From a virus, in IMG/VR virus record IMGVR_UViG_3300003319_000207, positions 11,132-55,104 of that record: a stretch of 43,973 nt of DNA; one strand, 5' to 3'. Position 1 is the stretch's first letter, and each line of letters begins with the position of its first letter. The notes below the pieces were generated by a model. The model did not search any database and was not told the DNA's origin. It saw only the letters and a list, made by a program, of their open reading frames with translations. Of this stretch, positions 1-43,973 are shown piece by piece. Made by a program: the position numbers and the translations under genes.

Positions 1-1
1 T

Positions 2-412
2 ATTGAGACCGAGCAGCGTCAGAGCAAGAAGGGCAACCCCATGCTCGTCCTCACCTACGAGATCTGCGACCCGCCGGTCGTCACTCTCAAAGATGGCGCC
101 AAGATTCGCGTTCAAGGTCTCCAGCTCCGGGACTACATCGTCCTCCAGGACAGCGGCCTCTCGCGCTTGAAAGCCCTTCATGTGGCCTTGGGCCTCCCGC
201 TCAACGTCGACACCGACAACCTGCCGGTGAACGACTACCGAGGCAAAGCCTTCCAAGCGATCCTCAAGACCGAAGTGGACGTCATGAAAAAATCCGGGAC
301 CGAGGAGCCGATCCTCAACCCCGAAACCGGCGCCCCGTTCGAGAGCTACAACTATCGCGTGGAGAAACTGCTTGCACGACTGCCGGCGCAGGATCGGGCA
401 ATGCCTTTTTAA
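2..412 (+). CDS. DUF669-like phage replication/ssDNA-binding-associated protein (5' end missing)
   Basis: The reading frame is open from the first bases of the window, so the N-terminus lies upstream and only the last ~136 residues are visible. The layout resembles phage DUF669 proteins: a Lys/Gly stretch (QRQSKKGNPML) followed by the strand LVLTYEICD, then a small domain ending in an acidic/Asn-Tyr tail. DUF669 proteins usually sit between a RecA/AAA-type ATPase and the helicase or polymerase genes and are thought to bind single-stranded DNA during replication or recombination; that role is family knowledge, not shown here. It heads the block leading to the DNA polymerase, which supports the call. 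The stop codon TAA is followed by about 75 bp with no gene. Confidence 0.6.
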   Translation: METEQRQSKKGNPMLVLTYEICDPPVVTLKDGAKIRVQGLQLRDYIVLQDSGLSRLKALHVALGLPLNVDTDNLPVNDYRGKAFQAILKTEVDVMKKSGTEEPILNPETGAPFESYNYRVEKLLARLPAQDRAMPF

Positions 413-488
413 AACGCATAACCTTTTGCCCTCGCCGGCCGAGCGACAACACCAGGCACGTTCGAATCATAAGTTTGCTTGGTGCGCG

Positions 489-647
489 ATGACGCCGGCG
501 GGGGCAACTATTCTTAACATGATATTTCCAATAGTTGCGCTGATATTTTGCGGCGTGGCGTTGATGTGGCAAATCTACAAGCTTGGCTATCAGCATGGCG
601 TGATTGACACGATGCGCCAGGAAAGGCTTCAGGATGACAACCGATGA
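489..647 (+). CDS. small single-pass membrane protein
   Basis: A 52-residue protein with one strongly hydrophobic segment (about residues 10-29, MIFPIVALIFCGVALMWQIY) and a short charged C-terminal tail ending in QERLQDDNR. A later in-frame ATG at 519 would begin right at the hydrophobic segment and is an equally possible start; neither has a clear ribosome binding site. The gene overlaps the next one by 14 bases, so it is read with the replication genes. No family is recognised. Its size and topology would suit a small inner-membrane accessory protein or a holin-like product, but nothing in the sequence shows a role in lysis. Confidence 0.45.
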   Translation: MTPAGATILNMIFPIVALIFCGVALMWQIYKLGYQHGVIDTMRQERLQDDNR

Positions 648-1077
648 AATGGTTCAGGCGTGGGCGGGGATGGACATGCAAGCCCGCTTTGAGATGACCT
701 GCATGTTCTTTCCGTTCGACAAGCTTAACCGAAACGCAGCTGTTCGCCTCGGCATGATGCTCGTCAGTGCTGATTGTTGGCAGCACTTTCCACCATCCTA
801 CATGGAATATTTCATCAAGATGCACACGAAGGACCGGCTTTCCGGCACTGTGAAACCTGCAGGGTCATTGCTTCCTGATGTGGAAATGTTGCATGAGCTT
901 TTTGCTCCGTCGGTAGAGTCTATTGAATCCCAATACCAGGAATACATGGAGAGGTTGCAAACGCAGCGACAGGCTCAAAAACAGGCTCAAAAACAGGCTT
1001 CCCCCATCATCTACACCGACGGAACCTCCGTCATTCCGCAGACCTGGTGTCAGATTGCCGTGGATAAGACCACATGA
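634..1077 (+). CDS. hypothetical phage protein with Gln/Ala/Lys repeat
   Basis: A 147-residue protein. The ATG at 634 is preferred over upstream alternatives because purine-rich AAAGGCTTCAGG lies just before it. The N-terminal two thirds look like a compact helical domain rich in Met and aromatic residues (DMQARFEMTCMFFPFDK). Near residues 108-121 a short tandem repeat, QAQKQAQKQA, is produced by 12-bp direct repeats in the DNA, and a C-terminal segment (SPIIYTDGTSVIPQTWCQIA) follows. It overlaps the next gene by ATGA. No family is recognised; its place just before the DNA polymerase suggests an early replication accessory protein. Confidence 0.6.
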   Translation: MTTDEMVQAWAGMDMQARFEMTCMFFPFDKLNRNAAVRLGMMLVSADCWQHFPPSYMEYFIKMHTKDRLSGTVKPAGSLLPDVEMLHELFAPSVESIESQYQEYMERLQTQRQAQKQAQKQASPIIYTDGTSVIPQTWCQIAVDKTT

Positions 1078-1265
1078 GCGCTCTCCGAACTTTTCGCCGC
1101 ACTTTGGCTTGGCGCAAACGCCAGGAGGAACTCCGCGTGGCGCGTGACGTTGCGCAACGCTTAGATCCCGAGACGGCTCGCCGCGAAACTTGGTTCGATC
1201 CTGACAAGGACGTTAAGTTTTACGATCCTGATACGAGAGAATGGTATTCTCTGCCCATCGAATGA
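1074..1265 (+). CDS. small basic hypothetical protein
   Basis: A 63-residue protein, very basic in its first half (RTFRRTLAWRKRQEELR) and acidic and aromatic in its second half (WFDPDKDVKFYDPDTREWY). The start overlaps the previous stop as ATGA and the stop overlaps the polymerase start as ATGA, so it is translationally coupled on both sides. No domain is recognised. The basic N-terminus could contact nucleic acid or the polymerase, which is only inference from composition and position. Confidence 0.55.
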   Translation: MSALRTFRRTLAWRKRQEELRVARDVAQRLDPETARRETWFDPDKDVKFYDPDTREWYSLPIE

Positions 1266-3745
1266 GACACCTTCCAACACTCCCCTATAGCGGCCTTACC
1301 ATCGTCCTGGACCGCCGCAGCCGCTTCGACGAACCCGACCGTCTCCTCTGTGGCCAAGCCGGCAGCTTCTTTGACAGCGCCCTTGGCATGCCCCGGGCCG
1401 CTTGTGACATCCGCCTCTGGTCCACCTTGGAGGAAGGCTGGCTTCCCGGCACCCGCGTTGTTCTCCTGCTGGGCGAATGCTTCACTGCATTCCAGGACGA
1501 TGCCAATTTGAACCAGCTCCGGGGATCGCCATGGCAAAGCGACGGCAAAGTGTTCGTCGCCACCTACGCACCCCAGGATGCTCTCGACCGCAAGGACTAC
1601 TTCAGCGACGACACCGAATCCACCGCCCGCCGCGACGACGATAAAACCACTGGCGCCACCACGCGTCGCCAAAACTGGCCCTTCTGGATGCGCCGCGACA
1701 TCGGCAAGGCCATCGACATTTTGCGTAACGGTTTGCATGTCGCTCAGTTTGAAGAACCGCAGTTCGCCCCGGTCGCCACCCTCGAGCAGGAGCTTTCCCG
1801 GACGCGCGACACCCACCTTTTCCTGGACATCGAAACCGACAGCCAGCTTCGGCTCACCTGCCTGGGCTATAAGTTCAGAGGCCAGCCCACACGTGTCATC
1901 CCGATGTTTCAGACACACCGGCCAAGCGATGGTTACTACCACGGCCGCTTTGACACTGCCCGACTGCTGCGTGCCTTGGCCGTCGCAATGTCCCAGAACA
2001 CGACCGTCATCCACAACGCCCTCTTCGACCTGTTCGTCCTGGCATGGCGCTACGGCATCCCGCCCGGCCACCGCATCATCGACACCATGCTCCTGCAGCA
2101 CCGGCTCTACCCTGACCTTGAGAAATCCCTTGGCCACTGCCTCTCACTCTACACGCACCAGCCTTACCACAAAAGCGAAGGTATTTTCGAGCCTCACAAC
2201 CTCGAACAGGCCCAACAGCTCTACAGCTACAATGCCAAGGACGTCCAGTCCCTGGAGCTGCTCCTTCCCATCATGCAGCAACATGCTGCCAAGCTGGACG
2301 CCACTGAAAGCGCCGCTCACGCCTGTAGCATGGTCCGGCCCTACCTGACGGCCATCCTTCAGGGCCTGCGCCTCGACGTCCCCCACATCCGCGACCGCAT
2401 CACCGACAACCTTTTGAAGCAGCAGCAAGTTCGCCGGCTCATCGGGATCGCCTGCGGCTACGACCTGAATCCCAACAGCCCAAAGCAGGTCAGCCAATAC
2501 CTCTACGACAAACGCTTCGGCATGGGTTACAAGAAACCGCCGAAAGACCCCACCAACGAGAAGACCCTTTTCACCCTGCGCCTGAAGCATCCCAACCCAG
2601 CCATCGGCGCCATCCTCGAATATCGCCGGTGCAGCAAAGAGAATGGCCAGCTCGGCTTCAACTTCTGGCCTGGGCCTCGGTCCACTTGTGACTACTCTGC
2701 GCCACGCACTACCACCGGCTACAACCTCGCTGGCACCAACACCTTTCGGCTGGCATCGCGCGCTCTACTTGGCCAGTGGGGAAGCAACCTTCAGAACCTC
2801 CCGAAGCATCTGCGCAAGCTCGTCCTGCCCGATCCCGGCAAGGTGTTCGTCCAGGTGGACCAGGCTGGCGCCGAAGCCCTGATCGTTGCCTACCTTTGTG
2901 ACCACCGGCGCTACCGCGAAATGTTCCTCCAGGGCATCAAGCCCCACGTCTACGTCGCCCTCCACATGTTTCGGCTCGCTTGGGAAAACGAACTCGGCTT
3001 CTCGCTTCAGGACTACTGTGACGCCCCAATGGACAAACTCACGTCGCTCTCCCGCTGGGCCGAAGTGGATGAAGTTATCAAGGCGAGCGACGACTGGCCC
3101 GCGTCGCGCCGCTACTACTATCTTGCCAAGCAGACTTGCCACAGCTCAAACTACGGCATCAAGGCGCCCACCTTCCGACTTAACGTATTACAAAAAAGCG
3201 ATGGCAAAATTGCCCTCTCGCTCAGCGACGCTCAGCATTTCCTGGACGTCTACCACAGCCTTTTCCCGGAGATTCGCAGCTGGAACCAAGATGTCACTCA
3301 ACAGGTCTTGCGCACCCGCCTTCTGCGAAACCTATTTGGCCACCCCCGGCAGTTCACCGGCCACCTGGACGACAGCGCCCAAAAGGAATGGTTCGCTTTC
3401 ATACCGCAGTCCACCGTCGGCACCATCACCAACTTCGCGTTCGTCGAACTGCAACGCCAGGTGGAAGCTGGTACGCTCCCGGCCGACGTTCTCCAGAACA
3501 ACCACGACTCAGTGCTGCTCCAGTGCCTCCCACAGGACGTCGACGTGGTTGCTCGTGCCGCGAGTGCCGCCCTCAATCGGCCTCTCGTGTCGCCCCGCAC
3601 CGAAATGTTTTTTATGCGCAGTGAAGCCTCCGTTGGAGAGACGTGGGGCGACATGCATAAATGGAAACCAACAACCCCAAGCCAAACCAAGGAGACCTAT
3701 GACAATCGAGGAACTGCAACGCAAAATTGCCATGTGGCAGCGTGA
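1262..3745 (+). CDS. family A DNA polymerase with 3'-5' exonuclease and N-terminal UDG-like domain
   Basis: This is the replicative DNA polymerase of the phage, 827 residues from the ATG that overlaps the previous stop; a start at 1241 would add seven residues. The exonuclease motifs are intact: DIET near residue 189 (Exo I), HNALFD near 250 (Exo II) and YNAKD near 323 (Exo III). The polymerase motifs are motif A with Asp near 530 (VDQAGAEA), motif B as K.....YG near 623-632 (CHSSNYG) and motif C as HDS near 747. There is no 5'-3' nuclease domain. The first ~130 residues instead resemble a uracil-DNA-glycosylase fold C-terminal half (LLLGECF, RGSPW, VATYAPQDAL), where UDGs carry TYHPS; the catalytic His of that motif is absent. 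The last 47 bases overlap the next gene in another frame. Confidence 0.93.
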   Translation: MRHLPTLPYSGLTIVLDRRSRFDEPDRLLCGQAGSFFDSALGMPRAACDIRLWSTLEEGWLPGTRVVLLLGECFTAFQDDANLNQLRGSPWQSDGKVFVATYAPQDALDRKDYFSDDTESTARRDDDKTTGATTRRQNWPFWMRRDIGKAIDILRNGLHVAQFEEPQFAPVATLEQELSRTRDTHLFLDIETDSQLRLTCLGYKFRGQPTRVIPMFQTHRPSDGYYHGRFDTARLLRALAVAMSQNTTVIHNALFDLFVLAWRYGIPPGHRIIDTMLLQHRLYPDLEKSLGHCLSLYTHQPYHKSEGIFEPHNLEQAQQLYSYNAKDVQSLELLLPIMQQHAAKLDATESAAHACSMVRPYLTAILQGLRLDVPHIRDRITDNLLKQQQVRRLIGIACGYDLNPNSPKQVSQYLYDKRFGMGYKKPPKDPTNEKTLFTLRLKHPNPAIGAILEYRRCSKENGQLGFNFWPGPRSTCDYSAPRTTTGYNLAGTNTFRLASRALLGQWGSNLQNLPKHLRKLVLPDPGKVFVQVDQAGAEALIVAYLCDHRRYREMFLQGIKPHVYVALHMFRLAWENELGFSLQDYCDAPMDKLTSLSRWAEVDEVIKASDDWPASRRYYYLAKQTCHSSNYGIKAPTFRLNVLQKSDGKIALSLSDAQHFLDVYHSLFPEIRSWNQDVTQQVLRTRLLRNLFGHPRQFTGHLDDSAQKEWFAFIPQSTVGTITNFAFVELQRQVEAGTLPADVLQNNHDSVLLQCLPQDVDVVARAASAALNRPLVSPRTEMFFMRSEASVGETWGDMHKWKPTTPSQTKETYDNRGTATQNCHVAA

Positions 3746-3887
3746 CCCTGACCGCACCGAAATTGAAGTCCAAGTGCGCGTCAACGGCGACCGTGAAACT
3801 GTCCGCGTCGTCGAGATAAAGCCGCTCGACAGCCGGCATATCGCGCTCGTCACCGAACCCTTCACCCTTGAACAAAATGCAGCTTAG
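3699..3887 (+). CDS. small hypothetical protein
   Basis: A 62-residue protein overlapping the 3' end of the polymerase gene by 47 bases. The start is fixed by an excellent ribosome binding site (AAGGAG, three bases plus a short spacer before ATG). The sequence starts with an amphipathic helix (MTIEELQRKIAMWQRD) followed by beta strands with regular alternation (EIEVQVRVNGDRETVRVVEI). No family is recognised. Codon use and coupling to the ATPase gene 14 bases downstream indicate a genuine gene. Confidence 0.65.
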   Translation: MTIEELQRKIAMWQRDPDRTEIEVQVRVNGDRETVRVVEIKPLDSRHIALVTEPFTLEQNAA

Positions 3888-3901
3888 AGAGCACCAGTGC
3901 C

Positions 3902-5206
3902 ATGACCAACCTACAACACTGGTTTCACTATCTCTGCGACCTGGAGAGCCCTGATAGCTATATTGAGTGGAGCTACTACGCCATGGTGGCTGCCGCTTTG
4001 GAGCGCCGTGTCTGGCTCGGCCAGGACGAGAACGCCATATTCCCGAACATCTACCTGCTGCTGGTGGGGCCGCCAGCAACCGGCAAAACTCGCAGCATGA
4101 GTTTCGCCGAGTCCACCCTGCGGCTTCTCCAGCACTATAACCCTAACCTTAAGAAACTGGTGAGCCGGCTCCACTTCGGCGCCGACATGACCACCAAGGA
4201 AGCCATCGTCAGGCAACTCACCTTCGCAGCCTCTGACGTCCCTCACGGTGACTCCACTTACACCCACTCCTCCATGATCTTCCTCGTAGAGGAGCTTTCC
4301 ACCCTCATCAAAAGCAACGATGCGGACATGGTCGGAGTCTTCTGCAAGCTCTATGATGCCCGCAACTTCCTCTACATCACCAAGGGCCAGGGCACCGACG
4401 ACATCAAAAACGTCTGCCTCTCCATGCTGATGTGCACCACCCCGGACCACATCCGGGAATGCTTCAGCAATAAGGTATTCACACAAGGCTTCGCCTCCCG
4501 TTGCGTCGTAGTTTACGAGGAAGAGCCTCGCTTCCGCCGAATCCACCAGGGCTTTACCGATGCCCAGCGCCAGGCCCGCACCAATGTCGAGAACCACTTG
4601 CGAAAACTCTCCGCACTTTGCGGCTCCGCCACCTACTCTCCAGAGGCGGCCGCCATTGAGCGCGAACTCCACGAAAATAACCGCCTTGAAACAACCCGCG
4701 TCAACGACGATCCCAAGCTCGACCACTACTACAGCCGCAAGCTCATACACTGGCGCAAACTCTCCATGCTCATGCACTTTGGCGAAGTCCCTGAGCTGGG
4801 CATCCCAATCAGCCTTGAAACTTGCCAGCGTGCCTTGCGCCTCTTGACTGTGACCGAAAGCCACATGCACACCGCCTTCGCCGGCATCACCAACAACGCT
4901 GCCCGCACCTTCATTGACCGCATCCAGCATGTCCTGCGCACCGAGGGCGAAAGCACCGTGAAGAAGCTGCGCATCAAAACCGTCGACCTGGGCCGCAAGG
5001 AACTTTTTGAGGAAGCGCTCGACCATTTGGTGAAGACCGACCAAGCGATCATGACAGCTGCCGGCACCTACCGGCTCATGCAACCAGGTGTGTCACGCAC
5101 TGACCGGGCACTGCGCGAACTCTTGGGACCGTCTAGTAGTAACGGGTCTTCCCATGCTTCGGACGCTTTGCAATCGTCACCTCGTGAGTATGCAGCTCAT
5201 GTTTGA
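3902..5206 (+). CDS. DUF3987/primase-helicase-type ATPase
   Basis: A 434-residue P-loop ATPase. Walker A is GPPATGKT near residues 55-62 and Walker B is IFLVEELS near 126-133, with a helical C-terminal part. The arrangement matches phage DUF3987-type proteins, in which a RecA/AAA+ helicase-like domain works with or replaces the replicative primase-helicase. It follows the DNA polymerase in the same operon, so it probably powers unwinding or priming of phage replication. No separate zinc finger or TOPRIM primase motif is visible in the window. The 3' end runs 74 bases antisense into a small gene of the opposing operon. Confidence 0.75.
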   Translation: MTNLQHWFHYLCDLESPDSYIEWSYYAMVAAALERRVWLGQDENAIFPNIYLLLVGPPATGKTRSMSFAESTLRLLQHYNPNLKKLVSRLHFGADMTTKEAIVRQLTFAASDVPHGDSTYTHSSMIFLVEELSTLIKSNDADMVGVFCKLYDARNFLYITKGQGTDDIKNVCLSMLMCTTPDHIRECFSNKVFTQGFASRCVVVYEEEPRFRRIHQGFTDAQRQARTNVENHLRKLSALCGSATYSPEAAAIERELHENNRLETTRVNDDPKLDHYYSRKLIHWRKLSMLMHFGEVPELGIPISLETCQRALRLLTVTESHMHTAFAGITNNAARTFIDRIQHVLRTEGESTVKKLRIKTVDLGRKELFEEALDHLVKTDQAIMTAAGTYRLMQPGVSRTDRALRELLGPSSSNGSSHASDALQSSPREYAAHV

Positions 5207-5291
5207 GCTTGTCTTTCTGGACGATACTCAAAGGCGAGGACTTGCTCAACAGGTAGCGGACTTGGCGGGCGGATTTTTGTTTGGAGGGCAT
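5133..5291 (-). CDS. small basic hypothetical protein, antisense overlap with the ATPase gene
   Basis: A 52-residue, Lys/Arg/His-rich protein beginning MPSKQKSARQ and ending GKTRYY. The start lies one base after the stop of the 1319-residue virion protein in the arrangement TGATATG, which also joins two other gene pairs of this operon; this supports translation. It runs convergently 74 bases into the 3' end of the replication ATPase gene on the other strand. No family is recognised. Small basic proteins of this kind often end phage structural operons and could be a minor virion component or nucleic-acid-binding protein. Confidence 0.6.
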   Translation of the reverse strand: MPSKQKSARQVRYLLSKSSPLSIVQKDKLKHELHTHEVTIAKRPKHGKTRYY

Positions 5292-5292
5292 A

Positions 5293-8200
5293 TCAGTATT
5301 TGTAAGCGCCTTTCTTACGCAACTCAGCCGCTATCACGTGAAGGAAGATCGGTGGAACCTGATCCTCAGCAAGACGGCTTTGTATGAAGTCAGCGCGTTT
5401 ATTATGCGGAAGTTTTTTAGCTTCTGCTGCCAAACCGTCAGCGTAATCTCTGGCACTTATGAGATTCTTAACCTCACCCAATCGGCCCGAGGATGCCAGT
5501 GACGAAACTTCCCGAGGTGTATAACGAGTGAGCTGCTGCTGCATGATGTCATTGAGCGACTTGCCTTGAGAAGCGTCGATGGTGCTATTCACAATCGGAT
5601 TCACTTCTTTCAATGCTTCAACAATATTCTTAGCGATCTGGCTTTTAAACAGGTGGAAATCTTCTTGGGGTGGCGCCAGTGGCGCAGCTTGATAAGCCGG
5701 TATCCCAGGAGTCTTGCCTGTTGCTGCAATGGAAAGAAACCGGACAGCTGGCCCTGTAACCTGTGAGATGGCCGTGTTTGCCAGGCTTTGTGCAGCTTCT
5801 GTGGCTGCGATGTTTGGCGACACACCTTGCTGTGCGGCTTCGATCAGTTTTCCAACTCCTGTTATGCGCAGTGTGCGGCCATAGCCTGACAAGGCTCCAA
5901 GCGGAAATGTGTGCGTTTTTCCATCGTCACCTACCCATCCAATGTCGCCAAACTTGGTTCCTTTTGGTCCCTCGGGATGACCGCTTAAGAGCGTATTTAA
6001 AGCAGCTCCAAAAACCACGAAACCAATCCAGCCGCCGATGACGTCAGCTCTCAGCGCAAGTGCTGCCAGGTTGGTTGGAGCCTTGGCTCCAGGCCCTGCA
6101 AAACCTATCCGAACGGCTTCAGATGTGAAGTTTCGCACCGCTGTTGCGAATGGGTTAACCCCAGTTTCTCGCATCCGGCGAACAAACCACGGCTGCAAGC
6201 GTTTGTTATAATTACCAACCCGGTTCACAAACTCCCTGAGCCCAGTCTCAGTGTCAACAACCCAGCCTTGAGCGGCCATGTTTTTGTAGAGTTGTGCTGA
6301 ATCCAATCTCACCGCTTTGTCGATGTTGTTAAGAAGTGGCCCTGACACAACTCCTGTGTAAGGCTCCTTGGCGGCGCCAATTTCCGCCAGCGGCATCAGC
6401 TCTTTGGGGTCATGAATAAACGCACCGATGATGGTCTTGGGAATTGTGTAAACCAGATCGGGCCGCCCCATGGATTTTATGAGCGCGTTGATAAGTGGGT
6501 TTGCCGTGGGTCCAGGCCCCGTAAAAACACGCATCATCAGGTTTGAAGCGTGTGTGGAACCTTCGCTTAAGCCCTTTACTGATTGCGTGGTCATGGCCCT
6601 GGACATGTCAGTGAACACACCCAGGTTTCTTGGTGTGTCCAAACCCATTGCCACACGAGCTTCCTCTGCCAAGCTTTTTCGAACCTGCAGAAACCGGCCC
6701 GTCCAAGGCTTCAACCGAAGCAACATGCTCTCTGTAGGTTCACCTTTGATGGTGAGGTTTTTATCCATCATCTTCTCAGTGATCTCCGCGTTGCCACTAT
6801 CCACCAGCGACTTTATGAACTCGTGCTGCAAGGCAACCGGCATTTCACGTCCAAACCCGTTGGCCATTATCGCATGATAGTTGCCTTCGTAGACTTTGCC
6901 GGTGCCGGCTGCCCGGCGCCCAAACGGGTCTCGCCGCATAAGTGTTGCCAACTGCCTGAACGAAGTAATCTTCCCTGTAGGTATTCCAGGCTGATCCTCA
7001 AAAACTGGCATGAGGTTTATGCGGGCGCCGGTTTGCAGGCCGCGCGTTGGCAATTCAATGTCTGGGTCAAGGCCGTTGGCCTGCCTGAACAGAGGGTCTT
7101 TCTGTTCCTGCCATAGCTGGATGTGTCGCTTGATGGCTTCCTGAACGTCCGGGTTTTTCAGGTAATCCTGATACTCTTGTTCAGTTTTGAATGCTCCCTT
7201 CTCACCAATCATCGTTGAAACCGAGTTTGCTGCGTCGTTATAAAGCAGCGCGTCTTCCCCTTTGCCTGCGGCTAACGCATCTTGCGCTTCTTTCTTATAA
7301 CCTTCTCTGACTGATCGAAGGTTATCTTCGGTGAGAGCACTTCCGAATTTCAGCGGATCAACATCCAGGTCTTCCAAAACCTTGGCGGCAAACTCCAAGC
7401 CCTTGGCCTTGGCGACATCAAAGCTGGCCACATATCGGACGCCTTTTTCACCTGTGACCCTGTCTGCGTCGGTAATTTTTGGAAGCGCCTGCATTTCCAA
7501 GCCGCGCTTGAACAACACAACATTCTGAGCCATCTGCTTTAACCACGGAGCGGTTCGAAGATTAAATAGCGTGTCAAAGAATCCAACTGAGTTTGGTGCG
7601 ACGATACCAAGTGGCCGATCTGAAACTGGTATTCCTTCGGCTTGGTAGTGGACGCCAGCTTGTGGAACCAATGGAGCTGGCAATGTTGAAGCTGTTGTGT
7701 CAGGTGGATTGTCTAGCGGTGGTTCTGGGCTGACTGTGGAGGTTGGCGCAGTAATTGACCCTGTTCGAAGCAGAGATTCTTTTTCTGCGTTAGTCAGCGT
7801 AGGGTCCATCTTTATGGCATCAACAACACTCTGATTTTGCAAGTCAGCATCATTAAAAGTCCTGTTCGGGTTAAGACCTCTGCGAAGCATTTCTTCTCTG
7901 ATGTAATCAGGTAAGGTTGATTTGGACTTCGATGTCTTTGTTACCTCAGTTGGAGCAATGTCAGCTGGCGTTTTGTGAAAAATTACACTACCATAGTCAG
8001 TGTTATCTGCACGGGTTCCTCGCACGTCGATGCCGTCATATCCCAGCTCTTGCATCAAGTAAGTGGCTGGTGTTCTTAGTCCATCGTTTTGACCAGTCTT
8101 GAACAAAGCTTCCACATTCTTCATGGCAGCTACAATCTCTGCCTCAGAGTGTTTAACAAAACCGAGCGAAATTCTGAGACTGGATAACGTTTTCGACCCA

Positions 8201-9252
8201 GTAAATCTTGGTTCATTGAAATCTAAGTTCTCTCCCTTCATAACTGCGTTATTGAACATCTTTAGTGCGTCATGAAGCGTAAACACATCGCTTTTAGCCG
8301 GCTTGGCCAAGTTTAAATCGGTTAAGTCAATTTTTGTTAGTGGACGATTAGCACGAGGCTCTCCTGGAGTTTCACTTCCAAGAAAGTAAACACCAGTTCC
8401 GAAATGTCCGGTGGACCTGCCGCCCATTCTACTGAGTGTTGTGTCACTGGCTGTTTGATTGTCGCCATAGTGGTAGCCAACGTCAGTAGGTTTTGTCGTT
8501 GGAGTTGTTGAAGCAGCTGGCACTGCGTCCGGTGTAGGAGCTTGAAGCTTCTCCAACGCCGCCCTCGCCTCCGGCGTCACATTCAACCCCGCTGGCTGAT
8601 CCACCACATCCGGTGGAGGAGGAGCTGGTGGCGCTGGCGGCAACCCATCCAACACCTTCTGAGCCAGTGGCAACAACGGCGGCCGCTTTGGCGTTAACTG
8701 CTCCTTTAGAAGCCTCGCCCCAGCCGGACTCCCACCAAGCATCAGCCCGGTTCCACCCACATCCAAGCCTAAGCCCATCATCTCCTTTGCGAGAGATCCT
8801 TCTGATCCGACCGAAGCTGTTCCCCGTCGAGCCGCGTTTTCCGGCAGGTCCAATGCCGCTTTGGCCCCAAAGCCAATACCGATAAAAGGCGCTGACGGTG
8901 GAAACGCCGCAGCCACCACTCCCGGAACAACCGCAGCCGGAGACGTCAACCCACTCCCAAACTCCGAAACTGCTTCAGTAGCGCCTTTAACTGAGGGCAT
9001 CGTCTCAGCCAGCTGCAACCCGGGTATGGTTCCTTCCAACAATCGCCGAACACCCGCAGCCGGAACAGCCGGCTCAGCAGCTGCTTTAAGACTTTCCGGG
9101 GAATAATCCTCCGTGAGACCGGACATGCCGGTTCCTTTGGTGAGGACGTCCCACCAACTGGACTGAGCTTGAGGTTTTACTTCGGCTCCAACAACCGGCG
9201 CATCCTGCCACTTTGAAGACTCCTCAACAATCGGTGCATCTTTCCAGCTCAT
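5293..9252 (-). CDS. giant internal virion/polyvalent protein with ADP-ribosyltransferase-like domain
   Basis: A 1319-residue protein, the largest in the window. The N-terminus carries two copies of a W[KQ]DAP[IV]V motif, then a hydrophobic Gly/Ala/Pro-rich stretch. Residues ~255-430 look like an ART domain of the phage polyvalent-protein type: YHYGDN at its start, TGHFGTGVYFLGSE, LMQELGYDGIDVRG and the final strand YGSVIFHK. The rest is a long helical region with a hydrophobic segment around residues 1067-1090 and an LPD38-like tail (SGYGRTLRITGVG). Such proteins are ejected with the DNA or line the ejection channel in podoviruses, and ART domains modify host proteins. It overlaps the gene before it by ATGA. 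Catalytic competence of the ART domain cannot be judged from the sequence alone. Confidence 0.75.
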   Translation of the reverse strand: MSWKDAPIVEESSKWQDAPVVGAEVKPQAQSSWWDVLTKGTGMSGLTEDYSPESLKAAAEPAVPAAGVRRLLEGTIPGLQLAETMPSVKGATEAVSEFGSGLTSPAAVVPGVVAAAFPPSAPFIGIGFGAKAALDLPENAARRGTASVGSEGSLAKEMMGLGLDVGGTGLMLGGSPAGARLLKEQLTPKRPPLLPLAQKVLDGLPPAPPAPPPPDVVDQPAGLNVTPEARAALEKLQAPTPDAVPAASTTPTTKPTDVGYHYGDNQTASDTTLSRMGGRSTGHFGTGVYFLGSETPGEPRANRPLTKIDLTDLNLAKPAKSDVFTLHDALKMFNNAVMKGENLDFNEPRFTGSKTLSSLRISLGFVKHSEAEIVAAMKNVEALFKTGQNDGLRTPATYLMQELGYDGIDVRGTRADNTDYGSVIFHKTPADIAPTEVTKTSKSKSTLPDYIREEMLRRGLNPNRTFNDADLQNQSVVDAIKMDPTLTNAEKESLLRTGSITAPTSTVSPEPPLDNPPDTTASTLPAPLVPQAGVHYQAEGIPVSDRPLGIVAPNSVGFFDTLFNLRTAPWLKQMAQNVVLFKRGLEMQALPKITDADRVTGEKGVRYVASFDVAKAKGLEFAAKVLEDLDVDPLKFGSALTEDNLRSVREGYKKEAQDALAAGKGEDALLYNDAANSVSTMIGEKGAFKTEQEYQDYLKNPDVQEAIKRHIQLWQEQKDPLFRQANGLDPDIELPTRGLQTGARINLMPVFEDQPGIPTGKITSFRQLATLMRRDPFGRRAAGTGKVYEGNYHAIMANGFGREMPVALQHEFIKSLVDSGNAEITEKMMDKNLTIKGEPTESMLLRLKPWTGRFLQVRKSLAEEARVAMGLDTPRNLGVFTDMSRAMTTQSVKGLSEGSTHASNLMMRVFTGPGPTANPLINALIKSMGRPDLVYTIPKTIIGAFIHDPKELMPLAEIGAAKEPYTGVVSGPLLNNIDKAVRLDSAQLYKNMAAQGWVVDTETGLREFVNRVGNYNKRLQPWFVRRMRETGVNPFATAVRNFTSEAVRIGFAGPGAKAPTNLAALALRADVIGGWIGFVVFGAALNTLLSGHPEGPKGTKFGDIGWVGDDGKTHTFPLGALSGYGRTLRITGVGKLIEAAQQGVSPNIAATEAAQSLANTAISQVTGPAVRFLSIAATGKTPGIPAYQAAPLAPPQEDFHLFKSQIAKNIVEALKEVNPIVNSTIDASQGKSLNDIMQQQLTRYTPREVSSLASSGRLGEVKNLISARDYADGLAAEAKKLPHNKRADFIQSRLAEDQVPPIFLHVIAAELRKKGAYKY

Positions 9253-10106
9253 GGCTTGCGGCGAAGTTTGCCGTCGGGACCGTAGAATTGAGTGCCGGAG
9301 GGAAGGTTGTCATACTCGTCGTCGTTGGTGATTGTCGGGATGTCGGAGGTTTTGGGAGCAGGTGCCGCGCTTTTCCTTGCCTCAAACGGAGCAAACATCG
9401 CATTAATCCTCTCACGAGCTTTGGCAAAGTTTTCCGCTGTGGGCATCGCCATTGCCTCATCCCACGCACCTTTTATTCCAGCACCAAGCTGAAGCTTTTC
9501 AAGATCAGTCAGGGTATGCGATTTGCTCAGCTTCTCTAGCCGATCTGCATCTCTCCGTCTGTCCTCCTCCCGGGCCGCTCTGTAAGCATCGAGAGATGCC
9601 TGCTTTGCTTCAGCAATAGTTTTGTCCTGAATAAGCTTGTCCACCAAATATTGGTTCCTGATTTCGGCGTTTTGTTTGCTTATATCAGCAGCCATTTTCT
9701 TTCCGAGCACAGACTCAATGGCATTGGGATTCGTAGCCGCTAAATCCCCAAGGTTGTTGATGAGAGCCTGCATCGGATCTTGACCGCCAGCCACCGCATT
9801 TTGAAAATTCGTAAGCCCGATGTTGTAGCGAGCTGCCGCCTTGGCCTTCTCCGCCGCTTGCGCCTGATCCAGCGCAAACTGCTGCTGCCTTAAAGCCTGT
9901 TGCTGGCGCTGGCCTTCAGCTTCCAGCTGCAACGCCGCCGCTCGATCCGCCTGTTGCGCCTGAAACTGACTGGCCCTCTGCGCCATCTCCTGCTGTGCCA
10001 GAAACTGCTGCACATTCTGCTCGCGTATGCGATTGCCCAAGGCCGCCGCCTCGCTTATCGCCGCAAGCGGATTTGTCTGCAACCAGGGTGGAATTTGGAA
10101 TGCCAT
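9249..10106 (-). CDS. coiled-coil internal virion protein candidate
   Basis: A 285-residue protein. The ATG at 10106 is chosen because it follows the previous stop as TGATATG; a start at 10139 would add eleven residues. After a short N-terminal segment (MAFQIPPWLQTNPLAA) it has a long Gln/Ala-rich coiled coil (about residues 25-115: AQQADRAAALQLEAEGQRQQ), more helix, and a disordered Ala/Pro/Lys linker before the C-terminus (GTQFYGPDGKLRRKP). The composition is typical of internal core or ejection proteins of podoviruses. It lies directly before the giant virion protein and probably assembles with it. No specific family is recognised. Confidence 0.65.
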   Translation of the reverse strand: MAFQIPPWLQTNPLAAISEAAALGNRIREQNVQQFLAQQEMAQRASQFQAQQADRAAALQLEAEGQRQQQALRQQQFALDQAQAAEKAKAAARYNIGLTNFQNAVAGGQDPMQALINNLGDLAATNPNAIESVLGKKMAADISKQNAEIRNQYLVDKLIQDKTIAEAKQASLDAYRAAREEDRRRDADRLEKLSKSHTLTDLEKLQLGAGIKGAWDEAMAMPTAENFAKARERINAMFAPFEARKSAAPAPKTSDIPTITNDDEYDNLPSGTQFYGPDGKLRRKP

Positions 10107-10107
10107 A

Positions 10108-11094
10108 TCAAGCGTAGCTAAAGTCAAATCCGCCGCCACTGTAGTCCGGTATTCCAGCGTCCTGCATCAGCTGGTCGACATTGGGCGTTCCGTAGTTGAA
10201 CAAGTCCAGTGGAGCTGCGGTGTCGGGGAAGCCACCCACGACAGGCGCCGCAACTGGCGCAGTGTCATAAGCGCCCATTTCATACTGCCCAACATCATAG
10301 TCCAAGGGCGCTGTCGTCGCAGTAGGATACGAACCTGTTCCGGCAGTCACATTCGTTGGACTCGTTGCACTTCCAAACCCAACCACCGGCGCCGGCGACC
10401 ACACAGGTGTTGAAAATCCTCCACCCGCAACCGACCCACCCGACGGCCTCGTATAATCCGGCCGTGGCGCCGCATAGCTCAATCCCGGCGTTGGCCTCGT
10501 CGGATTGGCCTGCGCCATCTGATTCTTGAACTGTTCCTGAACCCAGTTGGCATAAGCTGCCGGATTGGGCGAAGCCGCCATCAGCGAGTTAAAATGCGCA
10601 ATCTCAGCTTGAAGAGCCGGGTCCAGCGTCGCCGTGTTCTTCTGCGTCGTCAGATAGTTCAGCAGCTGGTTTGTGGCGAGGTTCTGCTGGGCCATGATGT
10701 CCTTGGCCACGCCATAGTTAATCGCATTTCCCGCGAAGGGCGATCCACCCACACCGGCCTGTTGCGCCCTCGCATTGTAGGTATCCTGCAACGCATTGAT
10801 ATAAGGCTGCGGCAAATTCCCCGACAGGCTGTTCATCAGGTTCCCGGAAAGTGTGTCAATAAGCGACTGATACCCCGGCACAACACCGGCAATATCCGTC
10901 TTTGGCCGCGGCAACGGAATGGGCGCCGGCCGGTACCCAAAGATGTCATTACCAGCTCCGGTTCCTCCACCGCCTGAAAGCCCTCCTGAAAGGCCACCAC
11001 CGCTCAGTCCCGTGTAGCCTGCCGCCTTCAACTTGTTCAGCGCATCCAGAGCCGTCTGGTCCGGTTCAAACGTGGGTATGGTCGGCAAGGGCAT
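10108..11094 (-). CDS. Gly/Pro-rich virion-associated protein
   Basis: A 328-residue protein. It has a short ordered N-terminus (MPLPTIPTFEPDQTALDALN), a glycine-rich linker with GGGLSGGLSGGGGTGAG, a helical middle containing QDTYNARAQQAGVGG and LATNQLLNYLTTQ, and a long low-complexity Pro/Ala/Gly/Thr C-terminus with aromatic residues. This resembles minor virion proteins that accompany the internal core proteins of short-tailed phages. It is coupled by a 1-base overlap (TAATG) to the gene before it and by TGATATG to the next. A specific function is not recognisable. Confidence 0.55.
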   Translation of the reverse strand: MPLPTIPTFEPDQTALDALNKLKAAGYTGLSGGGLSGGLSGGGGTGAGNDIFGYRPAPIPLPRPKTDIAGVVPGYQSLIDTLSGNLMNSLSGNLPQPYINALQDTYNARAQQAGVGGSPFAGNAINYGVAKDIMAQQNLATNQLLNYLTTQKNTATLDPALQAEIAHFNSLMAASPNPAAYANWVQEQFKNQMAQANPTRPTPGLSYAAPRPDYTRPSGGSVAGGGFSTPVWSPAPVVGFGSATSPTNVTAGTGSYPTATTAPLDYDVGQYEMGAYDTAPVAAPVVGGFPDTAAPLDLFNYGTPNVDQLMQDAGIPDYSGGGFDFSYA

Positions 11095-12098
11095 TATACA
11101 AGTCTCCCAATACGCTGTTTCGACAGTTTGGCACTTCCGTAAACATTCATGTTCACCGTTATCTGGTCATCCGGCTCGTAGTTGCGCTTCTCGTTATTGA
11201 GTTCCCGAATGGCCCGAGCCTCGTGATACAGCGCCTTCTGTTTGCTGGCGCTGTCATCCATCTCAGAGAAACGTATCGACATGGCCATTTCCTTAATGGC
11301 CGGAATGTTGTCGATGAACAGGTAATCCCAGTCGTTAGCGACTGGTATAAATTCCAGCTTGGCAATGGCCATGACCGTTTTCACCGTCGAGCACTGGCAT
11401 GAACTATCGTGCACGTTCAAGCCGCTCATGTAATACCGGTGATACTCGGCTACGGTTTCTGTGGGCTCATACAACCCCAAAGCGAGCTGAATGGTGCTGA
11501 CCGTGTCAACCTGATAAAGTGGAACCCGTCCCACCGTCACATCCTTCTGCACTCCCGTCACCACACTCACATCAAAGTCAGTCTGCACATAAGGATCGGC
11601 CAGCGTCATGTAGAAACCTTCGGTGGTGCCAGTTCGGATCGGGTTGCCATATTGATCTTGGCCGAAAACATGAAGCCGCTTCCCAACGTCTGCCACATCC
11701 GTTATATAGGCTCGAAGCCTCTTATTGGGAGGCTGCACGTCAGAAAACGTCGGATGAAAGCCGCGATCCAGAAACTGCTGGCCTGGGCATCCCCGATCAC
11801 AAGCAGTCCCGCTGATTGGCCCTGGCTCATTGGGCAGAAACTCCCACCACGCATTGCGAATGGGCGTCACATATCCGCACATCGCAATATCGTAAATGGC
11901 CGCCACTGTTCTCGGAAACGTCACACAACCGTTGTTCAGACAAAGCCGTATGCGCTGCCACGAACCTTTCCACTTGCCACGCACGATAAGTCTCTGCATC
12001 ACCTCGTTTATAAGACTCACGAAGGCAGCGCTGTTCTTGCAGATTCCCACCAGCTCGGCGATTCGGGAATCCTTGGCTGTTTTTAAAGTGGCTCTCAT
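11094..12098 (-). CDS. structural protein, probably tail- or connector-associated
   Basis: A 334-residue, Cys- and Trp-containing globular protein. The N-terminal part is helical with SLINEVMQRLIVRGKWKGSW, then a conserved-looking segment WWEFLPNEPGP, a Cys cluster (GTACDRGCPGQ) and a long beta-rich middle, ending in helices with MSIRFSEMDDSASKQKALY. Proteins with the N-terminal motif of repeated modest helices followed by 'RGKWKG' occur beside the nozzle and fibre genes in environmental podoviruses, so a head-tail adaptor or tail-wall role is plausible, but this is inference from position. It is coupled on both sides (ATGA and TAATG). Confidence 0.5.
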   Translation of the reverse strand: MRATLKTAKDSRIAELVGICKNSAAFVSLINEVMQRLIVRGKWKGSWQRIRLCLNNGCVTFPRTVAAIYDIAMCGYVTPIRNAWWEFLPNEPGPISGTACDRGCPGQQFLDRGFHPTFSDVQPPNKRLRAYITDVADVGKRLHVFGQDQYGNPIRTGTTEGFYMTLADPYVQTDFDVSVVTGVQKDVTVGRVPLYQVDTVSTIQLALGLYEPTETVAEYHRYYMSGLNVHDSSCQCSTVKTVMAIAKLEFIPVANDWDYLFIDNIPAIKEMAMSIRFSEMDDSASKQKALYHEARAIRELNNEKRNYEPDDQITVNMNVYGSAKLSKQRIGRLV

Positions 12099-12616
12099 CC
12101 GACGATGTACTTTCGGGTAGTGCGTTTGATAAAATTCACGCCTCTCACCTTCTGGGCGCCGGTCATGTTCACCTTTGCCGCATCCACACCCACAGCAGCA
12201 ACCGTTCCGGCCCCAATGGGAATCTTGTCGGCGAAGTCGGTGTCGATAGTCCAGAATGGCCCGGTCGTATTCGTTACAGCCCCAGCCGATCCACCGTCGA
12301 AAGTGTCAAGGGTTGCTTGATCTGAAGTCCACAACCATCTTACTGCATTCGGTCCAGGGGGAACCGGATAAGGCCGAACCCACGCACCGGAAGAAAACGC
12401 ATAAGAACCCTCCGGCGATCCGTCTGAGTTGAGCTTGAGCCAGGGCTTGTCCTGATTGTCAACCGTCGGAGTCGATGTCCCGACGTTCCAAGATGTGAAC
12501 TCTCCGCTGATTTGAGCCGAAGCAAGTTCGAAGAAACTGTTGGCCCGTTCCTGTTCGTTAGCGAAACAAACTCCTTCAGGAAGGATGGGCGGGGTGAGTT
12601 GGACAGGAGTACTCAT
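12095..12616 (-). CDS. tail collar/fibre-like protein
   Basis: A 173-residue protein of the phage tail-fibre or collar type. It contains DKPWLKLNSDGSPEGSYAF followed by SGAWVRPYPVPPGP, a strand RWLWTSDQATLDTFDGG, then a Gly-rich segment with FWTIDTDFADKIPIGAG. The W-x-K-...-DG-...-Y.F.SG.WV pattern and the DGG...P.G pattern are common to collar-domain proteins that form the trimeric distal part of fibres. It lies in the tail operon 57 bases after a larger repeat protein and overlaps the next gene by ATGA. It could bind a receptor or be a minor collar component. Confidence 0.55.
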   Translation of the reverse strand: MSTPVQLTPPILPEGVCFANEQERANSFFELASAQISGEFTSWNVGTSTPTVDNQDKPWLKLNSDGSPEGSYAFSSGAWVRPYPVPPGPNAVRWLWTSDQATLDTFDGGSAGAVTNTTGPFWTIDTDFADKIPIGAGTVAAVGVDAAKVNMTGAQKVRGVNFIKRTTRKYIVG

Positions 12617-12672
12617 TGTTTCTGGCGTTCACCCCGCCATTGTTTAAGGTTTAGTTCACCGGGGTTTCATTT

Positions 12673-13971
12673 TCAAGGCGGAAATAGCGGGGTCAGAGTT
12701 GCGGTGAAACTTGAGGAACAACCGGTTGGCGGAAATCCCACCGGCTGAGAGATCAAGGCAATCTGCAAATTTCGGGATGTTGGTGGAACTCCGAAAGCAT
12801 TCAACGCGATATTTACACTCAAAGTTCCAGACTTGGTAGAGCAGGCTGCTGGCGCCGGGAAAGGCGCTCCCACAACTTGATCGCTTGCAAGCGCAACGGC
12901 ATTGTCGATGTCGAATATCTCAATGACAGTATTGGACGCCCCCGGAGGTCCGAACACTCCATCCAAAGCTGTGATCGTGTAGGGAACCGAGATGTTTACC
13001 GTGTAGGCATTACAGCTATTCTGGAGCGTAAACTGAAGTTCAACATCCTGGGGCTGAGCTACTGAACCACTGGCAGACCCACCGGACCCTGATCCGGTCC
13101 CATCTCCAGTCTTTGTCCAGACCAGATCATTCACCGGATGGTCTGTGCAGCTTGTGCAACCCGCCGCCACCTGAGCCGCGCAATCCGCATCAGCCAAAGC
13201 ATTCGCTGCTGCCTTCGAAACATTCGAGCTGTAGGTATGAGCTGGCACCGAGAATGGCCCTCCTGTGGCCGGGGGTGTGCAGTCGCAGGTCGTCATGTCG
13301 TTCCAGTAAAGACAGACACTCGGAATCTGAGCCTGAGCGTAAGCCAGAGCTTTTGCATCCGCGTCTTCCTGAGAGATGTAACTGATGTCATGTCCGGCAG
13401 GCACCGTGATCGGCCCCCCTTCGGCTCCAGTCGGGCAGCTGAGCGTCACTTCCGCGTTGATCCAGTGACAATCCGCGAACAACTCAAAGAACACGAGCGC
13501 AGCTCCAACCGCTTTTGCGTTGGCATCCTCAACACTTATCGTCGAAGAGAACAGTCCTGCATCAACATGGAACACTCCGTTTATCAACCACGGAAGCATC
13601 GTCACATCACTCACCCTTCCCTGTGTGCAGGTGAGATCCATCGCTTTGTTGAAATACAACTTAGGTTTCTCAATGAAGTAGGTGAATGTGTTCGTGTTCT
13701 GGGCGTACTGCTGAACCTTCTGATCGAGCAAAGTCTGGTGGTTGTCGTTCTCCTCCTTCGTCGTGGGCGTAAAGGTGACGAGACCGGCACCCACTGTCAC
13801 AGTGATTCCGGGGATCGGATTTCCGAACTGATCTTCACAGGAGAATCCTGGGGGACAAGGAATGAACACGGACTGCTCGGCGTTGGTGTAGGTTGGCCAC
13901 GCATTGAGCGAGTAATCGAATAACTCGTGCGGAGAATCACAGCACTCAAGGCGGTTTGGGCAATCACTCAT
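12673..13971 (-). CDS. Cys-rich repeat protein, DUF5977-like (fibre or adhesin)
   Basis: A 432-residue protein with Cys throughout. At least three related repeats can be seen: FSSTISVEDANAKAVGAAL, then DISYISQEDADAKALAYAQ, then TYSSNVSKAAANALADADC. Each follows a segment ending in (T/S)VPAG/H-type strands and CP or CDC motifs. This pattern resembles the DUF5977 repeat of bacterial and phage surface proteins; the family assignment is by eye. The C-terminal third is a beta-sandwich-like domain. It sits just after the nozzle-like gene, overlapping it by eight bases, so a tail-attached adhesin is a reasonable guess. Disulphide formation would have to occur outside the cytoplasm. Confidence 0.5.
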   Translation of the reverse strand: MSDCPNRLECCDSPHELFDYSLNAWPTYTNAEQSVFIPCPPGFSCEDQFGNPIPGITVTVGAGLVTFTPTTKEENDNHQTLLDQKVQQYAQNTNTFTYFIEKPKLYFNKAMDLTCTQGRVSDVTMLPWLINGVFHVDAGLFSSTISVEDANAKAVGAALVFFELFADCHWINAEVTLSCPTGAEGGPITVPAGHDISYISQEDADAKALAYAQAQIPSVCLYWNDMTTCDCTPPATGGPFSVPAHTYSSNVSKAAANALADADCAAQVAAGCTSCTDHPVNDLVWTKTGDGTGSGSGGSASGSVAQPQDVELQFTLQNSCNAYTVNISVPYTITALDGVFGPPGASNTVIEIFDIDNAVALASDQVVGAPFPAPAACSTKSGTLSVNIALNAFGVPPTSRNLQIALISQPVGFPPTGCSSSFTATLTPLFPP

Positions 13972-15988
13972 CGCATCCCACCACTCCTGTTCCGTAATAA
14001 CGTTCCACCCTTTCTTCCGCCGTCAAACGCAAGTCCCGGATCTCGCAGTAGCCCTGAACCTCAAGCCTCACCTGGAACTGATAACCTTCTCTCAAGGGCC
14101 GGTTGGTGATCTCGTCGCATTCGTCCGGTGGTTGTCCGAGGTCAACTCTTGGGCGAAACTGCGGTTTGAAATTGTGAACTGTCTGACAACCGGTGATTGG
14201 ATCAAGGCTGCAATCCTTGTATGTGGCGCAATCGGACCATTCCTTCCAAAGAATCCAGCAGGGATAATTGTCTGGCCTGAAGTACGCCTTGAAGTTCACG
14301 GTGCCCACGAGGTTGTCGATCTCCAGCGTGAGGTTGTTCAGCCTTTTCAGGATACGTCGCTGCGGGAATGAAGCTGAACCGAACCCATAAGCCGGTGTTT
14401 CAAAGAACCAGCTTATCGGAATATCAGTCTGATCCACCTGATGATCGAACTTGTCTGAGGTGGTCATCTCGTAAAGCTCAATTTCCTCGTTGAAATTCAG
14501 GGTGAAAGCAAAACAGCGTTCCACCCCAGCGAAACTCCCTTTTACGATTTGAAGGATGTTGAGACCAATCCCAAGCCCGTCATAAACTGGAGGAACCTTC
14601 TGGCCCATTGAGCTTATGAGATCGAAGTCCAGGATGATCCAGCCTTTGCTGATTACGCCGTGGGAGGTTCTCTGAGGTGAAGCGGTCATCAGAAGCCGGT
14701 TATTGAACACCACTGCGTTGGTGTATTTGAGTAGGTCGGTGTTGTCCTTTACGATCACCCGATTCATCTCCCGGCTCATGGGAGTGTTGCCCCAGCCAGT
14801 GAACTCTCTTCGGGCCAGAACAAGACTGCGTATCCCGTCAATGGCGCGGTAGATCATGTCGCCGTTTACGAGGATGGAACCGTAATGGGAGAGACCGCCG
14901 TAGTTGATAAGGCTGATAGTTTGGATCGGGTTTTCTAAAGCGGCCCACACGGTTCGGTCCAGTGGGGTGTTGACTGAGAACGTGGTAGTCGGGGTGAGGA
15001 CTTGAAGCGGACCCTGGCCAAGAGAACTGTCGAGCGTCGCCACAAACCTCATGGCAGATATTCCACCTGAGTTTACTGGTGTGACGAAATCCTTTCCACC
15101 ATTCAGGAAGGTGTTCTCGGTCTCTTTGAGAACGCTGTCCCGAAAGTTGTTGGCAGGCGTTCCGCTTGTCCCGTTCACAAGGTCTCCAGCCCGAAAGCTT
15201 CGGAGATCGTTCTGCGCTCCCCATATTCGGCCCATCCCATAGGTGAGCATTCGCCCCGGTCCAATCTCCTTCCCATTATTCGGAGGTTGGTTGCTGTAGG
15301 CGCGTCGAGCCGTGGCTCCGTCGTAGATGATCGGGATCGAGGGACCATCTCTTAAGACCCACCATTTCTCAGCCTGAGTTTCCCATGCTTGGTCGATGTT
15401 GCTTGGATTAGGGTCGTAGTAGATCACATCCGAACCGGCTAGCACAGGATTAGTGCTTCCATCATCGTCGATGTTTTTGATCGAGACCGAGGTAGCACTC
15501 AGGACGTTCACGACCTGATAGTTCTTCCCGTTCACCAGAATCCCGGCTCCTGGGCTTAACCCCACCGTGCTCACCACCGAGATCACCACATTGTTTCCAA
15601 TGATTGGAGGAGCGAAGTTTGCAGTCGTAGTCGTTCGGTTGCTGATGGTGATTTCTTCTACGGAGTTTCCTTGAAGCACGTTGATTCGAAACTGCCTTCC
15701 ACCGATTGAGCAGAGCAGGACTTCCGGCCCGATGTCGGGCTTGTAGTAACCCCCTACCTGCCACATCCCAGTCTGGAACCGGGTTTGCACCACCGTATTA
15801 CTGTTGAAGTTGAGCTGGACCTTTTTATTGCCTGGGCGCGGTTTGACAAATCCTCCGCGCAAATCGCAATTCACCGCGAAAGAGAGCTGGTTATTCTGAA
15901 GCAGCGAAGGAACCCTGCCGGAATCCACTCCGCCTAAAAGGGAAGAGAAACCATCCACCAATGGCCGGGCATCTCTTGTCGTGGGCAT
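13964..15988 (-). CDS. tail nozzle (T7 gp12-like) protein candidate
   Basis: A 674-residue protein with the hallmarks of podovirus tubular nozzle/stabilisation proteins. The N-terminus DGFSSLLGGVDSGRVPSLL is followed by NQLSFAVNCDLRGGFVKPRP, matching the nozzle pattern of 'gG.dt...p..lp..q...l.N.....G.l..RpG'. Then comes a long beta-rich body with repeated WxxxDGPSIPIIYDG and a C-terminal domain with Cys pairs (CATYKDCSLDPITGC). Nozzle proteins close the short tail and guide DNA out of the capsid. The gene joins its predecessor by TGATATG. The call rests on the N-terminal pattern, size and operon position. Confidence 0.6.
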   Translation of the reverse strand: MPTTRDARPLVDGFSSLLGGVDSGRVPSLLQNNQLSFAVNCDLRGGFVKPRPGNKKVQLNFNSNTVVQTRFQTGMWQVGGYYKPDIGPEVLLCSIGGRQFRINVLQGNSVEEITISNRTTTTANFAPPIIGNNVVISVVSTVGLSPGAGILVNGKNYQVVNVLSATSVSIKNIDDDGSTNPVLAGSDVIYYDPNPSNIDQAWETQAEKWWVLRDGPSIPIIYDGATARRAYSNQPPNNGKEIGPGRMLTYGMGRIWGAQNDLRSFRAGDLVNGTSGTPANNFRDSVLKETENTFLNGGKDFVTPVNSGGISAMRFVATLDSSLGQGPLQVLTPTTTFSVNTPLDRTVWAALENPIQTISLINYGGLSHYGSILVNGDMIYRAIDGIRSLVLARREFTGWGNTPMSREMNRVIVKDNTDLLKYTNAVVFNNRLLMTASPQRTSHGVISKGWIILDFDLISSMGQKVPPVYDGLGIGLNILQIVKGSFAGVERCFAFTLNFNEEIELYEMTTSDKFDHQVDQTDIPISWFFETPAYGFGSASFPQRRILKRLNNLTLEIDNLVGTVNFKAYFRPDNYPCWILWKEWSDCATYKDCSLDPITGCQTVHNFKPQFRPRVDLGQPPDECDEITNRPLREGYQFQVRLEVQGYCEIRDLRLTAEERVERYYGTGVVGCDE

Positions 15989-15989
15989 A

Positions 15990-16808
15990 TCATTTGTGAA
16001 CTCTTACGGAGAATCGTTGGGCAGCTGCGGGAGTGATTGGTGCTCCGGTGGAATTGGTCCCCCGGACTTTCACCACATCAGGCGCACTCACGTATGCGAA
16101 ATAGACCACACCAGCGTCAATACTGGCTGGAGGGCCAAGGCTCACCGGGTCATTCACACCGGCTCCAACCACTGCAATCGTCTGTTCGTCGGTCCCACCA
16201 TTGGCACCTATCGCGCCGAAGGTGAGAAGATCGCTTCCATTAAGGAACCGGGTTTTCCAGATCAACCCAGCAGCTTGAGTGGAATCAGCTTCCAGGCATT
16301 GCTCGTCTGAACCCACCGGAAACCGCACATCACTGGCATTCGGATTGTTGGCGCCGTCATCAACAATCAGATCGCCTTTGGTGGTGGTCGGAGAAAGGTC
16401 GTTGAAAGTGACCGTCGGAACCGTGCCATCGGTTCCCTTCAGTCCGGTTGGACCCAAAAGCTGCAACATCGCAATCACGGTCGTCGGAGCAGCATTCCCA
16501 GTGTAACCGAGATTCTTTACCGTGACAGAAGCGTTGCTTGGCTTTGAAACGACATCGTAGAACCCGGCATTCTGAATGAAGATCGGTTCCCCGGGGATCA
16601 TCCATGAACTATTCGAGACATCTATCGTGACATTCGAGCTAACAGCGGGAACCGTGAAAGCCGCCGTGGTAAGCGCATAGGCTGAGACACCATTGTTCCC
16701 GTCAGCACCAGCAGCACCGGTGTCACCTTTTGGGCCAGGAATTGTAACCACCGCACTGGTCTGGCAGGCGGTGCCGCAATCCTGTGGCTGTGGAATCCCT
16801 TCGCTCAT
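15990..16808 (-). CDS. tail fibre protein with short collagen-like segment
   Basis: A 272-residue fibre-type protein. An N-terminal Cys-containing segment is followed by a collagen-like run of five Gly-X-Y triplets (GPKGDTGAAGADGNNG). Beta-structured repeats follow, including the common phage-fibre motif TTTKGDLIVDDGANNP...RFPVGSDEQCL, and the C-terminus ends FSVRVHK. Collagen-like segments trimerise phage fibres. It overlaps the preceding gene by ATGA and is joined by TGATATG to the nozzle-like gene, so the fibre is probably tail-associated. Confidence 0.65.
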   Translation of the reverse strand: MSEGIPQPQDCGTACQTSAVVTIPGPKGDTGAAGADGNNGVSAYALTTAAFTVPAVSSNVTIDVSNSSWMIPGEPIFIQNAGFYDVVSKPSNASVTVKNLGYTGNAAPTTVIAMLQLLGPTGLKGTDGTVPTVTFNDLSPTTTKGDLIVDDGANNPNASDVRFPVGSDEQCLEADSTQAAGLIWKTRFLNGSDLLTFGAIGANGGTDEQTIAVVGAGVNDPVSLGPPASIDAGVVYFAYVSAPDVVKVRGTNSTGAPITPAAAQRFSVRVHK

Positions 16809-17176
16809 GCGGCAGTCTCAAATCTCTGTTTGGCCTGCTTGAGTTTGTTGAGCTTGGTGTTAGGCACCACAGGCGTTAACTTGAAGTGCTTCAGCTCATA
16901 GAGCTTGTTGCCTTCGCGCACTCCAACATAACTCGTAAAGGTGCGGCACCGGAACACGCCGCGAATGACGGCATTCACTTCCGATTTGATTTCAGAGGCC
17001 ACAAGGAACTCCACGCTCTCAAGCCCAAGTGCCATCCTAGCCGATTCAATGTCACCACCGTGAAATACCACAGACCTGGCATCATCCAGGCTGTTAATGC
17101 GAATTTCCAGAGAAGGGCTTCGTTCTCTACCGATGGGGGTGTCGTTGGCGGCCATACTTGCCATTGTATAGCGCAT
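16805..17176 (-). CDS. small hypothetical virion-operon protein
   Basis: A 123-residue protein opening the leftward tail operon. A second in-frame ATG at 17155 would give 116 residues beginning MAANDTPIG and lies just after a promoter-like element (TTGCCA-N17-TATACA on this strand), so the true start may be there. The body is beta/alpha with SLEIRINSLDDARSVVFHGG and a basic, Lys-rich C-terminus (LNKLKQAKQRFE). No family is recognised. It diverges from the terminase large-subunit gene with almost no intergenic space. Confidence 0.6.
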   Translation of the reverse strand: MRYTMASMAANDTPIGRERSPSLEIRINSLDDARSVVFHGGDIESARMALGLESVEFLVASEIKSEVNAVIRGVFRCRTFTSYVGVREGNKLYELKHFKLTPVVPNTKLNKLKQAKQRFETAA

Positions 17177-17193
17177 GCTCTAGGATGTGGCAA
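17158..17193. promoter_or_regulatory. overlapping divergent promoter-like elements between tail and terminase operons
   Basis: On the plus strand TTGCCA (17158-17163) and TAGGAT (17181-17186) are 17 bases apart. On the minus strand TTGCCA (17193-17188) and TATACA (17170-17165) are also 17 bases apart. The two -35-like hexamers form an inverted repeat around a shared core. Predicted start points fall at or next to potential start codons (GTG at 17194 for terminase, ATG at 17155 for the leftward gene), so transcripts could be leaderless. The hexamers are not perfect, so this remains a prediction. Confidence 0.4.
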
Positions 17194-18975
17194 GTGTCAA
17201 CTCTTGGCATAGAAAAGTATGGCGCTGTGTGGCGAAAGGGGGAGAGCGACGTTCAGATTGAGAAGGCGGCGATTCGCCGGGGTGGCCGGTGGATCGGCAA
17301 AAAAGGACAGCAATGCGGCGCGGGTCTTTATGAGCATTACCTGAACCTCCAGAAGCTTTACTGGCCCAACAAAAAGTGGCACCGGTGGAATGAGCTTCTC
17401 TTGCGGACTTTCGTAGAGAACCGAATCATCGGGATTCTGGGACCGGCCTCGTCGGGCAAAACCCGCGAAGCCTCCGACTACGCCCTCACCGTCTACAGCA
17501 TCTGGCCCAACGAAACAACCGTGATGGTGAGCAGCACCGAAATGCGCTCTCTGGAGCTGCGCATTTGGGGTGAAACCAAAAAGAGCTGGGCAGCCGCCAA
17601 GGCCCGGTTTCCTGATTTCCCAGGCTGTGCCATCGGAAGCCGATTGATGATTACCACCGACGCAAAAGACGACTTGGTGCGTGACTTCAGGAACGGCATC
17701 GTTGGCATTCCGTGCGTGAGCGGCGGCAACTTCGTGGGCATCTCCAAGTATGTCGGCTTGAAGAACACCCGCGTTATTCTCGTCGCTGACGAAGCTCAGT
17801 TCCTTCCACGAGGCTTCCTGGATAGCATCTCCAACCTCAACAAAAATGCCGGTTTCCAGTGCATTGGCCTGGGAAACCCCAAGGATCGCACTGACGCACT
17901 TGGCCTTATCTGTGAACCAGCCGACTCCATTGGTGGCTGGGATGGGCGGGATCAGACAGAGAAAACCACCACATGGCCCACACGCTTTGAAGGTGGCGTT
18001 GCCGTCCAGCTTGTTGGCACAGACAGCCCAAACTTTGATGTGCCGGAAGACGCCCCGGTCCCATTCCCATTCCTGATTACACGCAAAGCCATTGCCAGCG
18101 ACATCCAGTTTTACGGCCGAGAGAGTTTGCAGTTTACGATGATGAACCTCGGCATGATGCCAGCGGATAGCACATCGCGCCGGGTCATCACGCGCAGTCT
18201 GTGCCAGCAGTTTCATGCAATGGATGAGGTCATCTGGGGCAGCACCACACCAAAAAAGCTGGCTGGGTTGGACGCAGCCTATGGCTCCACCGGCGGCGAC
18301 CGTTGTATTCTCACGTTTTTGTCAATGGCTTATGACAGCCGGGGCGTTCAAACCCTGGCTTTCGAGGAACCCCCCATGGTGGTGCCGGTAAGCAGCAAAC
18401 TCGGCCTTTCACCAGAAGACCAGATTGCCGAATTCGTGATGAAAGCCTGCATAACACGCAGCATGGGGCCAGAAGACGTCTTCTACGACTCAACAGGCCG
18501 TGGGACACTGGGGACGGCTTTTGCCAGGTTATGGAGCCCTCATGTGAACCCAGTAGAGTTCGGTGGCAAGCCCAGCAGCCGGCCCGTCAGCCTGGACATC
18601 CGCAAGCTTTGCAAGGACTACTACAGCAAGTTCGTTACTGAACTGTGGTATAGCGTGCGCTATGCCATCGAGAGCGGCCAGATACGCGGCCTTCCCGAGG
18701 CCGTAATGCTGGAAGGCTGCATGCGCGAATGGACAATCGTAGCCGGCAACAAAATCGAAGTGGAGTCCAAGGACAAAACCAAGCTTCGAATGGGCCGCTC
18801 ACCGGACCTTTTTGACTCGTTTGTAGTGGCCGTCGAAGGAGCCCGGCGCCGCGGTTTTCAGATCCAGCGCCTCGCAGGTCTGTCTCGACAAAACAACGAA
18901 AACTGGCTAAACCAGCTTCGTGACAAACAGCGTTTGATTCGCAAAGCCAAAGAGTTAAACTATGCCGCTTCTTAA
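17185..18975 (+). CDS. terL: terminase large subunit
   Basis: The DNA-packaging motor and nuclease, 596 residues from the ATG at 17185. Walker A is GPASSGKT near residue 86, Walker B is ILVADEAQ near 198, and three acidic residues of the RNase H-like nuclease fit Asp near 363 (GLDAAYG), 435 (FYDSTGRG) and 544 (FDSFVVA). Length is usual for the family. It cuts concatemers and pumps DNA through the portal encoded 1.4 kb downstream. A GTG at 17194 is an alternative start. The small subunit candidate lies 20 kb away at 38407, an unusual separation. The 3' end overlaps the next gene by 14 bases. Confidence 0.95.
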   Translation: MWQVSTLGIEKYGAVWRKGESDVQIEKAAIRRGGRWIGKKGQQCGAGLYEHYLNLQKLYWPNKKWHRWNELLLRTFVENRIIGILGPASSGKTREASDYALTVYSIWPNETTVMVSSTEMRSLELRIWGETKKSWAAAKARFPDFPGCAIGSRLMITTDAKDDLVRDFRNGIVGIPCVSGGNFVGISKYVGLKNTRVILVADEAQFLPRGFLDSISNLNKNAGFQCIGLGNPKDRTDALGLICEPADSIGGWDGRDQTEKTTTWPTRFEGGVAVQLVGTDSPNFDVPEDAPVPFPFLITRKAIASDIQFYGRESLQFTMMNLGMMPADSTSRRVITRSLCQQFHAMDEVIWGSTTPKKLAGLDAAYGSTGGDRCILTFLSMAYDSRGVQTLAFEEPPMVVPVSSKLGLSPEDQIAEFVMKACITRSMGPEDVFYDSTGRGTLGTAFARLWSPHVNPVEFGGKPSSRPVSLDIRKLCKDYYSKFVTELWYSVRYAIESGQIRGLPEAVMLEGCMREWTIVAGNKIEVESKDKTKLRMGRSPDLFDSFVVAVEGARRRGFQIQRLAGLSRQNNENWLNQLRDKQRLIRKAKELNYAAS

Positions 18976-19645
18976 AACACAAGGATTCCCGCCAGGTGGC
19001 TGGCTCTTCTTTCAGCCGCAAACCAACTGGAATGCGCCTTTTCCACTCTCTGACACGTTTGACCAGACGGTGGACAGGATCATTGAAATGCGCCAAAGAA
19101 ACCCACGGTTTGGCCTCTCCACCGAATGGAGCAAAGTGGCTGAAGAGCTGGATCGTTTCACCTGTCTGCGACTGCCCAATAACCCGGAGTGGGTCGAAAA
19201 TGCTGAGATTAAAAAAAAAGTCCACCGCCCGAGGTCCGGCATGTTTCGAGGAGTTGCAGAACATGTGGCCGGCATTAGCAAGCTGGCTGGGGGTGCTCGC
19301 ATTATCAATGAATGGCTTGGGGCCGGTGGCCGTCCTGTTTCTCAGGAGCTGGCTCAGAAACGCACCAACGTTTGTAATCAGTGTCCCATGAATACTCACG
19401 GCGGTTTTGTTGTGAGCAAAATCACGCGTTCGATGGCTGAGGCTATCAAGGAGCAGTTGCGCACCAAGTCGGAACTGGCACTGTCGACAGCCGGTGAAGA
19501 CAAGCTCGGAACGTGCAAGGTTTGTTTGTGTCACCTGCCGCTGGCTGTGTGGTGCCCTATTGAGCACATCCGGTCTTACACAAGCCAAGCACTTTTGAAG
19601 GAGTTCCCGGAATGGTGCTGGAAAAGACAGGAACTAAGCGCATGA
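18962..19645 (+). CDS. Cys-rich zinc-ribbon-like hypothetical protein
   Basis: A 227-residue protein of unknown function between terminase and portal. The N-terminus (LLKTQGFPPGGWLFFQPQ) is followed by a helical middle. The C-terminal half has CNQCPMN near residue 139 and a cluster CKVCLCHLPLAVWCP near 185-200, a spacing that suggests zinc binding. Proteins with this two-part cysteine pattern occur in other phage packaging modules. It overlaps terminase by 14 bases and the next gene by ATGA. A role in packaging or in assisting the neighbouring glycosyltransferase is only suggested by position. Confidence 0.6.
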   Translation: MPLLKTQGFPPGGWLFFQPQTNWNAPFPLSDTFDQTVDRIIEMRQRNPRFGLSTEWSKVAEELDRFTCLRLPNNPEWVENAEIKKKVHRPRSGMFRGVAEHVAGISKLAGGARIINEWLGAGGRPVSQELAQKRTNVCNQCPMNTHGGFVVSKITRSMAEAIKEQLRTKSELALSTAGEDKLGTCKVCLCHLPLAVWCPIEHIRSYTSQALLKEFPEWCWKRQELSA

Positions 19646-20346
19646 GAGTAGTGATTCCATACTGCAAGCGGGACATCATGCTTTGTTCAGATTTGCTGTC
19701 GTGGATAAAGGAGTTGGGTGGGTGTGAAGAGTTCGATGCCACACTGGCGTCACCATTCGTTGGCTTTGAAGTGTTGCAAGGAATGCGTCAAAAAGCCTGC
19801 CAGTGTTTTCGTGGCGTTGACGTCATCGTGAAAACCGGAGCCCCGCAGGAAGAGCCTTGGCCGCTGGGCGCAAACCGGCTTTTTGAAGCAACCATCGCAA
19901 AGATTCATGAGCCTTTTCTGTGGCTGGAGCCGGACGCAGTTCCACTCAAGGAGGGATGGCTTCACAGGATTGCATCAGTCTATTCAGTCTGTGAGCACTC
20001 CTTCATGGGCAGCATCAATGAGAAGGATGGTGTCCGACACCTGAGTGGCGTGGCTGTTTATCCAGACGATGCCCGAAACTACTACGTCAAAACATTGCCT
20101 TCTGCCGAGGCTTTTGACATGGTGGGTCAGGAAATCATCCTGAATGACACTTATCACACCAAGCTCATATACAACTTCTGGGGACGTCACGGACTGCCCC
20201 CCACCTTCAAAGAGACTCTGGAGAATGGCGACCCTGAGAATACGCTCACACTGGCGTCAATCCCCAAGGATGCTGTGCTCTTTCACCGGTCAAAGGACGG
20301 CACATTACTGAAACTGCTGCGCGAGCAGCGAAAGGTCGCAGCATGA
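19642..20346 (+). CDS. glycosyltransferase-like protein (GT-A type candidate)
   Basis: A 234-residue protein. The ATG at 19642 overlaps the previous stop as ATGA. The N-terminus has the beta-alpha start MRVVIPYCKRDIMLCSDL typical of nucleotide-sugar-binding folds, and FLWLEPDAVPLKEGWL near residue 93 resembles the region around the metal-binding DxD motif of GT-A enzymes, here as EPDA. It probably transfers a sugar, but donor and acceptor are unknown. It is tightly coupled to the portal gene by ATGA, so it is co-expressed with virion assembly. This is the first of three glycosyltransferase-like genes in the operon. Confidence 0.55.
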   Translation: MRVVIPYCKRDIMLCSDLLSWIKELGGCEEFDATLASPFVGFEVLQGMRQKACQCFRGVDVIVKTGAPQEEPWPLGANRLFEATIAKIHEPFLWLEPDAVPLKEGWLHRIASVYSVCEHSFMGSINEKDGVRHLSGVAVYPDDARNYYVKTLPSAEAFDMVGQEIILNDTYHTKLIYNFWGRHGLPPTFKETLENGDPENTLTLASIPKDAVLFHRSKDGTLLKLLREQRKVAA

Positions 20347-22631
20347 AAAAGTTCGAAAAAGCCAGCCAGGTTGCCAACGTCGTTTACTACTTAAAGGCTG
20401 CGGATGTGCCGCGCAGCGCCAATCGCGCCCTCATAAATGACCTCTTTAATGGTGAACCGCCTTATAGTGAACGCGAGGCCGAGGAAAACCACTGCAACAC
20501 TAACGTCAACTTTTTGGATGCAGCCCGCATCGCTCACGACGCCCGAAACACCTTCACCAACGCGTTTCTGAAGCCGGGTAACTTTTTCACGGTATCGCTG
20601 GACAGCGGCCCTCCAAGCAAGCGCTCCACATGGAGCCGCATCATCACCAAAAACATCAATCGGCTGATGAAGCAATCCAAGCCGTATATGGATACGCTGA
20701 AGGCTGAGTTTGCTCAAACGGTGCTTCATGGTGTCGGACCAAGTGCCTGGGAAGACAAATGGAAATGGTGCCCTGATCCTGTGGCAATGGATGATTTTCT
20801 AGTGCCTTCCCGCACCAAGGTTTCGCTGGAGAACCTGGACTACTTTGCCATCTTCAAGCAGTTCACGCCGGCCAAACTTTACAAGCTAACGCACGGCAAA
20901 AAGCTGGACCCTGGATGGAACATGAAGTTGGTTAACCAGCTGCTGAAGAAGTATGCCAGTGAGTATCTGACCAACACCTATAACGACATCAACATCACAC
21001 CGGAAAAACTCTCAGAGACCTTAAAGAGTGATCTCACATGGTTTGACAACGAAGCCATCCCAACAATCAACTGCTGGGATTTCTACTACCGGAATGATGA
21101 CACGGAAGCTGAAGAGTGGCACCGGAAGATGATCGTTGATTATACGACAGAAGGTGAAATGGGTCAGGAGTTCATCTATGAGCCCAAGGCACCATTTGCA
21201 ACTAACTTGAATCACATTTTGCATGTGATGTTCGGCGATGGGTCAAGTGTGGCGCCGTTCCGGTATCACTCAGTGCGCGGCCTTGGATGGCTTTTGTATG
21301 CTGTGTGTCACCTCCAGAACCGGCTTCGCTGCAAAGTGAATGACAAGGCTTTTGAGGACTTGATGATGTGGTTCCGTGTGAGTTCGCCGGAGGACCGGGA
21401 GCGGCTGGACAAGATTGACCTGCATCACCTGGGCGTCATTCCTGACGGTCTCCAGATTTTGCTTAACACGGAGCGCTACAATCCTAACCCGACTTTCATT
21501 GAGCAGGTGCTGGCTCAGAACAACCAGACCATGAGCGAATCCAGCGCTCAATTTCGGCCGGAGCTGGATAATGGCACTCAAAAGGAGATGACAGCCGTTG
21601 AGGTGATGGCCCGGATGAACAATGCCAATGCGCTTGTAGGGTCCATGCTGACGATGTCCTATAACAACCAGGGCTTTCAGTATGACGAGATTTGCCGGCG
21701 CTTCTGTCAGAGGCCAACGCTGGATAAGGACGCCAAGGAGTTTCAGAGGAAGTGTCGGGAGGAAGGCGTGCCCGAGGAATACTTGGACTCTGAAAGGTGG
21801 ATCATTGAGCCAGAGCGGGTGCTTGGCAGTGGCAATAAAACGCTGGAGATCGCACAGGCGAAGGAGCTGATGGCCGCTCGGCCTCTCTACGATCCTGAGC
21901 CTCAGCGCCAGATTCTTCACATTTTCACCGAAGCAATGACCGATGATCCTCAGCTGGCAGCTCAGCTAGTGCCAATAGACAAGAAGCCGGTGAGCGATGC
22001 AGTGCATGATGCTCAGCTGGCAGCCGGCACTCTGATGATGGGAATGCCAGTGGCCATCAAGACCGGCATGAATCATCAGGAATACATCGAGGCATTGCTG
22101 GGCTCCATGGGAGCCGTCATCAAGCGGCTCCAGCAACAGGAACAGCAGCAAGTGCCGCTGGACTTCAAAGACCTGATGGGACTTCAAAACATAGCCGCTC
22201 ACATCGAGCAGCACATTCAGATATTGGCGCAAGACAAGGCCGAGAAGCAGAACGTTAAACGATATAGTGATCTGCTTGGCAACTTCATGAACATTGTGAA
22301 GGCGTTCATGCAGCATTTTGTGGAGGCTCAGCAGCAGGCGCAGCAGAACGGCTCAAACCTGCCGCCAGAAGCCAAGGCGAAGATTCAGGCGACGATGCTG
22401 ACGGCCCAAACCAAGGCCAAGCTGGACGAAGCCAAGACGCGCCAGAAGCTGGTTCACAAGGATGTGGCCTTCAAGCAGCGCCAAGCACAGGATGCTCAAA
22501 AGCATCGGATGGCCTTGGGCGAGCAGGCACAACGCGTTCAAGCGGATATTGCCGCCAAGGATGTTCAGACAGCCGCAGACATCAAACTAAAGCAGGCTGC
22601 TGTGGTAAGTGAGCCAGAAGGACAGGAATAA
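20343..22631 (+). CDS. portal (head-tail connector) protein
   Basis: A 762-residue protein, long but within the range for podovirus portals. The core follows the portal pattern: an N-terminal helical start with NVNFLDAARIAHDARNTF, then a stem and wing domain, and ETMS-type segments such as QNNQTMSESSAQFRPELD near residue 400. The C-terminal ~150 residues are Gln/Lys/Ala-rich coiled coil (QHFVEAQQQAQQNG, DAQKHRMALGEQAQR), consistent with a barrel extending into the capsid. It forms the dodecameric ring through which terminase packages DNA. It overlaps the gene before it by ATGA. Confidence 0.85.
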   Translation: MKKFEKASQVANVVYYLKAADVPRSANRALINDLFNGEPPYSEREAEENHCNTNVNFLDAARIAHDARNTFTNAFLKPGNFFTVSLDSGPPSKRSTWSRIITKNINRLMKQSKPYMDTLKAEFAQTVLHGVGPSAWEDKWKWCPDPVAMDDFLVPSRTKVSLENLDYFAIFKQFTPAKLYKLTHGKKLDPGWNMKLVNQLLKKYASEYLTNTYNDINITPEKLSETLKSDLTWFDNEAIPTINCWDFYYRNDDTEAEEWHRKMIVDYTTEGEMGQEFIYEPKAPFATNLNHILHVMFGDGSSVAPFRYHSVRGLGWLLYAVCHLQNRLRCKVNDKAFEDLMMWFRVSSPEDRERLDKIDLHHLGVIPDGLQILLNTERYNPNPTFIEQVLAQNNQTMSESSAQFRPELDNGTQKEMTAVEVMARMNNANALVGSMLTMSYNNQGFQYDEICRRFCQRPTLDKDAKEFQRKCREEGVPEEYLDSERWIIEPERVLGSGNKTLEIAQAKELMAARPLYDPEPQRQILHIFTEAMTDDPQLAAQLVPIDKKPVSDAVHDAQLAAGTLMMGMPVAIKTGMNHQEYIEALLGSMGAVIKRLQQQEQQQVPLDFKDLMGLQNIAAHIEQHIQILAQDKAEKQNVKRYSDLLGNFMNIVKAFMQHFVEAQQQAQQNGSNLPPEAKAKIQATMLTAQTKAKLDEAKTRQKLVHKDVAFKQRQAQDAQKHRMALGEQAQRVQADIAAKDVQTAADIKLKQAAVVSEPEGQE

Positions 22632-22636
22632 CACGA

Positions 22637-22945
22637 ATGCCCTTTTTAACGCCCAAGGAACGCTTTCAAAAAACCCCAGCCGTCAAGGCTCATGCTGAGC
22701 TGGTTCACAAGGATGAATTTCACCAAGCGCTCGAGACAGCCCTGGCGGAAATGGAATTGCAAATGCCGGCAGCCGGCGTAAGTGCAGCAACTGCTTGGGA
22801 CAGCCACAGCCGGATGGTAGGTGCCCGGGAGTTCATCACGGTGTTGCTGAACCTGGCAGAGCCGCCAGCAAAGCCGAAGCCGTTGCCGCGAAAAGATTTG
22901 GTTTACAAACCGTTACCCCCAACCCTAACACACACAAAGGAATAG
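22637..22945 (+). CDS. small hypothetical protein between portal and scaffold
   Basis: A 102-residue protein, helical in the middle (HAELVHKDEFHQALETALAE) with a Pro/Lys-rich C-terminus (EPPAKPKPLPRKDLVYKP). It starts five bases after the portal stop and is followed at once by the scaffold-like gene, so it belongs to capsid assembly. No family is recognised. Small helical proteins here in other podoviruses can be accessory to portal or scaffold. Confidence 0.6.
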   Translation: MPFLTPKERFQKTPAVKAHAELVHKDEFHQALETALAEMELQMPAAGVSAATAWDSHSRMVGAREFITVLLNLAEPPAKPKPLPRKDLVYKPLPPTLTHTKE

Positions 22946-22946
22946 T

Positions 22947-24167
22947 ATGCCACCAGCAGCAGCAGAACCGCCCGCAGCGCCCCCAGCGCCGGCCACATCT
23001 CCAACTCCAGCGCCCGCGGCAGCTCCGCCAACGCCTCCAGCCAAGCCGACCATGTCGAGTGGCCAGCCTGTGCCTGAGTCATCGGCGTCATTTGATGCGA
23101 TGGCAGAGCTTGAGTCATTGGCGAATCCCAAGCCGGTTGAAAAGCCTGCTGAAAAACCGGCCGCAACGGCTCCCCCAGCTCCAAAACAGCCGGAAGCTGC
23201 CGCCAAACCACCGGAAACACCCGCCAAACCAGCTGAACCACCTACACCCCCGGAACCGGTGGTGGCTGGAACCGCCAAAGAACTTCGCGCGGCTTATGAA
23301 AACACGAAAAAGGAGCTGGCGGCCATCAAAGCGGAGCTGGAGAAGGCCAAAAAGCCTGTGGAAGACCCTGAAAAGAAGACTTTCGCAGAGCAGCTGGAGG
23401 CCGAGCGCAAGCAGCGTGAGTCGCTGGAGGCTGAGTTGAGGGCCACCAACTGGGAACGCAGCCAGGATTACAAGGACAAGTACGTTAAGCCTCTGGAAAG
23501 GGCTTTTGACTCGGCCTACGGAGAGATTAAGAGCCTTCAAGTAAAGACGCCAGACGGCGCTACCCGGCCTGGCACTGTGGAGGACTTCAATATGCTGGTG
23601 CAACTGCCCCTGGCTGACGCCAGCAACATGTCCAAGCTGCTTTTTGGCGATGCTGCCGGGGATGTGATGGCAATGCGGCGTCAGATCATTGATCTTAACC
23701 GGGCACGGCAGGCCGATCTGGAGGACTTCAAGACCAAAAGCGCCAGTGCAGCCAAGGAAAAGGAGGCCCAGCGGCTTCTAGAGAGGGAGCGCAGGCAATC
23801 GGTCTGGAACACTACGATCAAAACCATGCAGGACAAGTTCCCGGAACTGTTTGCCCCGGTGGAAGGAGATGCCGAGGGCAACGAATTGCTCGAAAAAGGA
23901 ACCAAGCTGGCCGATCTGGTTTTCAGTGGTGTTGAGATGGCGCCGGAAAAGCAGGCTGAGCTTCATGCGATGGTACGCAATAAGGCAGCGGCGTTTGACC
24001 GGATGGTTCGGATGACGCAGCGCCAGTCAGAACAGATCAAGAGCCTCGAAAAGGAGCTGGAAGCGTTCAAGGCGTCGAGCCCTGGGAATGGAAATGCCGG
24101 TGGCGGAACGCCGGCCGTCAAAGAAAAGACCTGGGAAGATGAGTTGAACGATCTGACAAGCCGATGA
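22947..24167 (+). CDS. scaffolding-like protein
   Basis: A 406-residue protein with strongly biased composition. The first ~100 residues are Pro/Ala-rich and disordered (PPAAAEPPAAPPAPATSPTP). A long charged coiled coil follows (TKKELAAIKAELEKAKKPVE, ETKSASAAKEKEAQRLLERE), and the C-terminus has VRMTQRQSEQIKSLEKELEA followed by a Gly-rich and acidic tail. This architecture is typical of capsid scaffolding proteins, which direct coat assembly and leave before DNA packaging. The position after portal supports it, although the coat protein lies on the other strand 10 kb away. An AAAGGA ribosome binding site precedes the start. Confidence 0.65.
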   Translation: MPPAAAEPPAAPPAPATSPTPAPAAAPPTPPAKPTMSSGQPVPESSASFDAMAELESLANPKPVEKPAEKPAATAPPAPKQPEAAAKPPETPAKPAEPPTPPEPVVAGTAKELRAAYENTKKELAAIKAELEKAKKPVEDPEKKTFAEQLEAERKQRESLEAELRATNWERSQDYKDKYVKPLERAFDSAYGEIKSLQVKTPDGATRPGTVEDFNMLVQLPLADASNMSKLLFGDAAGDVMAMRRQIIDLNRARQADLEDFKTKSASAAKEKEAQRLLERERRQSVWNTTIKTMQDKFPELFAPVEGDAEGNELLEKGTKLADLVFSGVEMAPEKQAELHAMVRNKAAAFDRMVRMTQRQSEQIKSLEKELEAFKASSPGNGNAGGGTPAVKEKTWEDELNDLTSR

Positions 24168-24934
24168 CGAGTGCCATCACCATTGTTTGCAATGGGGCTC
24201 TCACCATCGGCAAATGTCTGGAGCACCATGCTCCGCTATTTGACCGGTGGATTGTGGTGGATGGCCCAAGCCTTCCTTCTCGAGAGACGTCAGGGGACGG
24301 ACGGCGGTTAACAGGAGGACTTCCTTACTCGACCGACCGCACCGTGGAAATCGTAAGAGAGTTCTCAAAGAGACACCCTAATGTGGTGCTCCTGACGCAT
24401 CCCACGCCGTGGCCAAGCAAGGTGGCGAAGTTCAATTCGGCCCTTCGTATGTTATCGCCAGGGGTTGTGTGGGAGATTGACTCTGACGAGTTCTGGTTTC
24501 CACAGGACATCGAAAGGGTGAGCCAGCGAATGTTGAATGAAGGTTACTCAGACGCTGAGTTTTTTGCTCGGCATTTTTGGGGCGACACCAACCACCACAC
24601 TCCGTTAAAGATAGGCGTGTGGGGCAATGAGCCGGCTTGGCGTCGGGCATTTCTCTTCAACAGCAACAACTACTTCGTATCGCATGAGCCGCCCAGGATG
24701 AACCGGAAGGAGACGCTTCTCACCCGGGATGACACGCTAGCCATGGGAGTGGTGCTCTATCACTACGGTTATGTGGATCGCAAGCAGTATGAGGCCAGAG
24801 AGCGCTACTATGGTCTTCAGCCGGGCCAGCTTACCGGCGAGTATGACCAGTGGAAAAAGGACGGCACAGGATGTCCACACCAGTTGACCGAGTTCAAAGG
24901 AACACACCCTACACAACTATGGCCTACGGCATAA
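24164..24934 (+). CDS. glycosyltransferase family 2-like (GT-A) protein
   Basis: A 256-residue enzyme of the GT-A fold. The N-terminus MTSAITIVCNGALTIGKCLE matches the UDP-sugar-binding start of family 2, FDRWIVVDG gives the second strand, and WEIDSDEFW near residue 105 holds the DxD-type metal-binding motif. It probably transfers a sugar to a virion, DNA or host-surface acceptor. It overlaps the scaffold-like gene by ATGA and is followed by a methyltransferase-like gene, so the modification genes are transcribed with assembly genes. Confidence 0.75.
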   Translation: MTSAITIVCNGALTIGKCLEHHAPLFDRWIVVDGPSLPSRETSGDGRRLTGGLPYSTDRTVEIVREFSKRHPNVVLLTHPTPWPSKVAKFNSALRMLSPGVVWEIDSDEFWFPQDIERVSQRMLNEGYSDAEFFARHFWGDTNHHTPLKIGVWGNEPAWRRAFLFNSNNYFVSHEPPRMNRKETLLTRDDTLAMGVVLYHYGYVDRKQYEARERYYGLQPGQLTGEYDQWKKDGTGCPHQLTEFKGTHPTQLWPTA

Positions 24935-25503
24935 TGATGAACGGAGGGTCCGGTGACGCGATCCTCAAATGCTTGCGAGATCTGGAGGCACAAGAGATCA
25001 CCTACGTTGAGCTGGGCGTGGCCGCAGGCGAAACCTTCGCGGAGGTTGTGAAGTTCCTCGAGAGCTTGAAAGTCCCATTCACCTGCTGGGCCGTGGACAT
25101 CGAGGAGGGTTGGTCGCTCAACAAAGAAGCTATTTCCAGAATGCTCACACCGAACGCCCAACTCTCGCTTGTGGGCAGCCAGAAGTTTCTGCTCAACCAG
25201 GAGTTTGAGAGCATCGACTTCATCTGGATTGATGCGTGTCACGGGAAGGAGTGCTGCAAGAATGATTTTCTACTATCGGAAGCCTGTGTGAAGGTTGGAG
25301 GATATGTCGGGTTTCATGACACAGCAGATTTCTGTCAGAATCAGGACGAACAACCTCATTGCAAAAAACCCATTCAGGTGTTGGAGGCTTTGAAAGAACT
25401 GGATCTGCTAGATGGGACAAGGTTCGGATGGAAACTCTACCACGAGGTTGTCGGTGATCCCAAGACTGACAACGGGTGCATGATCTTCAAGCGGGTGAAA
25501 TGA
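24934..25503 (+). CDS. SAM-dependent methyltransferase-like protein (Methyltransf_24 type)
   Basis: A 189-residue Rossmann-type protein. The start overlaps the previous stop as TAATG; upstream in-frame ATGs at 24919 and 24850 are alternatives. The SAM-binding loop is VELGVAAGET near residues 25-34, an acidic residue follows the second strand (AVDIEEGW near 55), and FIWIDACHGKE near 96 fits the metal/catalytic region of the Methyltransf_24 family. The later GGYVGFHDTAD matches the usual 'GG.i..HD' strand. It may methylate a sugar or amino acid, perhaps the product of the neighbouring glycosyltransferases. It overlaps the next gene by ATGA. Confidence 0.65.
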   Translation: MMNGGSGDAILKCLRDLEAQEITYVELGVAAGETFAEVVKFLESLKVPFTCWAVDIEEGWSLNKEAISRMLTPNAQLSLVGSQKFLLNQEFESIDFIWIDACHGKECCKNDFLLSEACVKVGGYVGFHDTADFCQNQDEQPHCKKPIQVLEALKELDLLDGTRFGWKLYHEVVGDPKTDNGCMIFKRVK

Positions 25504-26960
25504 AGCCGCTGTTGCTCGAACTAGGGAGGGCCGGTGATGTTGTGAACATCCTTCCCGCAGTTCCCCTCCTCACGAAGCGTTTTGGTCGTCTGAGTGTGAT
25601 GGCTGCTCGGCCTTACTCGGACATTCTGGAGGGTGTTGGATATTGCGATAGTGTCCCTTTCGATGGCCCTTTCGAAGACGTTCCAGGAGCCATAGCGAAG
25701 GCAAAAACCCTCGGGCACGACCCAATTCTCGTGAGTCAGGTTTACGGAAAAGGAGTAAATGTCGGAAGATCGTGCTCATCCTTTGCGATTGAGAGTTGGC
25801 GAATCATAGGGCTGGAGGCGGAGTTTGGCAAACATCCTCTGGTGTTTGACCGGCGCAGCCCCGAGCGTGAGAAGGAGCTTGTGAAGAGGTTCACAGATGG
25901 AAAGCCGATGATCCTGTTTGCCGGTCAGGGCCATTCTTCTCCGTTTCAGCATTCAGGGCATCTGTGGGCCGAGCTGATGACCCGGTTTGGAAGGAGTCAT
26001 CGGCTGGTGGATCTCTCACAGGCTCGTGCCTATCGGTTCTACGATCTCTTGGGTCTGTTTGACGCCGCCCAGGTGCTTGTGACGATTGACACCGGCCACA
26101 TGCACCTTGCCCGGGGATCGAAAGTTCCAGTTGTGGCCCTTGTGACAGACAGCCCAAGCATGTGGCACGGCGCCCCAACACCCCCTGCCGCGATTCTCTC
26201 GATGCGCTACAGGGAGTATCCTGCGCGCCAAGGTGAGATATGGGAGGCGATAGGGCGTTTACCCACTCCGAACACCCAAAAGAGGCTCCCGAACCGCCTA
26301 ATCCACGTTTACAGCGACTATGAGGGCAATGGAGAGACGCTCAGGAGGGTCCGGTTTGCCAAGTCCACATGGCAGGAAGAGTATCGCAAGGCCCAGTGGG
26401 TGACGGTTCCGGTGAAGGATAACCAGCTTGGAAGGCTTTCCGGGTCTATCGGCGATCCAAACCCGGTTCCGTTTCTCAAGGATGTGATGGCAGAGGCCGT
26501 CAAGGTAGCTGGACCCGAAGATCGGATTGTTTTCTCCAACAGTGACACCGCCTTTTGCCACGGAATCACCGAAGCTCTGATAGCCGAGCCAGGGCCGATG
26601 GCGGCACATCGGCATGATTTTCACAGGCTAAGCCGAATGCTCACGCCTTATGAGGCTCTGAGCGGAACCTTTTATCCCGGGAGCGATCTGTTCTGCTTTA
26701 CCCGTAAATGGTGGGAGGAAAACAGGGAGATTTTCCCGGACATGCTTTTGGCTAGAGAAGCCTGGGATTATGTGCTTCGGGAAATGGTGATGATGAAAGG
26801 CGGCGGAAACTGGTTCATGCCGATGATCTGTCACGAATTTCACCAGAGCCAATGGTACCAGCCAAGCTTCAAACGGACCAACCGAGGTCAACTGTGGAAC
26901 GTCAAACTCGCTCGGGAATGGCTACTTCGTTGGAATCGTGGCGAACACGGTCTTCCGTAG
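25500..26960 (+). CDS. two-domain glycosyltransferase: GT9-like plus GT-A-like
   Basis: A 486-residue protein. The first ~260 residues look like GT family 9 (heptosyltransferase, GT-B): LLLELGRAGDVVNILPAVPLL at the N-terminus and TIDTGHMHLARGSKVPVVAL near residue 195, where GT9 enzymes carry D(S/T)G..HLA. From ~267 on a second domain begins LIHVYSDYEGNG and carries FSNSDTAFC near 346 and FYPGSDLFCFTRKWW near 390, a GT-A-like pattern. Two transferase domains in one chain suggest successive sugar transfer. Heptosyltransferase homology raises the possibility of LPS-type donors. The 3' end runs 59 bases antisense into a gene of the opposing operon. Confidence 0.7.
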   Translation: MKPLLLELGRAGDVVNILPAVPLLTKRFGRLSVMAARPYSDILEGVGYCDSVPFDGPFEDVPGAIAKAKTLGHDPILVSQVYGKGVNVGRSCSSFAIESWRIIGLEAEFGKHPLVFDRRSPEREKELVKRFTDGKPMILFAGQGHSSPFQHSGHLWAELMTRFGRSHRLVDLSQARAYRFYDLLGLFDAAQVLVTIDTGHMHLARGSKVPVVALVTDSPSMWHGAPTPPAAILSMRYREYPARQGEIWEAIGRLPTPNTQKRLPNRLIHVYSDYEGNGETLRRVRFAKSTWQEEYRKAQWVTVPVKDNQLGRLSGSIGDPNPVPFLKDVMAEAVKVAGPEDRIVFSNSDTAFCHGITEALIAEPGPMAAHRHDFHRLSRMLTPYEALSGTFYPGSDLFCFTRKWWEENREIFPDMLLAREAWDYVLREMVMMKGGGNWFMPMICHEFHQSQWYQPSFKRTNRGQLWNVKLAREWLLRWNRGEHGLP

Positions 26961-27261
26961 CATTACCGTTCTGGTTCAGGTGAAGCATCCTCTGTGAATC
27001 CATCCGCTGAAGGATCTGCGCTTTGGCCAGAATCGTGAGTTGTTCGGCGGAATCCACCAACGCCCGAACAGTGTCGAAATCGGTTTTGTCCACCTGAAGA
27101 ACACCCTTTTTCCACAGCGTCATGGCCCAGTCGTATTGCTTGATGGCTTGGCCTTTGGAGCCGGAGATCAGAAGATTGGCCAGAAGCTTTCCCTGGTTGG
27201 TGTCCGGGACTTCGGTGCCTTCGAGGGTGAGGAGGGGGACGTTCAGGTTGATGGTCAACAT
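26902..27261 (-). CDS. hypothetical phage protein (conserved-looking small helical protein)
   Basis: A 119-residue protein at the end of the leftward fibre/lysis operon. It starts with a strand LTINLNVPLLTLEGTEVPDT and continues as helices (GKLLANLLISGSKGQAIKQY, FDTVRALVDSAEQLTILAKA), a pattern I associate with small proteins of unknown function in tailed-phage morphogenesis modules. The C-terminal 59 bases are antisense to the end of the GT9-like gene. No function can be given. Confidence 0.65.
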   Translation of the reverse strand: MLTINLNVPLLTLEGTEVPDTNQGKLLANLLISGSKGQAIKQYDWAMTLWKKGVLQVDKTDFDTVRALVDSAEQLTILAKAQILQRMDSQRMLHLNQNGNATEDRVRHDSNEVAIPERV

Positions 27262-27271
27262 GAGCTAGAGG

Positions 27272-27601
27272 CTACTTCTGGTGGCCGCTGAAAAGCAAGT
27301 TCAGAATCCAGGCGATCAATCCACCCAAAAGGCTTGAAACAGCAATCACACCGGCCAGCCAGCCCTTGGCCCACATCCGCTGATCTTCAAGTTTCTTCAC
27401 CCTCGCAACAATCCCATCCTCCTTGTCGTACATGTCGAAAAGCAAATCGTTGTGCCGGTGGATCATTCCCGGGGAGCCGTGAACATCTCCGAGAAGAGCT
27501 TCTTTGATCGACCCCAGCTCCTCTTTTATCTCATCCACGCGCTCCGTGATCTTTTTAACATCCTCACGGGTAGCTGGATGATTGTGATCTGTGTCCCCCA
27601 T
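27272..27601 (-). CDS. XhlA-like coiled-coil membrane protein (holin-associated candidate)
   Basis: A 109-residue protein with an N-terminal His/Asp-rich segment, a coiled coil (REDVKKITERVDEIKEELG) and one C-terminal transmembrane helix (about residues 81-104, WLAGVIAVSSLLGGLIAWIL) followed by a short basic tail. This is the layout of the XhlA family that works with holins in phage lysis. It lies beside a lipoprotein with a possible peptidase fold. An upstream in-frame start at 27685 would add 28 residues and overlap the previous gene; the ATG at 27601 begins at the domain. Confidence 0.6.
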   Translation of the reverse strand: MGDTDHNHPATREDVKKITERVDEIKEELGSIKEALLGDVHGSPGMIHRHNDLLFDMYDKEDGIVARVKKLEDQRMWAKGWLAGVIAVSSLLGGLIAWILNLLFSGHQK

Positions 27602-27632
27602 GGTTTCAGGCGATGATAGGTTCGGCACATTA

Positions 27633-28106
27633 TCAAAGCAAGAGAGGCGTGATGTCTCGGATTCGTCCTGTTCTAAGGTTCTCATTCGGGTCGGCGGTTA
27701 AAGTTCGTGTTCGGTCCCAGGTGTGAACATCGCCTTCAGTGCAAATCCAGACGCAGTAAGCGTGATGTTCTCCATTCCAGAGAGTGGATGTTACGATAAA
27801 GAAAGCCGGTGGGCTTAATAAGTAGGTGTTGAGCCTATTTAATTCGTCTTTGTCGTTCAGGGCGATCTTGTCGCAATCCCGGGCTTCGTAGCTGTGGTTG
27901 GGTTCCATGGAGCCGCCATGAAACCGGGCCATCCATTCGTGGGAGATAAGGCTGTAGTGGGTGTCCATGAATGGGGATTCGCCAGTGGTGATTACCCCGC
28001 CGAACCAGAGCAAGTCGCGGACTTCGTAAGCGGATTTCTTTTTGGAGTCCTGGAATGGCTGGTTTGAAGCACAGCCGCACAGAAGGATCAGGAGAAGGTA
28101 TCTCAT
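27633..28106 (-). CDS. lipoprotein with transglutaminase/papain-like Cys-His-Asp motifs
   Basis: A 157-residue protein. The ATG at 28106 overlaps the previous stop as ATGA and begins a signal peptide with lipobox LLCGC (Cys12). The mature part has ARDCDKIAL with Cys78, EHHAYCVW with His115 and VHTWDRTR with Asp131, in the Cys-His-Asp order of transglutaminase-like cysteine peptidases, whose Cys motif often reads DCDDFA. The catalytic role is inferred. Because it lies next to a holin-like gene it could cut a peptide cross-link of the wall or modify an outer-membrane target; a lipid anchor on an endolysin would be unusual. Confidence 0.5.
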   Translation of the reverse strand: MRYLLLILLCGCASNQPFQDSKKKSAYEVRDLLWFGGVITTGESPFMDTHYSLISHEWMARFHGGSMEPNHSYEARDCDKIALNDKDELNRLNTYLLSPPAFFIVTSTLWNGEHHAYCVWICTEGDVHTWDRTRTLTADPNENLRTGRIRDITPLLL

Positions 28107-28288
28107 ATCGGAACCACCCACGATATTCCTGTCCTGGACACAGTGACCGTGAGATTGGGTTCATCTCCTGTAACGACATATCCGAGCAGGTTTCCCTGTG
28201 GGTAACGGTCGCTCAAAAAGTTGAGACATACCTGATACTCCTGCGGGGTATCGCTTTTCAGCACGTAAGTTTCATCTGAGGTCGTCAT
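28103..28288 (-). CDS. small hypothetical protein
   Basis: A 61-residue protein beginning MTTSDETYVLKSDTPQEYQV and ending TGISWVVPI, apparently a small beta-rich fold. It starts five bases after the fibre-tip gene and overlaps the lipoprotein gene by ATGA. No family is recognised. It could be a chaperone or minor component for the fibre-tip proteins encoded before it. Confidence 0.5.
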   Translation of the reverse strand: MTTSDETYVLKSDTPQEYQVCLNFLSDRYPQGNLLGYVVTGDEPNLTVTVSRTGISWVVPI

Positions 28289-28293
28289 GTTTT

Positions 28294-28953
28294 CTAATCT
28301 CCTATAGCGAGGTAAGACGATACAAAACTCCCGACCATGCTGGTTCCATTGGCCAGCTCGTTTGCCACAGGAAGGTTGTTTGCTGATGTGGTTATTGGAT
28401 GGCTGTGCTTGTATTCGAAACTTCTCTGATGCGTGTGAGTTGTGCTGGATGTGTTGCCAGTGAAATTGGGCAAATCAACATCGTGCGTGTGAGTTGTCAG
28501 ATTGATTCCACCTACCGTTGTTGCCACACCCACTCCGCTCGCGGACGGAGTTCCACTGGTTGTGTTGGGGTGATTATGGTCCATTGAGTGGTTGTGAGAC
28601 GAGCCGGTTGTGGTAGCAGCTTGGGTTGCGGAACCCGCTACCGATGTGCCGGAAGGATTTCCAGTTATGGTCGAGACGCTTCCCTTCTTGTATTTCCACT
28701 GGAAGATTTTAACCAACACCTTTCCGGGCGCGTAGGCGCCTGTGCTGTCAACATTCAGTTGATAGGTTCTGAAGGAATTTCCAGATGAACTTTCATTTGT
28801 GTCTACTGCCAAATCGAAGAATCTCAGGAAAGCGAACTTCGATGTGAGATCCAAAACAAATCCCCCGGTGGAATAAGTTGAGGGCCAGCCGCTTAATGTA
28901 AAGCTGCTTCCGACTGCTATTTTCGGCACTACTACTGTGTCTGTGGTGGACAT
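28294..28953 (-). CDS. His-rich fibre-tip protein, paralogue 3
   Basis: A 219-residue protein, the third of three tandem paralogues. An N-terminal beta domain is followed by a C-terminal region with five HxH motifs: SHNH, DHNH, THTH, THTH and KHSH, each flanked by Gly/Ser/Thr-rich linkers. T4 gp37 holds iron ions with a row of HxH motifs in its distal needle, so metal coordination by a trimer is a plausible use here. It overlaps the second paralogue by one base (TGATG). Which of the three meets the receptor is unknown. Confidence 0.65.
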   Translation of the reverse strand: MSTTDTVVVPKIAVGSSFTLSGWPSTYSTGGFVLDLTSKFAFLRFFDLAVDTNESSSGNSFRTYQLNVDSTGAYAPGKVLVKIFQWKYKKGSVSTITGNPSGTSVAGSATQAATTTGSSHNHSMDHNHPNTTSGTPSASGVGVATTVGGINLTTHTHDVDLPNFTGNTSSTTHTHQRSFEYKHSHPITTSANNLPVANELANGTSMVGSFVSSYLAIGD

Positions 28954-29537
28954 CAGGACGGTCCTATTGCTACGTAGTTGACGACCAGACCTGTTAGGTT
29001 CGCAGGATTGGCCAACGCTGTATCGAGCTGGGTATCTGTTTCTGTCAGGTCATGCTGGTGCTGATAAATATTGTTCCATGTGTGAGTGTGGCTTGATCCC
29101 GCTCCGCTGGTTCCTGTAAAGCTAGGAGGGTCAAAACTATGGGTGTGCGTGGACATATTTCCAGAGACTGATGTAGCCACCCCGCCGCCTGAATCAGTTG
29201 TGGCCGTCGATGTGGCGGCGGCATGGTCATGATCTATCCCGTGCGTGTGAGCCGTGTCCGCGTCGTAAGTTTGGCCGGATGTGGTTGCTGAGGTAACACC
29301 AGACGGAAGGTTATTCAGATCTCCAAGGCTGGTGAGTAATGCGTAAATGTTCTTTCTAACCTGCACCACAATGTCTGATCCACTGGTTCTGCATGGAAGG
29401 GCAAACATGGTTTTGATGTTTGATATTGTGGTCTGGATTATGACCTGGGCGTAAGTCGGAAAAGCAAGTCCCGTCGTTATGGTGAACTCGGAGGCTGTAA
29501 CAGTTGGACTCGTGATTTGCCCAGTCTCGATAATCAT
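28953..29537 (-). CDS. His-rich fibre-tip protein, paralogue 2
   Basis: A 194-residue paralogue of its neighbours. The HxH motifs are AHTH, DHDH, THTH, SHTH and QHQH, at positions corresponding to those of the other copies. The linker DPPSFTGTSGAGSSHTHTW is nearly the same as DLPNFTGTSGAGSSHNHT in the first copy. The N-terminal domain (ITSPTVTASEFTITTGLAFP) has diverged, which suggests that the copies keep a shared tip while changing their attachment or body domain. It overlaps the gene before it by ATGA. Confidence 0.65.
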   Translation of the reverse strand: MIIETGQITSPTVTASEFTITTGLAFPTYAQVIIQTTISNIKTMFALPCRTSGSDIVVQVRKNIYALLTSLGDLNNLPSGVTSATTSGQTYDADTAHTHGIDHDHAAATSTATTDSGGGVATSVSGNMSTHTHSFDPPSFTGTSGAGSSHTHTWNNIYQHQHDLTETDTQLDTALANPANLTGLVVNYVAIGPS

Positions 29538-30181
29538 ATCTTCACTCCTGTTGCGAAAACGTTCCAGATGGTTCCAGATAGGTCGGTGCCGTTGGAAACT
29601 TCAGTTTCGGTGAAATCGGTGTTTGTGTGGGTTTCGACATGCCGGTGATCGTAAAGCGTGTTGTCGGTGTGGTTGTGGGACGAACCTGCTCCACTTGTTC
29701 CTGTGAAGTTTGGAAGATCCAGTGTGTGAGTGTGAGTGGACATATTAGGCCCAACGGCGTTCAAATTCACCGAACCTCCAGACGCCGTTGGCGCGGCACT
29801 TGTGAATGAAGGATGGTCGTGATCTATCGCGTGAGTATGAGATGACTCAGAACTGGAGGTTTGACCGGAAGCGGTTTGGATTGTTACCCCAGCTGGTTGA
29901 CTTTGAACATTTCCAAAGGAGGCCACCCGAGTATAGAGCAACTTCAAAAGCTTCACCGTGGCTTTTCCGTTGGCAGGCGAGTTAAGGGTCACATCCACAC
30001 GGCAACACGGGAGATTTCCCAAGGTATCCAAAGCAAGCTTAAGAAAGTTGAGCGAAGAAACAGTTACCGAACAGTCGATCACGAAACCGCCCGTGGGATA
30101 AGATGAAGGCCCTACAACTTTATCCGCATAGACGTATTGGTTGTACGTCACAGTCGAACCGGATACTCCAAAGTAGGCCAT
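29534..30181 (-). CDS. His-rich fibre-tip protein, paralogue 1
   Basis: A 215-residue paralogue. The ATG at 30181 overlaps the stop of the long fibre gene as TAATG and is clearly better than an upstream in-frame start lying inside that gene. The HxH motifs are SHTH, DHDH, THTH, SHNH and DHRH. The N-terminal domain shares PTGGFVIDCSV with VSTGGFVLDLTS-like text in the third copy, so copies 1 and 3 are closer to each other there than to copy 2. Probable role: trimeric metal-stabilised fibre tip. Confidence 0.65.
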   Translation of the reverse strand: MAYFGVSGSTVTYNQYVYADKVVGPSSYPTGGFVIDCSVTVSSLNFLKLALDTLGNLPCCRVDVTLNSPANGKATVKLLKLLYTRVASFGNVQSQPAGVTIQTASGQTSSSESSHTHAIDHDHPSFTSAAPTASGGSVNLNAVGPNMSTHTHTLDLPNFTGTSGAGSSHNHTDNTLYDHRHVETHTNTDFTETEVSNGTDLSGTIWNVFATGVKI

Positions 30182-32364
30182 TAGATGTATTCGATGTTTG
30201 CCAGAATGGATGCCACAGGAGCCGAGCTTCCTGTGGGTGTTGTTGTCGCGGCAATCGTTATGCCACTGCCACATGCTATGGGAACGCTGCCCATCGTGTC
30301 CAGTCCACCACCGGCTACAATCGCAAGAACAAGATCGGGCGTTGTGGTTCCGACTGTCACAGAAGCCGATGGGAGTTTGAAAATCTGAACGTAGGTTACA
30401 ACTGCCCCAGAGTTGTAGAAGTGATAACCATAAAGGTTGCCTGCGGAACTTTTGACCTGCTGTTTGGTGTTGGAGAGGGCCGTGTTGGAATAGGTAGTTG
30501 TGCCGACGGCACCAGTGGTTGCTTCTGGTGAGGTTCGCCCGACGGCATTTGTTCCAGTTGCAAGCGCGACTTGCCCGGTGGAGTCGCTGGCAATGGTTAC
30601 GCGCTGAGTCCCGGCATTGACGGTTCCGTTGTTGACGGCTGTTGCTGTGCCAGCAATCCGATTTACGTCCACGGTGCTGTTGGCATCGGGAGTGACCAGC
30701 AATTTGTTGGTGAGCTGAGGCTGGTCGGTGGCCAGCACAACACGCAAAGTTCCGGCAGATTTGTTACCGCTGTTCGTGTCAATAGCAGTGCCGCCAAGCT
30801 GAGTGATGTTTTCACTCCAAGGTGCTCCTCCTTGATTTGCTGTGACCGTTCCCGAGACCGGCTGAGTCACTCCACTCCCATCCACCTTCACCGATCCGGT
30901 AGCCGAGCCTGACCGCATTCTATCCCAGGTGGTGCCGTTGAAAACATAACCAGCATTTGCGAGAAGAAGGTTCCCAGAAGAGTCGTTGTCGGCTATTGGA
31001 CATACGAGAAAACCATTGCTGATTCCATCTGCTCCGCTGGTTAATGCCCCAAGAGAAACTCTTTGAAGACCACCTGCCGTCAGTTTGAACTGTCTTATTG
31101 CCGTTGTGCTGTCCTGACCTCCGATGACAACAGGATTGCTTCCAAGAGCTGAACCCACCGGAACTTGGCCCTGTATGTACCATCCCGAATTATCACCCCC
31201 GGTTCCTTTCAACCCCTGATCGACTTTTCCTATTGTGCTCGATCCGGCGTCGAGAATTACATGACTCACCGCCGCCGCTCCAACCATCGTTACTTTCAGG
31301 TACTTGTTTGCATCAACTTGGTACTGGTCGTAAGTGGAACCGTTGAAGCCGTAGGGAACGACAGAGAGAATCCCTTTTGCCGTAACGCCGTTACCGATTT
31401 GGCCTGTGACAAGCCGGTCCCAGTCAACGCCATCCAAGGCAAACAAGCGGCAAGCTGTCTTTACAAGGCCGGTGGATACTGCTGTTTGGTCGCTCGTGTC
31501 ATCCCCGGCAGTGCCGCTCACCACCCACGGGCTTGTGCTTTGTGTCACTGCGACTGTGCCGGTAATGGTCGTTGATGCAAGGGAGACGACCCACGGACTC
31601 GTCGATTGTGTGACCGCAACGGTCGAGAGCGGTGTGAGTGTTGAAAGCTGGGCTGCTGTCAGGACGACTGGAAGAGATGCCGCTGAGAGCTGTTGGCCAA
31701 GAGCAAATGCGGTTCCACCCACCTTTGTCAGATTTACGTCCTGGGTGCCGCTCGGGGTGACTGTAATGGTGCCGCTGACAGTCCAGGGGTTGGTTCCCTG
31801 ATTGACTGTGACTGTTGACCCGGTGACATCCACTTTGTCCGTGGCGAAAACCAAGTCGCGTATGTCGAGATCGGTTGCAGAGACGACCCAGGGTGAAGTG
31901 CTTTGCGTGACAGCCACGGTCGCCGGGAAATTGCTCACCAATACCGACGATCCACTCACGTCCACCTTGTCGGTCGCAAACACGAGATCCCGGATGTCAA
32001 AGTCGGTGGCGCCGACAACCCACGGTGATGTTCCTTGAGTGACGGATTGTGTGGCTGGAAAGTTGGACACTGACACCACCCACGGACTCGTCACTTGTGT
32101 TACTCCAAACTGGGCCGGGAAGTTGTCCACATCCACAACCCACGGTGAGGTGCATTGGGTGACACAGAGAGAAGCGTTATCGACCGTGACGTGTCCGAGA
32201 AGCCTGTCGGGACGATCAGTAACATCCACAGTCCCCATCAGGGACGATTCGCTATTGAAGATTTCGCAGAGAAGTTGAAGCTGGACGGCCTGCTTCTGGG
32301 CCGGAGTTAGACAGCTGAAACAGGCGCTGTCGCTGAGCAGAGTGTTGATGTCGCAAGTGGCCAC
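30181..32364 (-). CDS. long repetitive tail fibre protein
   Basis: A 727-residue fibre protein starting at a GTG just after the previous small gene's TAA. The N-terminal ~45 residues carry a module with CDINTLL, CFSCLTPAQ and QLQLLCEI that is shared with two neighbours. A tandem array follows of the strand VTQ.TSPWVV, present about seven times with small changes and spaced by ~18-40 residues, alternating with NFPA, DIRDLVFATDKVDV and TVTV segments. The C-terminal part is Gly/Thr/Ser-rich beta structure. Repeats like this build the triple-stranded shaft of phage fibres. It overlaps the first HxH-tip gene as TAATG, so shaft and tip genes are coupled. Confidence 0.7.
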   Translation of the reverse strand: MATCDINTLLSDSACFSCLTPAQKQAVQLQLLCEIFNSESSLMGTVDVTDRPDRLLGHVTVDNASLCVTQCTSPWVVDVDNFPAQFGVTQVTSPWVVSVSNFPATQSVTQGTSPWVVGATDFDIRDLVFATDKVDVSGSSVLVSNFPATVAVTQSTSPWVVSATDLDIRDLVFATDKVDVTGSTVTVNQGTNPWTVSGTITVTPSGTQDVNLTKVGGTAFALGQQLSAASLPVVLTAAQLSTLTPLSTVAVTQSTSPWVVSLASTTITGTVAVTQSTSPWVVSGTAGDDTSDQTAVSTGLVKTACRLFALDGVDWDRLVTGQIGNGVTAKGILSVVPYGFNGSTYDQYQVDANKYLKVTMVGAAAVSHVILDAGSSTIGKVDQGLKGTGGDNSGWYIQGQVPVGSALGSNPVVIGGQDSTTAIRQFKLTAGGLQRVSLGALTSGADGISNGFLVCPIADNDSSGNLLLANAGYVFNGTTWDRMRSGSATGSVKVDGSGVTQPVSGTVTANQGGAPWSENITQLGGTAIDTNSGNKSAGTLRVVLATDQPQLTNKLLVTPDANSTVDVNRIAGTATAVNNGTVNAGTQRVTIASDSTGQVALATGTNAVGRTSPEATTGAVGTTTYSNTALSNTKQQVKSSAGNLYGYHFYNSGAVVTYVQIFKLPSASVTVGTTTPDLVLAIVAGGGLDTMGSVPIACGSGITIAATTTPTGSSAPVASILANIEYI

Positions 32365-32365
32365 A

Positions 32366-32512
32366 TTAGTTCAGGGTAACGATCCAGACTTCGTCGCCGC
32401 GGAGTTCCAGTGTTTTTCCAGAAAGCTTGAAAACCTCAAGGATTGTCTCCAATTCTCCTGTTTTCTTCAAATCCGAATATTGCTTCGGCGTAATGTTTGT
32501 CTTTTGTTCCAT
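32366..32512 (-). CDS. small hypothetical protein in the fibre cluster
   Basis: A 48-residue protein beginning MEQKTNITPKQYSDLKKTGE and ending LRGDEVWIVTLN, with a helix followed by strands. It starts four bases after the stop of the 320-residue fibre gene and ends just before the GTG of the long fibre gene, so it fills what would otherwise be an intergenic gap. No family is recognised. Its predicted helix-strand fold, coupling and spacing make it more likely real than chance. Confidence 0.55.
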   Translation of the reverse strand: MEQKTNITPKQYSDLKKTGELETILEVFKLSGKTLELRGDEVWIVTLN

Positions 32513-32516
32513 AGGC

Positions 32517-33479
32517 TTAAGGAACCGCTAAAATCCTGTACTCAGTTCCACCGGAATCTTTGATCTTTAGCGTATGGGTTGCAGTTGGAGTTTCGGCCAC
32601 AGCCGCGTTATTGAGGTGGATTTGTCCTCCAGAGTCAATCGACATCACCACAGCGTTGCCGGAATCTATGTGCTCAAAGACGTTTCCAGATGGAGTGGCT
32701 GCTGTTTTAACGGAGATTCCCTTCGTGACGGCAGCTCCCAGTTCAACCCTCAAACCGTATCTTGTGCCGGAAACCGTGGTGCCTGTTCCACCCGTAACTA
32801 TCTTGGCTCCGTATTCATTTCCAGAGATTGTTCCACTGATTAGCGAATTGGTGATCGAAAGCCCTGTAAAATTGCCAGAGCACAAAGCTGTTCCAACCAG
32901 ATTGCCGATTAAATTCAGCAGCTTTATACCTTCCACGTTACCGGAAGTTCCACCGAAACATTCTGTTGCGAATTGAAGTCCCTGGAGTGTTCCAGAAATG
33001 GTTCCTCCAGTTTGAAGCGCGATTCCAAAATGGCCTATTCCGTTTGAAGCGGTTGCCCCGGAAACCATTTCGAAATAAGACCCGGTTCCAACAACGGATG
33101 TGGTTCCGGTTCCGGTGAGAAGGGTGGCGCCGTAAATGGAAGCTGGTACGTGAGTGTAAGCTCCGCTTACTTCACGATCCGCAAAGATGCCGTTTACGTG
33201 ATTTACATCCGGTGAAAATAGTGAATAGGTTGAGGTTCGATCCCCAACTCGAAGTGCCACATTGCTGGAATCCCAAAACAACTTTGCGTTGTTCTCGGTG
33301 AGCGTGCCAGTTGCTCCAGCAAATGGAATGCTTCCTGGAGTGCCTGTGAAACCCGCTCCAGAACTCAGCGCATCCCTGATGTCACACAAAAGCTGAACCT
33401 GAATCGCCTCAAGCTGATTCTCTGAGAGACCAGTGAATTGACCGGCGCTTGCAAGAATCGTTTCAGGAACGCAGCTCAT
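32517..33479 (-). CDS. tail fibre/spike-like protein
   Basis: A 320-residue protein. The N-terminus has the shared module (LSENQLEAIQVQLLCDI). A Gly/Thr/Ser-rich beta body with many short SGTISG and GTGTTSVVGTG segments follows, suggesting a beta-helix or stacked beta fibre. The C-terminus HTLKIKDSGGTEYRILAVP is a common ending of fibre proteins in environmental phages. It overlaps the preceding small gene by ATGA. It is probably an accessory fibre attached through the shared N-terminal module. Confidence 0.6.
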   Translation of the reverse strand: MSCVPETILASAGQFTGLSENQLEAIQVQLLCDIRDALSSGAGFTGTPGSIPFAGATGTLTENNAKLFWDSSNVALRVGDRTSTYSLFSPDVNHVNGIFADREVSGAYTHVPASIYGATLLTGTGTTSVVGTGSYFEMVSGATASNGIGHFGIALQTGGTISGTLQGLQFATECFGGTSGNVEGIKLLNLIGNLVGTALCSGNFTGLSITNSLISGTISGNEYGAKIVTGGTGTTVSGTRYGLRVELGAAVTKGISVKTAATPSGNVFEHIDSGNAVVMSIDSGGQIHLNNAAVAETPTATHTLKIKDSGGTEYRILAVP

Positions 33480-33691
33480 AATTCATCCTTTGTGTCGCAG
33501 AGCGTTTGAATCATGGCGGCTTTTCTAAGCCAGCCTCCAGTTGATTGCCACGCAGAACTGTCGGAGAGTAGCTGGGAAACGGATTTATTGGAACCGATCT
33601 GGTTCATGAGAACGCACTTCATTCCGACGAGTTGGCGGTGAGTCAACCCCGTCAACCCACCAGAAAGAAGCGTTTGGGCGTCACAGGTCAT
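33476..33691 (-). CDS. small protein carrying the shared fibre N-terminal module
   Basis: A 71-residue protein, MTCDAQTLLSGGLTGLTHRQ and so on. Its layout (Cys-Asp, TLLS, LT..QL, then a helix ending in a Leu-x-x-Ile) matches the first ~45 residues of both neighbouring fibre proteins, so it appears to be a stand-alone copy of that module with a short helical C-terminus. It may cap or seed fibre attachment. It is joined to both neighbours by ATGA overlaps. Confidence 0.55.
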   Translation of the reverse strand: MTCDAQTLLSGGLTGLTHRQLVGMKCVLMNQIGSNKSVSQLLSDSSAWQSTGGWLRKAAMIQTLCDTKDEL

Positions 33692-33978
33692 TCGGAGGCA
33701 ATGCTGTCCAGTTCGGCGTCAGCACTCATGCTGGTGGATGGCGCCGGTTCTGGACGTTCTGGACGCTGGGGAGGCATTGGACGGCCTTCCATGGAGGTGA
33801 TCGTGAAGCGGTCGCCAATTTTGCGCCACGTGACGATGGCCTCGCCTTCGGACTCGCTTTCGCCGATTACCCCGGCGGGAGGGGTGAACTCCACACCGGG
33901 GTAACTGGAATCCTTTCCGGCACCGCCACCAGACGGGCCGGAAGGAGAACTGTCCGGGTTGCCAGGCTGCCAGATCAT
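33688..33978 (-). CDS. small Pro/Ser-rich protein after the major capsid gene
   Basis: A 96-residue protein with a disordered Pro/Ser/Gly-rich start (GNPDSSPSGPSGGGAGKDSS), a short beta core (EAIVTWRKIGDRFTITSMEG) and a Pro-rich then acidic C-terminus. It begins two bases after the major capsid stop and overlaps the next gene by ATGA. Small proteins here often decorate the capsid or assist head completion; no family is recognised. Confidence 0.55.
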   Translation of the reverse strand: MIWQPGNPDSSPSGPSGGGAGKDSSYPGVEFTPPAGVIGESESEGEAIVTWRKIGDRFTITSMEGRPMPPQRPERPEPAPSTSMSADAELDSIASE

Positions 33979-33980
33979 GG

Positions 33981-35510
33981 TCAGGCGCTGGTAACGGTGA
34001 CGTCCACGCTGTTACAGGTGGAGCCGTCGAGGCAGATGCCGGTTGCGCTCGCACTCCAGGTGCCGAGGTGAGGAGCACCATCGGAGCTGTTGAGGTAGTC
34101 GGCCAACAGCTGGTAAGTGGCTTTGCTGCCACTGGCAACATGGCTGACTGGAACGCCATTGCAGGTGATTTCGGAACCGCCCGCGGCTGCGGCGATCTGG
34201 TATGGGCCGGTGATGCCGGTGAGATCGAAGCAGATTTGCGGGTTGGGGCAGACGTCGTTGGCGCTGTTGTAGTCCTGTTCGACGTAGCTCGGCGTCGGGG
34301 CGCAGGGCGGAACGTCCTGGACGCAGGCGATTTCACGCTTGTAGAGGAAGGCGACGGCCCATTCGGGACGGTCGGCCTTGGTCGCGTAGCTGAAATCAGC
34401 GATGAACTTGCCTTTGTTGCGCCGGGTGTTTTCGATGACGCAGCCACTGGCGTCGGCGCCCAGGTTGTCCATGACGAACTGCCATTTGCCGCCGAAGTCG
34501 CGCGCGGCGAAAGGCATCATCGGGTTGATCTGGGTGGTTTCACGCACCAGCGATTTCATTGCCATCCGGTTCCAAATGAAGTCGACCTGGAACTCGGCGT
34601 TGATGTAGGCGTCGTTGACGATGCCTTTGATGCCCTGGGTGGCGGCCACGTTGGTGTAGGGGAATACCCGTTCCAAAGTGACGCCGTCGGCCAGGAGCTG
34701 GTAACGCAAGGGGAAGTCGTCATAGCGGAAACCAAAGTTGCCGATGCCGTTCACGATCCCGTACTTGTAGAGAACGCCACCCTCGACGAAATCCTCGAAG
34801 CGGAAGAGGTTGGTGAGATCGGCATTGCCCTGGATGAGGGTGTAGCCGGTGATTTCGTCGGTGACATATTCGGCGAGCTTGGGCATCCCCGGGACGCGGC
34901 CGAAGTAACCATTGAGCTTCAGCGGTTCAATTTGGCGCTGGAGCATCTGGATAGTCATCTTGGAGGTTGGCAGCGCGTTCGGGACGATCCGGGTGCAATC
35001 GGCATTGGTCGTGAAGGTGAGCGGCGTCATCGAGCTGCCAGCGACGATTTTGGTACCGGCGATTCGCAAGGCTTCAGTGCGCATGCGGTCGCTGATGATG
35101 ATGTTGGTCGCGTCCTTCAGGTTGGAGATGATGCCGGCGAATTGCTCTTTGGCGCGGTCGGCCGACATCACAAGGTCGAAGCAGAAGAGCTGCGTGGCGT
35201 AGGATTTCTGCTGGAGCTTGTAGCTGTCGCGGGTCGAGCCAAAGCCAATGAGTTTTTCGTCGGGATCGCAAGGGGTGCCGATGCAGTTGCCGACGGTCAC
35301 GTCGTTCCAGCAACCAGAGAGGTCGGGGAAGACGCGGTTGATGCGGTCAAAGGTGTGAGAGACGCCGTCGAGGGCCGGGAAAACGCCGGTGGAGACGTGG
35401 CCGATCCAGCCGTCGGTGGGCGTGATGTCTTTGATGATTTCGCTATCGAGATGTTCGGAGCGCCGGATGAGGAAGTCGGTGAAACTTTTACAAGTCAAGG
35501 AACCAGCCAT
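33981..35510 (-). CDS. major capsid protein candidate
   Basis: A 509-residue protein. The start ATG at 35510 is fixed by AAAGG six bases upstream; a TTG four codons earlier is less likely. The fold pattern (SFTDFLIRRSEHLDSEIIKD at the start, long beta/alpha body, LFRFEDFVEGGVLYKYGIVN, PEWAVAFLYKREI) fits a HK97-type coat, and length and operon position (first virion gene, followed by small head proteins) agree. From about residue 400 on a Cys-containing extension (CPNPQICFDLTGITGPYQIA, then CLDGSTCNS) looks like an added surface domain. The gene has a ~170-bp leader with hairpins. Confidence 0.65.
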   Translation of the reverse strand: MAGSLTCKSFTDFLIRRSEHLDSEIIKDITPTDGWIGHVSTGVFPALDGVSHTFDRINRVFPDLSGCWNDVTVGNCIGTPCDPDEKLIGFGSTRDSYKLQQKSYATQLFCFDLVMSADRAKEQFAGIISNLKDATNIIISDRMRTEALRIAGTKIVAGSSMTPLTFTTNADCTRIVPNALPTSKMTIQMLQRQIEPLKLNGYFGRVPGMPKLAEYVTDEITGYTLIQGNADLTNLFRFEDFVEGGVLYKYGIVNGIGNFGFRYDDFPLRYQLLADGVTLERVFPYTNVAATQGIKGIVNDAYINAEFQVDFIWNRMAMKSLVRETTQINPMMPFAARDFGGKWQFVMDNLGADASGCVIENTRRNKGKFIADFSYATKADRPEWAVAFLYKREIACVQDVPPCAPTPSYVEQDYNSANDVCPNPQICFDLTGITGPYQIAAAAGGSEITCNGVPVSHVASGSKATYQLLADYLNSSDGAPHLGTWSASATGICLDGSTCNSVDVTVTSA

Positions 35511-35684
35511 AGAGCCTTTCAAAAAGTGTGAGCATTCGCTCGTTTTCTTTGGGAGAAAACCGCTCCCAGCGTTGCAGAATCCACTGCATCGCGGAGGCGA
35601 CCTTGAAAGGTTTCCGTGATTTGAGGGTTACCAACCAACCCTCGGGCTGCCTAGCCGTTGTAAGCTGAGGAACAGCGACCTCGG
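35511..35684 (-). promoter_or_regulatory. major capsid leader with hairpins
   Basis: This 174-bp stretch between the HNH gene and the capsid gene holds no gene. On the transcribed strand it contains a perfect 7-bp hairpin at 35643-35623 (arms GAGGGTT/AACCCTC, 7-base loop), a shorter GAGG/CCTC hairpin near 35665-35685, and a GGGAG/CTCCC hairpin near 35550-35566. AAAGG lies just before the capsid start. The hairpins may steady the abundant capsid mRNA or end upstream transcripts; no U-run follows any of them. Confidence 0.4.
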
Positions 35685-36248
35685 TTACACTGTTAAACCG
35701 GTGATACTCTTAATGTTTTTTGATGTCAAGCATCGTCTTTTAATGTAGTTGTAAAATTCTCTGGCCTCTCTGCTGTTGTAAACTCCGTGTTCCTTGATTT
35801 CACGCAGTGCAGGCTGGAAACAATCAATGCAAAAATGCATCAGCCACTTGCCTTCATCGGTGTTCTTTTTGAGCATATCCTTGTTCACGTCAATGATGCA
35901 CTGAGCCAGTTTATCTTTAGACCTGCAGCAAAGGCATACGTCAGGTGAGACTTTTTCAGACTTTCTGATTCGCCGAACTACTTCAGTAAACTCCAGTTCT
36001 TTTATCTCTCTGCTGGTCATCAATTCGTGGACCTTTTCATGGCAAACACGGCATAAAACTCTCAAACACTCTTTGGGTGTTTCTTTCCAAACCTTCTCGT
36101 AAAAGATGTGATGAACGTCATTCGATAAGTCTCTCAAACCGCAGACAGCACATCGAGCATCATCCCTGACCATTATCTCCAATCTAATGTTTTGCCACTC
36201 CTCTGATTTCAGAAAGACATTTCTGTAAATGCGTTTTGCTTCAATGCC
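35685..36248 (-). CDS. HNH homing endonuclease-like protein
   Basis: A 187-residue protein from the ATG at 36248. The HNH domain has CAVC (Cys34, Cys37), DVHHIF with His47-His48 and CRVCHEKVH with Cys67, Cys70 and His71. A second set of Cys pairs (CLCC near 106, CIDC near 141) may bind another zinc. The gene is clearly richer in A and T than its neighbours and stands alone between the capsid gene and a structured element, which suggests a free-standing homing endonuclease inserted in the capsid operon. Cleavage specificity is unknown. Confidence 0.75.
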   Translation of the reverse strand, partial: GIEAKRIYRNVFLKSEEWQNIRLEIMVRDDARCAVCGLRDLSNDVHHIFYEKVWKETPKECLRVLCRVCHEKVHELMTSREIKELEFTEVVRRIRKSEKVSPDVCLCCRSKDKLAQCIIDVNKDMLKKNTDEGKWLMHFCIDCFQPALREIKEHGVYNSREAREFYNYIKRRCLTSKNIKSITGLTV

Positions 36249-36255
36249 CATAAAG

Positions 36256-36323
36256 AAAAACCCCAGCACTGAAACCCACTGCGAAAGTGGTGGCGTCCTT
36301 GCGGATTAGCCGTGCTGGGATTA
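36256..36323 (-). terminator. structured terminator-like element upstream of the HNH gene
   Basis: On the minus strand the arms CCCAGCAC (36319-36312) and GTGCTGGG (36269-36262) enclose ~42 bases that themselves hold a CCACT/AGTGG hairpin (36290-36276). The outer stem is followed by GGTTTTTCTTT, a U-run typical of an intrinsic terminator. The internal hairpin and conserved-looking loop are more elaborate than a plain terminator. It would end transcription from the spanin-like gene before the HNH gene and capsid operon. Confidence 0.6.
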
Positions 36324-36388
36324 AAAGGTTGGTCATTCGCAAAGCCGTTTCAAAGGCTGTGGACATGCTACAAAAGCCACCGCGGTTG

Positions 36389-37057
36389 TCAAGGCCCCTG
36401 AGCTGCCAGCTTGCCCCGGGCCTTCTCGAGTTCAGCGACTGCGGCGTTATGCTGGGCCATCTGGAGAGGATCGGCGGAGGTGGAGGCGGCGGTGCGGTAA
36501 CGGTTGATTTGAGAGGCGAGGGCTTCGTCGGCAGCTGTGTAAGCGGCATTTACGGCAGCACTGGATTGACGGACTTTTCGGAAGGCATAGACGAGCAGGA
36601 GAATGCCGATGGCCACCAGGGCGATGGAGACGCCCAGGGGAATGGAGACCTTTTGGAAGCCGCTGGCTGCTTCAGTGGTGGAGGCGACTCCAGTGGAGCC
36701 CGAGGTAATGCGGACGGTCTCACGGTGGGCCGGTAATGGCCCTGCAGGAGCGCGTTTGACGGTTACCACGGGTTCGGATGGGGTGGAGACCTCCGGCGCC
36801 TCTGGGAGGCGTTCAGGCGTCACTGTGACGGTATTGTTGGTGCCACTGGCTTCGATGTGGATGGAAGCCCTGGGCTCGGGCTTAGTGTCTTCCACGGTCT
36901 TCTCGAAGGACTGTGCAGAGCTGTTGTTGACGCTTTCGGCCGTCTTGACGGCTGTGTCGGTGGTGCGCTTGGCCGGGATAAGGGCTGCACAGCCGGTGAA
37001 AAGGAGTGCTCCTGCTAGGATGGCCAGTGTGGAGAGTCTCAAGGGGTAGGGTCTCAT
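36389..37057 (-). CDS. lipoprotein with C-terminal transmembrane segment, unimolecular spanin candidate
   Basis: A 222-residue protein starting at the ATG at 37057 (a GTG six codons upstream is less likely). A signal peptide ends in LLFTGC with Cys23 as the lipidation site. The middle ~110 residues are Ser/Thr/Pro-rich and extended. One transmembrane segment lies at about residues 138-159 (PLGVSIALVAIGILLLVYAF), followed by a 60-residue helical tail. An outer-membrane lipid anchor plus a C-terminal inner-membrane helix is the topology of unimolecular spanins such as T1 gp11, which disrupt the outer membrane at lysis. The long tail after the helix is atypical. Confidence 0.5.
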   Translation of the reverse strand: MRPYPLRLSTLAILAGALLFTGCAALIPAKRTTDTAVKTAESVNNSSAQSFEKTVEDTKPEPRASIHIEASGTNNTVTVTPERLPEAPEVSTPSEPVVTVKRAPAGPLPAHRETVRITSGSTGVASTTEAASGFQKVSIPLGVSIALVAIGILLLVYAFRKVRQSSAAVNAAYTAADEALASQINRYRTAASTSADPLQMAQHNAAVAELEKARGKLAAQGP

Positions 37058-37102
37058 GGAGTAAAGACCTACCACGTATTGTGGAATGTGTAAAGAAAGT
37101 TG

Positions 37103-37130
37103 TTGACAACCCTATGCAGGGATGTAGGGT
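37103..37130 (+). promoter_or_regulatory. sigma70-like promoter upstream of a terminator hairpin
   Basis: TTGACA (37103-37108) and TAGGGT (37125-37130) are 16 bases apart, with AGTTG preceding the -35 as in another promoter at 37676. A transcript starting near 37137 would meet the hairpin at 37165-37195 after only ~30 bases, so it would be very short. The -10 matches at three of six positions including the critical A and T. Confidence 0.4.
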
Positions 37131-37164
37131 CGCACCGTCTCATAGGTGTCTCTGGTCTCTCCTA

Positions 37165-37205
37165 CCACCCAGCTCGATCTCTCCGGGCTGGGTGGCTTCG
37201 TCTTC
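37165..37205 (+). terminator. strong hairpin, terminator-like
   Basis: A perfect 9-bp stem, CCACCCAGC (37165-37173) with GCTGGGTGG (37187-37195), encloses a 13-base loop and is followed by CTTCGTCTT, which is only moderately U-rich. It could end a short transcript from the promoter at 37103 or act as an mRNA boundary for the divergent operons. Confidence 0.5.
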
Positions 37206-37209
37206 AGGG

Positions 37210-37500
37210 GCTTCAATGTGTTAATACGTGTTATCAAGCACTTACATAAGGTCATAAGTGCCATTTACTACATAAGTATCTAAGTATAAGAGTATAACGC
37301 GATAACGCTACACTAGTGCTACACATGACCCTACCTACCGGCCTAGACATATACATTTTCTTTACAGACTTCACCAACACAGTGCGTGACTACAGTGAAA
37401 ATTAGGGTGTGTCTCTGAAATTGTACATATTTACTAACTATACTATATACTAACATATATAAACGTATAATCGCGTAGAACGATAACAGAAGTAGAAGAA
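37210..37500. other. AT-rich intergenic stretch without genes
   Basis: No gene is seen. The stretch is much more AT-rich than its surroundings and contains repeated CATAAG-type words (three near 37235-37285), the palindrome CACTAGTG, and a TATA-rich portion near 37430-37475 (ACTATACTATATACTAACATATATAA split by other bases). Such easily melted DNA beside palindromic repeats is a usual feature of replication origins; this is inference. Confidence 0.4.
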
Positions 37501-37544
37501 GTACGTACAGCTTGTTAACCGGTTAACCGTATAACCGGTTAACT
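37501..37544. repeat. palindromic repeat cluster (copy A)
   Basis: GTACGTAC (37501-37508) is followed after five bases by the perfect 14-bp palindrome GTTAACCGGTTAAC (37514-37527) and, three bases on, by a second, slightly imperfect copy at 37530-37543 whose centre TAACCGGTTA is perfect. The GTACGTAC plus palindrome order recurs at 38968-38990. Likely binding sites for a dimeric protein: an operator or replication initiator sites. Confidence 0.7.
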
Positions 37545-37680
37545 GGATGGTAGCTGTGATCTGTGCACTGTGTAGATTGTAAACATTTAGAGGCCGGGGA
37601 GTCATGGCACTTGTAGCATTAGTGTAGTGTGAAGGTTAAAACGTAGGTTTAACACAATTATGCAAAGGTAAAAATAGTTG

Positions 37681-37710
37681 TTGACAGGAACCGGTATAAA
37701 TCGGCATCAT
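37681..37710 (+). promoter_or_regulatory. promoter-like element at the start of the 37709 gene
   Basis: TTGACA (37681-37686) is preceded by AGTTG and lies 18 bases before CATCAT (37705-37710), which matches the -10 consensus at four of six positions. The start point would fall at about 37718, which is itself an in-frame ATG, so the transcript may be leaderless. Confidence 0.4.
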
Positions 37711-38401
37711 GTCGAGCATGTCCAATAGAACTGAAGAGGAACTGAAGAGGAATGCGGCTGTTTATCGGCCTGTCATTGATGAGGTTATCAAGCTGGGTGG
37801 GTCGACGGTGATTGATCCGAACTCAGTTGGTTTGAAGGTTACTACGATCAGGACACGACTGAGTGAGGCGATGACCTGGCTGGCGGCCAATGAGCCAGGA
37901 TATGAGGATGTGCAATCGAAGATTCGGACCAAGATTGAAGGGGATGGGCTTGTGGTGATGAGGCAGGATATGTCGTCTATGAGGACTGTGAGGCGGCCGG
38001 CAGGAAGATCAGTTGAGGCGCCGCGAGATTTCGCATCGGAGCTTGTGGGGTCGCTGAATTTTCCGGCGGACGTGGTTTTTTGCCGGTCGGATATTGATGC
38101 GATGGTGCTGGCGGCCCAGTCGGGGAGGTCGATTGAGCCGGCCCGGCGGCGGATCATGTTGAAGTATCAGAGGGATTTGGATCAGAGGGAGTGTTATAAC
38201 AGGCTTGTGAAGAGCTTGGCGGCAGCTGGGACGGAGGAGGAGAAGGCCCGGGTGCAGGCGGCCTTCGTGGAGGAGACTCAGAAGATTGAGAGGGCACATG
38301 AGGAGGCGGTGAGGATGACGATTGAGGAGGAGAAGGCGTCCGCCGCGACTGCAGCGACCGCGGCTCCCACGGCAACCTCCACCGTAGCCCCGACGGCCTA
38401 A
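37709..38401 (+). CDS. hypothetical protein, possibly DNA-binding
   Basis: A 230-residue protein; the ATG at 37718 (three codons later) is an alternative because of promoter spacing. The N-terminal ~60 residues look helical with a short helix-turn-helix-like stretch (NSVGLKVTTIRTRLSEAMTW). The middle contains RRPAGRSVEAPRDFASELVG and a region DVVFCRSDIDAMVLAAQSG. The C-terminus is a charged helix (EEETQKIERAHEEAVRMTIE) followed by an Ala/Thr/Pro tail typical of disordered ends. It precedes the terminase-small-subunit-like gene by five bases and lies between the two palindromic repeat clusters, so it may be the protein that binds them. No family is recognised. Confidence 0.6.
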   Translation: MSSMSNRTEEELKRNAAVYRPVIDEVIKLGGSTVIDPNSVGLKVTTIRTRLSEAMTWLAANEPGYEDVQSKIRTKIEGDGLVVMRQDMSSMRTVRRPAGRSVEAPRDFASELVGSLNFPADVVFCRSDIDAMVLAAQSGRSIEPARRRIMLKYQRDLDQRECYNRLVKSLAAAGTEEEKARVQAAFVEETQKIERAHEEAVRMTIEEEKASAATAATAAPTATSTVAPTA

Positions 38402-38406
38402 CGACC

Positions 38407-38907
38407 ATGGAAGTCAAATACACGCAGCAGCAGAAGGAGGCTTGGCGCAATGCGTATGTGACGGGCGAGCGGTCGCTCCGGGATATTTCCCGGGATGGCA
38501 TCAAGCTGTCGTATCTGCATAGGATTTCGTTCAGGGAGGGGTGGGGACGGCTCAGGCAGGAGTATAAGATGAGCCGCCAAGAGATAATGATTCACGGCCT
38601 GTCGCTCGAGAAGATGGCCGAGGCGATGGCGCCGGGCCTTGTTAATGGCATCACCCAGAACATCACCAAGAATGCCCGGGAGTATAGGTCGCTCGGGTCG
38701 TCGCTGCTGGCGTCGGCCGTCAAGTTCTCGGTGGATTGCCGGGACGATAAGCTATCGGCGACTGAGCGGGCCAAGCTCGCCGAAGCTGCCTGCCGGTTAG
38801 CTGAAGCTGCGCGCGAGTGCTGCGGCATCCCAGAGACCGCTCGTGCCACCCCTCGTCCTCCTCCTAAGCCAGTTACCGACATCCCCGAGGCCATCCCTCT
38901 GGAGTAA
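38407..38907 (+). CDS. terminase small subunit-like protein
   Basis: A 166-residue protein. The N-terminal helix-turn-helix (KEAWRNAYVTGERSLRDISR, then GIKLSYLHRISFREGWGRLR) matches phage terminase small subunits, in which such a domain recognises pac or cos DNA. A helical oligomerisation-type region follows (ERAKLAEAACRLAEAARECC) and then a Pro-rich tail (TPRPPPKPVTDIPE). If this is the small subunit, it is encoded 20 kb from the large one and next to a repeat-rich region that could hold the packaging site. A transcription regulator with the same helix-turn-helix is the main alternative. Confidence 0.55.
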   Translation: MEVKYTQQQKEAWRNAYVTGERSLRDISRDGIKLSYLHRISFREGWGRLRQEYKMSRQEIMIHGLSLEKMAEAMAPGLVNGITQNITKNAREYRSLGSSLLASAVKFSVDCRDDKLSATERAKLAEAACRLAEAARECCGIPETARATPRPPPKPVTDIPEAIPLE

Positions 38908-38917
38908 GAGTCTTCAC

Positions 38918-38941
38918 CGGTTCTACGGTTCTACGGTTCAC
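38918..38941. repeat. 8-bp iterons, set 1 (CGGTTCTA)
   Basis: Three consecutive 8-bp units: CGGTTCTA (38918-38925), CGGTTCTA (38926-38933) and CGGTTCAC (38934-38941). They start eleven bases after the stop of the terminase-small-subunit-like gene and are followed 27 bp on by GTACGTAC and the palindrome. Tandem 8-mers of this kind suit the binding of an initiator or of the small terminase. Confidence 0.7.
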
Positions 38942-38967
38942 CATAAGGCCATCCCCCACCACAGGTA

Positions 38968-39014
38968 GTACGTACGGTTAACCGGTTAACGCGTTCACGC
39001 GTTCACGCGTTCAC
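38968..39014. repeat. palindromic repeat cluster (copy B) with 8-bp iterons, set 2 (GCGTTCAC)
   Basis: GTACGTAC (38968-38975), one base, then the perfect palindrome GTTAACCGGTTAAC (38977-38990), then three tandem 8-bp units GCGTTCAC (38991-39014). The palindrome and its GTACGTAC companion repeat the arrangement at 37501-37527, 1.46 kb away. This concentration of short repeats in 100 bp of non-coding DNA looks like a protein-binding nucleation site. Confidence 0.75.
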
Positions 39015-39086
39015 ATGTCAACCAGTTCACTAAATGTGGGGTGGTGAGCGGCGTAAAGCGTTGGGGCTTAGTCGCTTAGGTCGGAG

Positions 39087-39102
39087 TGTTCCACGTGGAA
39101 CA
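39087..39102. promoter_or_regulatory. chromosomal parS-like site
   Basis: TGTTCCACGTGGAACA is a perfect 16-bp palindrome, identical in type to the bacterial chromosomal ParB-binding site parS (B. subtilis consensus TGTTTCACGTGAAACA; the CC/GG variant occurs in many Gram-negatives). It lies in non-coding DNA and is followed by nine A residues. No parA or parB gene is seen in the window, so host ParB would be the binder. Confidence 0.65.
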
Positions 39103-39204
39103 AAAAAAAATGGAAGAGCGGTATACAACCAACCACCCCACCTCGTTTTCGCCCCCACCCTGGCACCCCGCCGGGACGGTTCCGCGGTGAAAAAGAGATT
39201 CCTT

Positions 39205-39326
39205 AGTAAGTTGCGCAAGATGCTTACCTTTCGCACAATATTTGAGACAGCCTGTCTCTAGATACCCGTGATGCTTTGCATCCGAAAGGTGAGACAGCCT
39301 GACCCGAAGTAACTTACGCAAGTTGC
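39205..39326. repeat. cluster of direct and inverted repeats
   Basis: AGTAAGTTGCGCAAGATGC (39205-39223) recurs with three changes as AGTAACTTACGCAAGTTGC (39308-39326). Between them TGAGACAGCCTG occurs twice (39243-39254 and 39290-39301), the first within the inverted repeat GAGACAGCCTGTCTC (39244-39258). GATGC/GCATC forms a small hairpin at 39270-39282, and CTTACCTTTCG (39223-39233) is nearly complementary to CGAAAGGTGAG (39283-39293). The whole could fold as a cruciform or RNA structure, or be a set of binding sites. Confidence 0.6.
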
Positions 39327-39365
39327 TCAGGATTCAACCCCGGCGGAAGGCGGCACCATTCGTAT

Positions 39366-39405
39366 GATGCGTGTAATGGTCAGCATTACCGGCGCGTCTC
39401 GCATC
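39366..39405. repeat. nested hairpin
   Basis: GATGCG (39366-39371) can pair with CGCATC near 39399-39404, enclosing the perfect hairpin GTAATG/CATTAC (39373-39378 with 39384-39389). It lies in the non-coding region after the repeat cluster. Purpose unknown. Confidence 0.4.
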
Positions 39406-39505
39406 ACTTTAGGACCGCGATCCAGCGGAGATTTCCCATGACCCAGCCAGCCCAGGAGAGCTAAGCGCGCGTCAGGTCACACCAGGCCAGCATCAAACGG
39501 CCCAT

Positions 39506-39541
39506 CGCGCACACACGCACGCACGCGCACGCGCGCGCATG
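39506..39541. repeat. alternating purine-pyrimidine tract (Z-DNA-prone)
   Basis: Thirty-six bases of strict pyrimidine-purine alternation, nearly all CG and CA steps, ending in a run of CG steps. Such tracts flip to Z-DNA under negative supercoiling. It lies 36 bp upstream of the best promoter in the window (39577). Confidence 0.7.
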
Positions 39542-39576
39542 AGAGAACGGTCCAAGGTGGGGTTAAAAAAAAGCTC

Positions 39577-39604
39577 TTGACACTATCCTACGCTATGCTA
39601 TAGT
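39577..39604 (+). promoter_or_regulatory. strong sigma70-like promoter
   Basis: A perfect -35 TTGACA (39577-39582), a 16-bp spacer and TATAGT (39599-39604, five of six matches). It is preceded by a run of A residues (39565-39572) that may act as an UP element. Start would be near 39611, giving a ~65-base leader with a CAGCC/GGCTG hairpin before the gene at 39676. Confidence 0.7.
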
Positions 39605-39675
39605 TTGCGCATCAGCCATTAAACCGGCTGACCCGTGGCAATTAAGTCGCGCGGATTGTAGAGAGTAAAAACCCT

Positions 39676-40059
39676 ATGAAATCAGGCATACCTCGCGCTT
39701 TTGTTGAAGCGCAACTCAACTCGGACCCTTCACTCAAGGCACTCGCCCCGGAAGCGTTTGCTACCGAAATAAATAACCGTTATCGGCGGCAGCAGCAGAT
39801 TCTCAAGGAGCAGTATGCAAGCTCCACTGAGCCGGTGACATTCAAAGCCCAAAACAACCTTCGGCTGTCGGACGGCACAGTAACGCTTGTCGCAAGCAAG
39901 CGCGTTGTGGCGAATGCCGCGCAGATCGACGCGAGCATCGCCGCGCAGAAGGAGCGCACCGCAAAGTGGATAGGCAAGGCTGTGGAACTTCGCGCTAGCC
40001 GCGCGGAAAGCCCCGCCGTGAAGCCTGAACCCATTCCTGCCGCTCCTGCCACGAAGTAG
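39676..40059 (+). CDS. hypothetical early protein
   Basis: A 127-residue protein driven by the best promoter of the window. It begins MKSGIPRAFVEAQLNSDPSL, is basic and helical with NNRYRRQQQILKEQY, has a beta segment (LRLSDGTVTLVASKRVV) and ends in an Ala/Glu/Pro tail (SPAVKPEPIPAAPATK). No family is recognised. A strong promoter and a hairpin directly after the stop indicate a separate, highly expressed early unit, for example a host-takeover or regulatory protein. Confidence 0.6.
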   Translation: MKSGIPRAFVEAQLNSDPSLKALAPEAFATEINNRYRRQQQILKEQYASSTEPVTFKAQNNLRLSDGTVTLVASKRVVANAAQIDASIAAQKERTAKWIGKAVELRASRAESPAVKPEPIPAAPATK

Positions 40060-40060
40060 T

Positions 40061-40102
40061 CTCTCCATTGCGTCACAGAATGCCACTGTGACGCACAGAG
40101 AG
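40061..40102 (+). terminator. long hairpin after the 39676 gene
   Basis: A perfect 9-bp stem GCGTCACAG (40070-40078) with CTGTGACGC (40086-40094) and a 7-base loop, extended by CTCTC (40061-40065) with GAGAG (40098-40102). It begins one base after the gene's stop. Only a short, mixed T-containing tail follows, so it may pause or process the transcript rather than end it fully. Confidence 0.5.
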
Positions 40103-40664
40103 GCTATTTAGTCTCTGACGTTGTTCTTTGTCATAACCCTCCGTCTCAAACCGGAGGTGTAAATCGGTAGAAAGTCAAAGCCTGTAGTAGAGCTTGCAAA
40201 CAGTCGTCGCGTGAAAAGTCGTTTCCTTTCGGCGTGAACCGCCGGAGCATGGAGCCACGGGAACCGGACAAAGCGTAGTAGGCATTGCCAAAACTTTGTG
40301 CACACAGTTTCCCCTTCAAATCGAGTAGCGCGGGGACAAGGTGGCCGCTCTAGGTTAAGACTGACAAGTCATTCTCCAAAAAGCGCGCTTCATGCGCTTA
40401 GACTCGTTGCGGCACGTTGCCGTAATGCTCCAAGCCCCGTCAAGCGCTGGTATTGAATTGCCAACTTGTAGGAGAGTTAAACGCTACTGAAACGATTGCA
40501 CGCGCACCTTTGTGCCGAGTGCGAAAGACCGGTCAAACGGTCAACGCATGAAGTGTAGGGTGAATTTGCCAAAACCACGCGTGCTAGTGGGCAAGGTAAC
40601 CCCACAAAGCGGACCCCTCGCCAGAAGCTTGAGCCGATACAGAAGTGCTGGGTCTCCTCGACAA

Positions 40665-40998
40665 ATGCGACACACTCTTGGTGTGTCCACGATGAGGCCG
40701 AAACTTTCCGCCCAAGGTATGACGGCGTGACAAGTGGGGCCGCGCAGTATGAGAATGCGCCATGCGCCGATCAGGACCATGCGACACACACGACAAGTGT
40801 CGACAGTCCCGGGCATGCCGCTGGAACTCATGCGACAAACACGACACACGCGAAGTGTCACTATAAGGCGCCTCTACCAGGGTGCCGACGCTTTCGATTT
40901 TCGAGACGCAACGTGTGCCCTACGTGTTTGGGAAATTCCGAGAGCGCCCCGCGTGACAGGCGGGGTGTTCCTTTCGACACATTCACATGTGGAGTGTG
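40665..40998. repeat. array of ATGCGACA / GACAC-GTGTC hairpins
   Basis: Related units begin ATGCGACA near 40665, 40780 and 40830. Each forms a hairpin: GACACAC/GTGTGTC (40669-40687), CGACAC/GTGTCG (40782-40802) and GACAC/GTGTC (40843-40859). A weaker relative is at 40976-40991 (CACAT/ATGTG). The repeated stem sequence suggests binding sites for one protein, in RNA or DNA. Confidence 0.55.
40945..40977 (+). terminator. terminator-like hairpin
   Basis: CGCCCCGC (40945-40952) pairs with GCGGGGTG (40960-40967, one G-U pair) across a 7-base loop, followed by TTCCTTTC. This is the most terminator-like structure of the non-coding region and may mark the 3' end of an RNA encoded there. Confidence 0.45.
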
Positions 40999-41140
40999 CC
41001 GAACGGAACAAGTGGCGGAATAAGACGCGCGTAATTAAGTGTGGCCACTGGTCGTACCCACTTACGCGAGGACTTTGTAACTCCTCGGTGCAGAGTGAAA
41101 CTCTCTGCCTTGTTCCACAAATAACAACGAGAGAAAACCT

Positions 41141-41347
41141 ATGAAACAGTTTTTCAAATGGCAAGCCCAGCGCATTGCGTTTTGGCGTCGTTGTCAAGGC
41201 ATTGTAAATGCCGACACTATTTCGCTGATAGCTGAATTTTGGCGTGACGCTGGCTATTATGAGCGGCTTAGTGCCATTAAACGCAACAACTATCCACGGC
41301 CCACGAGAGATGGGTTGTGGATTTACTCGATAAAGCAAAACCTATGA
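41141..41347 (+). CDS. small basic/aromatic hypothetical protein
   Basis: A 68-residue protein, MKQFFKWQAQRIAFWRRCQG and so on, rich in Phe, Trp and Arg, with GYYERLSAIKRNNYPRPTRD in its second half. A purine-rich GAGAGAAAA precedes the start. It opens the chain of overlapping small genes and ends in an ATGA overlap with the next. No family is recognised. Confidence 0.6.
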   Translation: MKQFFKWQAQRIAFWRRCQGIVNADTISLIAEFWRDAGYYERLSAIKRNNYPRPTRDGLWIYSIKQNL

Positions 41348-41442
41348 TAACACGAAAACGACGGCTGGCCCGGGTGGTGGCACACGCGAACTGGCTCGAG
41401 ATGTTCTACACCGACGGGACGCGCGAACTTCGCTTCTTATGA
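41344..41442 (+). CDS. very small hypothetical protein
   Basis: A 32-residue protein beginning MITRKRRLARVVAHANWLEM and ending GTRELRFL. It is joined to both neighbours by ATGA overlaps, which is the main reason to accept it; it would otherwise leave the only gap in an unbroken chain of coupled genes. Very basic at the N-terminus. No function can be given. Confidence 0.5.
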   Translation: MITRKRRLARVVAHANWLEMFYTDGTRELRFL

Positions 41443-41699
41443 GCAAAATGCCCAAGCTCGACAGCATCCAAGCAATCGAGAAGCACGTGCTGGTGCCATG
41501 GCGCGAACACATCGCCAGTGTGTTTCAGGACCAAGGGGCGCCGCGGGAGGTTGCTGAGGTTACAGCCCAGTCGGTGTGCACGTTTGCGGTGCTCAATAGG
41601 TGCGAGAGCATGACGGTGCTGTGTAGTACTGATGATGGCGCGATGAAGCATGAGTTTCGAGTTGTCGTCATTGCGCCGGCGCCGGGAGGTGAAAAGTGA
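41439..41699 (+). CDS. small hypothetical early protein
   Basis: An 86-residue protein. The N-terminal half is helical (LDSIQAIEKHVLVPWREHIA), the C-terminal half is beta-rich with CESMTVLCSTDDG and EFRVVVIAPAPGG. It overlaps the previous gene by ATGA and the next by GTGA. No family is recognised. Confidence 0.55.
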   Translation: MSKMPKLDSIQAIEKHVLVPWREHIASVFQDQGAPREVAEVTAQSVCTFAVLNRCESMTVLCSTDDGAMKHEFRVVVIAPAPGGEK

Positions 41700-41950
41700 A
41701 CCTCGACGACTTCAAAGAGCTGCGTCGTGGAATGAAGCTCTACAACAACTTTGGTGATGACCTTTTGTGTGTGCGGGTCATCAGTAAACCACGGGAAAAG
41801 CGATTTCTGCGTGTGCGTGTTAAACGTCTTTTCCAATCTGACGACGAAGTGGGTTGGTTTACCTATTCGCATGCTCCGTGGTGGTATACCACAAAAGAAG
41901 AAGCCATCGCGGCCAAAGTAGCACATCAGCTTATTGGAGACAAAAAATGA
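41696..41950 (+). CDS. small early protein of the L.PGDT-type family (GTG start)
   Basis: An 84-residue protein starting at a GTG that overlaps the previous stop. It begins MNLDDFKELRRGMKLYNN, which lines up with the starts of three other small proteins in this operon (MTLGEAKALRPGDTLY, MITPEQARKLKRGDTIW, MITKEQAQTLKHGDTIY). A beta barrel-like body follows with YTTKEEAIAAKVAHQL near the C-terminus, again matching the (T/Y).(E/R)EEA helix of the others. The fold resembles small SH3-like barrels. This copy has RRGMKL in place of the .GDT. motif. Confidence 0.55.
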   Translation: MNLDDFKELRRGMKLYNNFGDDLLCVRVISKPREKRFLRVRVKRLFQSDDEVGWFTYSHAPWWYTTKEEAIAAKVAHQLIGDKK

Positions 41951-42228
41951 CCCTCGGCGAAGCCAAAGCGCTGCGCCCAGGCGACACGCTCTACAGTGTC
42001 ATCTTTGAAAACGCCGACGGTTCACCGCAGCGGTGGCGCGTTAACGGACGACCCTTGACGTGGAAAAGACGGCCAAACATGGTGACTGTGCCACTCAAGC
42101 GTGGGTTAAACCAACACCACAAACTCACTGAAAATTATCTCGCTATGTTTGAACTGACGCTTGAGCGTGCCATCGCAGCCCGCACAGCTTTACGTCTAAC
42201 GGGGAACTCGACAACAATCATCGTATGA
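41947..42228 (+). CDS. small early protein of the L.PGDT-type family
   Basis: A 93-residue protein, MTLGEAKALRPGDTLYSVIF and on, with basic strands (SPQRWRVNGRPLTWKRRPN) and a C-terminal helix (LERAIAARTALRLTG). It shares the N-terminal helix, turn (PGDT) and first strand with its paralogues at 41696, 43232 and 43459. ATGA overlaps join it to both neighbours. The conserved GDT turn may form a binding surface; no function is known. Confidence 0.6.
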   Translation: MTLGEAKALRPGDTLYSVIFENADGSPQRWRVNGRPLTWKRRPNMVTVPLKRGLNQHHKLTENYLAMFELTLERAIAARTALRLTGNSTTIIV

Positions 42229-42449
42229 AAGTCGCATTGCCAGAAATTAACGGTGACGAAGTTTACGATGTTTTGGGTGTCGCCGCGTTTACCTACCAAC
42301 TTCTGCACTTTTTCGAGCGAAAGCTTTTTGATGGCGGCATTGAAGTTCACATCCACCCTGACGGCGACGTTACATATCATATTTTCGACAGCGAAAAATG
42401 GTTCGCAGCTGTTGCGGTGCGAGATGCAAAAAGGAGACTTCTTACATGA
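42225..42449 (+). CDS. small early protein, paralogue of the next gene
   Basis: A 74-residue protein. The C-terminal half, TYHIFDSEKWFAAVAVRDAK followed by RRLLT, matches SYWITDNKKWAAQVAVYKAK followed by ERLLR in the next gene, so the two arose by duplication. The N-terminus contains a helix with AAFTYQLLHFFERKLFDGG and a strand EVHIHPDGDV. ATGA overlaps join it to both neighbours. No family is recognised. Confidence 0.6.
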   Translation: MKVALPEINGDEVYDVLGVAAFTYQLLHFFERKLFDGGIEVHIHPDGDVTYHIFDSEKWFAAVAVRDAKRRLLT

Positions 42450-42670
42450 GACAAACCAACAGCTTTTACGTCCGGCGAGTGCTTGATTTGCCGTTCACAG
42501 ATGAACTGTTCAAAGACAAGCCGCTTTTTAAGCATAAACGGCGTTTGAAAGCAGCTGGCGTTGAAGCGCTACGGGAAGTCAGCGGTGGAGTGAGTTACTG
42601 GATCACCGACAACAAAAAGTGGGCCGCCCAGGTGGCAGTCTACAAAGCAAAGGAGAGACTCTTGAGATGA
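42446..42670 (+). CDS. small early protein, paralogue of the previous gene
   Basis: A 74-residue protein starting at the ATG that overlaps the previous stop. It begins MRQTNSFYVRRVLDLPFTDE, continues with a basic helix (KPLFKHKRRLKAAGVEALRE) and ends in the strand-helix unit shared with the gene before it (TDNKKWAAQVAVYKAKERLL). It overlaps the next gene by ATGA. Function unknown. Confidence 0.6.
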   Translation: MRQTNSFYVRRVLDLPFTDELFKDKPLFKHKRRLKAAGVEALREVSGGVSYWITDNKKWAAQVAVYKAKERLLR

Positions 42671-43203
42671 AAACCGTTTTTAAACACTACGACGAAATCG
42701 CCCGCTTGTGGGCGACACGTGCCCAGCCAGAAGCTCGCATGAGCGGCAGGCCAATCAGGATGTTTTTTCGCGGCCCCACGATTTACAGCTACGGGGATCA
42801 TTTCCCAATTGCGCGCTGGGTCAAGCGCCAGAGCGATGGCGCCGACGCCATTCTTTTTACGGCTCGCAGCTACAGCAGAACGACAGAGAGCCACAAAAGC
42901 TGTGTTCGAACCACGTGCCACATGCATGCCACAGGGATTCCGGTTTTTGTGGTGCCTGACGTCATGTGCGAGAAGTGGCCGGTCGATCACTGGCATAATC
43001 AGGTGAATGCCCTGGTGGGTCTTGCGCTGCGGGCCAAAGTTCATGCACCTGCTTACTTAAGGCAGCTTGATGAAGTCATTGCCGAAGCCAACCGCATCGC
43101 TGAGTGGTGGGACTTGGTGTGGCGGCTCAACGCAGATCCGGTGGACCTCCAGACACTTAGAGCCCGTGTGAGGTTGCTGGAGTCGGCAGCTACGCTAGGC
43201 TAA
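42667..43203 (+). CDS. hypothetical protein with YSYG..FPIA motif
   Basis: A 178-residue protein. The start is the ATG overlapping the previous stop; earlier in-frame starts would lie inside that gene. Residues ~20-75 contain RPIRMFFRGPTIYSYGDHFP, then IARWV, and later ILFTARSYSRTTESHKSCVR, a pattern found in proteins of unknown function in many phages and plasmids. A conserved His, Tyr and Ser/Thr cluster suggests an enzyme or ligand-binding site, but none is known to me. The C-terminus is helical with LRARVRLLESAATLG. It is the largest gene of the small-gene operon. Confidence 0.6.
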   Translation: MKTVFKHYDEIARLWATRAQPEARMSGRPIRMFFRGPTIYSYGDHFPIARWVKRQSDGADAILFTARSYSRTTESHKSCVRTTCHMHATGIPVFVVPDVMCEKWPVDHWHNQVNALVGLALRAKVHAPAYLRQLDEVIAEANRIAEWWDLVWRLNADPVDLQTLRARVRLLESAATLG

Positions 43204-43231
43204 GGCTACATTTAGGAGAAAGGCCCCCGCA

Positions 43232-43462
43232 ATGATTACCCCAGAACAAGCCCGTAAGCTGAAACGGGGTGACACGATCTGGGCGGTGTTTCTAGGATGT
43301 GAGACGGCGGAACGCATTAAAGTGGAGAGTGTGGAAGGCATTAACATTTATACCGAAGCTTATACATTCAAGGCTGGAGCACAAAACAGTGTGGGTTATG
43401 CAACACGCGAGGAAGCCTTGGCCGTTCTGGTTAAAAGAAGGCTTTTGAAAGACTCACAATGA
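43232..43462 (+). CDS. small early protein of the L.PGDT-type family
   Basis: A 76-residue protein, MITPEQARKLKRGDTIWAVF, with beta strands (AERIKVESVEGINIYTEAYT) and the closing helix REEALAVLVKRRLLKD. It is the third family member and most like the next gene in its first 18 residues. A good ribosome binding site (TTTAGGAGAAAG) precedes the start, and its stop overlaps the next gene by ATGA. Function unknown. Confidence 0.65.
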   Translation: MITPEQARKLKRGDTIWAVFLGCETAERIKVESVEGINIYTEAYTFKAGAQNSVGYATREEALAVLVKRRLLKDSQ

Positions 43463-43791
43463 TCACAAAAGAACAAGCCCAGACATTGAAACACGGTGAC
43501 ACGATCTACATTGCCAATCCCACGAAAGGAGTCACCGAGAGAGTTGTGGAAAAGGTTGGGCGCAAGTGGTTAAAAGTTCGTAAACCTTCTGGCGGCCTAA
43601 GCCACCAAGGATTTCACATAGGCCATCCCGACAGCCGCGCGTTCATGACACACGAAGAAGCTTGGGCCCGGGTTGTGTTTTGGCGGCTTTCTGGGGTCAA
43701 GAGAATTCCGACTTTGCGTCCTCTCGATCAGCTTCAACACGATCCCCAAAATCTCCAGCACGACATCCAGGCTGGAATGCTTGACATGTAG
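43459..43791 (+). CDS. small early protein of the L.PGDT-type family, extended C-terminus
   Basis: A 110-residue protein, MITKEQAQTLKHGDTIYIAN, with strands VTERVVEKVGRKWLKVRKPS and the helix HEEAWARVVFWRLSG. Beyond the family core it has about 30 extra residues (RPLDQLQHDPQNLQHDIQAG). The promoter for the next gene overlaps its last codons. Function unknown. Confidence 0.65.
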   Translation: MITKEQAQTLKHGDTIYIANPTKGVTERVVEKVGRKWLKVRKPSGGLSHQGFHIGHPDSRAFMTHEEAWARVVFWRLSGVKRIPTLRPLDQLQHDPQNLQHDIQAGMLDM

Positions 43792-43808
43792 CATTAGTCT
43801 AGCATAGT
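43781..43808 (+). promoter_or_regulatory. sigma70-like promoter for the gene at 43892
   Basis: TTGACA (43781-43786), a 16-bp spacer and CATAGT (43803-43808) overlap the end of the preceding gene. The spacer word TGTAGCATTAGTCTAG differs by one base from TGTAGCATTAGTGTAG at 37612-37627. The transcript would start near 43815 and begin with the hairpin CCGGGCG/CGCCCGG (43813-43846), ahead of a purine-rich stretch (AGAGAGAAAGAGAA) and the start codon at 43892. Confidence 0.6.
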
Positions 43809-43891
43809 CTTTCCGGGCGTCGACACCGGCCCGCGCCAACGCCCGGGAACAAACCACCAGAAGCGGGCCACCAGAGAGAAAGAGAACCTAC

Positions 43892-43973
43892 ATGAGCAAA
43901 GAAGCACCCCTGCCGCAGGTGCGGCCCAGCGAGCTGCCCGCGTTTATTGCGAGCGCCCGCCGGACCCGCATTC
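43892..43973 (+). CDS. start of a replication-type protein (3' end missing), possibly an AAA+ ATPase
   Basis: Only the first 27 residues are present: MSKEAPLPQVRPSELPAFIA and so on, ending ARRTRI at the window edge. The pattern 'P.VRPSEL.AF...A' resembles the start of MoxR-type AAA+ ATPases of phages, which usually carry the P-loop about 20 residues later and often precede DUF669 genes. As the window starts inside a DUF669-like gene, this would fit a circular order. The call is tentative because no ATPase motif is inside the window. Confidence 0.4.
   Translation, partial: MSKEAPLPQVRPSELPAFIASARRTRI

Follow-up and report, generated by a model that had tools for sequence, protein, structure and literature searches.

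A putative large structured noncoding RNA in a phage from an environmental lineage of ~55-kb phages

From its predicted folding energies and its genomic position, we propose that a block on the plus strand of a phage genome (40054 or 40112 to 41134) encodes one lineage-specific structured noncoding RNA of about 1.0-1.1 kb, a reading that we regard as moderately probable. Coordinates refer to the window, the whole 43,973-nt stretch that was analysed, which is taken from a viral record of 55,104 bp (positions 11132-55104). The block has no coding signal, contains an excess of hairpins, folds in a strand-specific manner and has ends that are complementary to each other. Its structured part is better described by 40054-41134 than by the interval of the original prediction (40103-41140).

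We infer that the block would be transcribed together with P0001 from a promoter at 39577, and that the RNA would fold into several stable domains with its two ends joined by a long-range stem. It would probably be cleaved out of the operon transcript, since no terminator follows the block, and may then work as a separate, single RNA molecule, in analogy to other large ornate phage RNAs. Any function of this molecule might depend on its being abundant in infected cells, on oligomerisation or on binding of proteins. A strong upstream promoter and the lack of a terminator between promoter and block speak for one RNA, whereas the absence of a homologue from every set searched and the comparable folding of two coding segments speak against it.

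A gene-free block with an excess of hairpins

The gap between P0001 and the next small open reading frame (ORF, starting at 41141) spans 1,081 bp. All ORF candidates in 40060-41140 were negative per codon (-0.01 to -0.26) under a score trained on the phage's own genes; for comparison, the training genes were all positive, undisputed genes reached +0.04 to +0.30 and P0001 scored +0.26. None of the block's stop-to-stop frames of at least 20 residues matched the fetched relatives at E<=0.05. The negative scores and the lack of a frame with a relative led us to reject a coding region or decayed gene, and bear out the earlier view of a kilobase without a coherent gene. The accompanying statement that the phage leaves almost no space between genes elsewhere was wrong: 37076-37708 and 38908-39675 are gene-free too, and gaps of 0.4-1.3 kb occur in most relatives.

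Perfect stems of at least 6 bp number nine in 40060-41140 (shuffle mean 1.8), and those of at least 5 bp number 18 in the block (shuffle mean 6.8), with none of 200 shuffles containing as many in either case. The hairpin richness noted originally is therefore present, but whether ten or more are counted depends on how long a stem is required to be. Among 101 gene-free gaps of at least 400 bp in 39 genomes of the lineage, the block ranks first in hairpin excess; gaps near it show some excess as well. Palindromic loops for dimerisation were considered and found unconvincing (ten palindromes of 8 nt, where about four would be expected).

On the plus strand, which is the strand of the operon, the 1000 nt at 40060-41059 fold with -382.5 kcal/mol (z -7.5, 20 shuffles), compared with -370.6 kcal/mol (z -2.9) on the minus strand; the segment 40141-41140 has a z of -4.4 on the plus strand. 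The block has the lowest folding score among 35 gaps of at least 550 bp in the first 18 genomes. When the window was scanned in 800-nt segments, 40110-40909 (+) came third of 79, behind two segments that are antisense to the likely capsid gene and score slightly lower, so that minimum free energy does not settle the matter by itself. These results bear on the idea that the block is spacer or decayed DNA particular to this lineage, with no function and only incidental structure, which we consider improbable and rank second among the rival explanations. No relative has the block and its flanking genes are also orphans, as such a spacer would predict; however, no gene remnant was found, and neither the fivefold excess of perfect stems nor the strand-specific folding is expected from decay.

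Predicted architecture and transcription

The predicted fold comprises a 5′ stem-loop, long-range helices that join the ends, and four internal domains (Table 1). Each of the five pieces tested (stem-loop I and domains II-V) was stabler on the plus than on the minus strand, although the domain boundaries had been chosen from the plus-strand fold. Pairing between the ends had a z of -3.8 on the plus and -1.0 on the minus strand, a result matched by 1 of 286 control windows; the raw duplex energy between the ends is ordinary across the window (187/858) and exceptional only when shuffle-corrected.

Table 1 Features of the block and its flanks (window positions), and R1 loci in related phages (positions within the locus named)
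Feature	Positions	Strand	Description
Sigma-70-like promoter	39577-39604	+	TTGACA-N16-TATAGT, extended -10 TG; 11/12 consensus bases
P0001, orphan gene	39676-40059	+	127 aa; codon score +0.26
Stem-loop I	40054-40111	+	Outer stem of 12 bp, perfect inner stem of 10 bp; z -7.75 on +, -5.84 on -
Putative large structured RNA	40112-41134	+	Closed by long-range helices (partition function)
Terminal long-range stem, predicted	40112-40131 x 41117-41134	+	17 bp
Long-range helices continuing the terminal stem, predicted	40166-40175 x 41100-41109; 40190-40214 x 41062-41083 (21 bp)	+	
Domain II	40371-40477	+	Compact three-way fold; z -4.0 on +, -2.3 on -
Domain III	40606-40744	+	GACACAC/GTGTGTC hairpin inside; z -2.0 on +, -1.45 on -
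Domain IV	40745-40835	+	Long unbranched arm; z -3.7 on +, -2.85 on -
Domain V	40867-41012	+	Four stacked hairpins including 40947-40965; z -5.5 on +, -2.3 on -
Small ORF	41141-41347	+	68 aa; directly after the block; weak codon score +0.03
R1	L219 9818-9944	+	
R1	L229 12598-12726	-	
R1	L284 1124-1250	-	
R1	L303 2804-2932	-	
R1	L308 3341-3471	-	

An element acting as DNA (an origin, or a region for packaging or protein binding) would also be rich in inverted repeats, such as the three GACAC-GTGTC hairpins of the block, and roughly 1 kb upstream there are both a parS-like palindrome and a conserved noncoding site. The spacers between the repeat arms vary, however, and the site conserved across the family is located elsewhere (39112-39207). 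The strand asymmetry of folding favours RNA over a DNA element. We rank this explanation third of the rivals and consider it very improbable.

Judging from its sequence, the promoter upstream of P0001 is likely to be the start of the transcript holding the block. No relatives of P0001 were detected in Pfam, PHROGs or the phage family, and its stop codon sits within the first helix of the block. At the other end, the Shine-Dalgarno-like GAGAGA of the 41141 ORF (41129-41134) supplies the 3′ strand of the stem that closes the predicted fold. A terminator at 40945-40967 had been suggested as the 3′ end of the RNA; the hairpin itself is real but is not followed by a U-tract, and the predicted structure continues past it to about 41134. 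Across 38900-41500, no terminator-like sites were found, compared with 4.0 expected.

This arrangement is shared by the main rival, a long intercistronic leader between P0001 and the small downstream genes, in which independent hairpins would act as processing sites, stabilisers or translational control and the Shine-Dalgarno stretch of the 41141 ORF would be held in a helix. Both flanks are genes on the same strand with no terminator, the GAGAGA is paired in the predicted fold, and many hairpins form locally and independently of one another. Yet 1 kb is long for a leader, and the ends of the block pair with each other across its whole length, so that we give this explanation a low but appreciable probability.

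Comparison with known large RNAs

To our knowledge, few RNAs of the size of the proposed molecule exist outside ribosomes, introns and GOLLD, ROOL or OLE. GOLLD is an abundant transcript that rises during lysis, and its Rfam covariance model describes a conserved 3′ region; ROOL forms an RNA-only octameric cage. Both are large phage RNAs of unknown function often found near tRNA islands, and GOLLD exceeds 800 nt (PMC12286853). With GOLLD, the block shares a similar size, phage origin, a gene-free setting and, as predicted, a highly structured fold, but it has no Rfam GOLLD match (at gathering or at E<=5) and no tRNA nearby. The resemblance to ROOL likewise lies in a large phage RNA with an intricate fold, predicted in the case of the block, whereas ROOL measures about 570-660 nt and its model (RF03087) does not match the block.

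The covariance-model check suggested originally for GOLLD, ROOL and others returned zero matches when run on the block: with all 4227 Rfam families (cmscan), none reached gathering in the window and none appeared in the block at E<=5, and a known RNA family or intron was rejected on this ground. ROOL searched alone against the block gave nothing at E<=10, a result that is weak by itself because the search controls held no ROOL. The window contains no tRNA or tmRNA. At the DNA level, the block had no homologue in 50,697 phage records, in 50 DNA-polymerase relatives or in 70 family records (50 terminase relatives and 20 further), and single-sequence covariance models of domains II and V recovered only themselves and weak chance matches (E>=0.04) from family sequences.

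The suggestion of a large ornate RNA is thus partly supported: the block is a long noncoding stretch with a strand-biased, multi-domain predicted fold, compact domains and paired ends, but judged by sequence plus structure it is not GOLLD, ROOL or another Rfam family. On this predicted fold, the block resembles large ornate phage RNAs in kind and is a member of no family that could be tested. Even relatives of 40-60% terminase identity offer nothing with which the block can be aligned, suggesting rapid turnover; this would account for the failure of comparative searches to detect RNAs of this kind. More speculatively, and in our view rather unlikely, the block could represent a new class of phage RNAs about 1 kb in length, GOLLD-sized but unrelated in sequence and fold, that form a defined particle or an RNA-protein complex in Verrucomicrobiota cells during infection. 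A new RNA of this size, unrelated to the known ones and in an unstudied phage lineage, would show that phages give rise to large folded RNAs repeatedly, and would provide an independent case for asking what large phage RNAs are for.

The phage lineage and its other noncoding features

Relatives were reached through hand-built pattern alignments of the DNA polymerase (polA) and the terminase, with matches confirmed by tblastn using the real protein; one row of the polA alignment was hand-edited and two short rows of the terminase alignment were written by us as a search device. Single-protein searches with P0001, polA, a VWA protein and the portal were unsuccessful. The terminase pattern yielded 78 viral relatives (26-61% identity), many of ~55 kb, and found nothing in genome contigs. 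The terminase large subunit (17158-18975) matches PHROG 2, whereas the portal (20343-22631), a scaffold-like protein (22947-24167) and the likely capsid (33981-35522) were named by sequence character and synteny, having no PHROG matches. Almost every structural gene in 5293-35522, including portal, likely capsid and tail proteins, is without a PHROG or phage-GenBank match; by its terminase, the phage nevertheless belongs to an environmental lineage of ~55-kb phages with many members. Searches covered whole records, and we read through 39 genomes or fragments of this lineage, the window's own included. Terminase, portal, likely capsid and one tail protein were common to 17 of the 17 relatives compared, and the proteins to the right of ~36.5 kb were shared with none of them.

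A family-wide conserved noncoding site at 39112-39207, a GC-rich stretch followed by the core ACGGT-N(6-12)-AAAAGAGATTCCTT, recurs about once per genome in about 30 related ~55-kb phages. It was found in 24 viral contigs and is a candidate cos/packaging site or replication origin; in several contigs it is close to a contig end. The same site in the same GC-rich context occurs in contigs assigned to bins of Pedosphaera, Akkermansia and a further Verrucomicrobiota MAG, which points to Verrucomicrobiota as hosts; most other matches in that scan look like chance. The true relatives of this phage are roughly 55-kb phages that probably infect Verrucomicrobiota.

Gene-free gaps of five related phages (G080, G092, G111, G112 and G110) contain an RNA of ~130 nt (128 positions), here called R1, whose stems covary (11 compensatory pairs across 4 sequences). 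Like the putative RNA of the block, R1 is structured, noncoding and located in gene-free gaps of this lineage; it differs in its length and in its end, which is a terminator-like hairpin with a U-run. Three scanned R1 loci, L219 and L229 among them, had no Rfam match, and a search of the window for R1 gave no credible match. Two of these phages have roughly 1 kb of alignable noncoding DNA in common (G080 49448-50470, L219; G092 11553-12879, L229), with 59% identity over 560 + 229 nt directly before the conserved site, and this stretch is possibly a larger RNA containing R1.

Immediately upstream of the conserved site in the window, a perfect parS-like palindrome, TGTTCCACGTGGAACA, is present in single copy (39087-39102), and a ParB-like protein is encoded in the same record (L002, 7285-8202). 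Operator-like GTTAACCGGTTAAC repeats occur at 37514-37543 and 38977-39032, both in gene-free stretches, and those at 38977-39032 run on as 8-bp iteron-like units.
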